A stretch of 64,000 nt of DNA from Pyrinomonadaceae bacterium (GTDB lineage: Bacteria; Acidobacteriota; Blastocatellia; Pyrinomonadales; Pyrinomonadaceae). The position numbers and the translations under genes are program-made. Each line of letters starts with the position of its first letter. Within the stretch, counting starts at the first letter, position 1. Below are positions 1 to 64,000 of the stretch, one piece after another. The DNA lies in NCBI GenBank assembly GCA_014380365.1, contig JACMJZ010000007.1:62001-126000 (forward strand), given 5' to 3'. A model generated the notes under the pieces. It had not been told where the DNA came from. It saw only the letters and a list, made by a program, of their open reading frames with translations, and searched no databases.

Positions 1-2
1 GC

Positions 3-1295
3 TCCGCTTGGGCAGAGTTCGAGCAGCGTGACGACGGACTCCTGGACTTCACTTTCTATGGCTCGATGTTCGCCCCGGTTGGTCCTGGCATCCGCTGGCC
101 GCTCAACTTCGTTGGTCCATCGGGGCAGTTTGCCACCATCCCGGCCGCCGGCACGGTCATGCATCCGCACCTCCACTTAAGCACGAAGGAGCCGGCAGGT
201 GGCGGCGAGTGTCCCGACATACCATTTAATACGGTCCAGGAGCTGACGCTGTTTACACACAACAGCAGCTTCGGCGATGCCTTTACCCTGCACGCGCCGC
301 AGCTCGGCGGCAAAGCGACCGGCCGCTCACACCTGCTCGGGCGCGCGCTGGTGCAATACGGCGTCCGCTCAGGTAACACTGTTCCCGTCGCTGTCTTTGC
401 TCTTAACCCTGGCGGCGTGATGGAGGAGATGGAGCCATCGCCGATCAGTCAGGTCTTTCCCGGGCGCCTCTACGCCGGCCCAGTCGGATTCGACGAGATT
501 CTGCGCTTCCCGCTCCGCTCATACTCGCTCGACGACCTGGCGATTATTGATGACCCGTTTGACATCTCGGTTGGCGCAGTCGATTTGCGTTCGGGCCGAT
601 TCGTCAACAAGTTGCTGCACCGTGGCTTCATCAATCAGGACTTGATTTTCGCGCTCCTCCGCGTCGAACCGCGGACGCCGGGCAGCTCGTTCAACTTTCG
701 CGGCCCTGCCGTGTTGGAAAAAGGCGCCGATGGTGGCACCGTCTTCCGCTTCCTCGGCGAGGTTTTTATTCCTTACCCGGAAGGCTTCCTTTTCCCGAAC
801 CCCAACCTCACTACAGGGTTCCCAGCGGGTGCCGACTCGAGGTTGGATCCGTTTCTCTGGTTACACGCGATTTCGGATCGGCGGGCAGGGGAGTACGTCA
901 AAACCGGAGAAGGGAAAAACATTGTGTCTTCGGTGGGCGAACAGTTCTCTTACCGCTATTCGATTCCGAACGATCCGGCGAAGCGCGCTGCAATGTTCGA
1001 GTATGAGAACCACAGCCAGCAGGGAAAGTTTCGTATGCATAGCCTCGCGTGGGTGGGCTTCAGCAACTCGAAAAGATCTCAACGTAAGTCAGACTCCCGG
1101 AAGTCTGTTGGCTACGATACGCTTTCCTTCACCTGCTTTGGTGTCTGGAGCAAGGACGGGGTGAACACTCTTCTGCAAGCCTCGGCCCAGTTCTCAACCT
1201 CTCCCGAGCGACCATATGTTGGGATCCAGGTTGCCTCCGGCGTCGTCTCAAACGTCAACACGAAGCCACCGAATATAGAGAATGCCATGCCCTAA
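3..1295 (+). CDS. 5'-truncated protein of unknown function
   Basis: I do not recognise this family. The frame is open from the left edge (first whole codon at position 3), so the N-terminus lies outside the window. At least 430 residues are visible. An ATG at 66 is in the same frame, but the codons before it (reading ...LLDFTFYGS) also look coding, so it is probably internal. There is a histidine cluster HPHLH about 33 residues after that Met, many Pro/Gly/Phe residues and no obvious membrane segment in the visible part, which suggests a globular beta-rich protein. It ends 14 bp before the DinB-like gene, so the two are probably cotranscribed. Function cannot be given. Confidence 0.75.
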   Translation, partial: SAWAEFEQRDDGLLDFTFYGSMFAPVGPGIRWPLNFVGPSGQFATIPAAGTVMHPHLHLSTKEPAGGGECPDIPFNTVQELTLFTHNSSFGDAFTLHAPQLGGKATGRSHLLGRALVQYGVRSGNTVPVAVFALNPGGVMEEMEPSPISQVFPGRLYAGPVGFDEILRFPLRSYSLDDLAIIDDPFDISVGAVDLRSGRFVNKLLHRGFINQDLIFALLRVEPRTPGSSFNFRGPAVLEKGADGGTVFRFLGEVFIPYPEGFLFPNPNLTTGFPAGADSRLDPFLWLHAISDRRAGEYVKTGEGKNIVSSVGEQFSYRYSIPNDPAKRAAMFEYENHSQQGKFRMHSLAWVGFSNSKRSQRKSDSRKSVGYDTLSFTCFGVWSKDGVNTLLQASAQFSTSPERPYVGIQVASGVVSNVNTKPPNIENAMP

Positions 1296-1309
1296 GACGG
1301 GGGAATCTG

Positions 1310-1978
1310 ATGACAGCAGCCGCGACTTCGGTAACGACAGTGACATGTTCATTTGGTGTCGAAGAGGGCCTCGCGGAGTTTCGCGCGACGCGTGAACGCA
1401 CGCTGGCGCTGGTCAACGGACGCACGCAGACACAGCTTGACTACACGCCGGCGCCGGACCGCTGGTCTGTCGGAGAGGTACTGGACCACATGCTTCTAGG
1501 TGAGCGTATAAACCGTGAACAAATTGCAAAGCTTATCGAGATGAGCAGGAAAGGGGAAAAACCGGAGCTGAGGCTGACTTTTTCCGACCTCGACATTTCT
1601 GTGACCGGGGTTCCGCGCGCCGTTCTGCCGCTGCTCGAAATCCCGCTCACCATCATGAACATGCTCGTGCCTGACAATCTCCGAACTTACCTGACCCGCA
1701 ACCGGCTAGTGCGGTTCAAGAATCCTGACGTGGCAACTCCACGCCGTGCGCGGGCGGGGGTTCAGCTTCGCGCTGATCTCACCGATTCACTTCGAGAGAC
1801 CGAGTCGCTCTTTCAAGACAACCCCGATGTCGATTACTCCGAGATGGTGGTCCAGCACCCGTTGCTTGGTCGCTACGACGTCCCAGGCCTCTTGCGTTTC
1901 ATGGCGGCTCACGAGCAGCGCCATCAATCACAGATTACTGACGTTCTCTCAGACCCGCACACTCCGTGGGAGGTCTGA
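1310..1978 (+). CDS. DinB-family (DinB_2) metal-dependent enzyme
   Basis: This is a 222-residue four-helix-bundle protein of the DinB/YfiT superfamily. Members bind a divalent metal through three histidines. Several are thiol transferases or hydrolases, and most are uncharacterised. The typical N-terminal pattern is present (PAPDRWSVGEVLDHML, His60), as is the C-terminal pair in HEQRHQSQI (His201 and His205), which together supply the three-His site. There is no signal peptide, so it is probably cytoplasmic. The ATG at 1310 follows a GGGGGAAT ribosome site, 14 bp after the preceding gene. The substrate cannot be told from sequence. Family assignment is confident; function is not. Confidence 0.85.
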   Translation: MTAAATSVTTVTCSFGVEEGLAEFRATRERTLALVNGRTQTQLDYTPAPDRWSVGEVLDHMLLGERINREQIAKLIEMSRKGEKPELRLTFSDLDISVTGVPRAVLPLLEIPLTIMNMLVPDNLRTYLTRNRLVRFKNPDVATPRRARAGVQLRADLTDSLRETESLFQDNPDVDYSEMVVQHPLLGRYDVPGLLRFMAAHEQRHQSQITDVLSDPHTPWEV

Positions 1979-2002
1979 ATCGACTGAGGAGGATTCTTAC
2001 CC

Positions 2003-2377
2003 ATGAGCAGACAGTATTCGAGACGAGAAGATGAGGCGATGTGTTGGATGATAGAGGGTGATTGGTACGTCTTCGAACAAGAAACGACGAGACCCTTTGA
2101 GTTGGTCAAGGCGGCCGCAGCGCGCGGCTTGATGCAGGGTCTTTCGGGCCTCGACACCTCCCACCACTGGGAGGGAACTACCTGTCACATCTCAGCTCCG
2201 GGAGCTGAAAGCAAATTGACCTTTGATCACGGAAAGGTGACTTGCAGGCTTCGCATTAGTTCGTTCCCGGCGATCCTCTTCAAAACGAGAATACTGTCGG
2301 ATGTACACGCGACTACGTTGGATATTTGCGGCGCAATGTGTTCGGTGAACAAGAACGTCTTCATCTCCGAACCCTGA
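2003..2377 (+). CDS. small conserved-looking protein of unknown function
   Basis: A 124-residue protein with a good ribosome site (GAGGAGG about 12 nt before the ATG) located 24 bp after the DinB-like gene. Residues about 60-115 read as alternating beta-strands (GTTCHISAPGAESKLTFDHGKVTCRL, quoted in part). This loosely recalls small polyhydroxyalkanoate-system or polyketide-cyclase-like proteins, but no motif is decisive. It has five cysteines and no signal peptide. I leave the function open. The Shine-Dalgarno and operon-like spacing support a real gene. Confidence 0.6.
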   Translation: MSRQYSRREDEAMCWMIEGDWYVFEQETTRPFELVKAAAARGLMQGLSGLDTSHHWEGTTCHISAPGAESKLTFDHGKVTCRLRISSFPAILFKTRILSDVHATTLDICGAMCSVNKNVFISEP

Positions 2378-2411
2378 TTCAAAAAGTCTGGGCTGCCCGG
2401 GGACCCTTGAT

Positions 2412-3932
2412 ATGTACCGGAACCTTCTATTCTACATCGCCGTCCTTTCGGTGTTCGGAGTCGGCACTTACTTAGTGTTGGACTACGGCGCGCGCGTACA
2501 GCCCCGCGAAACTTCCATGGAAAGGAAACTCGAGCCCGGATCGGCCGGCTTTCACCAGCAGCAGCCGAAAACCGAGGCCTCGACTGCCAGCCTGGTCGGC
2601 GAGTTGCGCCAGAACCTCCAACACCCTTTGAGTATTTTGCTTTTGCAGGTGGTCGTCGTCATCCTGGCGGCGCGAATAGTCGGCAACCTCTTTCTTAGGA
2701 TGGGCCAACCAGCAGTCATCGGGGAGATAGTGGCGGGCATCATCCTCGGCCCTTCGTTACTCGGCATGTTTTTTCCCGGGGCGCAGGTGTTTTTGTTTCC
2801 GGCATCATCAATGGACTTCCTGAAGCTGCTCAGTCAGGTTGGAGTCATCCTGTTCATGTTTATCGTGGGGATGGATCTGAATGTGCAGCACCTCCGCCAG
2901 AAAGCGCATGCCGCAGTGTTGGTCAGCCATGCCAGTATCGTCGTGCCGTTTTTCCTGGGCGTGACACTCGCGCTTCTTATCTACCCCTCGATGGCCCCGG
3001 CACACATTTCATTCAGCGCGTTTGCTCTATTCATAGGCGTGGCAATGAGCATCACGGCCTTTCCGGTGCTTGCCCGAATCATTGCAGAGCGCGGGCTGAA
3101 CAAAACGCATTTGGGAAGCACCGCCATCGCCTGCGCAGCAGTAGACGATGTGACGGCGTGGTGCATTTTGGCGATGGTCGTGGCACTCGTCAGGGCGAAC
3201 GGCTTGAGCGGTGGATTGTTGACAATTTTCTTAACGCTCATCTTCATCGGCGTGATGCTGTTTGTGGTTAAGCCACAGGCCGACCGCCTGTTGGGCGAGA
3301 AGATTCGAAGCGAGATAAACGGCAAAGGGACCATGGCATTGGTTCTGGTGATCATATTTACTTCGGGCTTGTTCACCGAGGTGATTGGCATCCACGCTCT
3401 GTTCGGGGCGTTTTTGGCGGGCGTGGTCATGCCTTCGCACGAGAGCCTCCGCAACTTCCTGCGCCAGCGACTTGAGACAGTAAGCTCAGGTTTTCTACTA
3501 CCGCTATTCTTCGCCTACACGGGTTTACGCACACAGATTGGCCTGCTCGACGATTGGCAGAGCTGGTTAGTTTGCCTTGGGGTTATTGGCGTGGCAATCG
3601 CGGGCAAACTGGGCGGGAGCATGCTGGCTGCCCGGTGGACGGGCATGAACTGGCAAGAGTCTTTTTCCCTGGGCGCACTGATGAATACGCGAGGGCTAAT
3701 CGAGCTGATCGTACTCAACCTGGGATATGACCTGGGAATTCTTCCGCCGAAGATTTTCGGGGTGATGGTTCTTATGGCGCTCACCACGACGTTTATGACA
3801 GGGCCGCTACTTTCGCTATCCGAATTTTGGAGCCGGAGAAGGGCCTTAATCGGTAAGACGGCGAACCCGCAGCATGAATCGCGGGTTGCCCTTCCGGGCG
3901 TCCTTGACCCTCCCGCGGGGGTAAAGGTATGA
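2412..3932 (+). CDS. CPA2-family cation/proton antiporter (Kef/NhaS3-like)
   Basis: A 506-residue integral membrane protein of the monovalent cation:proton antiporter-2 family, exchanging Na+ or K+ for H+ across the inner membrane. An unusual N-terminal segment (one membrane helix plus a hydrophilic linker, residues 1-75) precedes the standard core. The core begins with the family signature around residues 95-120 (GQPAVIGEIVAGIILGPSLLG) and contains about 12 helices, including AVDDVTAWCILA with the conserved acidic pair in the ion site, and the late helix MNTRGLIELIVLNLGYDLG. No RCK/TrkA-N regulatory domain is attached, so this is not a complete KefB/KefC. The ATG at 2412 was chosen because it opens the first membrane helix. 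The cfa gene follows after 113 bp. Confidence 0.93.
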   Translation: MYRNLLFYIAVLSVFGVGTYLVLDYGARVQPRETSMERKLEPGSAGFHQQQPKTEASTASLVGELRQNLQHPLSILLLQVVVVILAARIVGNLFLRMGQPAVIGEIVAGIILGPSLLGMFFPGAQVFLFPASSMDFLKLLSQVGVILFMFIVGMDLNVQHLRQKAHAAVLVSHASIVVPFFLGVTLALLIYPSMAPAHISFSAFALFIGVAMSITAFPVLARIIAERGLNKTHLGSTAIACAAVDDVTAWCILAMVVALVRANGLSGGLLTIFLTLIFIGVMLFVVKPQADRLLGEKIRSEINGKGTMALVLVIIFTSGLFTEVIGIHALFGAFLAGVVMPSHESLRNFLRQRLETVSSGFLLPLFFAYTGLRTQIGLLDDWQSWLVCLGVIGVAIAGKLGGSMLAARWTGMNWQESFSLGALMNTRGLIELIVLNLGYDLGILPPKIFGVMVLMALTTTFMTGPLLSLSEFWSRRRALIGKTANPQHESRVALPGVLDPPAGVKV

Positions 3933-4045
3933 GCGCGCCGGAGATTAACCGCGAAGCAGGTCGAGGCGGCGACATGGTTTTCCCGCAGCGAATGAAGGTA
4001 TGAAGCAGAATCCCAGTCGCGGAGCAGGCAAGGAGAGAAACAACG

Positions 4046-5311
4046 ATGAAAGCCAGGCAGATATTAACAGGACACGCATTACGCAGTCTCTTTGGGCAGA
4101 TGCACGGCGGCTCATTTTCCGTCACGTACTGTGACAGCACTACGCAACATTTCGGAGACGACGAGCCGCAGTTTCAGATTAGTTTTTGTGACGACAGCCT
4201 CCTCGATCTATTGCACGGCGATATGTTGGTGAACTTCGGCGACGCCTACATGGACGGGCGCATGGACTTTGAAGGCGACCTCGCGGATTTAATGTCCCTT
4301 GCTTTGCGGAGCGGTCTAATGTCCGCCACCGGAGAGGTGAAGGGTTTAGCGGGCACGGCTCTGCGTGTAGTCGGCAAACTGCGGTCGCTTAACCACGAGA
4401 AGGAAAACATCGCGCACCATTACGATCTTGGCAACGACTTTTTCAGTCTTTGGCTTGACGAATCCCTCACCTACTCGTGCGCCTACTTCCATAAGACTTC
4501 CGATTCACTCGAACAGGCGCAACAACAGAAAATCGATCACTCGCTCCGGAAATTGCGACTCAAGCCCGACGAAAGTTTACTTGACATAGGCTGTGGCTGG
4601 GGCGCGCTGGTGATGCGAGCCGCTGAACACTTCGGCGGAAAGGCAACAGGCATCACGTTAAGCGAGGAACAATATGCCGGCGCTTCGGAGCTGATTAAAG
4701 CGAGAGGAATGCAAGGCCATGCGAGCGTTCGCCTCATGCATTACAGCTCACTTGCGCGAGAAGAACAATTCGACAAGATCGTCAGCATTGGCATGATGGA
4801 GCACGTCGGGAAAGCGAACCTTGCGGAGTTTACGCGTGGCGTGGAGACGATGCTCAAACCGGACGGGTTAGCTCTCCTGCACTCGATTACTGTGCTCAAA
4901 GAGGGACCCGTCAACGGCTGGATCGAAAAGCACATCTTCCCGGGCGGCTATGTACCGACGCTCTCCGAAATACTGAGCCATCTCACCTCGCGTGATTTTC
5001 GGGTCTGGGACGTCGAGAATTTAGCACCCCACTACCGCATGACGCTCGATCATTGGTCGGAACGCTTTGAGCAATGTGTGCCGCTCGTGCGGAAGAAGTT
5101 TAGTGAAAGATTTGTCCGCATGTGGCGTCTTTATTTGCGCGCCTCTTCAGCTGCTTTTCGTGAAGGCGTAGTCGAAGTGCATCAGATTCTCGTTTCACGC
5201 GGGCAGCAGAGCGGCTTACCACTCACGCGAGAAGACCTTTATTCGAGTTCGAAGCATCGAGTTGATGAACGAATCTCTCTCGTCGGGCGTGAAAGGTGCT
5301 CGACTGTTTAA
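4046..5311 (+). CDS. cfa: cyclopropane-fatty-acyl-phospholipid synthase
   Basis: A 421-residue SAM-dependent enzyme that transfers a methylene group to the double bond of unsaturated acyl chains in membrane phospholipids. An N-terminal lipid-binding domain (1-120) is followed by the diagnostic AHHYDLGNDFFSLWLDESLTYSCAYF segment (residues 123-148, quoted in part; Cys145 in the active-site region), the SAM-binding motif LLDIGCGWGALV (178-189) and the catalytic-region motif SIGMMEHVG. Length is slightly longer than E. coli Cfa. The ribosome site AAGGAGAG lies just before the ATG. It follows the antiporter, a pairing that would suit envelope stress (inference). The last residues overlap a short downstream frame described separately. 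Confidence 0.95.
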   Translation: MKARQILTGHALRSLFGQMHGGSFSVTYCDSTTQHFGDDEPQFQISFCDDSLLDLLHGDMLVNFGDAYMDGRMDFEGDLADLMSLALRSGLMSATGEVKGLAGTALRVVGKLRSLNHEKENIAHHYDLGNDFFSLWLDESLTYSCAYFHKTSDSLEQAQQQKIDHSLRKLRLKPDESLLDIGCGWGALVMRAAEHFGGKATGITLSEEQYAGASELIKARGMQGHASVRLMHYSSLAREEQFDKIVSIGMMEHVGKANLAEFTRGVETMLKPDGLALLHSITVLKEGPVNGWIEKHIFPGGYVPTLSEILSHLTSRDFRVWDVENLAPHYRMTLDHWSERFEQCVPLVRKKFSERFVRMWRLYLRASSAAFREGVVEVHQILVSRGQQSGLPLTREDLYSSSKHRVDERISLVGRERCSTV

Positions 5312-5423
5312 CCAGGCAGGAATGATTCACCAAGCTATCAGTCCGAACGGAAAGGGCGCGGCGTATCTGCGAACCGCCGCCGAGATGAATCCTCATTACG
5401 AGGACTTCCACGTGCACTGCTGA
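5265..5423 (+). pseudogene. possible TPR-like gene remnant overlapping the cfa 3' end
   Basis: A 52-codon frame starting at ATG 5265, overlapping the last 47 bp of cfa in another frame and ending at 5423. Its C-terminal part (GKGAAYLRTAAEMNPHY) resembles the last helix of a tetratricopeptide repeat, where '..A..YLR.A.E.NP..' is typical. There is no convincing ribosome site. It may be the tail of a decayed TPR protein, or chance. Confidence 0.25.
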
Positions 5424-5480
5424 TTTCTTCCGATAGAAGCGATTGGCCTCAAGTTTTCAGGAAAACTATAAGGAGCAAAC

Positions 5481-8045
5481 ATGCCACGAAGAAGTCTCAA
5501 AACTCTGGCAATCATCGCAGTCGTACTTTTGTTCGGATGTGTTTTTGTGGTCTATCGTTTCCTGTCACACAAAGGACCGCGTCCCGGGACTGTTCTTGAT
5601 GAAGCAAGGCAGGCAAACCGTCCCGCCAGCTCTTTTGTTGCCGCTGATGAAGATTACTTCCACGATATGGATGGCGGGATTCCGCTCACGCCGGCTGAGG
5701 TAAAAGGCCGCAACACCTGGGTTCTTTGGACAGGAGGCAACGATCGTTTCTGGGACGCCATAGGCGTTACAAGTCTCGGCTCGCTTGATCTGCTGAAAAC
5801 GATTTCCTCATTTCCCAATCCAATCTCCGGCAATCCCAACGACAAGATGAACTTCAACCGCGACAATCGTTGGAATTATCTTGGACTGGTCAATGAGCCA
5901 TGCTTTGAAAAGCCTCCGGGCCCTGATCCTGAGCGTTTCGGGCTATGGTTGGATAAACGTATCGTCTCCCCGGAGTGTCCGCCTGATCCCTTCGAAAACG
6001 AAACCAAGTATCCCGGGGTGCGTATTGGTTCGCGTGGTCAAACTTTGCCTCAAGGCCAAGCCAATCAGCACCTGCCCAAAGACAAGAAGATGCCGGTCGG
6101 ATCTTTTTACGGATACGCAACAGGAATAGTCGGGCTACGCCTTTTCCCGAACCCGGCCTTTGATGCGGCCGCCGCCCAGAAATGGGATCCGGAAAAGTAT
6201 TACAGCGATCCGAACTACTACTACTCCAAAGATCTGATTCGTCCCTACCGCGTCGGCATGTCGTGCGCCTTTTGCCATGTCGGCCCGGATCCGCTCAAGC
6301 CGCCCGCAGACCCGGAGCATCCCAAGTGGGAAAACTTGAACAATAGCGTGGGTGCGCAATATTTCTGGATCGATCGCATCTTTGACTGGAAAGCAGACGC
6401 GTCGAACTATGTCTTTCAGATGTTCCACACGTCGAGGCCTGGAGCTCTCGACACGTCCCTCGTCTCCACCGACAACATCAACAATCCGCGGACAATGAAC
6501 GCAATCTACAACCTTGGACCACGTCTTGAGCAAGCAAAGCGTTTCGGAAAGGAAACGCTGGGACCGGGGAGCATCGATAATAAGCAGTTGAACGATTATG
6601 TTCCGGCTGGCGATCCGCTGGCGCAGTTTTTTGTTCCGCCGAACACAGTCTACTCACCACGTGTTCTAAAAGACGGTTCCGACTCGGTGGGTGCGCTCGG
6701 CGCACTGAACCGCGTCTATCTGAACATTGGCCTATTCAGTGAGGAGTGGCTGCTTCATTTCAATCCGCTCATCGGCGGCAAGGTGGTCACACCGATTGAG
6801 ATAGCCGTCGCCCGCAAAAACTCGAGTTATTGGGAGGCAACTGAGGCGCAGACTGTCAACATGGCACTCTTCTTCTTGAAGGCTGCTAATCCGCACAGGC
6901 TACAGGATGCGCCCGACGGTGCGAAATATTTAAACAATGGAAATCCTGACGATGCGCCGTACGTCGAGCGGGTCAATAAAGGCAAAGTTATCTTTGCGGA
7001 AAACTGCGCACGTTGTCACTCCAGCAAACTTCCGGTTCCCGACAGCCCTAAAAAAATCTATGACGCCAAGGGTTGTGCCGGCAAAGATTACTTGCAGTGC
7101 TGGGACGAGTATTGGCAATGGACCAAGACGGAGGAATTCAAATCCAAGATGCGTGCCATTGTCACGGCTCCGGATTTTCTGGACGGCAACTACCTTTCGG
7201 CGGAACACCGCGTTCCAGTCACGCTGCTCCAGACCAACGCATGCAGTCCACTCGCGACGAACGCTATCAGGGGCAACATCTGGGACAACTTCTCGTCCGA
7301 TAGCTATAAGGACTTGCCGTCAGTGGGCTCAATCAAGGTCTATCACCCGGTCACCGGAGAGGAGCAATCGTACTCGCTTCCCGGTGGCGGGCGCGGCTAC
7401 ACCCGTCCCGCGTCGCTTATCAGCTTATGGTCCACGGCGCCGTTTCTACTCAACAACACGGTAGGGACCTTCAATCCCAGCCCGTCAGTTGAGGCGCGCA
7501 TGCAGTCGTTCCAGGATTCCATCGAACAGATGCTTCTGATCAAGGAACGCGAAAAGGACTCGGTGCTGGGAGACAAAGTGCCAGGCGTAATCGACCGCAC
7601 TACCACCCGGTGCTACTTGCGCGTCCCTTCAGGTTATGTACCTGAGGGTCTGAAAGGCTGGGGCGAGACATTATTCCCGAGCATCGTCGGCGAACAGGGA
7701 ATCGAGATCGGTCCCATCCCGCCCCGCACTCCGGTCAGCTTGCTGGCGAATTTGATGGTGCGGCCGGAAGAGATGGGCCTTTGGGATCGCCTCGGCCACG
7801 ACCGAAAGGTGCTCCATCTTGTGCTCGACATCAAGCGCAAATTCAAGGAACTGGGTGACAACCCAACCGACGCGCAAGCGCAGGAGGTCCTCAAGCCGCT
7901 TGCCGATCAGTTGATGGCGTTAAGCAAGTGTCCCGATTACGTGGTGAACCGTGGCCACTACTTCGGCACCGGGCGTTTCGGAGACGACTCACACCTAAGT
8001 GACCAGGACAAGCGCGATCTGATCGAGTTTTTGAAGACTTTCTAA
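5481..8045 (+). CDS. membrane-anchored di-heme c-type cytochrome
   Basis: An 854-residue protein with an N-terminal signal anchor (LKTLAIIAVVLLFGCVFVVYRFL, residues 6-28, quoted in part) and a large periplasmic domain. Two covalent heme sites are visible: CAFCH at 262-266 and CARCH at 509-513. The regions around them (GGNDRFWD near 84, DNINNPRTMNAIYNLGPR near 337) suggest a distant member of the bacterial di-heme peroxidase/RoxA-like superfamily, but the size and 247-residue heme spacing are larger than in classical cytochrome c peroxidase. The ribosome site AAGGAGC precedes the ATG. A GMC flavoprotein follows after 58 bp, so it probably accepts electrons from that dehydrogenase (inference). 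Heme content is certain from sequence; enzymatic activity is not. Confidence 0.85.
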   Translation: MPRRSLKTLAIIAVVLLFGCVFVVYRFLSHKGPRPGTVLDEARQANRPASSFVAADEDYFHDMDGGIPLTPAEVKGRNTWVLWTGGNDRFWDAIGVTSLGSLDLLKTISSFPNPISGNPNDKMNFNRDNRWNYLGLVNEPCFEKPPGPDPERFGLWLDKRIVSPECPPDPFENETKYPGVRIGSRGQTLPQGQANQHLPKDKKMPVGSFYGYATGIVGLRLFPNPAFDAAAAQKWDPEKYYSDPNYYYSKDLIRPYRVGMSCAFCHVGPDPLKPPADPEHPKWENLNNSVGAQYFWIDRIFDWKADASNYVFQMFHTSRPGALDTSLVSTDNINNPRTMNAIYNLGPRLEQAKRFGKETLGPGSIDNKQLNDYVPAGDPLAQFFVPPNTVYSPRVLKDGSDSVGALGALNRVYLNIGLFSEEWLLHFNPLIGGKVVTPIEIAVARKNSSYWEATEAQTVNMALFFLKAANPHRLQDAPDGAKYLNNGNPDDAPYVERVNKGKVIFAENCARCHSSKLPVPDSPKKIYDAKGCAGKDYLQCWDEYWQWTKTEEFKSKMRAIVTAPDFLDGNYLSAEHRVPVTLLQTNACSPLATNAIRGNIWDNFSSDSYKDLPSVGSIKVYHPVTGEEQSYSLPGGGRGYTRPASLISLWSTAPFLLNNTVGTFNPSPSVEARMQSFQDSIEQMLLIKEREKDSVLGDKVPGVIDRTTTRCYLRVPSGYVPEGLKGWGETLFPSIVGEQGIEIGPIPPRTPVSLLANLMVRPEEMGLWDRLGHDRKVLHLVLDIKRKFKELGDNPTDAQAQEVLKPLADQLMALSKCPDYVVNRGHYFGTGRFGDDSHLSDQDKRDLIEFLKTF

Positions 8046-8103
8046 AACGCTGGGATGGGGAGCTACAACCCGCTTCCCAAGGCTTCCCCCGAGTGGAAAA
8101 AAT

Positions 8104-10029
8104 ATGAGCAGCGCTACAGAGTTTGACTACATTGTGGTTGGTTCCGGCGCCGGCGGGGGGCCGCTGGCGGGCAATCTCGCCAAGGCCGGTTTCAAAGTTA
8201 TGCTCCTGGAGGCTGGCGGCGACCCATGCTCGGAGGATGAAACGGGACGTCTGATGTACGAAGTTCCCATCTTCCATGGACTGTCGACCGAGTACAAACC
8301 CTGCGTCTGGGACTACTTTGTCCGCCACTACACCGATGATGCGCAGCAAGCACTGGATTCTAAGAAGGTAGCGATAAATGGCAGGGACTTCATCTGGTAT
8401 CCGCGGGCCGGCGCGCTCGGTGGATGCACCACACACAACGCGATGATTACGGTTGTACCGCAGGACAGCGATTGGGACCATATCGCGGAAGTTACCGGCG
8501 ACGATTCCTGGTGTGGCGAGCGCATGAGGCCGTATTTTACCCGTCTTGAGAACTGCGGGTACGTGCCGCGGCCGGGCTCTCCGAAGGCGATTTTTAGAGG
8601 ACTGTTCTGGATCATCGCCAGACTATTTCTCAAGAAGAAGGGTCGCCTTAGCTGGCAAAACGGCCACGGATTCAAAGGATGGCTGCCTACTTCCCAAGCC
8701 GATCCACGAGTGGTACTCAAGGACAAACAGTTGGTTAAAATGCTCTTGAGCGCCGCCAAGAGCGCCATCCACGAAAAGATCGACGATGATTCGCTATTGA
8801 GCGTTGAGACTCGTTTCGACCCTAACGATAGCAGGAACACAGGCGATAGTCCGGAGGGACTAGCGTTCACTCCGCTCGCAGTTGAGCGTGGCAAACGCTT
8901 CGGCCCGCGCGACTATCTTTTGCGAGTTCAGAAGAGCAAAGAGTATGGCGGCAACCTCACGATAAAGAAAAATGCGCTTGCCACTCGCGTGCTGTTTGAA
9001 GGAAATCGTGCGGTAGGCGTCGAGTATATTGACAAGGCTCACATATACCGCGCCGACCCTTCTGCGGTTAACGACACTCCCGATCCAGCGTCTTTGCCGC
9101 GCGCAGAAGTGCGAGCTAAGCGGGAAGTCATTCTCTCGGGCGGCGCCTTCAATACTCCGCAGCTATTGATGCTCTCAGGCATCGGACCCGCTCACCATCT
9201 CAAACAGTTTGGCCTGGCGGTGAATGTTGATTTGCCGGGCGTTGGCAGGAACTTGCAAGACCGGTACGAAATCTGCGTGATTACGGAATTCAAGAAAAAC
9301 TTTGTCCTACTCGATGGGGCATCATTTGCGCCCCCGGATCCAGGCACAGAACCAGACGAATTTCTGAAGGCATGGGAAAAGGAGGGTAAGGGGATTTATG
9401 CGTCCAATGGCGCTTTGATTGGGATCATCAAGCGCTCACGGAAAGAGTTGAAAGACCCGGATCTCTACATCTTCGCGCTCCCGGGTTTCTTCCGCGGCTA
9501 CTACCCAGGATACTCCAAGGTGTTTGAGGCTACTCACAACAAGTTTACCTGGGCCATCATCAAGGCCCGTACGAATAACACCGGAAGTGTGAAACTGAAC
9601 TCAACTAATCCCTGGGATCCCCTTTCGATCAATTTCCAATACTTCGGCGACGGACAACGGAATGACGACCCTGACCTCGACGCGGTCGTGGACGGCGTCC
9701 GGTTTGTGCGCGCGATGAACGAGAGGCTGCAGAAGCTCTACTCGCCAATCAAGAACGAAGAAATTCCAGGAGAGCATCTAAAGGACCAGTTGCTCCGCGA
9801 ATTTATCAAGGCTGAGGCGTGGGGACATCACGCCTCCTGCACCTGCAAGATCGGCGCCGATAGCGACCCGCTGGCTGTGCTCGACAGCCGTTTTCGTGTT
9901 CGTGGAACAGAGGCTCTTCGCGTCGTCGACGCCTCTGTGTTTCCGAAGATACCGGGCTATTTCATCGTTTCGGCAATTTACATGATTAGCGAAAAGGCTT
10001 CGGATCTGATTATTGAAGACGCGCGCTAG
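8104..10029 (+). CDS. GMC-family FAD-dependent oxidoreductase
   Basis: A 641-residue glucose-methanol-choline oxidoreductase that would oxidise an alcohol, sugar or sterol-like hydroxyl. The dinucleotide-binding motif VVGSGAGGGPLAGNLAKAG lies at 11-29 with LLEAGGD at 34-40. The second GMC signature is GGAFNTPQLLMLSGIGPAHHL. The C-terminal catalytic region is GHHASCTCKIG (about 573-583), providing the general-base His. At the usual second catalytic position (normally G-N-P/T...) this protein reads PGYFIVSAIYMISEKASDLI, so the usual Asn/His is not obvious. There is no signal peptide, so it is either cytoplasmic or carried by its partner. Placement directly after the di-heme cytochrome suggests a dehydrogenase passing electrons to cytochrome rather than an oxidase. 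Confidence 0.93.
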   Translation: MSSATEFDYIVVGSGAGGGPLAGNLAKAGFKVMLLEAGGDPCSEDETGRLMYEVPIFHGLSTEYKPCVWDYFVRHYTDDAQQALDSKKVAINGRDFIWYPRAGALGGCTTHNAMITVVPQDSDWDHIAEVTGDDSWCGERMRPYFTRLENCGYVPRPGSPKAIFRGLFWIIARLFLKKKGRLSWQNGHGFKGWLPTSQADPRVVLKDKQLVKMLLSAAKSAIHEKIDDDSLLSVETRFDPNDSRNTGDSPEGLAFTPLAVERGKRFGPRDYLLRVQKSKEYGGNLTIKKNALATRVLFEGNRAVGVEYIDKAHIYRADPSAVNDTPDPASLPRAEVRAKREVILSGGAFNTPQLLMLSGIGPAHHLKQFGLAVNVDLPGVGRNLQDRYEICVITEFKKNFVLLDGASFAPPDPGTEPDEFLKAWEKEGKGIYASNGALIGIIKRSRKELKDPDLYIFALPGFFRGYYPGYSKVFEATHNKFTWAIIKARTNNTGSVKLNSTNPWDPLSINFQYFGDGQRNDDPDLDAVVDGVRFVRAMNERLQKLYSPIKNEEIPGEHLKDQLLREFIKAEAWGHHASCTCKIGADSDPLAVLDSRFRVRGTEALRVVDASVFPKIPGYFIVSAIYMISEKASDLIIEDAR

Positions 10030-10036
10030 CTTCAAC

Positions 10037-10057
10037 GACAGGCATTCCCTGCCTGTC
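10037..10057. repeat. GACAGGC...GCCTGTC hairpin
   Basis: A 7-bp inverted repeat GACAGGC/GCCTGTC with a short loop, 8 bp after the GMC stop codon. It could act as a weak terminator. The same hairpin with one base difference in the loop lies after aroC at 27797-27818, so it belongs to a dispersed palindrome family. Confidence 0.6.
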
Positions 10058-10154
10058 TCAGTTTATAGAAGCCTGTTTAGCCTCGGCAAAGACTTTTGCC
10101 AAAGGGCGAGAGACAGAATGTCTGGCTACCTGATTGGCAGCGAGGAGAGGTCCA

Positions 10155-10214
10155 ATGCCGAAGCGGTCGCTGATGCTAGCGGGTGGCGGACTGAAGATCG
10201 CGTTATGCCAGTGA
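10155..10214 (+). pseudogene. N-terminal remnant of a patatin-like phospholipase
   Basis: After a strong ribosome site (GAGGAGAGG, 6 nt before the ATG) a 19-codon frame reads MPKRSLMLAGGGLKIALCQ and then stops. The beginning matches the way patatin-family hydrolases start (a short strand followed by the GGG-x-K/R oxyanion-hole loop), but no nucleophile GxSxG or further coding sequence follows in any frame. Seen: a good start and a patatin-like beginning. Inferred: a gene once downstream of the GMC gene has been lost and only its start survives. The rest of 10058-10645 contains no gene I can support. Confidence 0.4.
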
Positions 10215-10645
10215 AGCGACGGATACATTCAGCATTCATCTAAACGTTGAGTATGAGTAATTCGCGTGAGAAGGAGCAGTCCAAAGATAGGTAGCCAAGA
10301 ATAGTCCAACGCATTTTTCGCACAGCTCTAAGGGTTCTAGATTGGCACTTTGAGAATGACTGCTCAATTGCTGAGCTAAGCGGGCGGAAACTCTATTTTC
10401 AAGGAATTACGAATCCGAAACGGGCCTAATCGAGCATGTGTTTCTGCGTCGGGACCTCGACATCTTACTTAAATATGTCCGCTTGCGCTAACTGAGCCGG
10501 GCGTCATCCAAACTGCTTCCGCATCCACGAAATCAAGCGTCGGACGGCTGATCAACTAGAGATTGGATTTTGCCTCGGCCAACATTGATTCCGCCCATCG
10601 AGCATTACTTACGACACTTGCTCGGAACACGCGCGCGTCCCGGAG

Positions 10646-12262
10646 TTACGGCTTCTCTTTAGGAGTCATTCGATCAGTCAGGGGAATGTACTGCTGTTTA
10701 GCTAGATCAACTCCGACGATATAAGAACCAATGGAGCCCACTCTGCGATTCAACCCGAACGTCAATGGAGGGACGACACCGGTTTTGAAGTCACGCATTT
10801 GCTCGATCGAATTGATGAGCGCCGTGCGGTTGAGTTGTCTACCGCTTAGTTTCGTGGCTTCAAAGAAAACTTTCGCCGCCGCATATGCCATGGATTGGAA
10901 AGCGGGACTGCGCAACTTGATACCGGCTTTTCCCGCCAGCGCGAGAAACTCCGCAAATTCTTCCTGATTCGGCAGCGCTGAGGGGTACGAAAGGAAGGTT
11001 TGCACCGCTACACCCGCCGGCAGGGCAAATGCGCCGCGCCCTACCATCACAACGGAACTCAGGAGCGGAACATTCAGCTTCACGCGGTCTATCTCAAGCG
11101 CAAGCGCTTTGAAGTCTTCCGCCCCGCCGAAGAAGAAAATGTAGTCCGGGTTCTTGCTTGCCAGTAGCGCAACCGTCTCCGCCGGTTTGAAGGCGGATGG
11201 ATACGTCTGCTCGGACACGATCTCCATCGAGTACATTTTGGCCTGGGTCTTCAGTCCCGAGAGCGCATCCTGATTGAAACCGTTCCCGTCATAAACAACA
11301 CCCAACTGCGGTCTAGCCTGGTCAGGCTTGCCTTTGGATTTCGCAAAATCAACCAGCGCGCGGACCTGATCCGCAAAGGTGGGAAGCAGGTAGAAGATGT
11401 AAGGGTTGGGCGGCACGGCGACGCGGGGCGAAAGCGTTAGTGGACCGACGAGCGGCACCTCTCTGCTCTTGATCAGTTGGCTAACGGCAGCGCTTTCGCC
11501 CGGCTCAAAGTTGCTAAGCATCGCAAAGACATCGCCATGCTCAATCAAGCGCCGGGTTGCTTCCAACGTTTGTGCGGGGTCGCCGCGCGAATCTTCCACT
11601 ATTAACTCGCAGCGGCGGCCGTAAATTCCCCCCTGCGCATTGACCTCCGCAAAACTGGCAGCGAGGACGGCCTTCACATCTTCACCGATCTGCGCGAGCG
11701 GCCCACTCAACGGCAGCACCGCGCCGACTCGAATGGTCTCGTCACTGACGCCAGGTTCCGTGTCGGATTCATTCCCGAGTTGCTTGAGATAGGCGATGAG
11801 GTCGGCCATCTGCTCGCGAGTCATCTTGTAATTCGGCATCGCCGGATGCAGGCGACCCCCGGCGGGATCTAAGGCATCGCTAATCGCGCGTGCCAGCGTT
11901 GCCTCGTTGTAAGCGGCACGCTCTCGACGGGTGAGGGCGGAAGTGTGTGGCCGCGTGAGCGTCTCCCAGTTGATCGGAGGTGGCTGGATTCCCCCTTCCC
12001 TGGTTCCTTCGCCTCGTAGTCCGTGGCAATTCGCGCAGGAAAATGAGGAGGCAGGCACGTCCAGGTCCGCGCTGCCGAGCCTCGCTATGATCTCGCCTGC
12101 CTCGCTCTCGCCTTTGACGTAAATCTGCTTGCCGCGTTGTTCCTGAGCGGCCAGTCCGCTCCGCTTCTGAGTTGCCCCGCTGTCGACGCAGATCAGGGTT
12201 GCCAGGACGATCAAAAGCGTCACACCGAGATGAAATTGGAACCGAGGGAAGGGAAGTTTCAT
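10646..12262 (-). CDS. cytochrome c / periplasmic branched-chain-type binding protein fusion
   Basis: A 538-residue exported protein with two parts. After a signal peptide (residues about 6-30) comes a mono-heme cytochrome c domain with CANCHG near residue 74 and an axial Met in MPNYKMT near 131, followed by the typical closing helix LIAYLKQLG. From about 155 onward comes a type-1 periplasmic binding fold (Peripla_BP_6; IRVGAVLPLSGPLAQIGEDV, quoted in part) as found in LivJ-type receptors. The ATG at 12262 was chosen; a TTG eight codons upstream (12286) is possible but has no better ribosome site. No ABC permease is adjacent, so it may be a redox sensor or receptor rather than a transporter component. 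It is the last gene of the copper/redox cluster, 158 bp beyond the SCO gene. Confidence 0.88.
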   Translation of the reverse strand: MKLPFPRFQFHLGVTLLIVLATLICVDSGATQKRSGLAAQEQRGKQIYVKGESEAGEIIARLGSADLDVPASSFSCANCHGLRGEGTREGGIQPPPINWETLTRPHTSALTRRERAAYNEATLARAISDALDPAGGRLHPAMPNYKMTREQMADLIAYLKQLGNESDTEPGVSDETIRVGAVLPLSGPLAQIGEDVKAVLAASFAEVNAQGGIYGRRCELIVEDSRGDPAQTLEATRRLIEHGDVFAMLSNFEPGESAAVSQLIKSREVPLVGPLTLSPRVAVPPNPYIFYLLPTFADQVRALVDFAKSKGKPDQARPQLGVVYDGNGFNQDALSGLKTQAKMYSMEIVSEQTYPSAFKPAETVALLASKNPDYIFFFGGAEDFKALALEIDRVKLNVPLLSSVVMVGRGAFALPAGVAVQTFLSYPSALPNQEEFAEFLALAGKAGIKLRSPAFQSMAYAAAKVFFEATKLSGRQLNRTALINSIEQMRDFKTGVVPPLTFGLNRRVGSIGSYIVGVDLAKQQYIPLTDRMTPKEKP

Positions 12263-12286
12263 TTGCTTTTGATTATAAACTCTCAA

Positions 12287-12420
12287 AGCAGTTCAGAATC
12301 CAAGCTGACGCTGGGAGCGCAGCCATCTTGCCTCCTCAAGTTTCGTGGTCACGAAGCAGCAGGCAAGATGCCTGTGCTTCCAGCTTTAAGTTGAACTACG
12401 AACTGCTTGAGTGAACTGGG
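12287..12420. repeat. composite palindromic intergenic repeat
   Basis: This gap holds an imperfect inverted arrangement. GCAGTTCAGAAT near 12289 is answered by GAACTGCTTGAGTGAAC near 12401, and inside are CATCTTGCCT (12323) / AGGCAAGATG (12361) plus the word GGGAGCGCAG. The same flanking word CTCAAGCAGTT recurs around 39631-39724, so it is a member of a dispersed family. Confidence 0.55.
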
Positions 12421-13290
12421 CTAGGGGCTCACTTTATCAGGCTTGGGAGCGAGCAGTTTCGTGACTGCGCTCGCAATCTCGGTGGGATTCGACATGGCGT
12501 GAACCTTCATCCATTCACCGGTTGCTTCGTTGCCGATGATCAGTACGCTGCTATGCGCCGCTTTATCTTCGACGTATCCACCCATCTTATAAAGCACCCA
12601 GTCAACATTTTCCTTCTTGCCGGTGAGAAAGTACCAGCCCGGTTTGATCTTAAACTTTTCAGCATATGTCTTTAGTCGCTCGGGCGTATCCGTCATTGGG
12701 TCGACGCTGATTGAAATCATCACCACCTCCCGGCCCAGATGTTCGGCCAGATAACTCTGCACGCGCGCGAGATTAGCCGTCATTGGTGAACAAACACCTT
12801 CACAGGTTGTAAAGATGAAGTTAATCAACGCGACTTTCCCCTTGAGTAGGTCGTCGTAGAAACGCACCGGCTTGTTGTCCTGTGTGATCAAAACATGGTT
12901 TGGGAAATAGCTGGCTGATCCCGCCGAGCTGGCGCCGCTGCCTGGCGGCTGGCTCGTTGCGCTCGGGTTTGTCTGACCAGTTTCTTCAAGCTTCGCGGTT
13001 TTCTCCGTCGTCGAGACGGCGGCATCGCGGTTTGTTCCAACTGGTGGCGCAGTCTTACTTTTAGTCCTCAAGAACATTCCGCATTTGGGACACTTGCCGC
13101 GTTTCTTTGACGTGACCTCCGGATGCATCGGGCATTCATAGGTAACAGCGGCCGCTGCCTTTCGCGCGCGCGCGGCCCGAGTTTGCGCCGCAGTCAACCC
13201 GGTTTCCGAAATGCTCTGCCCGAGCACGATGGACAGGATGCCAGTCAGAAAGAGGGAAGCGAGGCCTCCGCGTCTGAAAACTCTGCTCAT
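12421..13290 (-). CDS. SCO1/SenC copper-chaperone-like protein with heavy-metal-binding domain
   Basis: A 289-residue exported protein. After a signal peptide (1-25) a heavy-metal-binding domain (YECPMHPEV...GKCPKCGM, residues 51-72) is joined by a Pro/Ser/Thr-rich linker (75-128) to a thioredoxin-fold SCO domain. The copper-binding cysteines are in CEGVC (163 and 167) and the distal His is in AAHSSVLI (His246). SCO proteins deliver copper to, or keep reduced, the copper site of oxidases. Here the likely client is the multicopper oxidase of the same cluster (inference). The gene overlaps the upstream YVTN gene by 4 bp (ATGA), so the two are translationally coupled. Confidence 0.93.
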   Translation of the reverse strand: MSRVFRRGGLASLFLTGILSIVLGQSISETGLTAAQTRAARARKAAAAVTYECPMHPEVTSKKRGKCPKCGMFLRTKSKTAPPVGTNRDAAVSTTEKTAKLEETGQTNPSATSQPPGSGASSAGSASYFPNHVLITQDNKPVRFYDDLLKGKVALINFIFTTCEGVCSPMTANLARVQSYLAEHLGREVVMISISVDPMTDTPERLKTYAEKFKIKPGWYFLTGKKENVDWVLYKMGGYVEDKAAHSSVLIIGNEATGEWMKVHAMSNPTEIASAVTKLLAPKPDKVSP

Positions 13291-15338
13291 GGTTTGGTTG
13301 CTCCATTCACTTCCGCTTTCTTCGCCTCACGGCCAGGCGCACTATCAAAAACCTGGACCGCGTTGAAGGGAAGGTCGGCGAAGGTGACGCCACGCGAGGC
13401 CACGGCCACCATTACGTTGAAGAGCCCCGCGCGCGGAAAGGTCTGCGTCACCTCATACACTCCGGCGCCAATCTCTTTCCCGAGCTGGCGCTGCTGCCAG
13501 ATGCCGGGCGGCTCAAAGACGAGCACGCGCAGGTCGTCGAGACCCGTGACCGGTTGTTTAGTTGTCGCATCAGTGATCTTAAACCTGAGCGGCACGGCCT
13601 CGCCGGCTTTGAAGCGCTGGTCTTTGAACATTGCCTCGACGGCAATCGAAGTTCCAACACGCTCTCGCTCGCCATCGGGCGATTCGCCAACCACCAACTG
13701 GAAGCAGTTATGCATGCGCGGCTGTTCGATCAATAGCGGCACATCGAAAGTGCCGCTGCGGCGCAACTTGATCTGGGCGGAGTAGGTGCCGGGCGCGATT
13801 TCGGAGATGCTCCGGTCCAGCAAGAGCAGGGCCCTGGGGCGGCGCTTGTAATTGCTGAAGGTGCCCATCGGGGCCATCATCCCTTCGACGTAGTAATAGA
13901 TCATCCGGTCACCATTGTTGGCAATCATGACAGCGTTGCCTTCAGGCGTGGGCGCGATCATGTCGGCCACTCCGATTTCGGCCGGCAGCGCACTCGCCGG
14001 CATTTGACCGCCCTGAATATCAACCGGCGCGGGAGTCGTCTTGGTAAAGTCGGCCAACTCGATCAACGAAAACTTCTCTGAACCAATCCCACGAATGTAG
14101 GCGTAGCCCTTAGTGAAGACTACCTGGTCCGGCTCCTTCACCACCTTGGCGCTCGCGACGATCTTGTTCGTCGCAGCATCCAGAATCGAAACCTTGCTTT
14201 CGATCTGATTAACGACAAAACCAAAACGTCCACCGGGCGCAAACCGCAAGGCCACCACTCCCGGTTCAGCCGGAATGGTGTTGACGACCCGGTTAGTGGC
14301 CGGATCTATCGCCGAAATCGCGACGCCGTTTATGGAAGCCACATAGAGCAAACGGCTGGCAGCGCTGTAGGCGACTGGAACCGGCGTCGCACCCACGTCA
14401 ATGTCTTTAATTTTTACCAGCTTCTTCGTGTCAATGACGGAGACAGTGTTTGCCTTGCTGTTAGTTACATATGCCAGATGTTTCTCGGGAACGAAGGCGA
14501 TGTTGTGCAGCCCGTCGCCGACCTTGACGGTCCCGGCGAGGCTGTTGGTCTTAGTGTCAATGACGGCGATCTGCGGTGAATCGTCAAGACCGACCCATAC
14601 CTGGCTTCCTCCGGGTTCGAGCAAGATGCGCCGCGGCTTCATCCCTTTGAGCGGGATGGTTTGGACGATCTTTTTCGTGACGGTATTGATGACGGCTACG
14701 GCTGATTGTTCGGGTAGCGTCACATAGAGGAAGTCGTTATCCCTCGAAAGTATCCAATCCGCGCCTGCGCCGGGCAACACGATCAAACTCTCCAGCTTGG
14801 TGATATTGAAGGACAGTTGGGGATTGATTATTGAAATTGTGTTGTCGTGATTGATCGTCAGGACCAGGTAACTGTTAAGGTCGATGTCCGGACGTGTGCT
14901 GAGCAGCCCGCCCATAAAAGAGGCGATCTTGTCCTTACACTCGGCGGCATTCGGCACCCTCGCTGAACTCCGCGAACTAATCCAGGCGTTCGGGTGCAGT
15001 CCCGTGACCGGCTGTCCAGTCCTCACGTCCGTCAGACGAAAGGTCGCCAGCGCGTTAGCTCCGGCCACCAGGCCGTTTGATTTCCCGTGCTCGTCCGGAG
15101 ACGCGGTAACGGAAAAATCCACCGCGATCCCTTCCTTCTCAAATCGCTGGGAAACGGAGCCAGCGGGGGTTGCTTTGGCGTTCCGGTCCTTGTTGTTGGT
15201 CGAGGTTTTTGTGCGCGGGCCGCCAATCTGCGCAGTGGCGATTGAAGTTGTCAACAAACAGACGAACAGGGCCGGCAGCACTCCTCGCGCCGTCTGTGTC
15301 CAGAACTGCCTTGTCCAACTCTTGCTGCGGTTTGGCAT
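13287..15338 (-). CDS. secreted YVTN/YncE-type beta-propeller protein
   Basis: A 683-residue exported protein with repeated beta-propeller blades of the YVTN type: VAVINTVTKKIVQTIPL, IAVIDTKTNSLAGTVKV, VSVIDTKKLVKIKDI, ISAIDPATNRVVNTI and VSILDAATNKIVASAKV, spanning about residues 190-410. The C-terminal third has beta-sandwich-like segments. The start was set at ATG 15338 because it gives a classic signal peptide ending in TSIATAQ; a TTG at 15422 would add 28 residues in front of it. Such propellers often accompany oxidases or cytochromes as scaffolds or c/d1-like electron-transfer partners. No CxxCH is present here. It is coupled to the SCO gene by an ATGA overlap. Confidence 0.88.
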   Translation of the reverse strand: MPNRSKSWTRQFWTQTARGVLPALFVCLLTTSIATAQIGGPRTKTSTNNKDRNAKATPAGSVSQRFEKEGIAVDFSVTASPDEHGKSNGLVAGANALATFRLTDVRTGQPVTGLHPNAWISSRSSARVPNAAECKDKIASFMGGLLSTRPDIDLNSYLVLTINHDNTISIINPQLSFNITKLESLIVLPGAGADWILSRDNDFLYVTLPEQSAVAVINTVTKKIVQTIPLKGMKPRRILLEPGGSQVWVGLDDSPQIAVIDTKTNSLAGTVKVGDGLHNIAFVPEKHLAYVTNSKANTVSVIDTKKLVKIKDIDVGATPVPVAYSAASRLLYVASINGVAISAIDPATNRVVNTIPAEPGVVALRFAPGGRFGFVVNQIESKVSILDAATNKIVASAKVVKEPDQVVFTKGYAYIRGIGSEKFSLIELADFTKTTPAPVDIQGGQMPASALPAEIGVADMIAPTPEGNAVMIANNGDRMIYYYVEGMMAPMGTFSNYKRRPRALLLLDRSISEIAPGTYSAQIKLRRSGTFDVPLLIEQPRMHNCFQLVVGESPDGERERVGTSIAVEAMFKDQRFKAGEAVPLRFKITDATTKQPVTGLDDLRVLVFEPPGIWQQRQLGKEIGAGVYEVTQTFPRAGLFNVMVAVASRGVTFADLPFNAVQVFDSAPGREAKKAEVNGATKP

Positions 15339-15458
15339 AAGTGTTCTCGTCAGGAAAATATCAGTCTGCACGGCTTTTCGTAAAGAATTAATTCGATCAA
15401 TCCGAGTGCGGATAACTGACAATGCCCCGGCAGTTCAGAGTCTCTGGCAGAACTCCTC

Positions 15459-15780
15459 AGCGCCAAAGGCGCGAAATGTAATAGCCTGGGGCAACGCCCC
15501 AGGTTTCGGCGACAAGAAACGATAAAGCTCCGAAGGAGCGAAATAGACTTTGTGCAGTTTCAGATGTCGCGCCTTCAGCGCTCAATAACTATTCATTAAA
15601 ACTTCCCTGGGGCGGTGCCCCAGGCTCTTACATCTCGCGCCGTTGGCGCTGGGAACAGAGTCTCGAAATCCTGAGCGCTGCCCAGCGAAATTGTGGGGCG
15701 TCCCTCTGGGCGGCCATTGTTACGACTCCGTGTTCACTCCATTGTTCCGCAATTCGGGGGCGCCCACAGAGGGACGCCCC
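15459..15780. repeat. two nested intergenic inverted repeats
   Basis: The gap between the multicopper oxidase and propeller genes carries two long palindromic structures. The first pairs 15459-15503 with 15606-15650; its words GCGCCAAAGGCGC and CCTGGGGCAACGCCCCAGG are each hairpins and the whole arm is repeated inverted with a few changes. The second pairs 15695-15712 with 15761-15780 (GGGGCGTCCCTCT...). No ORF of note lies inside. They could end or process the transcript. Confidence 0.8.
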
Positions 15781-15807
15781 GACTAGCTAGTTTCCTTGTT
15801 TACGCGC

Positions 15808-18800
15808 TCACGGCGCCGGTGGAGCTGGCGGAATGCAGGCCAGACAAGGAGGATCTGGTCTCCTGGGTGTGACGCGGAAGATGCCCCACAGTCCTCCTGC
15901 GGAAAACTGAAAACTCTCCTGCGTGCGGTAGAGATAGTCTCCAGGAATAGTAAACAGCCCACCAGCCGTCGTCAGGATATTCTCATGACGCGTAGGACCA
16001 ATGCCGCTGTATGTTCCGACTTCGAACGTTAATGGATTTTCGCCCTGGACAGTCGAGTTGGCAGTCCATGGTGAGAAGTTCCAGTGATGCCCGTGGAGCG
16101 TAAAGGCATGTTGACGCGGATGTCCGGCCACGTCCAGCACGCGGAAGCGGACGGGCGTGCCCGCTATGGCTGTGAACACCGGCGTTGCCGGATCGCCGCA
16201 TGGGCCGCCGCACCCGGGATTGTTATCGATCGAGCTGAGCACGTTGGAGTAGTCGAAGGTGTTCGTCACGTGTGTCGGGTCCTCTATATTGCCGCCCAGG
16301 CGCAGCCAGAATGGTTCCGTTCGGTAGTTGAACGCCTTCATCCCCGTGTCTTCCGAGTCGTCCGTGTCCGCGATGTTGCGGAGAGCCTGCGGGTTATCCA
16401 CGAAACTCCAGCGATGGCTGAGTTGCAAACTTAGATCATCCTGATAAAGCAGGACGAACTCGCGGAATAGCAGATTGCTGTCCTTGTCCAGAATATCCGC
16501 GGACGCGCGGGTTTTCCCGTCAAAGGTCCAGGTGGAGCCTTGCGGTTCTACTACGAGCGAGCCGATGGCCCCGTGCGAGCTATGCTTGATGACGTCGCCC
16601 ATGTCTCTCAACCCGATCGAGCCAAACTCGACCGGCGATTCGGCGGGATAACCGTCGCCGCCGAGCTTGTGATGGCCCGCGTACCACGTGTAGACGCGAG
16701 ACTCATCGGGTCCGACAGTTGAGTCAATGTTGTAGCCGACATTAGCGCCATCGTCAGTGCGTGGATCAAACGCCACCAGTTGGGGATGCAAACCTACGCG
16801 ATTGGATGTCCGCACCTGATTAAAGTTGAAGTAGTTCACGATCATCGGCACCTGATTCCAACTATGGTGCTCCGGGACTTCTTTTGGCAGTTGGTTCAAC
16901 AGTGTGACCTTGATGCAGTCGCCGGCGGCCGCCCTCAGGATCAACGGCTCGGGCTGCTTGTCGCCGGATCTCAGCGCGTCGACATCGTCCTTATCCACGA
17001 AGAGTATGGCATCGCGGTCCTCAATTATTCTGTCGAATTTGTCGTTGTAGATGAGCGAACGTTGCGGCAGCAGATCGCGGGCCAGCATGGCGTAAACGGA
17101 ATAGGGACGCTCGGGCGCTGAGGCCGGACAGACGCTGTTGAAGTTGAGGCCCTTGCCGGCGACTTCTCCGGTCGGATTGTCGGGCAGAGGAGCGAGATAG
17201 CCGCTGCCGGATTTCTGTGCTTCCTGTGCCCCTTCAGGCTGCGTGCGGTATTGGTCCTGACGGCCCTGGTACACACGCATGATGCCCCACTGGCCGTCCC
17301 ATAGATTGTCGGTTGCCGCGGACGAATAGAGGAGATCCGTAAACCTCCGGCCGAGTTTGTTACTAAATCTGGGGAGGGGGCCAACCTCAAACTCGAAGTG
17401 TTCGGAAATGCCGATGTGTTGACCGTTCCGGTAACCGGAGTCGGGCGACGAGGGTTCAAACAGCCACTTCAAGCCATGAATGTTGAATACATGCTGTTCC
17501 TCCTGCGCGCCCTGGATTAGGCGCACGACTGTGCGGTCGCCTTCGTAAGCCTCCAGGAGAGGTGTGCCCGGATCTTTGTGCACATTCGAATCGAAGACTT
17601 TTGCCATATCGCCTTCATCGCCTGGTTTCTGCTCAAACTCGCTGCTCCCAGTTTTGTGGCCGATACGCAACGGAATTGGCTCATTGCGATAGTTGATGAG
17701 TTGTGTGCCGGGGTCAGCCGCGGAGATGGCCTCGGGAAACGGTTTATCGGTCGGCTTGATGACGATTGGTAGATCAGTGTCTTCTCGTCCCGGTGGATTA
17801 ACGGGTCGCAGCCCCTCGGTATAGACAATCGCGAAATCCGCGAAGGCCAGGTTAAATTCGCGGAACGGCCTCTGCCTGATCGTCGGCCCTCCTGGATAGA
17901 TATTGGCGGCGAAAGAGGTTGGGCCGCCGTCGTAGCGTCCGCCGAGCGGGGTACCGTCGAGCTTCGTCCATTGCGAGCCCTCTTGTTCAACCACCAGAGC
18001 CGCATAGAGTCCGTGGTGCTGGTGTGAACTCGGACCAAAATGATCGTGACTGAAGACAGTCCGGATGGTGCGATCCTCATTGTCACGATTGAGCAGCGGA
18101 TCGGCCCACCAACGTTGGATCGTCGTCTGTGCTCCGAGGTATTTGTCATGGGGCCCATTGCCGAAAACCGGGTGCGGCAGCGCCTCAGGGCAATTCGGAT
18201 CGGTGTACGGACCGGGCGGGCCCAGCGGAGGACAACCGTTATACTTGCGAATAGCTTCGACACGTTCTCTTACTTCGTCTGGCGAGAACGTCCCGTCTTC
18301 ATAATTCCAGCCATTCCCGGCTCCGTCCGATGATGTCACATCAAACTTCACCAGGTGAATGTGCTGGCCGATGATGTCGGTCGGTGAAAAAATCTGGAAG
18401 TCGTCAAGATTGAGATTGCCGGGAACCAGGTTGGTGGCGGCAAACGTCACACAGTCGCCGGAATTGGCGCGGAAGAAAAGTGGCTCCGGGTTTTCGGGAT
18501 TTTGGTTGGAGTCGAGCGCGTCCTTCTCAAGCATTGTGATTCGGGCCTGCCGATCGTGCCACTTGTAATTGTTGACCACCATGTCGAACTGGATATACGC
18601 GGCGCGATAATTCCGCGGATTCTCTTCGGCATTTTTCTCCGGGCAGGGATCGGCGAAAGGCGCTCCGGGTTTTGGCGGAAGCCCGTTGACCAGGAACAAC
18701 GCTTTAGGACTGGTGGTGCCGTCGGGATAAGACGTCTTATAGCCCTTGGCTTTCCAACCATACGGCGTTGTTACGTCAAAGCTCTGGCCCAAAGCACCCG

Positions 18801-20937
18801 CGTGAAACTGAATCGCTATCTGCTCCTCAGGGGTGCCTTGCGAATTTAGCGGCACCCACTGCGCAGACTTAAGCTTGCGCGCGAACGCCAGCAGATTAGG
18901 ATCGTTGTTTTCACTGAGCACGCGAGCCGCGACCGGGTCGGCAAGATACGCCGGATCAATCGCAGCAGGGCCATCTACTTTCTCGGCTTTGAGAATGAAA
19001 TGTCGCTGCAGTCCGCCGTCCCACTCCATGTCGTAAGGCGGTTGAGGAGGACGGTGCCCGACCGCTCCGGCGATATAAAAAGGAAAGCCTTTGAATTCAT
19101 CGGTCGGCATCACCGGCAGTGCGAGGAAGGGAATCGGCACGATGGCTGGATTCGGCGTGCCGTCTGCGATTTCCGCATCGTGGAGGTTGCGTTTAGATGA
19201 GCCGTTCTCAAAAACGTCGTGGTTTCGCCAGAGCTCCCACATCCCCTGTGCGAAGTGCGGATAAAGGTGACAGTGGAAGATCGCATCCCCCGGATTGATG
19301 TTCCGATTTCCGCTACCGCCGTAGTTAATCTCGTAAGTAAAAGCCGCGCCGGGCGAGATGGTCTGCGAATCGAGATAAGTGGAATTTTGGTCACGCGGGC
19401 TTTGCAGCCACTGATGCGCATGCAGGTGAAAGACGTGCGTCTCCTTCGGCCCGGCATGCGTATTAAGAAAGCGGACCGGATCGTTCAGGTACGAGTGATG
19501 AACATTCGAGGGATCATCCGGAAAGAGCGCTTCCAGTGTCCCGGTAGTCGAATTCTTATGTACGATGATCGCCGGATCGCCCTGAACATGCGACTCAAGG
19601 AAGAACTCCTCAAATTTGCATTCATTACAGTCAGCCCCCGGACCAACCCGTTTGCGATTGGCGAGTAACCGCGCCCCCAACGAATCTGAGCCGTAGTTGA
19701 TGGCAAACCCGTCGCGGATGCCATGAAAGAGCGGGTCATCGAGATCCTTAAATGCCTGCACCGCCTTAATCTCGTCGTGAAAGATCGTGGTGAACTCGCG
19801 GAAGGGTTGGCCGCAGGTGCTGGAGGGCGGTGCGGCGGCGCAGGGTTCGTCAAGTTTGCCGGTTGGGTCTGTGATGATGGCGTTGAGATCTGTATAAATG
19901 ATCTCGTCTTCGTAAAGCATGTTGAGCACCGGCAGATGCGTATACGGATCGCCCTTATCGTAGTCAATTTTCAGCAATTCATTCGGCCCCGATACGATTA
20001 CCTTACTGAGTTCCCCAGCCGTAACTTGCGAGCGATACCACTTTGACCCCCTCGGCTCGACGTTAACCGAACCGAATAATCCCAGGCCGACTTGCCCGCC
20101 ATCACCTTCACCGCCTGCCGCCGCCCCCATCGAATGCATGAGGTACTGGCCCTGCTTGGCGGCATACCACTTGTATTTTTTCGTGTCTCCAGGCCTAACG
20201 AGCGAGGAGGCATTTTCGCCGACGTTGGCTCCGTCGGAGGCGATGCTGTCGACGTAGTCCAGGCCGTTGACGTGAATCGAGGCGTTGCGCGTTTCTGTCG
20301 AATCAGAGGGCACATCGTTCTCTCGCAAGCGATTGGTGAATTCAACCTCCAAACAGTCGCCCACATTAACTCGCAGCACGATGGGACGCGGACGCTTGTC
20401 CTCCCTGAGCTGGTAATTACGTGATGAATTCAGGACTACGTCCCGCTCGAGCGCGTACATCATGCCAGCCGGGTTAAACGCGCCAAAGCGGTTGTAATAA
20501 TAGACCTGGTCAATAGCTACGACTTTGGCGGTTATAGTTTTGCTACATCCCGGCATCGCTGGTTCGGAAGCAGGTATCGTTGCGGCGGTTGCGTCGGTCG
20601 GTGTCAACGCATCCTTGCTTATCGCGCTCTGGGTGGCTGCAGGGCCGCCAGTCTCGTGGCCGGCAGGCTGGGCAGCAGCCTCAGCCGGAGCGACAGGCGG
20701 CGCCTCTTCTATTGGCGCGGGCAGCAGCCGCTTCGGCTTCACATGCGGATCTCTCCTATCAGTCTCATCTGACACCCACAGGCGAATCGAGTCGATCCGT
20801 GAAACCGTTGCAGGGCCAAGAGGCTCCTTGACGTCTCTAGCAGTCGTCACTCTTGCCAAAGCGAGACAACTGAGAATGATGAAAATAAACTGGACGAAGC
20901 GAACAAAGGACTGATGTGAACGGCAGTCTTTCTGCAT
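15808..20937 (-). CDS. giant multicopper oxidase (MofA-like size and layout)
   Basis: A 1,709-residue exported protein built from repeated cupredoxin domains. The start at 20937 is preceded by GAGGAG and opens a signal peptide (FVRFVQFIFIILSCLALARV). Copper-site motifs are spread along it: HVFHLHAHQW near 500-510, the classical HCHLYPHFAQGM near 553, HIHLVKF near 857, HDHFGPSSHQHHG near 962, HVFNIHGLKW near 1146 and HAFTLHGHHW near 1609. A Pro/Ala-rich linker (about 60-120) follows the signal peptide. Most multicopper oxidases are 450-650 residues. Very large ones of about this size include MofA of Leptothrix, proposed to oxidise Mn(II). Substrate here is unproven. It is the first gene of the cluster with the propeller, SCO and cytochrome/binding-protein fusion. 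Confidence 0.9.
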   Translation of the reverse strand: MQKDCRSHQSFVRFVQFIFIILSCLALARVTTARDVKEPLGPATVSRIDSIRLWVSDETDRRDPHVKPKRLLPAPIEEAPPVAPAEAAAQPAGHETGGPAATQSAISKDALTPTDATAATIPASEPAMPGCSKTITAKVVAIDQVYYYNRFGAFNPAGMMYALERDVVLNSSRNYQLREDKRPRPIVLRVNVGDCLEVEFTNRLRENDVPSDSTETRNASIHVNGLDYVDSIASDGANVGENASSLVRPGDTKKYKWYAAKQGQYLMHSMGAAAGGEGDGGQVGLGLFGSVNVEPRGSKWYRSQVTAGELSKVIVSGPNELLKIDYDKGDPYTHLPVLNMLYEDEIIYTDLNAIITDPTGKLDEPCAAAPPSSTCGQPFREFTTIFHDEIKAVQAFKDLDDPLFHGIRDGFAINYGSDSLGARLLANRKRVGPGADCNECKFEEFFLESHVQGDPAIIVHKNSTTGTLEALFPDDPSNVHHSYLNDPVRFLNTHAGPKETHVFHLHAHQWLQSPRDQNSTYLDSQTISPGAAFTYEINYGGSGNRNINPGDAIFHCHLYPHFAQGMWELWRNHDVFENGSSKRNLHDAEIADGTPNPAIVPIPFLALPVMPTDEFKGFPFYIAGAVGHRPPQPPYDMEWDGGLQRHFILKAEKVDGPAAIDPAYLADPVAARVLSENNDPNLLAFARKLKSAQWVPLNSQGTPEEQIAIQFHAGALGQSFDVTTPYGWKAKGYKTSYPDGTTSPKALFLVNGLPPKPGAPFADPCPEKNAEENPRNYRAAYIQFDMVVNNYKWHDRQARITMLEKDALDSNQNPENPEPLFFRANSGDCVTFAATNLVPGNLNLDDFQIFSPTDIIGQHIHLVKFDVTSSDGAGNGWNYEDGTFSPDEVRERVEAIRKYNGCPPLGPPGPYTDPNCPEALPHPVFGNGPHDKYLGAQTTIQRWWADPLLNRDNEDRTIRTVFSHDHFGPSSHQHHGLYAALVVEQEGSQWTKLDGTPLGGRYDGGPTSFAANIYPGGPTIRQRPFREFNLAFADFAIVYTEGLRPVNPPGREDTDLPIVIKPTDKPFPEAISAADPGTQLINYRNEPIPLRIGHKTGSSEFEQKPGDEGDMAKVFDSNVHKDPGTPLLEAYEGDRTVVRLIQGAQEEQHVFNIHGLKWLFEPSSPDSGYRNGQHIGISEHFEFEVGPLPRFSNKLGRRFTDLLYSSAATDNLWDGQWGIMRVYQGRQDQYRTQPEGAQEAQKSGSGYLAPLPDNPTGEVAGKGLNFNSVCPASAPERPYSVYAMLARDLLPQRSLIYNDKFDRIIEDRDAILFVDKDDVDALRSGDKQPEPLILRAAAGDCIKVTLLNQLPKEVPEHHSWNQVPMIVNYFNFNQVRTSNRVGLHPQLVAFDPRTDDGANVGYNIDSTVGPDESRVYTWYAGHHKLGGDGYPAESPVEFGSIGLRDMGDVIKHSSHGAIGSLVVEPQGSTWTFDGKTRASADILDKDSNLLFREFVLLYQDDLSLQLSHRWSFVDNPQALRNIADTDDSEDTGMKAFNYRTEPFWLRLGGNIEDPTHVTNTFDYSNVLSSIDNNPGCGGPCGDPATPVFTAIAGTPVRFRVLDVAGHPRQHAFTLHGHHWNFSPWTANSTVQGENPLTFEVGTYSGIGPTRHENILTTAGGLFTIPGDYLYRTQESFQFSAGGLWGIFRVTPRRPDPPCLACIPPAPPAP

Positions 20938-21236
20938 GATGAACTCCTCACTTACTGTCGAGACGCCACACATCGCACAATCGTAGGCCCGTGCCGGGCA
21001 CACCATCCGGAGCACAATATGTGACAGTGGTTAAGAGTTTTCTGAGGCCTTGGAGTCTGACTGATTCCGACTCTATCTAATAACCCAGATTCGTTTATTC
21101 CTTATTCCTCAAATTGAGGTGTTGAGACCGAAGGGGAAATCATTCATTTACCAGTTTCCGGGAAATAAAGCGGAGGCTCCGGGACCGATGGAGGGAGCGA
21201 GCGCGGGTAAGAACCGCTTAAAAATCCTGGACCTGT

Positions 21237-21518
21237 ATGTCTCGGGGGTGTACTAAAGGGGAGCCGAATCATATAGAAAAAAGAATTCTTTTGCAAGGTT
21301 TCTTTTATGTGTCGGACGGCGGTGCACGCCCATTCGCGCGTGGTGTTAAGTGTAATGAATTCAAATGCGATTCCTTGACTTGGCCCGAAGAGTGCGGACT
21401 AATGTGTCACGCGAATGAAAAAGACGTTTACGGAGCGGAAACCTGCATCCTCGATTTGGTGAAGGAACAGCCGGCGGGGATCGTTGCTATGCAAACCGGA
21501 TTTGGGCCACGCGCATAG
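21237..21518 (+). CDS. doubtful small ORF, cysteine-containing
   Basis: A 93-codon frame between the divergently transcribed multicopper oxidase and the NiCoT-like gene. It has six cysteines (KCNEFKCDSLTWPEECGLMC, then a late ETC), no clear ribosome site and no recognisable domain. It may be chance. The rest of 21016-21622 holds presumably the promoters of the two flanking genes, but I cannot place them confidently. Confidence 0.2.
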   Translation: MSRGCTKGEPNHIEKRILLQGFFYVSDGGARPFARGVKCNEFKCDSLTWPEECGLMCHANEKDVYGAETCILDLVKEQPAGIVAMQTGFGPRA

Positions 21519-21622
21519 TCGACATGCTGGTTGGCGAGCAGTTGCCGAGGATTTGTTTGTGGCGAGGATCGCCGAGCGCTCAACCCGGAGAAGGACGGGA
21601 ATTGGTTTGAGACACTCTTAAA

Positions 21623-22369
21623 ATGGACGTATCCTTAACATCAGTTGGTGTGTTGGCATTACTCGGCCTGGGACTGATCTTTGGGCTTAAGCATGCGACT
21701 GAAGTTGATCACGTCGTGGCGGTATCGACCATCGTTAGCCAGAGTCGCAGTTTATTACGCTCCGCGATGGTTGGCGTCTTGTGGGGCGCGGGGCACACGG
21801 CTGCGCTGCTGGTTACGGGCGCAATCGTCCTGTCATTGCGAGTTACAATTCCTGAAAGCATCAGCAACTGGTTGGAGTTTTGCGTCGCGCTGATGATTCT
21901 TGGTTTGGGGGCGAGCGCATTGTGGCGCGCCGTGCGCAAAGGACGGGAGGTTCACTTGCACAAACACAGCCATGACGGCGTGTACCACGTGCACGTCCAT
22001 TTTCACGAAGCGACGACGCGGCACGGTCAGGGCCATTCGTCAACTCACACTCATGCTGTTTCCTCCATTGGGATTAAACCAGTGCTGGTCGGGACGATGC
22101 ACGGCTTCGCCGGATCGGGAGCCTTAACACTTCTTGTTCTGGCTCAAATCAAGTCGCCCTGGTTGGGTCTGCTGTATCTCGCAATCTTTGGAGTTGGGTC
22201 GATCGTCGGCATGCTGCTGATGTCGGGCTTGATCGGATTGCCGTTTGCCTTGACCTCGCGAAACCTGTCTGGACTCCATCATCGCTTCCAGGCTGCTGCG
22301 GCAGTACTGAGCATCGCCTTTGGATTGTGGTATGCGTATCAGACCGGTTTGCCTTCAGGTCTCTTCTAG
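21623..22369 (+). CDS. NiCoT/UreH-type nickel-cobalt transporter-like membrane protein
   Basis: A 248-residue inner-membrane protein. The signature HX4DH of nickel/cobalt transporters appears as HATEVDH (residues 24-30) in the second helix, together with GVLWGAGHTAALL in the third. A His-rich cytoplasmic loop (HLHKHSHDGVYHVHVHFHE, about 112-130) lies between helices, followed by a second half with GTMHGFAGSGAL and a final pair of helices. The product would import Ni2+ or Co2+, or export it, as the family includes both directions. No urease or hydrogenase genes are nearby, and the neighbouring copper-rich cluster is only a positional hint. Confidence 0.88.
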   Translation: MDVSLTSVGVLALLGLGLIFGLKHATEVDHVVAVSTIVSQSRSLLRSAMVGVLWGAGHTAALLVTGAIVLSLRVTIPESISNWLEFCVALMILGLGASALWRAVRKGREVHLHKHSHDGVYHVHVHFHEATTRHGQGHSSTHTHAVSSIGIKPVLVGTMHGFAGSGALTLLVLAQIKSPWLGLLYLAIFGVGSIVGMLLMSGLIGLPFALTSRNLSGLHHRFQAAAAVLSIAFGLWYAYQTGLPSGLF

Positions 22370-22545
22370 ATGCGACTAACTTCCTTCTTAAACACTGGGC
22401 TGATCTGGTAAGTGACAACGCCTGCTCACCAATCCCGCAAACGTCGTTAGTTTTGCTCGCGCTGACGGACCCACTGCAAGCGCAAGTAGTCTGCAGCGCT
22501 GACCCACGCGCTGACGCAGGTGATTCGGAAAAGGTGCTTTTCACT

Positions 22546-22560
22546 ATTCACGATTTACCA
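22546..22560. repeat. 15-bp word repeated before uvrB and aroC
   Basis: ATTCACGATTTACCA lies 20 nt before the uvrB ATG and an identical copy (26591-26605) lies 19 nt before the aroC ATG. The flanks are similar (…TTTACTATTTACC / …ATTACGATTCACC). No other content of note is seen in 22370-22580. Confidence 0.6.
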
Positions 22561-22580
22561 TTTACTATTTACCAGCAAAC

Positions 22581-24569
22581 ATGTCATTCAAACTTCATTC
22601 AACTTACCAACCCAAGGGCGATCAGCCGCAAGCGATTGAGGCGCTCGTACGCGGCCTCGGTGATGGACTCAAGGACCAGGTCCTGCTCGGCATCACGGGG
22701 AGCGGAAAGACCTACACCGTCGCCAGCGTCATCGAGCGAACGCAACGCCCCACGTTAGTCCTGGCGCATAACAAGACACTTGCCGCGCAGCTCTATCAGG
22801 AATTCAAGTCACTCTTTCCGGAGAATGCGGTGGAGTATTTTGTTTCTTACTATGACTACTACCAGCCCGAAGCCTACATGCCGGCCGGCGATGTCTACAT
22901 CGAAAAGGAAGCGATCGTTAACGAGGAAATCGACCGGCTGAGAATGTCTGCGACGCGGGCGTTGTTCGAGCGGCGCGATGTGATTGTGGTGGCGAGCGTC
23001 TCCTGCATCTACGGCCTGGGCGATCCTGATGCCTACTACGGCATGCTGCTTTTTCTTGAGCCGGGAACGCGGATCACGCGCGAGGCCCTGCTTTCGAGAC
23101 TGGTGGAACTGCAATACGAACGCTCCGACATTAACTTCCAACGCGGCACCTTTCGCGTGCGCGGCGACGTAGTGGAGCTATTTCCGAGTTATCAGGATCA
23201 GGCGTTTCGCATCGAGCTCTGGGGAGAAGAGGTTGACTCCATCTCAACTATCGATCCGCTCTTTGGTGAAGTGATTACCCGGCACACGTCACGCGTTCCA
23301 ATCTATCCTAAGAGTCATTATGTGATGTCGAAGCCGACTATCAAACGTGCGTTGAAATCGATTAAGGAAGAGCTGGAGTGGTGGGAGCCGAAGCTGATCG
23401 CGGAAGGCAAGCTGCTAGAGGCGCAGCGGCTGCATCAGCGCACGATGTTTGATTTGGAACTCATAAAGGAGATGGGTTTCTGCCGCGGCATTGAAAACTA
23501 TTCGCGTCACCTGACCGGAAAAAACATGGGCGACCCGCCGCCCACACTGCTTGATTACCTGCCGCGCGATACCATGATGGTCATCGACGAGTCGCATCAA
23601 TCGATTCCCCAGGTGCGCGGGATGTTTGAAGGCGACCAGTCGCGCAAGCGCACACTCGTTGACTATGGATTTCGCTTGCCGTCGGCGCTTGATAATCGTC
23701 CGCTGAATTTCACGGAGTTTGAGAGTCGCATCGGACAAACGATCTACGTCTCGGCCACGCCGGCGGCTTATGAGTTAACTAAAACTGCCGGCGAGGTTGT
23801 CGAACAAATTATCAGGCCCACCGGGCTGCTTGATCCCGAAGTCGAAGTGCAACCGGTCAAAGGCCAGATCGATCATTTGCTCGAAGAATGTCGCCAACGC
23901 GCCGAGCGGAATGAGCGTGTGCTGGTAACTACGCTCACGAAGCGGATGGCCGAGGACCTGACCGAATACTTCACGGAAGTCGGCGTGCGCGTTCGTTACC
24001 TGCATTCGGATATCGAAACGCTCGAGCGCATCAAGATTCTGCGCGACCTCAGGCGTGGCGAGTTTGATGTTCTGGTGGGCATCAACCTGCTGCGCGAAGG
24101 ACTCGACCTCCCTGAAGTTTCTCTGGTCGCAATTCTCGATGCTGACAAGGAGGGATTCTTGCGTTCTGAGCAATCGTTGATCCAAACGATTGGACGCACG
24201 GCGCGCAATTCACGAGGCAAAGCAATTCTTTATGCCGATCGAATCACTGACTCGATGAAGCGTGCAATCGACGAGACTGAGCGCCGGCGAAACATTCAGC
24301 GAGCTTATAACCTGGAACACGGGATTACTCCGCAAACGATTATCAAGCCGATTGAGTCTACGCTGATCACCGCGTCCGAAGCCGATTACTTCAAGATGCC
24401 AAGCGAGTTGGACGACATCGAAGATTATTCAGCGGCGAACATTCAAGCGACGATTACGAGGCTTGAAATCGAAATGCGCGGGGCCGCGAAACGTTTTGAG
24501 TTTGAGAAGGCTGCTGAGCTGCGCGATAGGATCAAAGTCCTGCGCGAACGCGAACTGCAACTGGCGTGA
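22581..24569 (+). CDS. uvrB: excinuclease ABC subunit B
   Basis: A 662-residue DNA-damage-recognition helicase of nucleotide excision repair, close to the usual length. The start [17 protein letters not shown] is typical. Walker A is GITGSGKT (about 38-45), and the beta-hairpin region that is threaded between the strands contains [12 protein letters not shown]. The helicase motifs [24 protein letters not shown] and QTIGRTARN are all present. A C-terminal UVR motif ([16 protein letters not shown]) for UvrC contact ends the protein. It works in the cytoplasm with UvrA and UvrC, which are not in the window. Confidence 0.99.
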
Positions 24570-24606
24570 AGGTGTGCCGCTGAGAAACTGAGACGCCGAG
24601 GGAAAC

Positions 24607-24758
24607 GCGGCTCTGCCGCCGCACAGTGCGGAAAGGCTCAGCCTTTCCGGGGCTGACTCCTAAATCACTTTTCCTGAGGCTGAGCCTCAGGAAAGAAAGA
24701 GCGGAGGGTGTTAGACGGAAAGCCATAGGCTTTCCGCACTGTGCGGCGGCAGAGCCGC
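24607..24758. repeat. 29-bp perfect inverted repeat element with internal hairpins
   Basis: The sequence 24607-24635 is repeated exactly in inverse at 24730-24758 (29 bp, GC-rich, begins GCGGCTCTGCCGCCGC). Between the arms are further palindromes: GAAAGGCTCAGCCTTTC, CCTGAGGCTGAGCCTCAGG and GGAAAGCCATAGGCTTTCC. The element sits between uvrB and the following gene and looks like a REP/MITE-type palindromic element. It contains no ORF. Confidence 0.9.
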
Positions 24759-24825
24759 AGGCGAAAATCGAGTGCTTCAATCAGGATCTTACCGGCTAAC
24801 GAAGATGGTTTAGACGACCTGCTTC

Positions 24826-26460
24826 ATGCTCATCAAGTCCAGCCCTGAAGAGATTCAATCATTCCTCTCGGACGCGAGTCATATGTTGGAGGGGCAGGCG
24901 GAGCGCGTCGTCTTTCCAGAGAACGCCGAAGAAGTCGCGGAAATCCTGCGCGAGGCGACGGCCAGTGAAACTCCGGTGACCGTTTCCGGCGCGGGAACTG
25001 GCACTGTCGGGGGTCGCATCCCTTTCGCCGGCATCGTCCTCGCGACTGACAAGCTGAGGCAGATCAAAAGCCTTGTTCGTAACAAACAAGGTGGTGGAAG
25101 CGCCGTCGCCGAGGCGGGAGTAATGCTTTCCGACTTTCAGCGCTTCGTTGAATCAGAAGGGATGTTCTATCCACCCGACCCGACCGAGCGCAGTTGTTTT
25201 CTAGGTGGCACAGTTGCGACGAATGCTTCTGGCGCGCGCACTTTTAAGTATGGGCCCACCAGAAACTACGTCGAGCGTCTGAAGGTTGTGCTGGCGACTG
25301 GCGAGGTAATTGACCTGCGGCGAGGGGAACTGCATGCGGATTCGAGTGGGCGAATCAAGATTCCGCTGGTATTGCCGGACCTGCCCGCTAACGCAGGCGG
25401 TTCTGACAGATTCATCGAGGCGAAGTTGCCTTCGTATCAAATGCCGCTGACGCGGAAGCATGCTGCCGGCTATTACGCTGCGCCTGGAATGGATCTCATT
25501 GATCTCTTTATCGGTAGTGAGGGCACGCTGGGCGTGATCGTTGAAGCCGAACTGAAGTTGCTGCCCAAACCCGAAGGACTATTAAGCGGAGTGATCTTCT
25601 TTAGTTCTGAAGAAAGTCTTTTGGCTTTTGTGCAAGAGGTGCGAAGCCTTTCCGTGGTGAATCGAGGTGTGAAGGGCGACGGTGTCGGTGATTTGGGAGC
25701 GTGGGTGGAGAAGGTTTTTGAGGTAACGACGCGCCAGCCTATATCTTCGTTCGCGGCCGAGGTTGAGAAGGGCCAAACGATCGACGCCCGGGCCCTGGAG
25801 TATTTCGACCGCGAATCGCTGAACTTTCTGCGGCAGAGATACGACACCATCCCTGACGACGCGGTGGGCGCGATCTTTTTCGAGCAGGAAACCAATTCCG
25901 CTCGCGAAGACTCGGTGATGCAGAGTTGGCTCGCGCTATTGGAAACTCACAACGCGTTGGCTGATGATTCATGGTTTGCGACAAACCAACAAGACCAGTC
26001 AGGGTTGCGCGAGTTTCGTCACGCATTACCAGTGCTGATGAATGAATGGTTTGCGCGTCATCGCCAGCGGAAGGTTTCGACAGACATGTCGGTCCCTGAT
26101 GAAGCATTCGCGGAAATGCTCAAGTTTTACCAGGACACGCTCATCACCAGCGAACTACGTTACACGATCTTTGGGCACATCGGAGACAATCACGTTCACG
26201 TGAACATCCTGCCGCGCAACGACGAGGAGGCAACGAAGGCGCGGGAGATCTATCTGCGGTTTGTGAAGCGTGCCGTTGAAGTCGGCGGAACTATTTCGGC
26301 GGAACACGGCATCGGGAAGTTGAAGCGCGATTACTTGCGTTTGCTTTACAGCGACGAGCACCTGCGCGAAATGGCCGCGCTCAAGCGGGCGTTTGATCCG
26401 GCGGGAATACTGGGCCGAGGAAATATCCTTTCAGAAGATCTTCTGGATTCGGGTGTATAG
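24826..26460 (+). CDS. GlcD/D-lactate dehydrogenase-type FAD-linked oxidase
   Basis: A 544-residue flavoprotein of the vanillyl-alcohol-oxidase/PCMH superfamily that oxidises 2-hydroxy acids such as glycolate or D-lactate. The N-terminal FAD-binding domain has VTVSGAGTGTVGGRIP (about 49-64) and FLGGTVATNASGARTFKYGP (125-144). The C-terminal cap domain includes FGHIGDNHVHVNILP and the closing SAEHGIGKLKR, which carry the metal/substrate histidines of the GlcD type. No GlcE/GlcF genes and no Fe-S domain are adjacent, so it is a stand-alone form. The stop codon lies inside the left arm of the palindromic repeat that follows. Confidence 0.92.
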   Translation: MLIKSSPEEIQSFLSDASHMLEGQAERVVFPENAEEVAEILREATASETPVTVSGAGTGTVGGRIPFAGIVLATDKLRQIKSLVRNKQGGGSAVAEAGVMLSDFQRFVESEGMFYPPDPTERSCFLGGTVATNASGARTFKYGPTRNYVERLKVVLATGEVIDLRRGELHADSSGRIKIPLVLPDLPANAGGSDRFIEAKLPSYQMPLTRKHAAGYYAAPGMDLIDLFIGSEGTLGVIVEAELKLLPKPEGLLSGVIFFSSEESLLAFVQEVRSLSVVNRGVKGDGVGDLGAWVEKVFEVTTRQPISSFAAEVEKGQTIDARALEYFDRESLNFLRQRYDTIPDDAVGAIFFEQETNSAREDSVMQSWLALLETHNALADDSWFATNQQDQSGLREFRHALPVLMNEWFARHRQRKVSTDMSVPDEAFAEMLKFYQDTLITSELRYTIFGHIGDNHVHVNILPRNDEEATKAREIYLRFVKRAVEVGGTISAEHGIGKLKRDYLRLLYSDEHLREMAALKRAFDPAGILGRGNILSEDLLDSGV

Positions 26461-26520
26461 AATACAAGCTTTAGCTTGCGGGTCTTGCAGCACAGGCAAC
26501 CTGAGGGTTGTACTCTATAC
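26455..26520. repeat. composite palindromic repeat (CAAGCTTTAGCTTG / CAACCTGAGGGTTG)
   Basis: Outer arms GTATAGAATACAA (26455-26467) and TTGTACTCTATAC (26508-26520) pair with one mismatch. Inside are two small hairpins, CAAGCTTTAGCTTG and CAACCTGAGGGTTG. The same core in another flank occurs at 39631-39724. The left arm includes the stop codon of the preceding gene. Confidence 0.75.
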
Positions 26521-26624
26521 GCCTGTGTATCGACGCGGACTCTAGCTCGCCCGGTTCTGTTTGGGACGCGAACTCAACCCTGCCTTTACCATTCACGATT
26601 TACCAATTACGATTCACCCGCCCT

Positions 26625-27794
26625 ATGTTTCGTTTCACAACTGCAGGAGAATCACACGGTCGCGCGTTGGTCGCGATACTCGAAGGCATGCCGGCTGGGT
26701 TGCCGGTGGACGTCGAATTGATCAACCGTGAACTTGAACGCCGCCAGTGGGGTTACGGTCGAGGCGGCCGCATGAAAATAGAAAAGGACGAGGTCCAGAT
26801 TCTCAGCGGTGTGCGTCATGGGCTGACCCTCGGATCGCCAATCGCCTTGATGATTGAGAACAAAGATTGGGCAAACTGGACCGAGGTGATGAGCGCGGGG
26901 CCAGTCGAGATTGCGCCTGAAAAGTCACGCGAGTTGAAGCGTCCGCGCCCTGGACATGCAGACCTTGCGGGCGGACAAAAGTTTGACGCACGCGATCTCC
27001 GGAACGTGCTCGAGCGAGCGTCCGCGCGAGAGACGGCCGGCCGCGTGGCCTGCGGCGCACTCGCGAAACAGTTGTTATCCTCATTTGGCGCCGAGATCCG
27101 CAGTCATGTGATTCAGCTCGGTGGCATCCCGGAAAAACCGCTCCAACTATCGTGGGACGAAATTGGTGCAATTCCCGATGACGCGCCACTGCGCTGCGCC
27201 GATGCGCGGTTGCAGGAACAGATGGTTCAACTAATCGATAGCAAGCGTGAGGCGGGAGACACGGTGGGCGGCGTTTTTGAAGTGGTTGCTCGCGGCATTG
27301 TTCCCGGGGTGGGTTCTCACACGGCTTGGGACCTCAAGCTGGATGGACGTCTGGCGCAGGCCATCATGTCGATACCGGCTGTGAAAGCGGTTTCGATTGG
27401 CGCAGGCGCGGAAGCAAGCGCGCTGCCCGGTTCTGAAGTGCACGACGAGATTGCCTACAACAACGAAACGAAAGAGTTCATTCGCGAGACGAATCGGGCG
27501 GGTGGTCTCGAAGGCGGCGTGACGAATGGCGAAGAGATTCGAGTGCGCGGCCACCTGAAACCACTTTCGACGTTGCGCCAGCCGCTTCGCTCGGTTGACA
27601 TCGATACCAAGCAGGAAGAGTCGGCTGCGTTTGAGCGTTCAGATATTACCGCCGTTCCGGCAGCAGGCGTGATTGGCGAAGCGATGATGGCCCTGACTCT
27701 GGCGGCGGCAATGCGCGAGAAGTTTGGTGGCGACAGTCTGGGCGAGATGAAGCGTAACTTCGAAGGATATCGCGAGCAGTTGCGGGGATACTAG
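26625..27794 (+). CDS. aroC: chorismate synthase
   Basis: A 389-residue FMN-dependent enzyme that converts 5-enolpyruvylshikimate-3-phosphate to chorismate, the last step of the shikimate pathway. The start at 26625 gives the canonical [21 protein letters not shown] beginning (quoted in part); an upstream TTG-like opening at 26508 would add a repeat-derived leader. The signatures [32 protein letters not shown] and the late [17 protein letters not shown] are present. The next gene is def, after a hairpin. Confidence 0.98.
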
Positions 27795-27796
27795 TG

Positions 27797-27818
27797 GGAC
27801 AGGCATTCCTGCCTGTCC
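27797..27818. terminator. hairpin after aroC
   Basis: GGACAGGC/GCCTGTCC with a 6-nt loop, beginning a few bases after the aroC stop. There is no T-run, so it is at best a weak or processing hairpin. It is a copy of the palindrome at 10037-10057. Confidence 0.4.
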
Positions 27819-27904
27819 GGTGGCGAGCGGAGCATCGTTGATCGTAGAATTCACATCGAAGGCAGCTCGAAGAGTTTAATCCGAGGGGAATTGGAAACTA
27901 GCAA

Positions 27905-28417
27905 ATGGCGTTGATGGAAGTAGTAACGTGGCCGAATCCGGTGCTCGACAGTCCTGGCGAGCCGGTCACGGAATTTGGCGACGATCTGAAAAAGCTCGTC
28001 AGCAATATGTTTGAAACGATGTACGCGGCGCCGGGTGTCGGTCTGGCTGCGGTGCAAGTAGGCGTGGCGAAGCGTCTCTTTGTGATGGACTGTTCGGGAG
28101 GCAAAGATCCCGATCAGCGCATCGTGATGATTAATCCGGAAGTGATTCACGTTGAGGGGGAGCAGAACGGCGAAGAGGGTTGTCTCTCGTTTCCCGGAAT
28201 CTTCACGCCTGTCGAGCGCAGCTTGCGTGCTGTAGTGCGCGGGCATGACATCAACGGAGACGAGTTTGAACTTGACGACACGGAACTCACCGCGCGGTGT
28301 ATGCTCCACGAAACTGATCACTGCGACGGCATCGTGTTTCTCGACAAGATGAGTTCGCTAAAGCGCGAACTGGTGAAACGCAAGATCAAGAAACTGCAAA
28401 AAGCAGGAAAGTGGTAA
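27905..28417 (+). CDS. def: peptide deformylase
   Basis: A 170-residue metalloenzyme that removes the formyl group from the N-terminal Met of new proteins. All three deformylase motifs are present: PGVGLAAVQVG (motif 1), EEGCLSFPG (motif 2, metal Cys) and HETDHCDG (motif 3, HExxH form with two metal His and the catalytic Glu). The gene for the enzyme that adds the formyl group, fmt, lies 2 kb downstream, so formyl addition and removal are near neighbours. The ATG at 27905 has a weak ribosome site (TTGGAAA). Confidence 0.97.
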   Translation: MALMEVVTWPNPVLDSPGEPVTEFGDDLKKLVSNMFETMYAAPGVGLAAVQVGVAKRLFVMDCSGGKDPDQRIVMINPEVIHVEGEQNGEEGCLSFPGIFTPVERSLRAVVRGHDINGDEFELDDTELTARCMLHETDHCDGIVFLDKMSSLKRELVKRKIKKLQKAGKW

Positions 28418-28631
28418 AGCCAGTGGGCAGTGGTCAGTGAGCTGTGGGCAGTAGGCAGAACGCAGAAGGCAGGGCAGAAGGTAAGGCAGACAGATGGGCA
28501 CCTGGAGAGCAATCTTCGGTGCGCTTTTTTGTCTTCTGGCTTTTGTTTGGTGCCTCCTGCCGACTGCTCCTGCCGACTGCTCCTGTTTGTTCCTTGTGCT
28601 AATATCAAGAAAAATCTTATCGGAGTGAACC
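28418..28631. repeat. low-complexity intergenic stretch with partial palindromes
   Basis: The left half is made of near-repeats of GGGCAGTGGTCAGT / GGGCAGTAGGCAG type and the right half contains the direct repeat TGCCGACTGCTCC twice in a row. The halves are partly complementary. No gene is supported here; the pruA ribosome site (ATCGGAGTG) lies at its end. Confidence 0.5.
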
Positions 28632-30221
28632 ATGCCTACAGAATTCCGTAACGAACCCTTTACTGATTTCAACAAAGAAGAGAATGCGCAGGCAATGCGC
28701 GCTGCGCTCGAGAAAGTGAAGAGCGAGTTGGGGCGCGAGTACCCGCTGGTGATTGGCGGTGAACGCATCAACACTGACGCCAAACTTGATAGCATCAATC
28801 CGGCGAATCGCACTCAGGTAGTTGGTCGTTTTCAGAAAGCGACCAAAGAACTGGCCAATCGAGCGGTTGAATCGGCGTACGAGACCTTTCAAACTTGGCG
28901 AAATACTGGCGCTGCAGAGCGGGCTGAGTTCCTGTTCAAGTCGGCCGCGATCCTGCGCGAACGAAAGCACGAGTTGTCCGCGTGGATGATTCATGAAGTT
29001 GCCAAGACATGGGCCGAGGCCGATGGCGACACGGCCGAGGCAATCGACTTTCTTGAGTTCTATGGCCGTGAGATGCTGCGCTACGCCGAGGGCCAACCGC
29101 TCGTGAAGCTGGAGGGTGAAGATAACCGGATGGACTACGTGCCGCTCGGTGTTGTGGCTGTGATTCCGCCGTGGAATTTCCCACTGGCAATCATGGCCGG
29201 CATGACGGCGGCGGCTTTCGTCACCGGCAACACCGTCGTACTCAAACCTTCGTCTGATGCGCCGACAATCGCTTATAAGTTTTTTGAGGTCCTTGAAGAG
29301 GCAGGCTTGCCGGCTGGCGTGGTGAACTTCATGACCGGCTCGGGAGCAGAAGTTGGCGACGTTGTCGTGGATCATCCGAAGACGCGTTTCATCGCGTTTA
29401 CTGGTTCGAAGGAAATTGGACTTCGTATTAACGAGCGCGCCGCCAAGGTTCACGAAGGACAGATCTGGATCAAGCGAGTCGTGGCGGAGATGGGCGGCAA
29501 GGACGCGATCATCGTGGCTGATGACGCGAACCTGGACGATGCCGCGACCGGCGTAGTCCAGGCTGCGTTTGGTTTTCAGGGACAGAAGTGCTCGGCATGT
29601 TCGCGCGCGATCATCGACGCCAGCGTTTACGACGAGATGCTTGAGAAGATTGCGGAACGCACAGAGAAGATCAAGACCGGTGACCCGACGGATGGCGCCA
29701 CGAACATGAGCGCCGTCATCAACGAGAAAGCGTTCAAGACGATCAACGGATACATTGAAAAAGGCAAAAGCGAGGGTGGCAGGGTTTTGGCCGGCGGCGG
29801 ATCAGATGGAGAGCAGGGTTTCTTTATTGAACCGACAGTTATCGCTGACGTGAAGCCGGGCGCGACGATCGAACAGGAAGAGATTTTTGGTCCGGTGCTG
29901 GCGATAATCAAGGCCGACGACTATGACGATGCTTTGAAGATTGCCAACGATACTCAATATGGATTGACCGGCGCAGTCTACAGCGCTGACGAGGCGAAGC
30001 TTGAAAGGGCGCGTCGAGAGTTTCATGTCGGCAATCTTTATCTCAATCGGAAGTGCACGGGAGCGCTGGTAGGTGTTCATCCGTTTGGCGGCTTCAACAT
30101 GTCGGGGACCGACTCGAAAGCAGGTGGCCGCGACTATCTGTTGCTGTTTATGCAGGCGAAGGTTTCGGCGGAGAAGGTGGGCGCGACCAGCAAGCTCGCC
30201 GAGAAGCGAGCGGCCATTTGA
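28632..30221 (+). CDS. pruA: L-glutamate gamma-semialdehyde (1-pyrroline-5-carboxylate) dehydrogenase
   Basis: A 529-residue NAD-dependent aldehyde dehydrogenase that makes glutamate from the proline-degradation intermediate. It has the long N-terminus typical of the RocA/PruA group (NEPFTDFNKEENAQAMRAAL, residues 6-25), the cofactor loop PPWNFPLAI, FTGSKEIGLRI, the catalytic Glu in AEMGGKDAII, and the catalytic Cys in GFQGQKCSACSR. The late GPVLAIIKADDYDDAL and the PFGGFNMSGTDSKAGG ending are characteristic. No proline dehydrogenase gene is adjacent. Cytoplasmic. Confidence 0.94.
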   Translation: MPTEFRNEPFTDFNKEENAQAMRAALEKVKSELGREYPLVIGGERINTDAKLDSINPANRTQVVGRFQKATKELANRAVESAYETFQTWRNTGAAERAEFLFKSAAILRERKHELSAWMIHEVAKTWAEADGDTAEAIDFLEFYGREMLRYAEGQPLVKLEGEDNRMDYVPLGVVAVIPPWNFPLAIMAGMTAAAFVTGNTVVLKPSSDAPTIAYKFFEVLEEAGLPAGVVNFMTGSGAEVGDVVVDHPKTRFIAFTGSKEIGLRINERAAKVHEGQIWIKRVVAEMGGKDAIIVADDANLDDAATGVVQAAFGFQGQKCSACSRAIIDASVYDEMLEKIAERTEKIKTGDPTDGATNMSAVINEKAFKTINGYIEKGKSEGGRVLAGGGSDGEQGFFIEPTVIADVKPGATIEQEEIFGPVLAIIKADDYDDALKIANDTQYGLTGAVYSADEAKLERARREFHVGNLYLNRKCTGALVGVHPFGGFNMSGTDSKAGGRDYLLLFMQAKVSAEKVGATSKLAEKRAAI

Positions 30222-30251
30222 AAACTTGAGTGACAGAATGCGGACGAGCGT

Positions 30252-30373
30252 GGGCAATCCCGCCTTCCTAACCTTCGAGGCGCTGCGATTTGTTCTTGCT
30301 CTCCCGGTCGTTTTAAGTGAGGGGCCCAACGAGAGCCTGAAAAATCCTCAAGGTTAGGAAGGCGGGCTTGCCC
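30252..30373. repeat. 24-bp near-perfect inverted repeat before fmt
   Basis: 30252-30275 (GGGCAATCCCGCCTTCCTAA...) is answered by its inverse at 30350-30373 with a single mismatch pair. It fills most of the pruA-fmt gap and could form a long hairpin acting as terminator for pruA. Confidence 0.8.
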
Positions 30374-30397
30374 CCGCTCCTTTCCCTTCTACGAATC

Positions 30398-31339
30398 ATG
30401 CGAATAGTTTTCATGGGAACACCGGAGTCTGCGGTGCCGTCTTTGCAGCGTCTGCTGCTCGATGGGCACGACGTCGCCGCAGTTTGGACTCAGCCCGATA
30501 AACCCGCGGGGCGTGGGGACAAGCTGCGTTCGTCACCGGTGAAAGCCTTTGCCATGGAGCACGGCCTTCAAGTTGAGCAACCGCGAAAGATCAAGCTCGA
30601 CGAAACAAAAGAGCTGTTTGCGTCTTACAACACCGACGTGGGCGTCGTAGTCGCCTATGGTCGAATTCTTCCGACGGAGTACCTGACCGCGCCGAGACGA
30701 GGCTGTATCAACGTCCACTTCTCCTTGCTGCCGCTCTACCGCGGCGCAGCTCCCGCCAATTGGGCGATCGTGAATGGTGACGAAAAAACCGGTGTGACCA
30801 CCATGTTTATCGAAGAGAAGCTGGATTCAGGTCCCATTCTTTTGCAGCAGGAGACAACAATAGGTGAAACGGAAACCGCGCCAGAATTAATGCAGCGTCT
30901 CGCCCACACCGGCGCCGACCTCCTCAGTGAAACGCTCGCCCAAATTCATAAACTTACGCCCCGGCCACAACACGATCACGAAGCCACGTTTGCGCCAGTT
31001 CTGAGCAAAGCTGACGGCGCGATTAATTGGCTGAACCCGGCCTCGACAATCGAACGCTGCGTTCGAGGTTTTCAGCCATGGCCGACCGCGTACACGCATC
31101 ACGTGGGCCGCAGGCTGATCGTTTGGAAAGCCGCGATCGTTGACTCAGCTTTCTCTGGTGAGGCGGGACAGCCGGGGGAAGTAGTCGAAGCTGATGGCGA
31201 CAACCTGGTGGTTTGGTGTGGAGATCAATCTGCGTTGCGTTTGCTGGAACTGCAGCCAGAAGCTAAACGTCGCATGAGCGTCAGGGATTTTCTCAATGGA
31301 ACGCGGTTGAAAGTTGGCGATCGGTTTGGCGAAGTCTAA
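30398..31339 (+). CDS. fmt: methionyl-tRNA formyltransferase
   Basis: A 313-residue enzyme that formylates initiator Met-tRNA with 10-formyl-tetrahydrofolate. The Rossmann start MRIVFMGTPESAVPSLQRLL is canonical and fixes the ATG at 30398; an upstream in-frame TTG lies in a repeat. The catalytic-site strand GCINVHFSLLPLYRGAAP and the following DSGPILLQQE are present, and a C-terminal OB-like tRNA-binding domain follows (about 205-313). The 3' end overlaps rsmB by 26 bp, as is common for this pair. Confidence 0.97.
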   Translation: MRIVFMGTPESAVPSLQRLLLDGHDVAAVWTQPDKPAGRGDKLRSSPVKAFAMEHGLQVEQPRKIKLDETKELFASYNTDVGVVVAYGRILPTEYLTAPRRGCINVHFSLLPLYRGAAPANWAIVNGDEKTGVTTMFIEEKLDSGPILLQQETTIGETETAPELMQRLAHTGADLLSETLAQIHKLTPRPQHDHEATFAPVLSKADGAINWLNPASTIERCVRGFQPWPTAYTHHVGRRLIVWKAAIVDSAFSGEAGQPGEVVEADGDNLVVWCGDQSALRLLELQPEAKRRMSVRDFLNGTRLKVGDRFGEV

Positions 31340-32663
31340 TTCAATCTCACCGGCCAGACTCGCAGCGTTTGAAATTCTGCGACGCGTGGAAGCTGGCGCG
31401 TACGCCTCCGTTCTGCTTACCGCAAAAGAGCGCGCGCTAGAGCCGCTCGATCGGGCGCTCTGTCACGAGTTAGTGATGGGCGTGCTGCGCAGGCAGTTGT
31501 GGCTGGATCGTCTCACCGAGTTTTACGCAAACCGCAAAGTAAGCGAGTTGGATGTGGATGTCCGGCTCGCGCTGAGACTGGGCCTTTACCAGTTAAGGTT
31601 CCTCTCCCGCATCCCTGCGTCGGCCGCAGTCAATGAATCCGTTAACCTGGTTCACTACGCACGCTTGCGATCGGCAGGAGGCATGGTCAATGCCGTACTG
31701 CGCCGCGCGACGCGCGAGGTCGATGTTAATCCAGCCTTGACGCTCACCGATCCGGTAGAGAGGATTGCCGTTTCCACTTCACACCCGCCCTGGCTGATCG
31801 AACGCTGGATCAAAGCATTGGGACTTGAGGAGGCGCAAGCCTTTGCGCATGCTAACAATGAGCCGGCGCCAGTGGCGTTTCGAGTCGTAACCAATCGGGC
31901 GCACGAGCTGGAAGTTGTTGACCAACTTCGCCAGGCAGGAGCGATGCTGACGCCTTCAAGAATCGCCGCCGGCGCCTGGCGGGTAACCGGGGCGGGACGC
32001 TTGTTACCCGAGCTGGTGGCACAGGGACGGGTCTATATTCAGGATGAAGCGTCTCAGTTGGTGGCGGCAGCGCTGGATGCACAGCCAGGGGACCGGGTGT
32101 TGGATTTGTGCGCAGCGCCTGGGAGTAAGACGAGTCACATTGCTGATGCAGCGCGAGACTCCGCCTTGATAGTTGCTGCGGACGTTCACCGGCACCGGCT
32201 CAGGACCGTAGTTGAGACGGCGCAGGCGCAAGGGCTGAAGAGCATCCATTGTGTCGAGTTGGACGGACTGGAGTCGTTGCCCTTTAGAAACCAGACTTTT
32301 GATCGGGTGCTGGTTGATGCTCCTTGTTCCGGAACGGGCACTTTGAGGCGCAACCCCGAAATACGCTGGCGCATCTCACCCGCGTCTATTGAAGATTTGT
32401 CGCGGCGTCAGAACCAACTGCTTCTCAACGCTTCGAAGTTTGTGAGACCTGGGGGCCGACTGGTTTATTCGACCTGCTCTATTGAAGTCGCCGAAAACGA
32501 GAATGTTGCGCAACCGTTCCTTGAAAAAAACGAGGACTTCTCAGCAGCCGAATGGCAGGTCGATAAGTCATTAATTGATAACTCCGGTCAGGTGCGAACC
32601 TGGCCACATCGAGATGACACGGACGGCTTTTTTATTCGCGCGTTTACCCGAAAGCCGAACTAA
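31314..32663 (+). CDS. rsmB: 16S rRNA m5C967 methyltransferase
   Basis: A 449-residue SAM-dependent methyltransferase. The N-terminal NusB-like RNA-binding domain (about 10-140; ARLAAFEILRRVEAGAYAS) is followed by the RsmB/NOL1 catalytic domain with the SAM motif LDLCAAPGSKTSHIA, the PC motif DAPCSGTGTLRRNPEIRWR and the catalytic Cys in YSTCSIEVAENE. Start codon is TTG at 31314, inside the end of fmt, so the genes are coupled. It acts on 16S rRNA in the cytoplasm. Confidence 0.95.
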   Translation: MAIGLAKSNSISPARLAAFEILRRVEAGAYASVLLTAKERALEPLDRALCHELVMGVLRRQLWLDRLTEFYANRKVSELDVDVRLALRLGLYQLRFLSRIPASAAVNESVNLVHYARLRSAGGMVNAVLRRATREVDVNPALTLTDPVERIAVSTSHPPWLIERWIKALGLEEAQAFAHANNEPAPVAFRVVTNRAHELEVVDQLRQAGAMLTPSRIAAGAWRVTGAGRLLPELVAQGRVYIQDEASQLVAAALDAQPGDRVLDLCAAPGSKTSHIADAARDSALIVAADVHRHRLRTVVETAQAQGLKSIHCVELDGLESLPFRNQTFDRVLVDAPCSGTGTLRRNPEIRWRISPASIEDLSRRQNQLLLNASKFVRPGGRLVYSTCSIEVAENENVAQPFLEKNEDFSAAEWQVDKSLIDNSGQVRTWPHRDDTDGFFIRAFTRKPN

Positions 32664-32842
32664 CGCGCGGAAATCTGAGTGTCGCACACTTAGCTGACGC
32701 GTGATTCACGGGCAGGCCACCGTGCCACTTTTCAGCCCATACGCAAAGGATCGTTACCTTGCGACAGTGTGTGGCGGATGGTAGACTGCGCAGCTTGGTT
32801 AAGGCCTTCACCCTCGAGCTTAATGTTAATAGAGGTTAGCGC

Positions 32843-33541
32843 GTGAACATGGCCACCGGGGCACTCTCAGCACTTCGCAGACTGAGTATCGTGATCGCAG
32901 TCGCGATCGTTTTTGTGTTTGGCCTCGGCACGACGGTTTATCTCTCCCTGCGCAGCCCGGAGGTGCAGGTTCCCGATGTGCTCGGCAAGGATCGTCTCGA
33001 AGCCGAACGCATTTTAGGCGACGCTGATTTGAATTTTCGCGTTCGTGCTTTTAGGCCCAGCAACGAGTTGAAGGCTGACACCGTTTTGTTTCAGTTGCCG
33101 CGTCCTGGTGAGATTGTGAAGGCCGGACAGACTGTCGCGATGGATCTCAGTCGCACGGTCAAAGAGGGTGAGTCATCCGAATCGGTGACGCCGGAAAAGA
33201 CGCCCGAGAACAAAGCTGACGAAAAGGCCAACCAAAATACTAACGAGGCTTCGGCGAATGAAAACAAACCGAAGCGCAAGCCTACAAATAAGAACGCAAA
33301 CGAAAACGCTAACAGCGCCAACGGCAACACCAACGCCAACGCCAACGCTAATTCTGGGAATCGCAACGCCAACGCTAACCGGACGCCGTCGAATAGAAAC
33401 GTAAATACAGGTAAGGCGAATACGACTACTAACGCGAGTTCAAATCGGCCGAACACCAGCTCGAATCGAGGCGCTAATCAAAATGAGAATCGGCGTCCGC
33501 CGGTTCCGAAGCCCTCTCCGGTCAGCAGACCGAACAGGTGA
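32843..33541 (+). CDS. single-PASTA-domain membrane protein with Asn-rich tail
   Basis: A 232-residue protein: one membrane helix (IVIAVAIVFVFGLGTTVYL, about 16-34), one PASTA domain (VQVPDVLGKDRLEAERILGDADL..., about 41-105), then about 120 residues of hydrophilic low complexity dominated by Asn, Ala and Pro with repeated NAN/NTNANANAN units, ending in a Pro/Arg tail. PASTA domains bind peptidoglycan or muropeptides, so the protein is probably anchored in the inner membrane with PASTA in the periplasm. GTG start at 32843 with AGAGG seven bases upstream. Its stop overlaps a possible GTG start of rpe (GTGA). Confidence 0.85.
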   Translation: MNMATGALSALRRLSIVIAVAIVFVFGLGTTVYLSLRSPEVQVPDVLGKDRLEAERILGDADLNFRVRAFRPSNELKADTVLFQLPRPGEIVKAGQTVAMDLSRTVKEGESSESVTPEKTPENKADEKANQNTNEASANENKPKRKPTNKNANENANSANGNTNANANANSGNRNANANRTPSNRNVNTGKANTTTNASSNRPNTSSNRGANQNENRRPPVPKPSPVSRPNR

Positions 33542-33576
33542 GCATCTCCGAACGCTTTGCCCGTGGCATCGAAATA

Positions 33577-34248
33577 ATGAACGGTACGATTGATATCGCT
33601 CCTTCGATTTTGTCAGCCGACTTCTCGCGCCTGGGCGAAGAGATCGCGGCAGTGGAGCGTGGGGGCGCGACGATCCTCCACGTCGATGTGATGGATGGCC
33701 ACTTTGTGCCGAACATTACGATTGGGTTGCCGGTGGTTAAATCGATTGCGCGGGTGACCAGGTTACCGATTGACGCACACCTGATGATCTCCGAGCCGGG
33801 CAGGTATGCCGAGCAGTTTGTTAAGGCCGGAGCCCAGATGGTTTCGATCCATGTGGAAGCCGATAATCATTTGCATCGAACCTTGATGTCCATCAAGGGG
33901 GCTGGCGCGCAGGCAGGTATCGTCGTAAACCCGGCAACGTCAGTTGAGAGTCTAGTTGACGCGCTACCTTTTGCCGACTATGTGCTCGTGATGTCCGTCA
34001 ACCCTGGATTTGGTGGACAGAAGTTTATTTCGCCGTCTCTCGATAAGCTGCGACGGTTGAAGCGAATGATTGAGGAACGTCAACTGAGAACTCGGATTGA
34101 GATCGATGGCGGCATCGATCTGGACAACATCGCGTCCGTGGTCGCCGCGGGCGCAGAGATTATCGTTGCCGGATCCGCGATTTTTGGCGCTCCTGATCCG
34201 GAAGCGGCCGTTAAGGGATTGCGCGAAGCAACTGTCCAGTGGGTCTAG
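33577..34248 (+). CDS. rpe: ribulose-phosphate 3-epimerase
   Basis: A 223-residue TIM-barrel enzyme that interconverts ribulose-5-phosphate and xylulose-5-phosphate in the pentose phosphate pathway. Motifs: IAPSILSADFSRLGEEI at the start, LHVDVMDGHFVPN (metal His and catalytic Asp), PIDAHLMI, MSVNPGFGGQKF and the phosphate-site EIDGGI. The ATG at 33577 gives the usual N-terminal length; a GTG at 33538 overlapping the previous stop would add 13 residues and couple translation to the PASTA gene. Confidence 0.96.
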   Translation: MNGTIDIAPSILSADFSRLGEEIAAVERGGATILHVDVMDGHFVPNITIGLPVVKSIARVTRLPIDAHLMISEPGRYAEQFVKAGAQMVSIHVEADNHLHRTLMSIKGAGAQAGIVVNPATSVESLVDALPFADYVLVMSVNPGFGGQKFISPSLDKLRRLKRMIEERQLRTRIEIDGGIDLDNIASVVAAGAEIIVAGSAIFGAPDPEAAVKGLREATVQWV

Positions 34249-34315
34249 GGATTGGCAATTGCGCATCGGCAATCGAAGGTATGTATTAGACAGGAAGTTT
34301 TTGGAGGTTTTAGTT

Positions 34316-35863
34316 ATGCATTCTCGCTTTGGTGCTTGCCTGGTAATTTGCGCCGCACTTATTTTTGGTCTCGGCGGCGCTGCGTTCGCCCAGGGGGGTA
34401 GTTCGCAGAGTGACCTCTCGCCGCTGCAACGGCTGGACGTCATGCGATCAAAACTCGACTCATTGCGCCGATCTCTCAACAGCGCAATCTCTGCGTTGGG
34501 ATCCCCGAGCGAGAAGGAAAAGAAAGACCCCGACGATCCTCGCCAGAGGCTACGCGGTCTGGATAAAGACGTCGGCTCACTACTTTCCGAGATGAATGAT
34601 TTACGCGGGAAGCAGGAGCGCTCGGAACGCTACGATCCCACGTCGCTTGATCGACTCGAAACTGCCGTAGCAGATTTGGACAAGCGGGTGCAGATGGGAT
34701 TGCAAGCAACTGCCAGCGTTAGAACCACCGCAGCTAATTCCGGTAACTCCTCTAAAGGAAAGAAGAAGAAAGGTCGCTTCTTTGGTCTCTTCGGAGGTGG
34801 CGGTGATGACAAGTATGAAGAGTTAACAGGCACAGTCGCGCCGGGTCGCGATCGCGTTCTGTTTGAAGAGGCAGTGAAAGAAGTCAGGAAAGGGAATCAC
34901 GAAATCGGCCGTCTGCTCTTTTCGACAATCATAAATACCTACCCTGACTCGGCCTTTCTGCCCCTGTCAAAACTGGCAATTGCTGACTCGTTCTACCTTG
35001 AAGGCACAACCGCAGCGCTGGTTCAGGCCGCGCAGGCCTATTTAGACTGGCTCACTTTCTTTCCAACCGATCCGCTGGCGGATGATGCGATGTTGAAGGT
35101 GGCGGAGTCGGAAATGAGACAGATGGGTCTTTCCGACCGCGACATTACCCACGCGCGAAAAGCGGAACAGCGTCTAAAGTCTCTCTTGCAGCAATACCCG
35201 CAGACGAGCCTGAGGAGCAAGGTCGAGGATGATCTGCGTGAGACTCAGGAAAGCCTCGCGATGCACAGTTATGAAATCGGCAACTTTTATCTGGACGCGC
35301 GTTATCGGGGACATAAGGGCGGGCTCAAGGGAGCACAATCACGCTATAAAGAGGTAATTGATAAGTACCCCAATTTTTCGTTAAGAGATGGTGTGCTTTT
35401 CCGTCTGGCCTTTACTTACCAACAGGAGGAGGAACCCGACGAAGCCGCCAAATACTATCAGGAACTGCTGCGCAATTTTCCCAACAGCGATCATGCCGAA
35501 AAAGCAAAGGAGCAGTTGAGCATTATCGGCTTGGAAATTCCGGCCGCTGACCCTACCCGCAAGAATGTTCAGGCGCCTGAGCGCCCGGGTTTTATGGGGA
35601 GCCTGGTAAAGGAAGTGTTGGGAAAGGCTGATATCACGGTCGACAAGGATGGGATTTTGATTAGCAAGGATTCTAAAGAGGGCCGCGCCGATTTGATTGA
35701 TGAAGCAATTAAGTACAACGGACAGTTACCAACCAACGTCACGCCGGTGGCGCCTGTTCAACGTCGCACCACTAATCCGACGCCGCGCCCGGCTATCCAA
35801 AATCCGACTCAGACTCCGCCCGTCGCGCCTGCCACAACAGTACCGGGAGGAATCAAACCGTAA
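34316..35863 (+). CDS. exported coiled-coil/TPR protein, BamD/CpoB-like
   Basis: A 515-residue protein. The ATG at 34316 is preceded by TTGGAGG and opens a signal peptide (LVICAALIFGLGGAAFAQ), so it is periplasmic rather than lipid-anchored. Residues about 30-135 are coiled-coil (LQRLDVMRSKLDSLRRSLNS; LDRLETAVADLDKRVQ). Residues about 180-410 are BamD/YfiO-type tetratricopeptide repeats (LLFSTIINTYPDSAFLPLSKLAIADSFY quoted in part; YYQELLRNFPNSDHAEKAKEQL). The tail is Pro/Thr-rich. BamD assists beta-barrel insertion and CpoB links Tol-Pal with cell wall synthesis; both have these modules. At 515 residues it is about twice the length of E. coli BamD, so I call it BamD/CpoB-like. Confidence 0.82.
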   Translation: MHSRFGACLVICAALIFGLGGAAFAQGGSSQSDLSPLQRLDVMRSKLDSLRRSLNSAISALGSPSEKEKKDPDDPRQRLRGLDKDVGSLLSEMNDLRGKQERSERYDPTSLDRLETAVADLDKRVQMGLQATASVRTTAANSGNSSKGKKKKGRFFGLFGGGGDDKYEELTGTVAPGRDRVLFEEAVKEVRKGNHEIGRLLFSTIINTYPDSAFLPLSKLAIADSFYLEGTTAALVQAAQAYLDWLTFFPTDPLADDAMLKVAESEMRQMGLSDRDITHARKAEQRLKSLLQQYPQTSLRSKVEDDLRETQESLAMHSYEIGNFYLDARYRGHKGGLKGAQSRYKEVIDKYPNFSLRDGVLFRLAFTYQQEEEPDEAAKYYQELLRNFPNSDHAEKAKEQLSIIGLEIPAADPTRKNVQAPERPGFMGSLVKEVLGKADITVDKDGILISKDSKEGRADLIDEAIKYNGQLPTNVTPVAPVQRRTTNPTPRPAIQNPTQTPPVAPATTVPGGIKP

Positions 35864-35891
35864 CAGGAAGGTGTGAAATCGTCATCACTCG

Positions 35892-35926
35892 AAGGCCCGT
35901 TGGTTTGATCAACGGGCCTTTCTCTT
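35892..35926 (+). terminator. intrinsic terminator after the TPR gene
   Basis: A perfect 10-bp stem AAGGCCCGTT (35892-35901) / AACGGGCCTT (35911-35920) with a 9-nt loop, followed by TCTCTT. It ends the rsmB - PASTA - rpe - TPR transcription unit. Confidence 0.85.
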
Positions 35927-35958
35927 AGACAGTCGTAATTCGGGTAGTCCCCTGGTTC

Positions 35959-36032
35959 TTGTAACGCAAACTGTTAGTTTGTGCGCGCCTTGAAGCCATT
36001 CAGCCACCGCAAACTAACAGTTTGCGTTACAA
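35959..36032. repeat. 23-bp perfect inverted repeat
   Basis: 35959-35981 (TTGTAACGCAAACTGTTAGT...) and its exact inverse at 36010-36032, each arm containing the smaller palindrome CAAACTGTTAGTTTG. It lies between the terminator and the next small membrane-protein gene. Confidence 0.88.
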
Positions 36033-36106
36033 ATTAGGCCACTCCGTCTTTCGGTGTCGCTTGCTGAACTGCTTGAGTTGAACGATGATTGGATGGGAGG
36101 AGAGGA

Positions 36107-36625
36107 ATGGCTACTGCTAACGAACTGAGCTCAGGTGTTCCGTCAGAACTCGCGCGTCGACACAAAAGTACGACGACCACCGTTTGGTCGCTGCTGATTG
36201 CTGTAGTCCTTCTCTGCGTCCTGGCGTTTGTTTCACAGAAGTTTCTGACACAGCGAAACAATCCGTCGCTCCACATGGCAGTCTTAATCACTATTCTGAC
36301 ATTCGGGCTGGGTGCAATCGCTTTCAGGCGCACCAAGTTTGCGACGATGCGATTGCAGGACATTGGAGCACTCCAGGGAGCTTCTGGGCTTTTGATTTCC
36401 CTGCAAAGAACCACTCTTCAGGTAGCACTCATCGGAACTGCAATAGCCCTCATTGGTTTCTCAGCTACACTGTATTTCGGAGACCCTTGGTACACTTACC
36501 GGGCAGGAGTGGTGTCGGTCGCAGTGCTACTGTACTGCTATCCAGTTCGTGCTGCCTGGGAAACGGTGCTCAAGCGATTTGCGTCATCTCCAGACGCCGC
36601 AAGTCCTCCCGAAAACACTCGGTAA
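36107..36625 (+). CDS. four-helix small membrane protein of unknown function
   Basis: A 172-residue protein with four predicted membrane helices (about 26-44, 57-75, 106-127 and 137-155) and short hydrophilic ends. No family signature is recognised. The ATG at 36107 has an excellent ribosome site (GGGAGGAGAGG); a TTG six codons upstream is less likely. It stands alone between palindromic repeats and the CAP-domain gene. Confidence 0.65.
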   Translation: MATANELSSGVPSELARRHKSTTTTVWSLLIAVVLLCVLAFVSQKFLTQRNNPSLHMAVLITILTFGLGAIAFRRTKFATMRLQDIGALQGASGLLISLQRTTLQVALIGTAIALIGFSATLYFGDPWYTYRAGVVSVAVLLYCYPVRAAWETVLKRFASSPDAASPPENTR

Positions 36626-36801
36626 TCTCTCACAACGAGAACCAAAGCCCCTTCAAGTAAAAAGCATTGATCTTAAGTTGTCCCTTTGCTAAGGTGAAGG
36701 TGTCGTTCCTGACCTGCCGGCCCCGGCTAGGTTCTTCAGACTAAACAGCCTACCTCAAGGCCAAAAGCTTGGCGCCGCGCGCTGAGCGGTAATCCCCCGC
36801 A

Positions 36802-37461
36802 ATGATCCAACATTTGAATTTCGCGATTTCCACCCTCTTATCTTTAGTCAGTCTTGGGGTAATAAAGTCGAGTCCTGCTTTTCTGACCGTTCTGACCCTT
36901 TGCTATGCAGTCTCCGCGCAAAACCCGGGGCCCCTGCTGTCGGCACGTCTTCTATCAGAACCCGCCAGCCGGCTTTCTGATCCACCACGCGCCGTCTCCG
37001 CAGCCGAAGTCGTCTCGCCGGCAACGGTTGCCGCGTCTCTTCTGTCACCTGCAATAGGGGATGCAACAGTGATCGAGCGCCGTGCGTTTGAAGTAACCAA
37101 CCAGGAACGGGAAAAGGTTGGACTCGCTCCACTCACCTGGGATGCGGACCTGTGCCGGATGGCAAGGCTCCATTCTGAGAGCATGGCGCGCCTTGGGTTC
37201 TTCGGACACGAAACGCCGGAGGGGTTGCGACTGAAGGAGCGGGCCAAGTCGATGGGAATTCTCCACTTTAGAGTGATCGCCGAGAACATCGCGTATAATA
37301 AAGGCCACGAAGATCCGGGAGCGTTTGCGGTGGAGAGGTGGATGATTTCCGCCGGGCACCGCGCCAATATTCTTTACGTCGGGTTTCAGGCTTCCGCGAT
37401 CGGTAGTTATGTTTCGACCGACGGTAGTGTTTACCTGACCCAAGTTTTCATTAACCGCTAG
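36802..37461 (+). CDS. secreted CAP-domain (SCP/PR1-like) protein
   Basis: A 219-residue exported protein. A signal peptide (about 10-40, ending CYAVSAQ) and a Ser/Pro/Ala-rich spacer lead to a CAP domain (about 93-219): NQEREKVGLAPLTWDADLCRMARLHSESMA (quoted in part), GFFGHETPEG, and ISAGHRANILYVGF. Bacterial CAP proteins are extracellular and bind metal through conserved His residues; their roles are mostly unknown. A perfect 9-bp hairpin follows the stop at 37486. Confidence 0.93.
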   Translation: MIQHLNFAISTLLSLVSLGVIKSSPAFLTVLTLCYAVSAQNPGPLLSARLLSEPASRLSDPPRAVSAAEVVSPATVAASLLSPAIGDATVIERRAFEVTNQEREKVGLAPLTWDADLCRMARLHSESMARLGFFGHETPEGLRLKERAKSMGILHFRVIAENIAYNKGHEDPGAFAVERWMISAGHRANILYVGFQASAIGSYVSTDGSVYLTQVFINR

Positions 37462-37485
37462 TCTCCGAGTCCGCAGGTTCTGAGG

Positions 37486-37510
37486 GGCGGCTAGCGGGTA
37501 ACTAGCCGCC
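37486..37510. terminator. hairpin between the CAP gene and ispE
   Basis: GGCGGCTAG (37486-37494) / CTAGCCGCC (37502-37510) with a 7-nt loop. There is no T-run and it ends 5 bp before the ispE GTG, so it could also affect ispE initiation. Confidence 0.5.
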
Positions 37511-37515
37511 ACTAA

Positions 37516-38478
37516 GTGAATTCTTACTCTTTAACTCTTCCTTCCTTCGCCAAGGTCAACTGGAGTGTGCGGCTGCTAGGCAGACGTCCTGACGGCTATC
37601 ATGAAGTCAGGACAATACTGCAGACGATCTCAATTCAAGACGACCTTGAGTTTGAAGTCACGCGCGATGGGTCTATCGATCTCACCTGCGAACAGCCCGA
37701 TATACCAACTGATAATCGAAATCTGATCGTTCGTGCGGCCAATGCCCTGAAGCAGCGTTACCACGTTGCCGAGGGAGCGCGCATTCGACTTGTGAAAAGG
37801 ATTCCCGCGCAGGCGGGCCTCGGCGGCGGCTCTTCAAACGCTGCCGTTTCGTTATTGACCCTGGCGCATCTTTGGAAGACTTCCGCCACTGGAGCCGAGT
37901 TGCTGGACATCGCTGCGCGGCTCGGGGCCGACGTTCCGTTTTTCCTGCTGGGAGGTGTGGCACTCGGTACGGGAACCGGCGCAACAGTTTCAGCTCTGGC
38001 CGATGATGATGAACGCAGAATTCCACACCTCATTGTCATCAAGCCAAACGCGACGGTCTCGACCGCAGCCGCTTACGCAGCTATGAATTTACCCGCCTTG
38101 ACAACAAAGAAACAGGACCCTATTCTTTCTAATTCGCAAACGTCGGCAAATTCAGAAGATTCGCAACCATGGCCTCTGTCCGACTTATTCCTGAGCGAGT
38201 CGCAGAACGATTTTGAAGCGGTGATCTTTGATATTGAGCCTGAGATTAGACGGGCCAGGGATACGCTACTTCAGGCTGGAGCGCTTGGTGCTTTATTGGC
38301 TGGCAGTGGTTCGAGTGTATTTGGTATCTTTGCCGATGCTGAGGCTCAGCAGCGCGGCATTAAAGAGATTCAGGCTGAAGCCGGCTGGCGCATATTTCCC
38401 TGTGTTACCCTGTCGCGCGATGAATACCGTCGTCAGATAGGTCTGGAGTTGTTTCACTTTTTCGAAAAAGGTCAATGA
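37516..38478 (+). CDS. ispE: 4-diphosphocytidyl-2-C-methyl-D-erythritol kinase
   Basis: A 320-residue GHMP kinase of the MEP isoprenoid pathway, phosphorylating CDP-ME. The family start SFAKVNWSVRLLGRRPDGYHEV, the ATP loop IPAQAGLGGGSSNAAV and the late LLAGSGSSVFGIF are present. GTG start at 37516 was chosen because it lies immediately before the conserved LTLPSFAKVN segment. The gene ends 3 bp before a tRNA-Gln gene. Confidence 0.95.
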   Translation: MNSYSLTLPSFAKVNWSVRLLGRRPDGYHEVRTILQTISIQDDLEFEVTRDGSIDLTCEQPDIPTDNRNLIVRAANALKQRYHVAEGARIRLVKRIPAQAGLGGGSSNAAVSLLTLAHLWKTSATGAELLDIAARLGADVPFFLLGGVALGTGTGATVSALADDDERRIPHLIVIKPNATVSTAAAYAAMNLPALTTKKQDPILSNSQTSANSEDSQPWPLSDLFLSESQNDFEAVIFDIEPEIRRARDTLLQAGALGALLAGSGSSVFGIFADAEAQQRGIKEIQAEAGWRIFPCVTLSRDEYRRQIGLELFHFFEKGQ

Positions 38479-38481
38479 TAC

Positions 38482-38556
38482 TGGGGCGTCGCCAAGTGGT
38501 AAGGCACCGGCCTTTGAAGCCGGCATTCGTAGGTTCGAATCCTCCCGCCCCAGCCA
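38482..38556 (+). tRNA. tRNA-Gln (anticodon UUG)
   Basis: A full cloverleaf. Acceptor TGGGGCG (38482-38488) pairs with CGCCCCA (38546-38552). The D-arm contains GCCAAGTGGTAAGGC, and the anticodon stem CCGGC / GCCGG encloses CTTTGAA (anticodon TTG). The T-arm has the GGTTCGAATCC loop, the discriminator is G and CCA is encoded. It lies 3 bp after ispE, so it may share its transcript. The 88 bp downstream (to prs) contain CGACCGATG-like direct repeats and no gene. Confidence 0.98.
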
Positions 38557-38644
38557 CTTCTTGAAAAGCGACCGATGACGGACGACCGGCGACCGATGCA
38601 ATCCAGCCACCGTCTGAGGTCGACCGTCCTCGGTCACTTTACTT

Positions 38645-39592
38645 ATGGGCACAACTGGCGGCATTAAGGTTTTTTCCGGCAACGCAAACCAGGAACTGGC
38701 GGAAGAGATTGCCCGCCATCTGGGTTGCGACATGGGACGGGCGTTCACGGAACGCTTTTCCGACGGCGAGTTTAATTTCCAGATCGATGAGAACGTTCGC
38801 GGCGGCGACGTTTTTATCGTTCAGCCGACTTGCCCGCCCACCGATGAGCATCTGATGGAGCTGCTGATAATGCTCGACGCGTTTCGTCGATCGTCAGCTG
38901 AACGCATCACGGCGGTCATCCCATATTACGGTTACGGCAGGTCGGATAAGAAAGATCGGCCCCGCGTTCCAATCTCGGCCAGGTTGGTCGCGAATTTGAT
39001 CACGGTGGCGGGCGCAGATCGCCTGTTAACGATTGATTTGCATGCGGCGCAGATTCAGGGGTTCTTTGATATTCCGGTAGATCACCTTTATTCGGCCCCG
39101 GTGATGATTGGTTACTATCAGGACAATCCGCTGCCAAATTTGACGGTGGTGGCTCCGGATACGGGTGGCGCCGAACGCGCCCGCGCCTACGCCAAACGGC
39201 TGGATGCGGAACTGGCGCTGTGCGATAAACGTCGCGAAAAGGCCAACGTAGCAGAGGTTATGAATGTCGTCGGCGACGTGCGCGGACGGAGTTGTTTGAT
39301 TGTTGACGACATGTGCGACACGGGTGGCTCCTTGACGAAAGTGGCCAAAGCGTTGAAGAATGCAGGGGCCGAAAGAATTCACGCTTGCTTTACGCACGCA
39401 GTTTTATCGGGAAAAGCGGTGCAGCAGCTCGATGAGTCGGAAATCGAGCAGATAATTATTACGAACACGATTCCGCTGCGCGATCATGCGTGCGAGTTGA
39501 AAAAGATCAAAGTACTTAGTATCGCGCCACTTCTGGCGAAAGCGATCAAGTCGATCCATGAGGAGACCAGCGTTTCCTCGCTCTTCGTTTAG
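38645..39592 (+). CDS. prs: ribose-phosphate pyrophosphokinase
   Basis: A 315-residue enzyme that makes PRPP from ribose-5-phosphate and ATP for nucleotide, His and Trp synthesis. Seen: KVFSGNANQELAEEIA, FSDGEFNFQIDENVRG, the flexible-loop/ATP segment YYGYGRSDKKDRPRVPISA, metal-binding LTIDLHAAQIQGFFD, and the PRPP loop CLIVDDMCDTGGSL. It is followed, after a palindromic repeat, by rplY and pth, an arrangement seen in many bacteria. Confidence 0.98.
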   Translation: MGTTGGIKVFSGNANQELAEEIARHLGCDMGRAFTERFSDGEFNFQIDENVRGGDVFIVQPTCPPTDEHLMELLIMLDAFRRSSAERITAVIPYYGYGRSDKKDRPRVPISARLVANLITVAGADRLLTIDLHAAQIQGFFDIPVDHLYSAPVMIGYYQDNPLPNLTVVAPDTGGAERARAYAKRLDAELALCDKRREKANVAEVMNVVGDVRGRSCLIVDDMCDTGGSLTKVAKALKNAGAERIHACFTHAVLSGKAVQQLDESEIEQIIITNTIPLRDHACELKKIKVLSIAPLLAKAIKSIHEETSVSSLFV

Positions 39593-39630
39593 CGAAGGGC
39601 AAACACTGATGGCTGAATAGAAGTCCATCA

Positions 39631-39724
39631 GCGATCACTCAAGAAGTTCAGAGTTCAAGCTTCAGCTTGTTATTTCCGCTGGAAGCAACCTAAAGGTTGA
39701 ACTCTAAACTGCTTGAGTGATCGC
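39631..39724. repeat. 28-bp inverted repeat with two inner hairpins
   Basis: Arms 39631-39658 and 39697-39724 pair with two mismatches (begin GCGATCACTCAAG). Inside are CAAGCTTCAGCTTG and CAACCTAAAGGTTG, the same pair of hairpins as in the repeat at 26455-26520. The outer word CTCAAGCAGTT also occurs near 12405. No ORF. Confidence 0.85.
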
Positions 39725-39749
39725 TGAACGCATGTAAAGAGGAGCAGTC

Positions 39750-40436
39750 ATGGCAGAACATAAAGACATTACGGTGCGCGCGAAGCCCAGAGAAGGCCGC
39801 GGCAAGAATGATGCGCGCCGCGCACGGGTCGCGGGAATGGTTCCGGTCGTCGTCTATGGTGGCGAGGGTGGAAGTGTCGCAGCGCTTGCGCCGCTGCGAG
39901 ACCTGGCGGCGATCCTTCGCTCCGAGTCTGGCCGTAACACGATTTTCACGATCGACATTGAAGGCGGCGGAGTGAGCGAAGTGATGTTTCACGATCGCCA
40001 GGTCGACCCGGTGCGCGGTCGTCTCCTGCACGCGGACCTGACGCGACTGGTCAAGGGTCAGAAGATTGAAGTCACAGTGCCTTTGCATCTGACCGGAGAG
40101 CCCGTGGGCGTTCGTGAGGAGCAGGGCGTGCTCGAACAGATCATTCGCGAACTGGAGATACGTTGCGAGCCACGAGAAATCCCAGATGTCATAAACGTCG
40201 ATGTTTCAAACCTCGGTGTTCACGATGTCCTGCACATTTCCGACATCCAGGTCGACGACAAAATCGAAATCCTTAATGATCCTGCCACGGTAATTGCCAC
40301 CGTTGGTATTGTGAAGGAAGAGCCTGTCGCTGTGCCTGAGGTTGAGGTTGAGGCTGCCGCTGAACCGGAAGTAATTGGTAAGGGCAAGAAAGAGGATGAG
40401 GCTGGGGACGAAGCTGATAAGGGCAAGAAGCAATAA
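39750..40436 (+). CDS. rplY: 50S ribosomal protein L25 (CTC form)
   Basis: A 228-residue 5S-rRNA-binding ribosomal protein of the long CTC/general-stress type: an N-terminal L25 domain (residues 4-95; REGRGKNDARRARVAGMVPVVVYG quoted in part) plus the C-terminal TL5 beta domain (about 96-190) and an acidic/Lys-rich tail (KGKKEDEAGDEADKGKK). The ATG has AGAGGAG upstream. pth begins 21 bp downstream, so the genes form an operon. Confidence 0.96.
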   Translation: MAEHKDITVRAKPREGRGKNDARRARVAGMVPVVVYGGEGGSVAALAPLRDLAAILRSESGRNTIFTIDIEGGGVSEVMFHDRQVDPVRGRLLHADLTRLVKGQKIEVTVPLHLTGEPVGVREEQGVLEQIIRELEIRCEPREIPDVINVDVSNLGVHDVLHISDIQVDDKIEILNDPATVIATVGIVKEEPVAVPEVEVEAAAEPEVIGKGKKEDEAGDEADKGKKQ

Positions 40437-40457
40437 CTGCTTGCCGATGGCAATGAG

Positions 40458-41048
40458 ATGCGCCTGATTGTTGGCCTCGGAAATCCGGGCACCGAGTACG
40501 AATGGTCACGCCATAATCTTGGGTTCATGTTGATTGACAAGTTGAGTGCAACGGCGGGGATTGAGTTAACACAGCGCGTGTGTCAATCCAGGGTGGGCCG
40601 CGGCGACCTCGAAGGCTGCGCTGTGAAACTCGTCAAGCCGCAGACCTTCATGAACCTAAGCGGCGAAGCGGTCGCATGTTTGGTGGCGAAGCACAAACTG
40701 GCGTCGACGGATGAAAAATCAGGCCCTGGTGAGATGTTGATTGTTGTCTCGGATGATCTGGCGCTTCCGTTGGGTAAGATTCGGATTCGAGCGCGCGGCT
40801 CCGCCGGTGGGCACAACGGTTTGAAGTCGATCATCGCGGCCTTGGGAACGAATGAATTTACGCGCGTGCGCATCGGTATCCAGCCGGAGCATCCGATTAA
40901 CGACACAAAGCGATTCGTGCTTGACTCCTTTTCGCGAAGTGCGAGAGCCCAGGCTGAGAAGATTTTGGAGAGAAGTGCCGAGGCGGTCCGAACAATCGTC
41001 CGAGACGGCGTGCTGAAAGCAATGAGCAGTTACAACAGTGACAAGTGA
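40458..41048 (+). CDS. pth: peptidyl-tRNA hydrolase
   Basis: A 196-residue enzyme that frees tRNA from dropped-off peptidyl-tRNA. Motifs: LIVGLGNPGTEYEWSRHNLGFM (quoted; the catalytic His lies in SRHN), KPQTFMNLSGEAV, VSDDLALPLGKIRIRARGSAGGHNGLKSI (in part) and FTRVRIGIQP. The last codons and the stop lie inside a tandem GTGACAA repeat (four copies from 41038), so the C-terminus is encoded by repeat DNA. Confidence 0.97.
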   Translation: MRLIVGLGNPGTEYEWSRHNLGFMLIDKLSATAGIELTQRVCQSRVGRGDLEGCAVKLVKPQTFMNLSGEAVACLVAKHKLASTDEKSGPGEMLIVVSDDLALPLGKIRIRARGSAGGHNGLKSIIAALGTNEFTRVRIGIQPEHPINDTKRFVLDSFSRSARAQAEKILERSAEAVRTIVRDGVLKAMSSYNSDK

Positions 41049-41130
41049 CAAGTGACAAGTGACAAGTGACGAGTAACTGGCCGGCCTATGAGTCTGGCTT
41101 GTCACTCGTCACTTACCACTCGTCACTTGC
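41038..41130. repeat. GTGACAA tandem repeat and inverted copies between pth and rpsF
   Basis: Four head-to-tail copies of GTGACAA (41038-41065), then GTGACGAGT. The inverse words TTGTCACTCGTCACTT and ACTCGTCACTTG follow at about 41099-41129. The left half can pair with the right half, leaving the rpsF ribosome site free just after. Confidence 0.85.
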
Positions 41131-41143
41131 TTGGAGGAATATT

Positions 41144-41575
41144 TTGGAAACTAAGAGACAGTACGAATTGGTATTTATTGTCGACCCAACCGCGGACGAT
41201 GATGAAGTGTCACGCCTCACCGATGGTTTTAAGCAAATCATCACGGATCAAGGCGGCTCTATCACAAAACACGAGAGCATGGGTAAGCGGCAACTGGCTT
41301 ACGAGATCCTTCATAAGACCGAAGGCCATTTCGTCTTGCTGGAGATCGAGGGATCAGGTCGCGAAATCGCCGAACTAGAGCGCCGCATGCGCGTGAACGA
41401 TCGCATTATTCGTTATATCACCGTGCGTGTAGACGAGGATCGCCGTCGTGCAGAGAAGTTTAAGGCCAAGCGCGAACGCAAAGCTGCGAAGCGGCCAGGT
41501 GGAGCGGACCAGCAAAGGCGCCCAGAGTCAGCAAGCGAAGCGGACGACGATGACGCCGGCGAAGAGGCTGCGTAG
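41144..41575 (+). CDS. rpsF: 30S ribosomal protein S6
   Basis: A 143-residue ribosomal protein that binds 16S rRNA together with S18. TTG start at 41144 was chosen because GGAGG lies 6 nt upstream and the protein then begins ETKRQYELVFIVDP, the usual S6 start. MGKRQLAYEI and the family strand HFVLLEIEGSG follow. The C-terminus has a Lys/Arg-rich stretch and an acidic end. First gene of the classical rpsF-rpsR-rplI-dnaB run. Confidence 0.95.
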   Translation: METKRQYELVFIVDPTADDDEVSRLTDGFKQIITDQGGSITKHESMGKRQLAYEILHKTEGHFVLLEIEGSGREIAELERRMRVNDRIIRYITVRVDEDRRRAEKFKAKRERKAAKRPGGADQQRRPESASEADDDDAGEEAA

Positions 41576-41693
41576 AGGTTGAAACGGAACGCGGAGCCGG
41601 AGAGACCGTCGGCTGTGTCATCAGGCACAGCCCGCGATCGGTATCAGCGCTTTGCGGTTCACAATTCACGAATAGGTTTTAGAAGAGGAAAAT

Positions 41694-41996
41694 ATGTCAT
41701 CTAATTACGAAGACCGTGGGCGTCGCTACAATGGCGACGACGATTTTGACCGGGGTAGGCCCAGGCAGGACCGCGGAGGCCGCTTCCGGCGCCGCCGCAG
41801 AGTCTGCCGTTTCTGCCTGGAGAAGGCCGATATAATCGACTTCAAGGACGCCAGATTCCTGTCAAACTATACTCCTGAGCGCGGCAAGATTATTCCCAGA
41901 CGAATCACCGGCAACTGCGCCATTCACCAGCGCATGCTGGCCGAGGCAATTAAGCGTGCGCGTAACATCGCACTTTTGCCCTATACGACCGACTAA
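41694..41996 (+). CDS. rpsR: 30S ribosomal protein S18
   Basis: A 100-residue ribosomal protein. After a long basic/acidic N-terminal extension (residues 1-36, [17 protein letters not shown]) comes the S18 core [20 protein letters not shown] and [25 protein letters not shown] (in part). Cysteines in CRFC and the later NCAIH could bind zinc, as in C+ type S18 proteins. GAAGAGGAAA precedes the ATG. Confidence 0.97.
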
Positions 41997-42023
41997 AGAA
42001 ATCAGGGAAGAGGAGCTGCGAAA

Positions 42024-42575
42024 ATGGCGCACACTAAGATTCTTTTACGACAAGACGTTGACGATCTCGGCGCCCGCGGAGAAATCGTGCGGGTGAAGGC
42101 CGGCTATGCGCGCAATTATCTTTTGCCGCGCAAGCTGGCGGTGGAAGCAACAAACAGCAACGTGAAGCAGATTGAGCAGGAACGCGCTGCGCTTTTGAAA
42201 AAGGAAGCAGGAGAGCGTAAGACTGCTGAAGGACAGGCGGAGCAACTTCGGGCTCTGGTGCTGGAGTTCAAACGGAAAGCCGGCGAGCAAGGCGCTCTCT
42301 ATGGCTCTGTGACGTCCATGGACATCGCCGAAGCGTTGAAAGAGCGCGGCTATGAAATCGACCGTCATCGCCTCCACCTGCGTGAACCGATCAAGCGCCT
42401 GGGGGATGTGGCGGTACCGCTGCGATTGCATCGCGAGGTCACGGTTGAGCTGCAGGTAAAAGTCAGTGCCGAAGGCGAAGTCATCGCCGGCCACATGACT
42501 CCGGAGCAAGAGGCGGAGATTGCGAAACAAACGGAAACACCTGAAAGCAACGACGAACCGTCAGTCGACGCGTGA
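42024..42575 (+). CDS. rplI: 50S ribosomal protein L9
   Basis: A 183-residue ribosomal protein. The N-terminal domain ILLRQDVDDLGARGEIVRVKAGYARNYLLPR (in part) is followed by the long connecting helix (about 50-75) and the C-terminal rRNA-binding domain (YGSVTSMDIAEALKERGYEIDRHRL). It has an acidic tail about 30 residues longer than E. coli L9. It follows rpsR after 27 bp. The gap to dnaB (42576-42898) holds a palindromic repeat and a possible promoter. Confidence 0.97.
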   Translation: MAHTKILLRQDVDDLGARGEIVRVKAGYARNYLLPRKLAVEATNSNVKQIEQERAALLKKEAGERKTAEGQAEQLRALVLEFKRKAGEQGALYGSVTSMDIAEALKERGYEIDRHRLHLREPIKRLGDVAVPLRLHREVTVELQVKVSAEGEVIAGHMTPEQEAEIAKQTETPESNDEPSVDA

Positions 42576-42654
42576 ACTAACAGCCACGCATCCTGGATAC
42601 TGATCTCAGCAAGCCGCCGAGAACCTAGTCGGCAGCAATACAAGCAGTAAAGCG

Positions 42655-42724
42655 ATCCACGAAACCACACGGAAGAAGGCGAATTAGTATTTCCATTCGC
42701 GCGATTTCGTGTGGCTTCGTGGAT
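42655..42724. repeat. ATCCACGAA...TTCGTGGAT inverted repeat
   Basis: ATCCACGAAACCACACG (42655-42671) is answered by CGTGTGGCTTCGTGGAT (42708-42724), pairing with one mismatch. A related copy is at 61291-61354. It could serve as a terminator hairpin for the ribosomal-protein operon. Confidence 0.8.
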
Positions 42725-42833
42725 AGTTTTTTCCGAAGTCTGATAGAGCTACAAAATTCATACGTTGGGGGCTTAGCTTCTGTCTGCAAATCCTCAGGCT
42801 TAACGCGTCTCAAATTAAAACAGTCAAATTTTT

Positions 42834-42860
42834 GGCCGCCTAACGGGCTTGTTGTATAGT
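42834..42860 (+). promoter_or_regulatory. possible sigma70-type promoter upstream of dnaB
   Basis: TTGGCC (42834-42839) and TATAGT (42855-42860) with a 15-bp spacer, about 40 bp before the dnaB start. The spacer is shorter than ideal, so this is only suggestive. AT-rich surroundings contrast with the neighbouring coding DNA. Confidence 0.3.
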
Positions 42861-42898
42861 GCTAATTCTTCAATATTAGCTGAAAACTTCTTATTCAA

Positions 42899-44293
42899 TT
42901 GTCACCACCACCAGCCTCCAATATATCCCCCATACGCGAGCTATCGCTCGAACGGTCGCTACCGCACAGCGCGGAATCCGAGCGCGCCATACTCGGCGGC
43001 ATTCTTCTCGATAACGCTCTGGTCAGTCAGGCAATCGAGTTGCTGCGGCCCGAAGATTTCTATGTGCCGTCGCATCGCCGCATTTACGTCGCGATGATTG
43101 CGCTCTTCGAGCGTGGCGGGGAGATCGATCCGATCCTGATTGGAGAAGAGCTCAAGAAAGAGAATGCGCTCGAATCGGTCGGCGGCATCAGCTTCATAAC
43201 CAATCTCACTTACGGCCTGCCGCATTCAACCAACATTGCCCACTACGCCAAAGTTGTGCGTGGAAAGTCGATGTTGAGGCAACTGATCAGGGCGGCAAAT
43301 AAGATTACGCAGGAAGCGCTCGAACAGGAAGATGAGCCAGAGATCATTCTCGATCATGCCGAACACGCGATTTTTCAGTTAGCCGACGAACGCGTGCGCC
43401 AGGGTTTTGTCCATGTTGAGCCCGTAGCCCGCACCCTCCTGGAGAAGATTCAGGAAATGGAAGGGCGCACGTCAGTCCTGACTGGACTGACCACCGGCTT
43501 CGCCGACCTCGACAAGTTGACTTCGGGACTCCAACGGCAGGATTTAATCATCCTCGCCGCGCGCCCTTCAATGGGGAAAACGAGCTTGGCGCTGATGCTG
43601 GCTGAAAACGCAGCCATTCACGTTCCGGGCGCAGTGGTGGGAATGTTTTCTTTGGAGATGTCGAAGGAAGCGCTGGTGATGCGCATGTTGTGTTCACAGG
43701 CAAACATCGACGCACAGCGCTTCCGCAACGGATTTCTTTCGCGTCCGGAGTGGACGCAGATTGGCAAGTCGCTCAGCACCCTCGCGGCGGCCAAGATTTT
43801 CCTGGACGACACCGCCGGCATCAGCGTGCTGGAGATGCGCGCCAAGGCCCGCCGGCTGTTCGCCGAACAGAAACGTCTGGATCTAATCATAGTTGATTAT
43901 CTTCAGCTGATGAGTGGTTCCGCAAAACGTGTGGAATCGCGCCAGCAGGAGGTTTCGCAGATCTCGCGTGAGTTGAAAGGTCTGGCGAAGGAACTGAATG
44001 TGCCACTGGTGGCGCTGTCGCAGCTTTCGCGCGCGCCCGAGGCTCGTTCGGACCATCGGCCACAGCTTGCCGACCTGCGCGAGTCGGGCGCTTTGGAACA
44101 GGATGCTGACCTGGTGGCCTTCATCTACCGGCCCGAGATTTACAAGTCGCCCGAAGAGCGCGAGAACATGCCTGACGACGAGAAGAATATCGCGGAACTA
44201 ATCGTGGCCAAGCAGCGCAACGGTCCCACCGACACCATCCAACTCCGCTTCACACCCTCAAGCATGCGCTTCGATAATCTCTATCGCGGGTAG
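42899..44293 (+). CDS. dnaB: replicative DNA helicase
   Basis: A 464-residue hexameric 5'-3' helicase of the replication fork. The N-terminal primase-interaction domain (LPHSAESERAILGGILLDN, about 20-38) and linker are followed by the RecA-like core with Walker A ARPSMGKTSLA, Walker B LIIVDYLQLM, VPLVALSQLSRAPE and the arginine-finger region RGPTDT-like KQRNGPTDTIQLRF. The probable start is TTG at 42899; there is no good ribosome site and no ATG close by, so the exact start is uncertain. Confidence 0.95.
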   Translation: MSPPPASNISPIRELSLERSLPHSAESERAILGGILLDNALVSQAIELLRPEDFYVPSHRRIYVAMIALFERGGEIDPILIGEELKKENALESVGGISFITNLTYGLPHSTNIAHYAKVVRGKSMLRQLIRAANKITQEALEQEDEPEIILDHAEHAIFQLADERVRQGFVHVEPVARTLLEKIQEMEGRTSVLTGLTTGFADLDKLTSGLQRQDLIILAARPSMGKTSLALMLAENAAIHVPGAVVGMFSLEMSKEALVMRMLCSQANIDAQRFRNGFLSRPEWTQIGKSLSTLAAAKIFLDDTAGISVLEMRAKARRLFAEQKRLDLIIVDYLQLMSGSAKRVESRQQEVSQISRELKGLAKELNVPLVALSQLSRAPEARSDHRPQLADLRESGALEQDADLVAFIYRPEIYKSPEERENMPDDEKNIAELIVAKQRNGPTDTIQLRFTPSSMRFDNLYRG

Positions 44294-44535
44294 AGTTGAT
44301 CGACCTCGAGACATTTCTTCATCCGAACAACTCCGAGCTCAGCCGCAGCTGTATAGGTCGGCCCGGAAATTTCGTTGACTTTTCATCTCGAAGGGCATAT
44401 CGTGCCGCCGTTTAGAGGGCCGATTCTCACGAGCCTCTGCGTTTCCTTGCACACTCGCTAAATCCACCCTCAGAGGGATTGTTGCTAATCCGAGCAATAG
44501 CCCTCGAACTCGACTCATCAAAATAGGAGGGAAAA

Positions 44536-46014
44536 ATGAAGGATCTAAGTTTCTTCACACGCCGCGACTTTATGAAAGGCGCGGGCGCGCTCGGCATTAC
44601 AGGCGTGGCTCTTTGGAGCGGGGGTTGCGAATCGTGGTGGAAAAAGATCAAGGACCGTCCCACGCGGCGAAACATCGCAAATCTTGCCGCCAATGATCCC
44701 ATCATCCAAACTTACAAAGACGCAGTCGCTGCGATGAAAGCGCTCCCGGCTGGCGATGGCCGCAACTGGACCAAACAGGCTCAGATACACAACGACAAGT
44801 GTGTTCACGGAAACTGGTGGTTTCTTCCCTGGCATCGCGCCTACCTTTTTAATTTCGAGGCCATCTGCCGGAAGCTGACCGGCAACAACGATTTCGCCCT
44901 GCCCTACTGGAATTGGACGACAAGCCCCAGCATACCTGCGCCCTTCTGGGGAGCGGGAAATCCGTTGCTGAACTCGACCCGCGTTGCCACTCAGGCCAGC
45001 GTCGCGAGTTCTTCGATGGTTGGGTCCACGACGATCACTAACATCCTGAACCAAACCAACTTCATTCTCTTCGCCAGCGACCAGGCTGCGACGCAGCAGC
45101 AGAATCTGGGCTACGGCGTGCTCGAAGGCACGCCGCATAACTACATTCACGGATTTGTCGACGGCGACATGGGCGGCTACATGTCACCTCTGGATCCAAT
45201 CTTCTGGTGCCACCACAACATGATCGAGTGTTTGTGGGTAGACTGGAACATCAATAAGGGAAATGCCAACACCAATGATCCGGCGTGGAGCGGCATGACG
45301 TTCAACGACTTCGTGGATGGCGATGGCAATCCCGCGCCAATCCAGGTAGCAACGACGCTTCTTTTTCCGCTGTTGAGCTACCAGTTTGAACCGTGTGCAC
45401 CGGGCACGGTGGGGCCATTGAAAGACAAGGCAACGCTGGAAAGATTCCTGCGCGAGGGAGCGCCACACAAACTCGAGTACATCAAGCGTTACGAACTGCG
45501 CCAGCCATTTACTACGAACCTGCAGCAGGCCGCACCGTCGCGAATCAAGATTGAGGCGGAAGCATTCCGCTCGGTGTTGGACACCGCGGGCCGAGAAAAG
45601 GCCGTGCTGACAATCGATGAGGTTCAGCCTCCGGTCAAGCAGGATTCCTTCGTCCGTGTCTACGTCAACAAGCCCGACGCGTCGGCGGCAACTCCAATCG
45701 ACGATCCGCATTACGCAGGCAGCTTCGCTTTCTTCTGCTGCGCTGAGGATTCCGCGATGAAAGGCCATGAAGGTATGACTCCAGCAAGCTCGCCTTCAGC
45801 CAGCCCGGTTCCCGCGGGCGCCGCTCCGTCGACCATGCCGAAGCTGCGCTACCTCGTGGACGTCACGCCTACAGTCCGAAAACTAAGTCAGGCCGGATCG
45901 CTTTCGTCTGACCTTGATGTGACACTTGTAACGGTTCCGGTTGAGGAAAAGAGACCGGTGGAAACTCCCAGGCTGAACGTCGGGCGTATTGAGCTCGCGG
46001 TCGCCAGGTTCTAG
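44536..46014 (+). CDS. Tat-exported tyrosinase / polyphenol oxidase
   Basis: A 492-residue type-3 copper enzyme that hydroxylates or oxidises phenols. A Tat signal is visible (TRRDFMKGAGALG, Arg9-Arg10). The CuA site includes His85, His91 and His100 (CVHGNWWFLPWHRAY), with Cys89 two residues before a copper His as in enzymes that form a Cys-His thioether. CuB includes His200 and His204 (GTPHNYIHG) and DPIFWCHHNMIE near 219-230. The C-terminal domain (about 310-492; FVRVYVNKPD, HYAGSFAFF, LRYLVDVTPTVRKL, LDVTLVTVPV) resembles the KFDV shielding domain of plant polyphenol oxidases. GGAGGG precedes the ATG. A small related-looking secreted protein follows. Confidence 0.93.
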   Translation: MKDLSFFTRRDFMKGAGALGITGVALWSGGCESWWKKIKDRPTRRNIANLAANDPIIQTYKDAVAAMKALPAGDGRNWTKQAQIHNDKCVHGNWWFLPWHRAYLFNFEAICRKLTGNNDFALPYWNWTTSPSIPAPFWGAGNPLLNSTRVATQASVASSSMVGSTTITNILNQTNFILFASDQAATQQQNLGYGVLEGTPHNYIHGFVDGDMGGYMSPLDPIFWCHHNMIECLWVDWNINKGNANTNDPAWSGMTFNDFVDGDGNPAPIQVATTLLFPLLSYQFEPCAPGTVGPLKDKATLERFLREGAPHKLEYIKRYELRQPFTTNLQQAAPSRIKIEAEAFRSVLDTAGREKAVLTIDEVQPPVKQDSFVRVYVNKPDASAATPIDDPHYAGSFAFFCCAEDSAMKGHEGMTPASSPSASPVPAGAAPSTMPKLRYLVDVTPTVRKLSQAGSLSSDLDVTLVTVPVEEKRPVETPRLNVGRIELAVARF

Positions 46015-46095
46015 TGGGCCCCGACAACCGAGCAGGCCGCAACCAGGGCAACCTCCCGGGGGCGGCCTGCATTTAACTCAATGCGGAGGAGTGAA

Positions 46096-46614
46096 ATGGC
46101 AAGATTGATCCTGACTGCATTGATGATGTGGGTTCTGGGCTTTGTTGGAACCGATTGCGGATCAGCAAAAGCCCCTGGCTCTCAGTCTCGTGACACAAAG
46201 ATCGATGAACCATTGGCGGCGCCCCCGGTAGTTCTAACGGATAAGCAGCCCAAGGGATCCTGGGGTGTCGCGAGCGATGTGCTTGCCGGCGACGAGGAAA
46301 TATTGGAAGTAGCGATTACGAAGGTTGTAAATCCAGGCAAGACACCAGTCTCAATCTTCGTCTATCTGGCGAACACCGAGAAAGGGAAGGCTAATGGAGA
46401 ACCAATCCTGGTTGGAAACTTTAGCCTGTACCCGCCTGACCGTCCGGGGAAGTTTCTCCTGAGTGCAGCGCCGGCGCTTCGTAAAGTCTCCGCAACTTCC
46501 AAGGGCGGGAATATGGTATTGGAATTTGAGATGAAGCGACTCGATGAGCAAAAAGCCTGGACGCCCGTCGAATTGAACATCGCGCCGCCGAAGTGGCGCG
46601 CCGCCGAAAAATAA
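46096..46614 (+). CDS. small secreted protein resembling the tyrosinase C-terminal domain
   Basis: A 172-residue exported protein, 81 bp after the tyrosinase gene. The ATG at 46096 has GGAGGAGTG directly upstream; the ATG at 46081 lies before that ribosome site and is rejected. A signal peptide covers about 1-22. The order of beta-strand words (PVSIFVYLANTEKG, GNFSLYPP, ALRKVSATS, MVLEFEMKRL) runs parallel to the last domain of the tyrosinase (FVRVYVNKPD, GSFAFF, TVRKLSQAG, LDVTLVTV). I infer a free-standing KFDV-like domain, which could cover the active site or help copper loading. No database comparison was possible. Confidence 0.7.
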   Translation: MARLILTALMMWVLGFVGTDCGSAKAPGSQSRDTKIDEPLAAPPVVLTDKQPKGSWGVASDVLAGDEEILEVAITKVVNPGKTPVSIFVYLANTEKGKANGEPILVGNFSLYPPDRPGKFLLSAAPALRKVSATSKGGNMVLEFEMKRLDEQKAWTPVELNIAPPKWRAAEK

Positions 46615-46665
46615 AGTCTCCTACCCCACTGACTATTCAAATGTGAGGAAGCGAGACGAACTGCA

Positions 46666-48150
46666 TCAGTCGATCTTTTCGGCGGTTCCAGTCTGGCGAA
46701 ACCAGCTCAAGAGGCGCGTCGTCAACTTGAAGTCATCCAACACGCTTGGAGTGGAGGCCATAAGCTGCCAAAACTCTTCCTCGGTCTTAAGCCCACCAAG
46801 AAGCGTCGGCTCGGTGTCGAGGGCAAGGTTGCGCTTGACGCGCGCCGCTCCCGGGTCTTTATCTACATTGTTTTTGTAATCATTACTCAACACCTGCAGA
46901 CGCCGTAGTAAGCCAGGATCTTTGAGAGCGAGAGAAAAGAGTCCTGAATACTTATAGGCGAGCAGGGCCAACTTCAGAAAGTAATCGAATTGCCGAACAG
47001 CACCATCCGCCGCGAATGAGATGAGCGACTCATCGATCGGCGCACCCGACTCTCTTACCAGCCTTGCGAGTTGGAGCTGCACCGATAGCGTGTTCATGAA
47101 ACGCTTGATGCGACGGGGATTTGGGCCGAGCGCTAGTAGGATCAAGTTGTGATGCTGCTGGTCAAGAGCTACGGTTAGTTCATATTCCTTAATGATATCC
47201 AGCGCGTCGGCAGCAGAGAGGCGCGGCAGGTCGTAGGAAACTGAAATAGTCTTCTCGATATACTCGTCCGGGTCGACGAAGAGGCCGCCCCCGGCATCTT
47301 TCGACTGCTGGCTGTATCTGACGGCCAAACCCTTGCGGATCACGTCGCGATCAAGGGCCACAACGTAGCCGCAACCTGGCGCATCCAGAAAAAGCTTGAT
47401 GGCCTCGAAGATTTCCAGTGCGGACTCGGGCAGGCAACGATCCAGATCGTCTATGAAAACGAAAACGCGCCGATCGCCTGCCGCCGATTTGTTGATGAGT
47501 TCGGAGAACTTGTCGAGAAATTGCTCGATTGACTCTACCTGGACTACCTGCCGCTCTACTGTAGTGCGTTCCAACACAGAGGCCATTTTTTCGATCCGCT
47601 CTTTATCCACTAATGCGGCTTCGTTGTCCTTCGCACTCTTCCCCCCACCCCAGGACAGCAGCTTACCGAAGAAGCCTCCCGATTCTTTGAGAGCTTTGCT
47701 AACGAAGTCTAACTTAACTACTGACAGCAGAATTCCGAGGAGTTCGATGATTAACGTGCGCCAGTTGAGCTTCCATGGGCCTTTCTCCTCGACTGCAAAG
47801 GAACGGTAGAGCGAGGCTTCGAGCTCACTCAACTTCACCACGTCTACGTCTCGGTTGCGCAACTCACCCAGTACGCGCAGGATCAGCGCGCGCCAAAGCG
47901 CTTGACGCTCCTGATATTTCCAGGCGTTGAACTGGATGAAAACGTGTGCCTTATCATCGAACGTCTTCTTCAACTCGCGTTCGAGAGCACGCATTAATGT
48001 GGTCTTACCAGTACCCCAGGACCCATGGATGCCGACCACGGTCGCGCCTGTGCTTTTCTGTTTGAGGAGAGGCGCGAGAGCCTGAGCGACAAGGCCATAG
48101 TTGAATTCAGGTGCGTCAGTCGGGATGTCTTCCAGGTAACTATGACCCAT
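46666..48150 (-). CDS. KAP-family P-loop NTPase
   Basis: A 494-residue NTPase of the KAP family (named for Kidins220/ARMS and PifA). Walker A is GSWGTGKTT (43-51), the family word QFNAWKYQ is at 73-80, and Walker B is VFVFIDDLDRC (229-239) with the typical DDLDRC. Between the A and B motifs lies a hydrophobic insert (about 131-168, LIIELLGILLSVVKLDFV) of the kind that places KAP proteins at the membrane. The C-terminal part is helical with no known domain. Third and last gene of a three-NTPase operon; the start lies 2 bp after the preceding stop. KAP proteins include phage-exclusion factors (PifA), hence a defence role is possible but unproven. Confidence 0.92.
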   Translation of the reverse strand: MGHSYLEDIPTDAPEFNYGLVAQALAPLLKQKSTGATVVGIHGSWGTGKTTLMRALERELKKTFDDKAHVFIQFNAWKYQERQALWRALILRVLGELRNRDVDVVKLSELEASLYRSFAVEEKGPWKLNWRTLIIELLGILLSVVKLDFVSKALKESGGFFGKLLSWGGGKSAKDNEAALVDKERIEKMASVLERTTVERQVVQVESIEQFLDKFSELINKSAAGDRRVFVFIDDLDRCLPESALEIFEAIKLFLDAPGCGYVVALDRDVIRKGLAVRYSQQSKDAGGGLFVDPDEYIEKTISVSYDLPRLSAADALDIIKEYELTVALDQQHHNLILLALGPNPRRIKRFMNTLSVQLQLARLVRESGAPIDESLISFAADGAVRQFDYFLKLALLAYKYSGLFSLALKDPGLLRRLQVLSNDYKNNVDKDPGAARVKRNLALDTEPTLLGGLKTEEEFWQLMASTPSVLDDFKLTTRLLSWFRQTGTAEKID

Positions 48151-48152
48151 GC

Positions 48153-50687
48153 TTACCTCAATGGGGAGTAGTCGCGTTCAGCGGCGCGCTCCCGCTCGCG
48201 CCACCTGTCGATCACATGCTGTGGAGCTGGGCCAAGCAATCTCTCGAATGCGTCCCACAAGCGGAATTCAGCGTTGTGTTTCCATCTCAGGAGACCAAAA
48301 GTCTCCAGACTGTCGCGCAGGATATTATCCGCCCTGATTAGGTCTTCTACCGATTGGCTACGGATGTAAATCTCTCTCAGCGTCCGATTAGCGTAATTCA
48401 GAAAAGTTTCTACTTTGGACAAACGTATCCAGGTCAGCAGTAAACCTGTGAAGATCGCCAGCAGTCCCGTTAGAAAAAAGAGAATTCGGTAAGTGGTATA
48501 TTTCCTGTGAGCGTCCTCGGGGTTGAAGGAATTACGAGCGAGAAAGCCAGCGATGGTATCGCTCAAGAAAAATAATGCAATGCCGCCAACCATGGAGACG
48601 AATACGACCATGAGTTGCGGCCCCGAAAGCGCTAACCGAAGTTTACTACTCAGCGTTGGGGGCCGCGTTAGCTCGGCGTAGGTGGCATGTAATTTCGGTA
48701 CATCTTCTCCCTCTTGTTTGCTCAGCATTTCCTGCTCTCGTTTAGACTGCGCATCACTTCGTTCCGCTTCCAAACGTTCGTAGAAACTCCGGAGCTCAGC
48801 GTTGCGTTTCTGGTCAAGCTCTTCGACCTGGGTCTTGAGACTCTTGATGAATTCTCCACGCATGTCCGCCTCGCGCTTCGCCAGCGCATCGTTGAGCATT
48901 GCAATCTGTTGTCCCACCAAGCTGCGCTGATCTTGCAGTTCGGTTACCAGGCCTGCATTGGCGTGTGCACTGGCTTCCTTGATGCGGACTTCAAGCTGTG
49001 CCATCAGCTCCTGGTTTTCATTCTTGCGGGCTGCCAACTCGACCGCTCGGGCGTCTGTAGGCAGCGGACTGCCTGCCCCCCCATGCAGATAGCTGCGCAG
49101 GTCGGCAGCGAGCTGAGTCATCACCTCAGGTTCCGTCAAGTCGTACCAAAGCAGCTTGAAAGGGCGTGACGCCTTTAGAATTGCGAGCAGATCGTCGTCA
49201 ATGTTGCCGTCGGCAATGAAGCAACCGACCAGATCAGGGGTTGTCTTGTAGACCTCTTCGACGCGGTCGAGAAAGACCTTGGCCTGGTCATGCAAATCGG
49301 CTTGATGGACAGCGTGTCTTATCTCAACAACTATTCTCGGCTGGTCGTTGAAATAGCCAATAACGTCAAACATAATTCCGGTGGCCGTGGCTGCCTGCGC
49401 TCGGGCTTCAAATCCCTCCTGCTCCAGCACCGCCCTGACGCGTAGAGCTGCCGCCTCTATGCCGAGGCGTTGTCCAATCTGTCCAGCAGCTTGATCGACC
49501 TCCTGCGAAGTGATTGGATTGCGGAAGCCGTCAGTGTTCCGAAAAAGAACCCGGCAAAGAGTAAGGACGCCACGAATGTTGCCGTCGCTCGTTTGCACGA
49601 TCATCTCAGCTTCTGCGTTTCCAAATATTTTGGTGTTCAGATCCGGCACGCGTTTTTTGACTATTTCCAATACATCAGGAGCGGTAAGTTTTACCAACTC
49701 GATTGGGCCCAACTGTGTGAATCGATCATGGAAGTCTCTTTGCGTCTCCCAGCCGCTCCAATAACCGGAGACGAACACGAGCACCGCGTGCGGGGCCAGC
49801 CGTTCGAGCAATCTTTTGAGCCAGGTTATATTTCCCCCGCCCTGTTGCGACTTATCGAACCGGGTCAGGTGCTCCAGTTCATCAATCATTAGCACGAAAG
49901 GGATCTCAAGATGTCGGTGGATTGCCGCGAGGGCGATGAGAACTCCGGCCGCGTCTTCATCGGTGGATAAGTCCTTTGAAAGGCGGCGAACTGCCCGTTC
50001 GTCCTCCCGCAGGGGGAGTGCCGCCAGCCAACGAAGTGAGGCAGCGGCGGTGTCAATCCACACAGTGCCTGCGAGTGCGCGTCGTACATCTTCACTAACC
50101 CCAGCGCAAATCGCTTCGATTAGTTTCTCAAACTCATGGTCGACTGCTGAAACGTTGAGTAGGTTTTCTTTGATCAGCGTCAAGATTGCTTCAGGCTCGC
50201 GATTCAACCGATCCACGGCTGCTTCGGTCAGTTTCGTCTTTGCCGCCACGGCTTGGCCGGCCTTCGCATAGAGACGAAGCATTAATTGCTCAACGAAACC
50301 GCGTTCGCTCGACGGTCGGAGTCCGCTCGGATTCAGTTCCCGTCCGATCGTAAGTCGAAACCAGTTGAGTCGATCGGTTTCCAGCCCGGCCACCCGAATG
50401 ATCGTGAGATCGGGATAATCCTTGCCAATGGTCTCTTCTAATTTCGCGGCCGCGTCCAGTAGGAGGTGGGTCTTGCCCGTCCCGTAGTCCCCGCGCACCG
50501 CATTGATTAGGGTTTCGAGCTTCGTGTCCGGTTGTGTCTTGAGGTCCAGCCACTGTTGCGCATATGTCTCAACTCGCCGCCGCGCCTGTTCGATGGCGGG
50601 CGTGACGACTGTCGCACGGCTTACCTCTCTTGCTTGCCCTTTCAAAGCAACGACAGGGTAATCAGGGAAAAGGTTGGCCTCGCGCAT
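48153..50687 (-). CDS. AAA-type ATPase with nuclease-like, coiled-coil and two-helix membrane domains
   Basis: An 844-residue multidomain protein. Walker A is GDYGTGKTH (66-74) and Walker B is PFVLMIDELEHL (263-274). A helical lid follows to about 400. Residues 415-530 look like a restriction-endonuclease fold: GFEARAQAAT, IMFDVIGYF with Asp441, RIVVEIRHAV with Glu455-x-Arg457 (Arg where PD-(D/E)xK nucleases have Lys), then PDLVGCFIADG. Residues about 545-655 are a long coiled coil, and 691-715 and 733-755 are two membrane helices. It starts one base after the stop of the upstream gene (TAA-ATG), so expression is coupled. I know no characterised protein with this exact layout. Confidence 0.85.
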   Translation of the reverse strand: MREANLFPDYPVVALKGQAREVSRATVVTPAIEQARRRVETYAQQWLDLKTQPDTKLETLINAVRGDYGTGKTHLLLDAAAKLEETIGKDYPDLTIIRVAGLETDRLNWFRLTIGRELNPSGLRPSSERGFVEQLMLRLYAKAGQAVAAKTKLTEAAVDRLNREPEAILTLIKENLLNVSAVDHEFEKLIEAICAGVSEDVRRALAGTVWIDTAAASLRWLAALPLREDERAVRRLSKDLSTDEDAAGVLIALAAIHRHLEIPFVLMIDELEHLTRFDKSQQGGGNITWLKRLLERLAPHAVLVFVSGYWSGWETQRDFHDRFTQLGPIELVKLTAPDVLEIVKKRVPDLNTKIFGNAEAEMIVQTSDGNIRGVLTLCRVLFRNTDGFRNPITSQEVDQAAGQIGQRLGIEAAALRVRAVLEQEGFEARAQAATATGIMFDVIGYFNDQPRIVVEIRHAVHQADLHDQAKVFLDRVEEVYKTTPDLVGCFIADGNIDDDLLAILKASRPFKLLWYDLTEPEVMTQLAADLRSYLHGGAGSPLPTDARAVELAARKNENQELMAQLEVRIKEASAHANAGLVTELQDQRSLVGQQIAMLNDALAKREADMRGEFIKSLKTQVEELDQKRNAELRSFYERLEAERSDAQSKREQEMLSKQEGEDVPKLHATYAELTRPPTLSSKLRLALSGPQLMVVFVSMVGGIALFFLSDTIAGFLARNSFNPEDAHRKYTTYRILFFLTGLLAIFTGLLLTWIRLSKVETFLNYANRTLREIYIRSQSVEDLIRADNILRDSLETFGLLRWKHNAEFRLWDAFERLLGPAPQHVIDRWRERERAAERDYSPLR

Positions 50688-51671
50688 TTATGCCACCAGT
50701 CTCTCGTATTCGCGCGAGAGAGGAAGTAAGTGTGTCTTTACGTCTTTTTCCGCCACCTCCGAAATATCAAAGTCGGCAGGGAGCGTTTGCAATCGAGACG
50801 AGATCATCCTGTCAAGAATCACCGCGAATTGTTTCAGGCTGATGGAATCTCCTGACACGAGCCCCAGGACCTTATTCGAAGCAAAGGCGCCGCTAATATC
50901 TTTCTCACTGAACGGGAACAGCGGATACTTTGCCAGCCACGGCACTTTCACGTCGCTATCGCGAAACGCATCGATGCGGTGTTTGACGAAGCTGACAGCC
51001 CAGTCAGCCGACAGGGGCAGCATGCGAAAGGGCGTAATCTGGCGCTTACCGGCACCCGACAACTCGTTGAACAGCTCATTGACATTGGAAAGCAGAAAGA
51101 GGAATACGATCCATTTCTTGCGGCCGGCGGTGAGTTGGTCGAACATCTCGATTGCCCTGTCTAAGGCACCACCTGGGACAAGATTATCGACGACAACGCA
51201 GCAATAGGAGCCTCGGCTGATCTCCTTTTCAATCTTGGATTGGACCTCATTGATGCGCTCGATTTGCTTAAGCGGGTCGGCCATTCTCTCCAGAGACCAT
51301 TCGTCGAAGATATGCCACTCTCCTGTTTTAGGCTTGCACTGTTTCAACCAGCTAATCAGGTACTGTGCCATGCTCGTTTTACCTGTACCCTCATTGCCGT
51401 AGATCGAAAACGCGAATGAGCTAAGGCCGGTGCCCGGTGGTTTCTCCCGATAGCCTTTCATGCGCGCGAAACTTTGGAAATTTCCCATGAAGGTGCCAAA
51501 CGCACCAGCATCCGGACTAAACATCGTCTCAAGCACAGGTTCCAGGTTAATGAGCAATGGATTGTTCGCGAGATCGTTCTGGGCAGTCACGTCAAGCAAC
51601 CCATCGAGGGGCTGAAGCGGGCTGAAGGGGTTATCTTTTAGCGCGAACGCTTTCCGATAGTCGTAAGCCAT
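50688..51671 (-). CDS. P-loop NTPase, first gene of the three-NTPase operon
   Basis: A 327-residue NTPase with Walker A YGNEGTGKTS (91-100) and a Walker B-like strand CCVVVDNL (157-164) in which Asn follows the Asp instead of Glu. The N-terminal NPFSPLQPL and the arrangement recall AAA/ORC-type switch ATPases; the C-terminal half is helical with no known domain. There is no membrane segment. It is the promoter-proximal gene; its promoter must lie in the 220 bp shared with alr. The Walker B change may mean weak hydrolysis, so it could act as a nucleotide-binding regulator of the other two (inference). Confidence 0.82.
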   Translation of the reverse strand: MAYDYRKAFALKDNPFSPLQPLDGLLDVTAQNDLANNPLLINLEPVLETMFSPDAGAFGTFMGNFQSFARMKGYREKPPGTGLSSFAFSIYGNEGTGKTSMAQYLISWLKQCKPKTGEWHIFDEWSLERMADPLKQIERINEVQSKIEKEISRGSYCCVVVDNLVPGGALDRAIEMFDQLTAGRKKWIVFLFLLSNVNELFNELSGAGKRQITPFRMLPLSADWAVSFVKHRIDAFRDSDVKVPWLAKYPLFPFSEKDISGAFASNKVLGLVSGDSISLKQFAVILDRMISSRLQTLPADFDISEVAEKDVKTHLLPLSREYERLVA

Positions 51672-51803
51672 AGAATTAATTGTGCCAGGTGTTAGGCTAC
51701 GTTCGGACGTGAGTTAACGTCTGAAAGCAGTGACAAGAGGCTTTCAACTGACGTCTCTGGGATGTTTGATATATCACATTCCCGGAGGAATTGTAAGTTA
51801 TTT

Positions 51804-51816
51804 ATACCTTAGGTAT
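51804..51816. promoter_or_regulatory. ATACCTTAGGTAT palindrome in the divergent promoter region
   Basis: A 6-bp inverted repeat with 1-nt centre in an AT-rich patch between the divergently transcribed NTPase operon and alr. It has the look of a small operator. A second palindrome, ACGTTCGGACGT, lies nearer the NTPase start at about 51698. Confidence 0.3.
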
Positions 51817-51891
51817 TGGATAGGAACCCCGCTTGTGTGTTTTACAATCGATGGCTAGACTGCTGATTGCATCGAGCCGTCAAATCTTAGA

Positions 51892-53070
51892 ATGTCTTCC
51901 TTTCCCACTCGAAATAACACTGCTGGTCAGCGCCCCACTTGGGCGGAGATCGACCGCAACGCTCTTGCAGCGAATTTGCAGATCGTAAAGAGCCACGTTG
52001 GCGCTGATGTAAGTGTGATGGCTGTGGTGAAGGCTAACGCTTATGGCCACGGCGCGGTGGAGTGTGCGCGGCGGTTGGAAGCGGAAGGCGCAGACTGGTT
52101 TGGCGTGGCGTTGCCGGAAGAGGGAATCGAACTAAGAAATGCGGGCGTAACTAAACCCATTCTCTGTCTTGCCGGCTTTTGGGAGGGGCAAGCGGCGGCT
52201 TGTCTTCAGTACAAGCTTGTTCCGGCCGTCTATCGTTTCGACTTGATCGAGGCGATCGATTCAGCTGCGCGCGAACGAGGTGAAGTCGCGGATGTTCACA
52301 TCAAGATTGATACCGGCATGGGACGGCTAGGCGTTCGCTTCGACGAGGTTAACGACTTTGCGGGGGCACTCAAGAGATTCAAGAATATCCGTGTCGACGG
52401 TTTGATGACTCACTTCGCTGCTGCTGACGAGCCGTCGTGTGGCCCGCTAACGAAGGATCAGATTCGACGGTTCGAGCATGCCGTCGCTGTGTTTCGCGAA
52501 CAGGGATACCGGCCGAGCTATCGTCACCTCTCGAATTCTGCCGGCATCTTTGCTCAACCCGAGGCGTCAGGAAACTCTGACAGGGAAACGGGCGCAAACA
52601 TGGTGCGTCCCGGCGGTGTGTTGTATGGACTCTGGCGCGACATACTCGATCCGGCGCATCGAGATCAGGAATTCCAGCCCGTGATGTCGCTTCACTCCCG
52701 CATTACCTTGTTGAAGTGGGTTCCGGCGGGCGAGACCGTCGGCTATGGCTGCACCTTTGAAGCGTCGCGCAAGACGTTGGTCGCCACAATTCCGCTGGGC
52801 TACGACGATGGTTATATGCGCGCCTTATCGAATCGCGGTCACGCCATTATCCGCGGAGTGTACGCAACGGTTATCGGCCGCATATCGATGGACCTCACCT
52901 TGATCGACGTCACCAACGTGCCGGATGTTCAGTTAGACGACAGAGTCATACTGCTCGGCCAGGCCGATGGCCTTTCGATAACCGCGGAAGAACTGGGCAA
53001 GATTGCGGGCACGCTGTCGTATGAAGTGACGTGCGGTGTTGGCAGCCGAGTGCCGCGATTCTTCGCGTAA
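51892..53070 (+). CDS. alr: alanine racemase
   Basis: A 392-residue PLP enzyme that supplies D-alanine for peptidoglycan. The PLP lysine is in AVVKANAYGHG (Lys47), HIKIDTGMGRLGVR follows, and the second catalytic Tyr is in VGYGCTFEAS. The barrel and C-terminal beta domain are complete, with ISMDLTLIDVT near the end. It is transcribed away from the three-NTPase operon. The thioredoxin-like gene starts 31 bp downstream. Confidence 0.97.
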   Translation: MSSFPTRNNTAGQRPTWAEIDRNALAANLQIVKSHVGADVSVMAVVKANAYGHGAVECARRLEAEGADWFGVALPEEGIELRNAGVTKPILCLAGFWEGQAAACLQYKLVPAVYRFDLIEAIDSAARERGEVADVHIKIDTGMGRLGVRFDEVNDFAGALKRFKNIRVDGLMTHFAAADEPSCGPLTKDQIRRFEHAVAVFREQGYRPSYRHLSNSAGIFAQPEASGNSDRETGANMVRPGGVLYGLWRDILDPAHRDQEFQPVMSLHSRITLLKWVPAGETVGYGCTFEASRKTLVATIPLGYDDGYMRALSNRGHAIIRGVYATVIGRISMDLTLIDVTNVPDVQLDDRVILLGQADGLSITAEELGKIAGTLSYEVTCGVGSRVPRFFA

Positions 53071-53101
53071 CCTCTTAGTGTTGGTTGCTGATTGAGAAGT
53101 A

Positions 53102-53671
53102 ATGTTAAAAAACAAGCGTTGGAAGTGGCTGATACTCACGTGCGTCGCGCTCGCTGCGGTTGGCGCTGCGGCGATTGGTTTATGGAGACCCGGCTCAGAG
53201 GTTGTTCTTACAGACATCAACAACATTGCAGAACTGAGCGCGCGGTTCAATCAGGACAAAGGAACTCCGCGCCTTGTGCTATTGCTTTCGCCCACGTGAC
53301 CGGAGTGTCTTTCTGGCGCCCGGCGGGTGCAAAAGGAAATCCTCGAAGCACATCCTTCTGCGAAGCTTCGTGTTTACGTCGTTTGGTTTTCAATGATCGG
53401 GACTGATGCCCGCTCAAGGTGGGGCTGGACTGGCGGAGTATTAAACGACGCAAGGGCCGTGCATTTTTGGGATGAAAAGAAAAGGGTTGGACGTTTCTAC
53501 GCTGGCAAGGATCCTGAATCAGACGACCCCGATGTCGTTTGGGACGCTTACTACCTTTATGGCCCGGATGCCGAGTGGACGACGACAGCGGCACCGCTAA
53601 GCGGCGACGGCGCGACCGTACGCGCTGAGTTTGATGAGCTTAAGAATGAGCTCGCGCCATTTCTGAAGTAA
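53102..53671 (+). CDS. thioredoxin-like protein, candidate selenoprotein (UxxC)
   Basis: Read through an in-frame TGA at 53297-53299, one frame codes for 189 residues. It has an N-terminal membrane anchor (WLILTCVALAAVGAAAIGLW, about 9-28), then a strand and redox loop LVLLLSPT-[TGA]-PEC-LSGARRVQKEIL, then LRVYVVWFSMIG, VHFWDEKKRVGRFYAG and VWDAYYLYGPDAEW. The TGA sits exactly at the first position of a C-x-x-C-like redox motif, as in UxxC selenoproteins. A hairpin fitting bacterial SECIS rules starts 17 nt after the TGA. Without read-through there would be a 65-residue fragment and an orphan C-terminal part lacking its own ribosome site. The alternative is a nonsense mutation of a Cys codon. 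No sel genes are in the window. Confidence 0.75.
53316..53330 (+). promoter_or_regulatory. SECIS-like hairpin downstream of the in-frame UGA
   Basis: GCGCCC (53316-53321), loop GGC, GGGTGC (53325-53330): six base pairs including one G-U. A lower stem CTTT/AAAG can extend it. The apical loop begins 23 nt after the UGA and has G at its first two positions. Bacterial SECIS elements need a G among the first two loop bases and a UGA-to-loop distance of roughly 16-37 nt, so it fits. Confidence 0.6.
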
Positions 53672-53763
53672 CGCTGTTCGGTGCTGTATTCGCCGGGACC
53701 GTTTGCTGGGAGCGCAGGCATCCTGCCTGCATCTTCGTTTCCCCTTCGAGAGGTATCAGCAAG

Positions 53764-54474
53764 TTGAATTCATCACCTGAAAACCTCAAAGTCAGCATCA
53801 ACGAGCGTGACAGTGTGACCGCGCTGCTCTATCTCGCGGCAAAGCGCGACCGCAAAGGAATCACTCTAATCTTAGGGCACGGTGCGGGCGCGAATCAGTT
53901 GCATCCCTTCATGCAACTCTTCGCGAAGGGACTGGCCGCGCGTGGCCTGGACGTCTTGACGTTCAATTTCGTCTACATGGAACAGGGTCGTCGTGTGCCG
54001 GATCCGAAAGCGAAACTGGAGTCGTGCTACCGGGCGGTGATCGAGGCGGCGCACAAGCATTCGAAGTTGAAAGGGAATCAGATCGTGATTGGCGGCAAGT
54101 CCATGGGCGGACGCATCGCCTCGCAGGTTGCGGCTGCGATGGAGGCGGACGCCGGTCCAGACTCTTCTGCTACCGCTTCAATTTCCGGCTTGGTCTTCCT
54201 GGGCTACCCACTACATCCGCCCGGCAATCCCGAAAAACTTCGCGACGCACATCTGGATCAGATCAAGGCGCCCATGCTTTTCGTGCAAGGCGCACGGGAT
54301 GCGTTTGGCACTGAGGATGAGATTCGGGGTGTAATCAAAAGACTCAAGTTACCGGCCACGCTCCACGCCATCGAAGGCGGCGACCACTCGTTGAAAGTTC
54401 CCAAAAGCTCGAGTCTCACACAAGAACAAGTCTACGAATCCGCTATGGACACGATAGTCACTTGGCTGAATTGA
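53764..54474 (+). CDS. alpha/beta hydrolase (TEX30/KANL3-like)
   Basis: A 236-residue cytoplasmic hydrolase of the dienelactone-hydrolase/TEX30 type. The oxyanion loop is LGHGAGANQLHPFM, the nucleophile is in IGGKSMGGRIASQ (GxSxG as GKSMG), the acid is in QGARDAFGT and the His is in EGGDHSLKV. TTG start at 53764 with GAGAGG upstream; this also fits the length of the family. Substrate unknown. The P450 gene follows after 17 bp, so they may be cotranscribed. Confidence 0.88.
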   Translation: MNSSPENLKVSINERDSVTALLYLAAKRDRKGITLILGHGAGANQLHPFMQLFAKGLAARGLDVLTFNFVYMEQGRRVPDPKAKLESCYRAVIEAAHKHSKLKGNQIVIGGKSMGGRIASQVAAAMEADAGPDSSATASISGLVFLGYPLHPPGNPEKLRDAHLDQIKAPMLFVQGARDAFGTEDEIRGVIKRLKLPATLHAIEGGDHSLKVPKSSSLTQEQVYESAMDTIVTWLN

Positions 54475-54491
54475 AACTCGGCTGGTAATCC

Positions 54492-55847
54492 TTGCCTTTT
54501 GTCAGGGCATGGCTTATAAGGCTGCGCACAAGGCGCCTCAGGCTTTCGCTCTCGTCATCTTACAGCTCTTCCAGCGCCTTAGATTGGAATCTCCGATTGC
54601 CTCGCTTTGCCACCCATGGTCTCAAACTGCGAGCCACGCTCAGAGTTAAGTTATTCCATCTGTTGATCGGCCCCGGTTTGCTGCGGCCAATTTTTACTTT
54701 GCTGCGCAAGATCTGTCCCATCCTGGTGCTTGGCAAGAACGCAATCGTCACGCGTCATGCCGACGTTATCGAAGTGCTCACGCGCGACACTGACTTCACC
54801 ATCGCCGAGATCAATGAGGCTCGTTTCAGCCAGGGCGACGGCCCCTTCATCCTCGGGATGGACCGTTCGCCGCAGTACGACCTTGAGTCGGCCACCTTGC
54901 GCCAGGTTGTGCGGCCCGATGACCTTGAACAAATTCGCCGCCTCGTGAAGCAGGAGGCTGAAAGACTTGTCGCTGCAGCTCGGCCCCATGCGAAGATTGA
55001 CGTCGTAAATGGACTGGCGCGGGTTGTGGCGGTGAGGCTTGTGGACAGCTACTTCGGCATTCCCGCTCCCGATGACCCTTCGATGATGCGTTGGATGCGC
55101 GATATTTTTCACGGGCTATTCTTTAATCCGACTGGGGACGCGAGCGTTAATCGTGACCTCGAACGTTCGGCCCCAGAACTACGCGAACACATGAATGGAG
55201 TGATTGCGGAGCGCAAGTCTCGTCTTCACGAGCCGGATCAACCGGACGACGTGTTGGGCCGCTTGCTGTTGCTGCAAAATGCAGAGAACGCCTGGCTCGA
55301 CGATCGCTCAGTCCGACGCAATCTGGGTGGGCTCATCGTGGGCGCGGTGGACACTACTTCCAAGTTCGTCACGCTCGCGATTGACGAGCTGTTGCGACGT
55401 CCGGTCGCGCTTGCCGCGGCGCGGGCGGCAGCGATGGCAGGCGAAATCCAGACGGTACAGGATTACGCTTACGAAGCGGCGCGTTTCAATCCGCATCACC
55501 CTGTGCAAGCGCGGTTCTGTAAGCATGAAACGAAAATCGCTGGCGGGACATTGCGGGCGCGCGAAATCCCCGCCGGTACGACGGTATACGTGGCCACGCT
55601 ATCGGCGATGTTTGACCCGGAAGGGTTTGTCGAACCCAAAAAGTTTCGCGTCCACCGCGAGGTCGAGTATCTCCACTTTGGTTATGGCATGCATCGCTGC
55701 TTTGGGCGCGCGATAAACGGCGTGCAAATTCCTGAACTAGTGTCCACTCTCGTGCGGTTGCCTAATCTGCGTCGGGCTGCCGGGCAAGCCGGTCGCATCG
55801 CATGGGACGGTCCCTTTCCCGAACGATTGATTCTTGAATTCGACTGA
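54492..55847 (+). CDS. cytochrome P450
   Basis: A heme monooxygenase of up to 451 residues. The I-helix oxygen-binding motif is GAVDTTSK (about 283-290), ExxR is EAAR (about 328), and the heme-binding loop is FGYGMHRCFGRAI with Cys near 402. The N-terminus is Ser/Arg-rich and may be over-extended: TTG 54492 is the first possible start, but TTG 54582 would also give a complete fold. No ferredoxin or reductase gene is adjacent. It is the first of three closely packed genes with a duplicated-domain protein and a Dyp peroxidase, suggesting a joint oxidative pathway. Confidence 0.92.
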   Translation: MPFVRAWLIRLRTRRLRLSLSSSYSSSSALDWNLRLPRFATHGLKLRATLRVKLFHLLIGPGLLRPIFTLLRKICPILVLGKNAIVTRHADVIEVLTRDTDFTIAEINEARFSQGDGPFILGMDRSPQYDLESATLRQVVRPDDLEQIRRLVKQEAERLVAAARPHAKIDVVNGLARVVAVRLVDSYFGIPAPDDPSMMRWMRDIFHGLFFNPTGDASVNRDLERSAPELREHMNGVIAERKSRLHEPDQPDDVLGRLLLLQNAENAWLDDRSVRRNLGGLIVGAVDTTSKFVTLAIDELLRRPVALAAARAAAMAGEIQTVQDYAYEAARFNPHHPVQARFCKHETKIAGGTLRAREIPAGTTVYVATLSAMFDPEGFVEPKKFRVHREVEYLHFGYGMHRCFGRAINGVQIPELVSTLVRLPNLRRAAGQAGRIAWDGPFPERLILEFD

Positions 55848-55871
55848 GGTACGGCGGCAGGAGACCGCGAG

Positions 55872-57134
55872 ATGAAACAGACAATTCTGACGTTCATTAC
55901 CCAGGTAAACCCTGACCGAGTCTCAGAACTAAGAACGCTACTCGACGTCATGGGCTCCAACGTTGAGCAGAATCCTTACATTCCTTATCTCGACTTGAAG
56001 TTGCTGCACTTCTCGAGTCTGGTGCTCACTGACGACGACGTCTATGGCGCATACCTTGTTTTTGAGAACAACTTCGACGGCGAACTCGATCAATATCTTG
56101 ATGACCTTTACGCCCATGCCGCCGAAGGTTTGCACCTCATTTACAGTTGCTGCCTTGATTATCCTGCGGGCAGCGCCACCGAAAAGACCCAACTGCTTTC
56201 CTATCTACGCGCGCATATCGTCCATCCCAACGCCTACCACATTGGCAACGTGGGCCGGAGCGCCGTGCGCACCCAACAGGAAGATGCCCTCCGCGATGGG
56301 TTCGAAGACTTTCTTGACGAAGTGGTGGCGCAAGGCGACGTAGGACCGGCCAGCTCGATCCGGAAAAAGGTCCAAACGTTGGTTCGGAGTCAGCCTGCGT
56401 TCGCGTGGGCGGCCAATGTTGAGCCGCGACAGACACCTTTGGAGTATGCAGTCCCGCGGCTCAAGTTCGCTATTGCGGCGGTGATGGCCCTGCTGCTGTC
56501 GCCGATTTTGATTCCGTTGGCAATAGTCTGGATCGTCATGTTGCGTTGGACTGAGACTCATGAGCCGGCACCGCCAGAACTCGACGTGAAGGAGCACATC
56601 AAGGAACTGGTGAAGCGCGAAGATCGCACGCACATCGTTCAAAATCACATGTGCAGCATCACGACAGTCAAACCCGGACTGTTTCGGCGGGCAACGCTTT
56701 GTGGCGTCCTCTGGCTGATTAACCTGCTCGCGCGCACTTTTTTCGACAAAGGCGAGCTGAGCGGTATTCCCAGTATCCACTTCGCCCACTGGTCGATGAT
56801 AGACAACGGACGGCGTCTGCTGTTTGTGAGCAACTTCGACGGTAGTTGGGAAAACTATCTGGACGATTTTATTGATAAAGCTGCATTTGGGCTGACCGCC
56901 GTCTGGACCAATACCTCGGGCTTTCCCAAAACGAGCTGGCTGGTAGGCGAAGGCGCGCGGGATGGTTCGCGCTTCAAGGCGTACGCGCGCGCCAGCATGA
57001 CCTACACGAATGTTTGGTACAGCGCCTATACGCAGTCAACGGTGCAAACTATCGACAACAACAGCCGGATCCGTGAAGACTTGTTTAGGACGCTTGATGT
57101 GACGGCGGCGCGCGACTGGGTGCGACGTTTCTAA
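55872..57134 (+). CDS. membrane protein with duplicated ferredoxin-like domain
   Basis: A 420-residue protein with an internal duplication around one or two membrane helices. The first copy (about 45-95) reads HFSSLVLTDDDVYGAYLVFENNFDGELDQYLDDLYAHA (in part); the second (about 297-340) reads HFAHWSMIDNGRRLLFVSNFDGSWENYLDDFIDKA (in part). Both share H-F-(S/A), LVFxNFDG/LFVSNFDG and YLDD. A hydrophobic segment (about 198-222) and another near 277 separate them. The fold resembles the dimeric alpha-beta barrel of Dyp peroxidases and chlorite dismutases, though no heme ligand is obvious. It lies 24 bp after the P450 and 17 bp before the Dyp gene, so it is part of their operon. Confidence 0.8.
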   Translation: MKQTILTFITQVNPDRVSELRTLLDVMGSNVEQNPYIPYLDLKLLHFSSLVLTDDDVYGAYLVFENNFDGELDQYLDDLYAHAAEGLHLIYSCCLDYPAGSATEKTQLLSYLRAHIVHPNAYHIGNVGRSAVRTQQEDALRDGFEDFLDEVVAQGDVGPASSIRKKVQTLVRSQPAFAWAANVEPRQTPLEYAVPRLKFAIAAVMALLLSPILIPLAIVWIVMLRWTETHEPAPPELDVKEHIKELVKREDRTHIVQNHMCSITTVKPGLFRRATLCGVLWLINLLARTFFDKGELSGIPSIHFAHWSMIDNGRRLLFVSNFDGSWENYLDDFIDKAAFGLTAVWTNTSGFPKTSWLVGEGARDGSRFKAYARASMTYTNVWYSAYTQSTVQTIDNNSRIREDLFRTLDVTAARDWVRRF

Positions 57135-57151
57135 ATCAGGAGACTAACCTC

Positions 57152-58621
57152 GTGGCTGAACTCAAAGCCGAAGACATGCAGGATATCCAGGGGTTCGTCA
57201 TCAGCGGCTACGCCCACCTGCCGTGCGTGAGTTACCTGCTGCTGGGCATAAGCGATCCCCCATCGGCGCGTGGCTGGCTGGCACGACTCGTTAACGAGGT
57301 CACAACCAGCGAAGGCAAGGAATTGATTTCCTGTCTCAATGTCGCGCTTACGCATCGCGGGCTAAGGCGAATGGGCCTGGATGAGGAGACGCTCGATACG
57401 TTCTCGCGGCCGTTTGTCGAGGGAATGGCAACGCAGCACCGTTCTCGAATCCTTGGCGACGGCACGGAGAATGGGCCCACAAACTGGGATTGGGGCGGCA
57501 ACCTGACGTCGGAACCCGCGAAGCCTGATGAGACCAAAGCCGTTGATATCCTGCTGCTCCTTTTTGGTAGAGACGAAACTACGCTCGATAAACTGGTCAA
57601 CGAGCATCGCGCTCGTCTTGCGCAGTGTGGACTTACGTTAGTCCTGCCGCTCGGAGCCGGACGGCAACCCGACATCCACGAACATTTCGGTTTCGCCGAC
57701 GGGATGGGTCAGCCCGCCATCGAAGGCACCATCCAAACAAGGGACGCCGCCCCTCGGAACGTGATCAAGACTGGTGAGATTCTGCTGGGCTACGTCAATG
57801 ATTACGGCAAGCTGGCGGATAGTCCTACGCTACGGGCCGACCTCGATCCGCAAGACGTTTTGCACGACCAGCCTCCAGTCGATCCAACTGAGCAAGCTCG
57901 ACCGTCAGGCGCCAGCCCGCCGGTAATGCGCGATCTCGGACGCAACGGGACCTATCTGGTCTTTCGCCAGTTGGCCCAGCATGTGGCGAAATTCTGCCAC
58001 TACCTCGACGAAGCAACGCGCACGCTCGACGAAGAATTGGATTCAACGGCCAGCGACCGGTTGGCGGCGAAGTTTGTCGGGCGTTGGCAAAACGGTGCGC
58101 CGTTAGTCCTGTCACCCGACACGGACGATCCTGCGTTGAGCAAGGAAGACGACTTTGGTTATCGAGACAGCGATGCGCACGGGTTCAAGTGTCCAATCGG
58201 TTCACACGTTCGGCGTTCCAATCCGCGCGACAGTATCGGACCGGACGCTGCAAAGGCGCTGGCGACGGCGAATCGACACCGGATCCTCCGGCGGGGTCGA
58301 TCATACGGAGTTCGGCCCGAGGATCGGCGGGTTGATGATGGCGTTCCACGAGGACTCCACTTCCTATGCCTGAATGCCGACATCGAACGTCAGTTCGAGT
58401 TTGTTCAGCAGACCTGGATCAACAACCCTGTGTTTGGAGGCCTGGATGGCGAAGTCGATCCGCTGGTCGGAAATCTCACGAAGGGCGACGAAATATTCAC
58501 CGTGCAAGCTGACCCGCTTCGCACGCGCGTCCATAATTTGGAGCGCTTCGTGACAGTGAAAGGCGGCGCCTATTTCTTTTTGCCCAGCCTCCGCGCCCTG
58601 CGCTATTTGGCAAGCCTGTAA
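57152..58621 (+). CDS. Dyp-type heme peroxidase
   Basis: A 489-residue dye-decolorising-type peroxidase. The distal GxxDG motif appears as HFGFADGMGQP (about 181-191; Asp is the acid-base residue). The heme region includes CPIGSHVRRSNPRDS (about 345-359) with the proximal His and distal Arg, and FLCLNADIERQFEFVQQTW follows. There is no signal peptide. GTG start at 57152 with AGGAGA upstream. It is longer than bacterial A/B types and closer in size to C/D (P-series) types. It probably uses peroxide to oxidise a product or substrate linked to the P450 (inference). Confidence 0.94.
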   Translation: MAELKAEDMQDIQGFVISGYAHLPCVSYLLLGISDPPSARGWLARLVNEVTTSEGKELISCLNVALTHRGLRRMGLDEETLDTFSRPFVEGMATQHRSRILGDGTENGPTNWDWGGNLTSEPAKPDETKAVDILLLLFGRDETTLDKLVNEHRARLAQCGLTLVLPLGAGRQPDIHEHFGFADGMGQPAIEGTIQTRDAAPRNVIKTGEILLGYVNDYGKLADSPTLRADLDPQDVLHDQPPVDPTEQARPSGASPPVMRDLGRNGTYLVFRQLAQHVAKFCHYLDEATRTLDEELDSTASDRLAAKFVGRWQNGAPLVLSPDTDDPALSKEDDFGYRDSDAHGFKCPIGSHVRRSNPRDSIGPDAAKALATANRHRILRRGRSYGVRPEDRRVDDGVPRGLHFLCLNADIERQFEFVQQTWINNPVFGGLDGEVDPLVGNLTKGDEIFTVQADPLRTRVHNLERFVTVKGGAYFFLPSLRALRYLASL

Positions 58622-58640
58622 GTCAACTTGGAGAATGGTC

Positions 58641-59486
58641 ATGACCGAACCGCTGCACCCGTTGGAAAACCAGCCTGATCACTTGAAGTCACTCATCGAG
58701 GAGATTCGCGATGATCTCAAGAATCAAGGCGCTTTGAAGAAGGAGATTCTGGCGGAACTAACACCCAAGAGTTTCAAGAGTGACATCTTGGAAATCACCA
58801 GGCATCCCATTATCCTGCTCATCATAGGGTCAATTTTCGGAGGCTGGCTGTCATCGTGTTACCAAAGCCGCGAGTGGAACAGACAGCAGCAGGAATTGAC
58901 GCAGAAACAAAAGGTGGAAAAGAAACTTGCCGCAAGAGACGAGACCATCGACGCGATTATCGAAGCGCATGCGGCTGCAGAAGCGGCGGTGCGACCTCTC
59001 ATCTATGAGAATATGGTGACATTTGTAACGAATGATAAGGACCGGGTTAAAGAACGGAGCGAAGCGAGCAAAAAATGGCAAAAGGAGCGCCTGAGGTTGT
59101 CACAGAATCTGGCGCTATATTTCACCGACCCGGCTATTAGAGCGAAGTTCTCCGAAATCATTGACCTGAAGAATCCAAAGGGTAATCTATTGTTTGTCGA
59201 AGTTAACAACATCGTTGCCGCAGCCAAAGAGAACCCGGAGCTTTTGGATGAAAGTGCGAAGCCCTTCGGGAAACAATCTGCCAAATACAGGGCCTTCAAG
59301 GAGGCAATAAGAGATAACGTGTTCGCCTTGACCCCTATCGCGATGAAGAAAACTATAGAGCTTAGGGAGCTAATGCAGAAAGAGATTCAAAAGGACGGTC
59401 CTGCACCCCACTGGCTGATTCCTCGGGGCTTGCGATGGCTGCTCAACGAACCAGGTGGCAACGGGCAAGCAACCCCCAGCAAGTAG
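58641..59486 (+). CDS. single-pass membrane coiled-coil protein of unknown function
   Basis: A protein of 281 residues. ATG 58641 was preferred over ATG 58635 because GGAGA lies at the right distance only for the former. A charged N-terminal part (1-55) is followed by one membrane helix (HPIILLIIGSIFGGWLSSCY, about 55-74), then a Gln/Lys/Glu-rich coiled coil (about 78-105) and a mostly helical domain. I do not recognise the family. It follows the Dyp gene by 19 bp. Confidence 0.65.
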   Translation: MTEPLHPLENQPDHLKSLIEEIRDDLKNQGALKKEILAELTPKSFKSDILEITRHPIILLIIGSIFGGWLSSCYQSREWNRQQQELTQKQKVEKKLAARDETIDAIIEAHAAAEAAVRPLIYENMVTFVTNDKDRVKERSEASKKWQKERLRLSQNLALYFTDPAIRAKFSEIIDLKNPKGNLLFVEVNNIVAAAKENPELLDESAKPFGKQSAKYRAFKEAIRDNVFALTPIAMKKTIELRELMQKEIQKDGPAPHWLIPRGLRWLLNEPGGNGQATPSK

Positions 59487-59543
59487 GGCGAATAGGGATT
59501 TAGCGCCAAGCGGCAACCCAGCAAGTAGTTTAAAGGAGGTCAC

Positions 59544-60056
59544 ATGAAACGTAGAATAACCCCAAGACTCCAGATCCTAGTCCTGATTGTATTTTCACTC
59601 TTACTCACCGCTTGTCCCAAAGACAACCCGGATCCAGTAAGAAAGTATGCGAAGTCCGTGGATAACATGGCCTCAGCGATCAACTCTATGATCAAGGCCA
59701 AGCGCAGTCTGGCAAGCAACGGCCGCATCGCGCCTGCGGAAGACCTAAAGTTAACCAAAGCTTTGCTCATCGCGAATGAAGCAGTCACGGTGTTTCATGG
59801 ACGGGTGAAACGGTTGGAAGATTGTGACTGCGTTATAGAGTGCCCTGGCAAGCCATGCGAAGGATGTTGTTTTTCGTCTTTCCGCGACCCAGCAACGAGA
59901 GCCGAACTGACGGTGATGCTGAACAACGTGACATCAGCTATTGACGATCTGAATAATCAAGGTGTTCTAGGCGTAACCGATTCAGTGTCCAGAGAGAGAC
60001 TGGCTCGATTCATCGCGACCATCAAAGCAGCAATTGCCGTCTTCAGCGGAATCTGA
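59544..60056 (+). CDS. lipoprotein with Cys-rich insert (tandem paralogue A)
   Basis: A 170-residue lipoprotein: signal peptide with lipobox LLTAC (Cys24) and a helical mature part. Residues about 32-85 (RKYAKSVDNMASAINSMIKA..., RSLASNGRIAPAEDLKLTKA) and the ending LARFIATIKAAIAVFSGI are almost the same as in the next lipoprotein. A Cys-rich loop (DCDCVIECPGKPCEGCCFSS, about 93-112) is present only here and could bind a metal or form disulfides. AAAGGAGG precedes the ATG. Confidence 0.85.
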   Translation: MKRRITPRLQILVLIVFSLLLTACPKDNPDPVRKYAKSVDNMASAINSMIKAKRSLASNGRIAPAEDLKLTKALLIANEAVTVFHGRVKRLEDCDCVIECPGKPCEGCCFSSFRDPATRAELTVMLNNVTSAIDDLNNQGVLGVTDSVSRERLARFIATIKAAIAVFSGI

Positions 60057-60519
60057 TGTCCGTCCTAATGTGTTGTGGGAGGTTGTCGCTGGGAGGTACT
60101 GACGAGGTGTTGCCTGAACTTGCTCACAGCAGGTGCAGAGGCTAGGCAGATCCCTCATCACAACAAAACGTTTTCCCGTCGAGAAGAGGACTCTCAGAAA
60201 TGTCCTGAACTTTAATGTCATAAGAGAGTAGAGGGGTAGCAAAATACTCTGACGCGGGCGCGTTTCGGCACAGTGAGCATCTTCTGGAACGTTATGTCCC
60301 AGACAAGGAGGGCCCTGAGGAACGCAGCAAAAACATTGACGGAAGATAGACTTTGCGATACTTATCTAACGCTTTCCTGAACTCCACCGGCTGATCCTCC
60401 GAGCTTGCGTCTCCGCTTTCTCCCGTGTACCAGTCGTCACAGATCAGGCGAACCCGAGATCCATTAACGAATTTTTCATCTCACAGCAACCCTGAGAGTA
60501 GTTTCCAAAGGAGATCAAA

Positions 60520-60978
60520 ATGAAACCTAGAACAATTCCAAGGCTCCACGTCCTGGGCCTGATCGTGTTTTCACTCTTACTTACCGCCTGCCCCCAGGAT
60601 AACCCGAATGATCCGCTGAGAAAATATGCCAAGGCTGTGGACAACATGGCCGGAGCGATCAACTCTATGATCAAAGCCAAGCGCAGTCTGGCCAGCAACG
60701 GCCGCATCTCGCCGGCGGAAGATCTGACTTTGACTAAGGCATTGCTTGTGGCAAATGAGGCAGTCACAGTATTTCATACGCGAGTGAAATCGCTGACAGT
60801 CGCGCCTGATGCGTCAACGAAAGCGGAGTTGATCACGATGCTGAATAATGTCACCACCGCTATTGACAACCTGAATAGTCAGGGCGTGATCGGGGTCAGC
60901 AACGCCGACTCTAAAAGTAAACTGGCTCGCTTCATCGCGACAATCAAGGCTGCAATAGCTGTCTTTAGCAGCCTTTGA
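60520..60978 (+). CDS. lipoprotein (tandem paralogue B)
   Basis: A 152-residue lipoprotein: same lipobox LLTAC, same helical body and same final helix as its neighbour 463 bp upstream, but without the Cys-rich loop. AAAGGAG precedes the ATG and even the upstream untranslated bases are similar. A recent duplication is inferred. The gap 60057-60519 holds no recognisable gene, repeat or hairpin that I can support. Function unknown. Confidence 0.85.
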   Translation: MKPRTIPRLHVLGLIVFSLLLTACPQDNPNDPLRKYAKAVDNMAGAINSMIKAKRSLASNGRISPAEDLTLTKALLVANEAVTVFHTRVKSLTVAPDASTKAELITMLNNVTTAIDNLNSQGVIGVSNADSKSKLARFIATIKAAIAVFSSL

Positions 60979-61033
60979 TCAGGCGCCGACTGGCAGTCAA
61001 TCGTCAATAACTCACACAAACGGAGGTGCAACA

Positions 61034-61270
61034 GTGGACTGGATAACGATAATCACTAATCTTCTTCCCCTTATACCCGGCGCAGGCGGCTCAGGCGTCG
61101 CGGGTCAGGCAACTGCTCTGGCGCCAATAGCTGCGGAACTCATTCAGCGGATCAAGTCTCAGGGTAGCCTGACTACTGAACAGATTCTTGACCGTGCGGG
61201 TGTCACGCTCGACGATAGCAAGAGGATGCTGCTGGAAGATCTCGAAAGACTTCAAGGCGCCAATCCTTGA
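61034..61270 (+). CDS. small protein of unknown function
   Basis: A 78-residue protein with a GTG start at 61034 and a strong ribosome site (CGGAGGTG). A hydrophobic N-terminal half (WITIITNLLPLIPGAGGSGVAG) is followed by two amphipathic helices (LAPIAAELIQRIKSQG, TTEQILDRAGVTLDDSKRML). It is 55 bp after the second lipoprotein, so probably in the same unit. Size and shape recall small phage-like or membrane-associated proteins, but I do not recognise it. Confidence 0.6.
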   Translation: MDWITIITNLLPLIPGAGGSGVAGQATALAPIAAELIQRIKSQGSLTTEQILDRAGVTLDDSKRMLLEDLERLQGANP

Positions 61271-61290
61271 TCTCGGCTGCACGGTGAAAC

Positions 61291-61354
61291 GATCCACGAA
61301 CTATACGAAAGACACATAACGCAGTTCGTGTGACTTCGTGTGATTTCGTGGATC
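61291..61354. repeat. GATCCACGAA...TTCGTGGATC inverted repeat with TTCGTGTGA direct repeats
   Basis: GATCCACGAA (61291-61300) pairs exactly with TTCGTGGATC (61345-61354). Between them are near-repeats TTCGTGTGACTTCGTGTGA. It is related to the repeat at 42655-42724 and is placed just after a gene end in both cases. Confidence 0.8.
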
Positions 61355-61467
61355 GTTGTTCCTCTCGAAAACCAAAAACTTGCTGACCTGTGATGGGGGA
61401 GGAGATTGAAATATCGACCTCCGCTCGCTAGTGTCCTAATTTCAGTTTTCTCTGTGTAACTTCCGTG

Positions 61468-61526
61468 TTCTCTGCGTCTCTGTGTGAGTAATCGCCAATA
61501 AAGATTGACCACAGAGACGCAGAGAA
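61468..61526. repeat. 17-bp perfect inverted repeat (TTCTCTGCGTCTCTGTG)
   Basis: TTCTCTGCGTCTCTGTG (61468-61484) and CACAGAGACGCAGAGAA (61510-61526) are exact inverses with a 25-bp spacer. It lies between the small protein and the response regulator. Confidence 0.88.
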
Positions 61527-61708
61527 GGCGGACGACGCACAGAGTCAATCCAGACCGGGATACTACCCCTCAGCTCCAGACTCTTGCCTTCAATCCCCCC
61601 TTTTATGCTAATCTGGAATCCCCCAAAAGAGAGTTCTGCCCTGTTATCTCACTCCTGACAACTGACTACTTGCAACGGACCGATATCCAGCCGTTGAGTG
61701 AGGTAACC

Positions 61709-62149
61709 ATGAGCGCGAAATCCACATCCATTTCCGCAGCAGCTTCCCCAAACGCTTCCGCATCAGCTCAATCAAAGGCAGTTTCGACAATTCTCATTAT
61801 TGAAGATTATTCAGACACCCGCGAACTCCTCTCCGCTTTGCTTCGTAACCACGGCTACAACGTTGCCGAAGCAGAGGACGGAATAGAAGGAATATTGAAG
61901 GCGGGTTGGCTCTATCCGGATTTGATTTTGATGGATTTATCCCTGCCTGAGATGGATGGCGTGGAAGCTGCCGCACGCATTCACGCGCAAGCAAAACTCT
62001 CCCGCATTCCAATCTTCGTCGTGAGCGCCTATCTGACCGAGGCGGTTGAGCGAGACGTGCGTGCGGCCGGCTGCGTGGAAGTATTTCAGAAGCCGTTTGA
62101 CCCGAACGTGTTGTTAGAAAAAATCAGCATCACTCTCAATAGTCGCTAA
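61709..62149 (+). CDS. single-domain response regulator (CheY-like)
   Basis: A 146-residue receiver domain with a short Ser/Ala-rich N-terminal tail. The acidic pocket is in ILIIEDYSDTREL, the phospho-acceptor Asp in LILMDLSLPEMDG, the switch Ser in VVSAYLTEA and the Lys in FQKPFDPNVL. No output domain is attached, so it must act through protein contact. ATG 61709 was chosen because GAGG lies just upstream; longer readings from 61505 cross repeat DNA. No histidine kinase is adjacent. Confidence 0.93.
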   Translation: MSAKSTSISAAASPNASASAQSKAVSTILIIEDYSDTRELLSALLRNHGYNVAEAEDGIEGILKAGWLYPDLILMDLSLPEMDGVEAAARIHAQAKLSRIPIFVVSAYLTEAVERDVRAAGCVEVFQKPFDPNVLLEKISITLNSR

Positions 62150-62235
62150 GCGCGCTTGAGCCGTCCCTCACGGCCGGGCTAGTGCCCCGATGAGCAACGA
62201 CGTCATCACCAGACGTCGGGCCACCGCCGCGATCT

Positions 62236-62480
62236 GCGGGCGGGGCGACCGCGGTCCCAGTAACATGTTGACTTTGGACCTTGCACCTTGGGATCGGAGC
62301 GGTGAATTATGGTGCACCTTTCTGCCCCTGGCTTGGGGAACTACGCCCCACACCCGCCGCCCTATATTTCATCTTACGGAAATTAGCTCGGCAATCCGTG
62401 CTTGAACTCTAAGAATCCCGCGGCACGGAGGTTGTTAAGAGCCCGTCAAGTGCTTCACGGGAAGCACAGGGTTCTTTTTT
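62236..62480 (+). ncRNA. candidate structured RNA ending in an intrinsic terminator
   Basis: No convincing ORF lies in 62150-62437, yet the DNA is strongly structured. GCGGG-C-GGGGCG (62236-62247) pairs with CGCCCC-ACA-CCCGC (62344-62357). Inside, ACCGC (62248-62252) pairs with GCGGT (62299-62303) and GGTCCCAG (62253-62260) with CTTGGGATC (62287-62295), and CCCC/GGGG (62325-62338) forms another hairpin. A terminator at 62438-62480 follows. This is a multibranch fold typical of regulatory RNAs; I cannot assign a class. Confidence 0.35.
62438..62480 (+). terminator. intrinsic terminator without an upstream gene
   Basis: AGAGCCC (62438-62444) pairs with GGGTTCT (62469-62475), enclosing an inner stem GTGCTTC/GAAGCAC (62450-62467), followed by five T. 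The nearest gene end is almost 300 bp upstream, so it probably ends a non-coding transcript or is part of an attenuator. Confidence 0.75.
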
Positions 62481-62500
62481 CATTGCAGTCACCGATAAGA

Positions 62501-62600
62501 GCTTACTACGCGCTAAAGCCGTAGGTGGCAAGTACTCACCAGCCTAAGTCCCGGTTTGCCGGGATATGGTATGGGAGGTTCCCGAAGAGACGCATAAGTT
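62501..62600 (+). promoter_or_regulatory. GEMM-like (c-di-GMP-I) riboswitch candidate
   Basis: The order CGCTAAAGCC - GGTGGCAAGTACTCACC - GCCTAAG - stem TCCCGG-TTTG-CCGGGA - GGTATGGGAGGTTCCC resembles the c-di-GMP-I aptamer (GGCAAACC, GACGCAAAGCC, GGCCTAA, variable stem, GGTAGC-GGGGTTACC). The usual GAAA tetraloop is not seen. An intrinsic terminator follows at 62626-62674 and a secreted protease gene after that, the usual context for such a switch. The match is by eye and partial. Confidence 0.35.
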
Positions 62601-62625
62601 TTCGACTTCCAGAGTCCGCTTTTGT

Positions 62626-62674
62626 GGTCGGTCTTCTCTATCTATCGGGTGAGAAGGTCGGCCCTTTCTCTTTT
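62626..62674 (+). terminator. intrinsic terminator, possible riboswitch expression platform
   Basis: GGTCGGTCTTCTC (62626-62638) pairs with GAGAAGGTCGGCC (62651-62663), 13 pairs counting G-U, followed by CTTTCTCTTTT. It lies between the structured RNA candidate and the small-protein gene. Confidence 0.65.
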
Positions 62675-62750
62675 GCGCTTCGCAAGTTGGAGTTCTCAAG
62701 AGACTGGTTAACCCCAATTATCAACTAATTTCATTCAGGAGAGACGACTA

Positions 62751-62903
62751 ATGAATTCAGCCACTTCTGAGCTCAAACCCCGGACACTATGCGGGGTTGT
62801 TGAATGCGAAGCAGCGATGCTCGCAATGGAATCGTCGGTAGTGACCCAAAGCATGGCTTCAGTTTTGGCCGGTGGCCACTGCATAAGCCAACTCAACAAG
62901 TAA
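62751..62903 (+). CDS. 50-residue small protein upstream of the subtilase
   Basis: ATG 62751 with a good ribosome site (CAGGAGAG) opens a 50-codon frame with three cysteines and no membrane helix: MNSATSELKPRTLCGVVECE at the start, QSMASVLAGGHCISQLNK at the end. The stop is 9 bp before the subtilase ATG, so the genes are cotranscribed. It could be a leader peptide, a small modified peptide precursor or a regulator of the protease. No family is recognised. Confidence 0.5.
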   Translation: MNSATSELKPRTLCGVVECEAAMLAMESSVVTQSMASVLAGGHCISQLNK

Positions 62904-62912
62904 AGGAAGAAA

Positions 62913-64000
62913 ATGAATAGGACAAAACACACTAAATACTCAAGGATAGTCACATGGTTGGCGATGTTCTCGCTCGTGGTCGGCATGTTCACGGGCATAA
63001 TCATCGGCGAGAGCGCCAGCGCAAAGACCTCAAACTCAGATCGCACAGATCGTAAATCGGCCAACAGAGTGTCGCCGGACCTGCGGGAACGCGGACAAGT
63101 CGCCAAGAACCGTGGTCGAGACGAGACGGTCAAGATCATCCTGCAACTTAACGGAACTCCGACGGGAAAGCTAAATGGCCTCTTGAACCGCAACGGCGTT
63201 CACATTAAGGCACATTTCAAACAGTTCAACTCATATGCAGTTGAACTTCCAGTCAGTGTTGTAGCGGAGTTGGAAACCTACAGCGAAGTGCTGTATGTCT
63301 CCCTGGACAAGGAAGTGAAATCCCTTGGTCATCTCTCGCGCACCACTGGCGCCGACGCGATTCGGACACAAACTGTCACCTCGCCGCTGGGCATCCCAAC
63401 CACCACCACGTTGGACGGTTCTGGCGTCGGTATTGCCATTCTTGATTCCGGGATCTACAAGGCGCACACGTCATTCAAGGGCAAATCTGGCGCAACGCGC
63501 GTAACCGTGAACCAGGATTTCACCGGCGAGAATCGCGTCGATGATCCTTTCGGCCACGGCACACACGTTGCTTCGATAGCGGCTGGTAATGGTCGCGTTT
63601 CCAATGGCGCCTACACGGGCGTGGCGCCAAACGCAAATCTCATCAACCTCCGTGTGTTAAATGCACAGGGCAATGGATCAGTATCCAGCGTGCTGGGAGC
63701 GCTTGAATGGGTGATGGTGAATCGTCAGATCCACAACGTTCGTGTCGTCAACATGAGTATCGGCATGAACGCGATCGATTCCTATCTTGACGATCCAGTT
63801 TGCCGGGCGGTGCGCACGCTGGTTGATGCTGGCGTCGTAGTAGTTGCGGCTGCCGGTAACAATGGCAAGGACGCCATGGGCCAGAAGATCTACGGCCAAA
63901 TTCACTCGCCCGGCAACGAGCCATCGGCGATTACGGTCGGCGCTGTAAACACTTATGGAACCGACGCGCGTGACGACGACAGCATGGCCACATACAGCTC
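62913..64000 (+). CDS. secreted subtilisin-like (S8) serine protease, 3'-truncated
   Basis: At least 362 residues, running off the right edge. A signal segment (IVTWLAMFSLVVGMFTGIIIG, about 12-32, quoted in part) is followed by an inhibitor-I9-like propeptide (about 60-125; VKIILQLNGTP, FNSYAVELPVSVVAEL) and the S8 catalytic domain. The catalytic Asp is in IAILDSGIY (about 173), the catalytic His in FGHGTHVASIAAGNG, and the oxyanion Asn in VVAAAGNNG. The catalytic Ser (GTS motif) is expected beyond the window. AAGGAAGA precedes the ATG. The upstream structured RNA candidates and terminator suggest control of transcription elongation. Confidence 0.93.
   Translation, partial: MNRTKHTKYSRIVTWLAMFSLVVGMFTGIIIGESASAKTSNSDRTDRKSANRVSPDLRERGQVAKNRGRDETVKIILQLNGTPTGKLNGLLNRNGVHIKAHFKQFNSYAVELPVSVVAELETYSEVLYVSLDKEVKSLGHLSRTTGADAIRTQTVTSPLGIPTTTTLDGSGVGIAILDSGIYKAHTSFKGKSGATRVTVNQDFTGENRVDDPFGHGTHVASIAAGNGRVSNGAYTGVAPNANLINLRVLNAQGNGSVSSVLGALEWVMVNRQIHNVRVVNMSIGMNAIDSYLDDPVCRAVRTLVDAGVVVVAAAGNNGKDAMGQKIYGQIHSPGNEPSAITVGAVNTYGTDARDDDSMATYS

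Follow-up and report, generated by a model that had tools for sequence, protein, structure and literature searches.

A candidate selenoprotein gene from a UxxC family in a Pyrinomonadaceae genome, with a UGA-linked hairpin and mercury-type neighbours in sister branches

Results

The window analysed here is a 64,000-nucleotide stretch of a Pyrinomonadaceae genome (contig JACMJZ010000007.1). On its forward strand, positions 53102-53671 hold a gene ending in a TAA stop (53669-53671) that would encode a selenoprotein of 189 residues with selenocysteine (Sec) at residue 66. A preliminary description of this DNA had reported a frame broken only by the TGA at 53297, and translation confirmed it: the codon at 53297-53299 is the sole in-frame TGA, lies within SPT-U-PEC, and ends the standard translation at residue 65. 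The putative Sec66 and Cys69 bound a U-P-E-C redox motif (53297-53308, forward strand). Toward the N-terminus, a hydrophobic segment at about residues 9-28 (53126-53185, forward strand; Kyte-Doolittle mean of 2.29 across 19 residues starting at residue 10) is a predicted membrane anchor, from which we infer the topology of the window protein. A segment reaching at least 1.6 on the same scale precedes the domain in 25 of 30 family members.

The neighbouring genes, also on the forward strand, provide context only. Upstream is an alanine racemase gene (51892-53070; Pfam Ala_racemase_N and _C), and downstream an alpha/beta hydrolase gene (53764-54474; Pfam Abhydrolase_11). The same order of alanine racemase, family gene and hydrolase occurs at the locus of one relative, G009, as judged by resemblance of the open reading frames rather than by a domain scan. 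Both the hydrolase gene and the gene after it are closed by ordinary TGA stops. Since UGA terminates two neighbouring genes, the genetic code is not globally altered; UGA would then have two meanings at this locus, so that a signal is required. A plasmid search gave no match. Elsewhere in the window, three adjacent genes on the reverse strand (46666-51671) form a possible defence-type cluster: one encodes a P-loop ATPase resembling QatA/PifA-type models (PADLOC E-value 2e-35), another is weakly BrxD-like (7e-6), and the third has no match.

To place the gene among its relatives, we searched 195 related genomes, of which 28, the window's own included, contain matches to the window protein; with a family profile, 48 of the 396 genomes searched in the phylum give matches. 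Among 46 distinct genes of the phylum in which the motif column was inspected, 37 have TGA and 9 have Cys, a tally in which 16 genes outside the 29-member alignment were located by a pattern requiring U or C (other residues being invisible there), and which leaves out four further match rows of the 195-genome search as well as profile-search rows without a locus. As the starting query was a Sec protein and only one phylum was covered, the ratio of TGA to Cys may be inflated. In the alignment itself, all 29 members have only TGA or Cys at this column, the result on which the preliminary description had proposed to judge its homologues, and R57, P64, U/C66, C69, G72, W147, D148 and W159 are invariant. 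Sec and Cys have been exchanged at least five times on well-supported branches of the tree, which carries a warning about long branches that meet. Downstream of the TGA, pN is lower than pS in six of six pairs from the window gene's own clade. Disruption of relatives' frames at other sites, which had been named as evidence against Sec, is not general, and the exceptions are few. One member (L044/L058; G080:C40:123618-124200) is interrupted by a frame break ahead of its UxxC part, and is either a decaying gene or an assembly error; L047 of G065 runs into N and was excluded from alignments A1 and A2; and G009 has short extra pieces, one with a TAG.

The window's genome encodes the entire set of genes that the preliminary description had listed for checking, selA, selB, selC and selD, all above curated cut-offs. 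For tRNA-Sec the score is 69.7 bits against a gathering score of 47, with a tca anticodon according to ARAGORN; SelB scores 330.2 bits (cut-off 242.25), SelA 533.9 bits (cut-off 267.9) and SelD 356.9 bits (cut-off 125). The SelD gene (L099, G000:C8:186468-187397) has an in-frame TGA of its own, in SGUAAKLPPSI, at a site known to hold either Cys or Sec, and SelD is thus a probable second selenoprotein of this genome. A further probable selenoprotein is the product of a peroxiredoxin/redoxin-like gene (L125, G000:C8:166330-166725, reverse strand) with an in-frame TGA in FTGGUTKEM; several other PF08534 matches of relatives also contain one TGA.

Across the relatives, SelB is above its cut-off in 158 of 195 genomes. 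The machinery is therefore common; it makes Sec possible without pointing to the window gene in particular. Four genomes (G001, G002, G010 and G112) have TGA members, yet no SelB near the cut-off; these assemblies are 67 to 81% complete. tRNA-Sec is above its cut-off in 36 of 38 genomes, among them 27 of the 28 that gave family matches, although the scores of G166 (47.7 bits) and G185 (51.0 bits) are at the level of ordinary-tRNA decoys; 25 of the 28 reach at least 61.7 bits. An unusual number of tRNA-Sec matches, four above 66 bits (C15, C6 twice and C11), occurs in G015.

A SECIS-like hairpin had been proposed at 53316-53330 (forward strand), and its agreement with published rules was borne out. 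The stem pairs 53316-53321 with 53325-53330 around a loop at 53322-53324 (GCGCCC-GGC-GGGTGC), giving 6 bp, a 3-nucleotide loop with G at both of its first positions, and an energy of -9.9 kcal/mol. The loop begins at the 23rd base past the UGA, with 22 nucleotides between. The limits for bacterial SECIS elements, as given in the excerpted text of a 2026 review (PMC13188914), are a loop of 3-9 nucleotides, a stem of 4-16 bp, G in the first two loop positions, a distance of 16-37 nucleotides from the UGA and an energy of at most -7.5 kcal/mol. The sequence of this hairpin is common to nine members of the window gene's own clade, one loop base excepted, and the energy is -9.9 kcal/mol in all seven clade members tested. 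The codons overlying it (53315-53331, forward strand; GGC GCC CGG YGG GTG CA) appear frozen: at codons +6 to +11, 105 of 115 same-residue pairs within the clade use the identical codon, versus 748 of 1712 in the rest of the gene, and of 93 windows compared for synonymous conservation, those beginning at +5, +6 and +7 rank highest. Single-sequence folding was rejected as evidence for a SECIS element, as the sequence at this site does not stand out from shuffled versions (z -0.67; 49 of 200 shuffles as good).

Across the family, the conserved structure lies 5 nucleotides upstream of this register. RNAalifold on 25 gap-free aligned TGA sequences gives a 7-bp hairpin with a 3-nucleotide loop, and by RNAalifold and pair counts its equivalent in the window is 53313-53323 (forward strand), with 53313-53316 pairing with 53320-53323 around a loop at 53317-53319. 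In the alignment, 90.9% of cells are paired and 32 cells are changed on both sides. The covariation score is 0.668, as against 0.278 for shuffles, none of 500 reaching the observed value, and no more than 0.304 for the structure slid along the alignment. Two of five measures, those least affected by relatedness, were not exceptional: pairs with a change on both sides number five, a value equalled or exceeded in 134 of 500 shuffles, and further pair types number 15 (36 of 500). The hairpin at 53316-53330 was not supported as a family-wide SECIS element (72.0% paired, covariation 0.319) and is retained for the own clade. The energy in the family-wide register ranges from -1.2 kcal/mol in the window, over the -7.5 limit, to -9.4 kcal/mol, and we infer that the clade uses the 53316-53330 register or both.

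Because shuffles ignore relatedness and sliding favours a structure derived from the alignment, the Cys genes are a cleaner control. At the family-wide hairpin, a mean of 6.46 of 7 pairs form in the 37 TGA genes versus 3.0 of 7 in the 9 Cys genes, the latter close to the off-register level of 2.3 to 3.5. When shifts of -1 to +2 are allowed, the TGA genes form seven pairs in 28 cases, six in 7 and five in 2, and the Cys genes three pairs in five cases, four in two, five in one and six in one. Total folding energy failed as a discriminator, being alike in TGA genes (-12.38) and Cys genes (-12.29), so that the hairpin signal is positional. The comparative evidence thus supports hairpin-directed Sec insertion at this codon.

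What fold surrounds the motif is suggested by weaker matches. The window protein has no Pfam match, no NCBIfam family at an E-value of 10 and, by sequence against the PDB, only two weak matches to an unrelated enzyme. Family members and the profile have weak matches that point alike to families of thioredoxin type, and in these the motif lines up. Among the members, Redoxin is matched at an E-value of 0.042 in 1 of 29 and Thioredoxin at 0.015 in 2 of 29, with a composite match to Thioredoxin_4 above the cut-off in L040 only. In a profile search of the PDB the best match is a putative thioredoxin (E-value 0.021), and hhalign to redoxins gives an E-value of 0.007 at a probability of 5.5%, versus 0.1% for a MerR control. 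Two AlphaFold2 runs gave mean pLDDT values of 44.7 and 40.5, too poor for use; the poor model has a strand at 57-62 followed by a helix at 67-83, with UxxC at the strand-helix junction, and its Foldseek matches are mostly thioredoxins, none at an E-value of 0.001. The protein had been called a thioredoxin-like reductase. The motif, the local strand-UxxC-helix-strand pattern and the weak profile matches agree with this, although the domain has no significant family or structure match; we consider thioredoxin-fold membership likely, and likewise a function as a UxxC oxidoreductase.

In other branches of the family, the gene keeps company with genes of mer type. A MerT domain precedes the UxxC domain in two members (L035, 44.4 bits; L029, 32.9 bits, exactly at the cut-off), and an HMA domain does so in L025. 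By tblastn, mer-type genes are found at 21 of 46 family loci versus 0 of 41 control loci. When the 8 loci that supplied queries are removed, the count is 13 of 38 versus 0 of 41 (Fisher p 2.1e-5, uncorrected for relatedness), falling to 10 of 38 at an E-value of 1e-20 (p 3.3e-4) and 7 of 38 at 1e-30 (p 0.004), in a comparison that includes related and so non-independent loci (L043 and L047 share a genome, L032 and L044 come from close relatives) as well as 17 loci (L001-L017) that all belong to the window's genome, and in which proteins of MerR and MerA type are members of large superfamilies. Ten neighbours were scanned against NCBIfam: that of L095 passes the MerA cut-off (502.6 bits), one at L088 passes the CopZ_Nterm_CC cut-off (NF047645, 127.3 bits), MerR-, MerC-, MerT- and MerP-type matches are below their cut-offs, and one neighbour has no match. 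At L088 (G074), the family gene lies between a MerT-like gene and a gene for a CopZ-type iron-sulfur metallochaperone, with a TlpA-like gene, by sequence resemblance only, next to them. The association of the sister branches with mer-type genes is new and unexpected. The window's own locus has neither mer genes nor a fusion to a mer-type part, and the G009 locus likewise lacks mer genes; a mercury role for the window copy is therefore not supported.

Discussion

Reading UGA 53297 as Sec is strongly supported by the comparative sequence evidence: TGA is kept at its column, a covarying hairpin follows it that is absent from the Cys homologues, and the codons over the hairpin are frozen in the own clade. 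The preliminary description had favoured the same reading, and the tests that it named as able to overturn it, on the sel genes, on the motif column and on disruptions elsewhere, all came out for Sec. The product is probably a membrane-anchored selenol:disulfide oxidoreductase. Its selenocysteine would be placed at UGA 53297 by SelA, SelB, tRNA-Sec and SelD, on the signal of the hairpin that lies inside the coding region just 3' of that codon. One N-terminal helix would hold the product in the membrane, probably with the thioredoxin-like domain outside the cytoplasm. By analogy with UxxC chemistry, the pair of Sec66 and Cys69 would act as the selenol:disulfide oxidoreductase, the selenolate attacking a substrate disulfide and Cys69 resolving the mixed bond. 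Other branches of the family, unlike the window's, would have been drawn into operons of mercury type or have acquired MerT or HMA fusions.

The alternative that survives best concerns function. The window protein, or failing that those relatives encoded in mer-type operons, could handle Hg(II) or another soft metal, with the selenol-thiol pair capturing or passing on the metal rather than reducing disulfides. The MerT and HMA fusions, the MerR-, MerC-, MerT- and MerA-type neighbours in other branches and their excess over control loci argue for such a role, and selenolates bind mercury tightly. We nevertheless regard it as unlikely: the loci of the window and of G009 are without mer genes, own-clade matches are confined to L024 (MerR-type, 1e-22) and L066 (MerA-type, 1e-23) and are possibly generic, and most mer-type neighbours fall short of their NCBIfam cut-offs and so do not point to one metal. 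A broader proposal seems somewhat easier to entertain, and is still tentative. It holds that the family is undescribed, uses Sec for the most part and consists of UxxC proteins that are exported or anchored in the membrane. Their selenol-thiol pair would act on Hg(II) or another soft metal together with MerT/MerC-type transporters, as a selenium-based addition to the mer system, and the window's branch would be a side line with a general redox function.

The remaining alternatives deny Sec altogether. If a mutation had turned a Cys codon into a premature stop, the rival that the preliminary description itself had raised, the outcome would be a pseudogene or a truncated protein of 65 residues, as standard translation predicts; this reading is rejected on the conservation of TGA at a shared column in 37 of 46 genes, and purifying selection after the TGA and a covarying hairpin missing from Cys genes also make it highly improbable. 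No more credible is decoding of UGA by another route, whether general recoding to Trp (rejected, as UGA is an ordinary stop next door) or programmed readthrough with some other amino acid, for while the frame would be open under any such code, the relatives' alternative residue in the 29-member alignment is Cys and never Trp, the genome has complete Sec machinery, and the hairpin is tied to UGA.

Although standard translation stops at residue 65, the gene very probably encodes a complete selenoprotein. With its repeated exchanges of Sec and Cys and its Cys genes that lack the hairpin, the family lends itself to testing SECIS dependence, and a link between selenium and mercury can be tested in the sister branches that have mer-type surroundings.

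Among described selenoproteins, Table 1 of the 2026 review counts 119 families or subfamilies, and no entry in the excerpted table is named for this UxxC domain, in a comparison made by description only, where generic entries could hide a member (PMC13188914). Among the papers listed in searches of open-licence PMC literature, none describes the family in its title or abstract, and there is nothing closer to it in the excerpted texts of PMC9312934, PMC1794560 and PMC12013277, the last of which reports three known and no new selenoprotein genes for the one Acidobacteriota genome it surveyed. Several tabulated selenoproteins resemble the family in part. The mercuric transport selenoproteins, namely the MerT/CopZ fusion-like heavy metal transport selenoprotein (NF045683) and the 'putative mercuric transport protein' (PF02411), have a Sec motif of C/SxxU (PMC13188914, excerpted table). 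Some relatives of the window protein likewise join a MerT or HMA part to the Sec-related family; their match is confined to that part and is below the NF045683 cut-off, and the window protein has neither part. The DF family (seleno)protein (NF049942) is the sole selenoprotein model of NCBIfam above its cut-off among the 29 members, where it matches an extra C-terminal domain of L040 (G138; residues 221-312, 84.9 bits, cut-off 70), a separate domain after the UxxC domain that is absent from the window protein. SaoT (NF040730), tabulated with other Sao selenoproteins in the same excerpt (PMC13188914), is likewise thioredoxin-like with UxxC, and its model is not among the best 25 of the 35 NCBIfam families matched by the 29 members, the other 10 being of lower rank with one member matched each. 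Closest in kind are the UxxC thioredoxin-fold selenoproteins listed there, namely thioredoxin (PF00085), thiol:disulfide interchange protein (PF13098), Redoxin family protein (PF08534) and thiol-disulfide isomerase-like (cd02966) (PMC13188914). They have the same UxxC, and some family members have weak profile matches of thioredoxin type, but the window protein matches none of their Pfam models. With no Pfam, NCBIfam or clear PDB model found for it, the family is most likely a new one, of UxxC selenoproteins already known as a kind.
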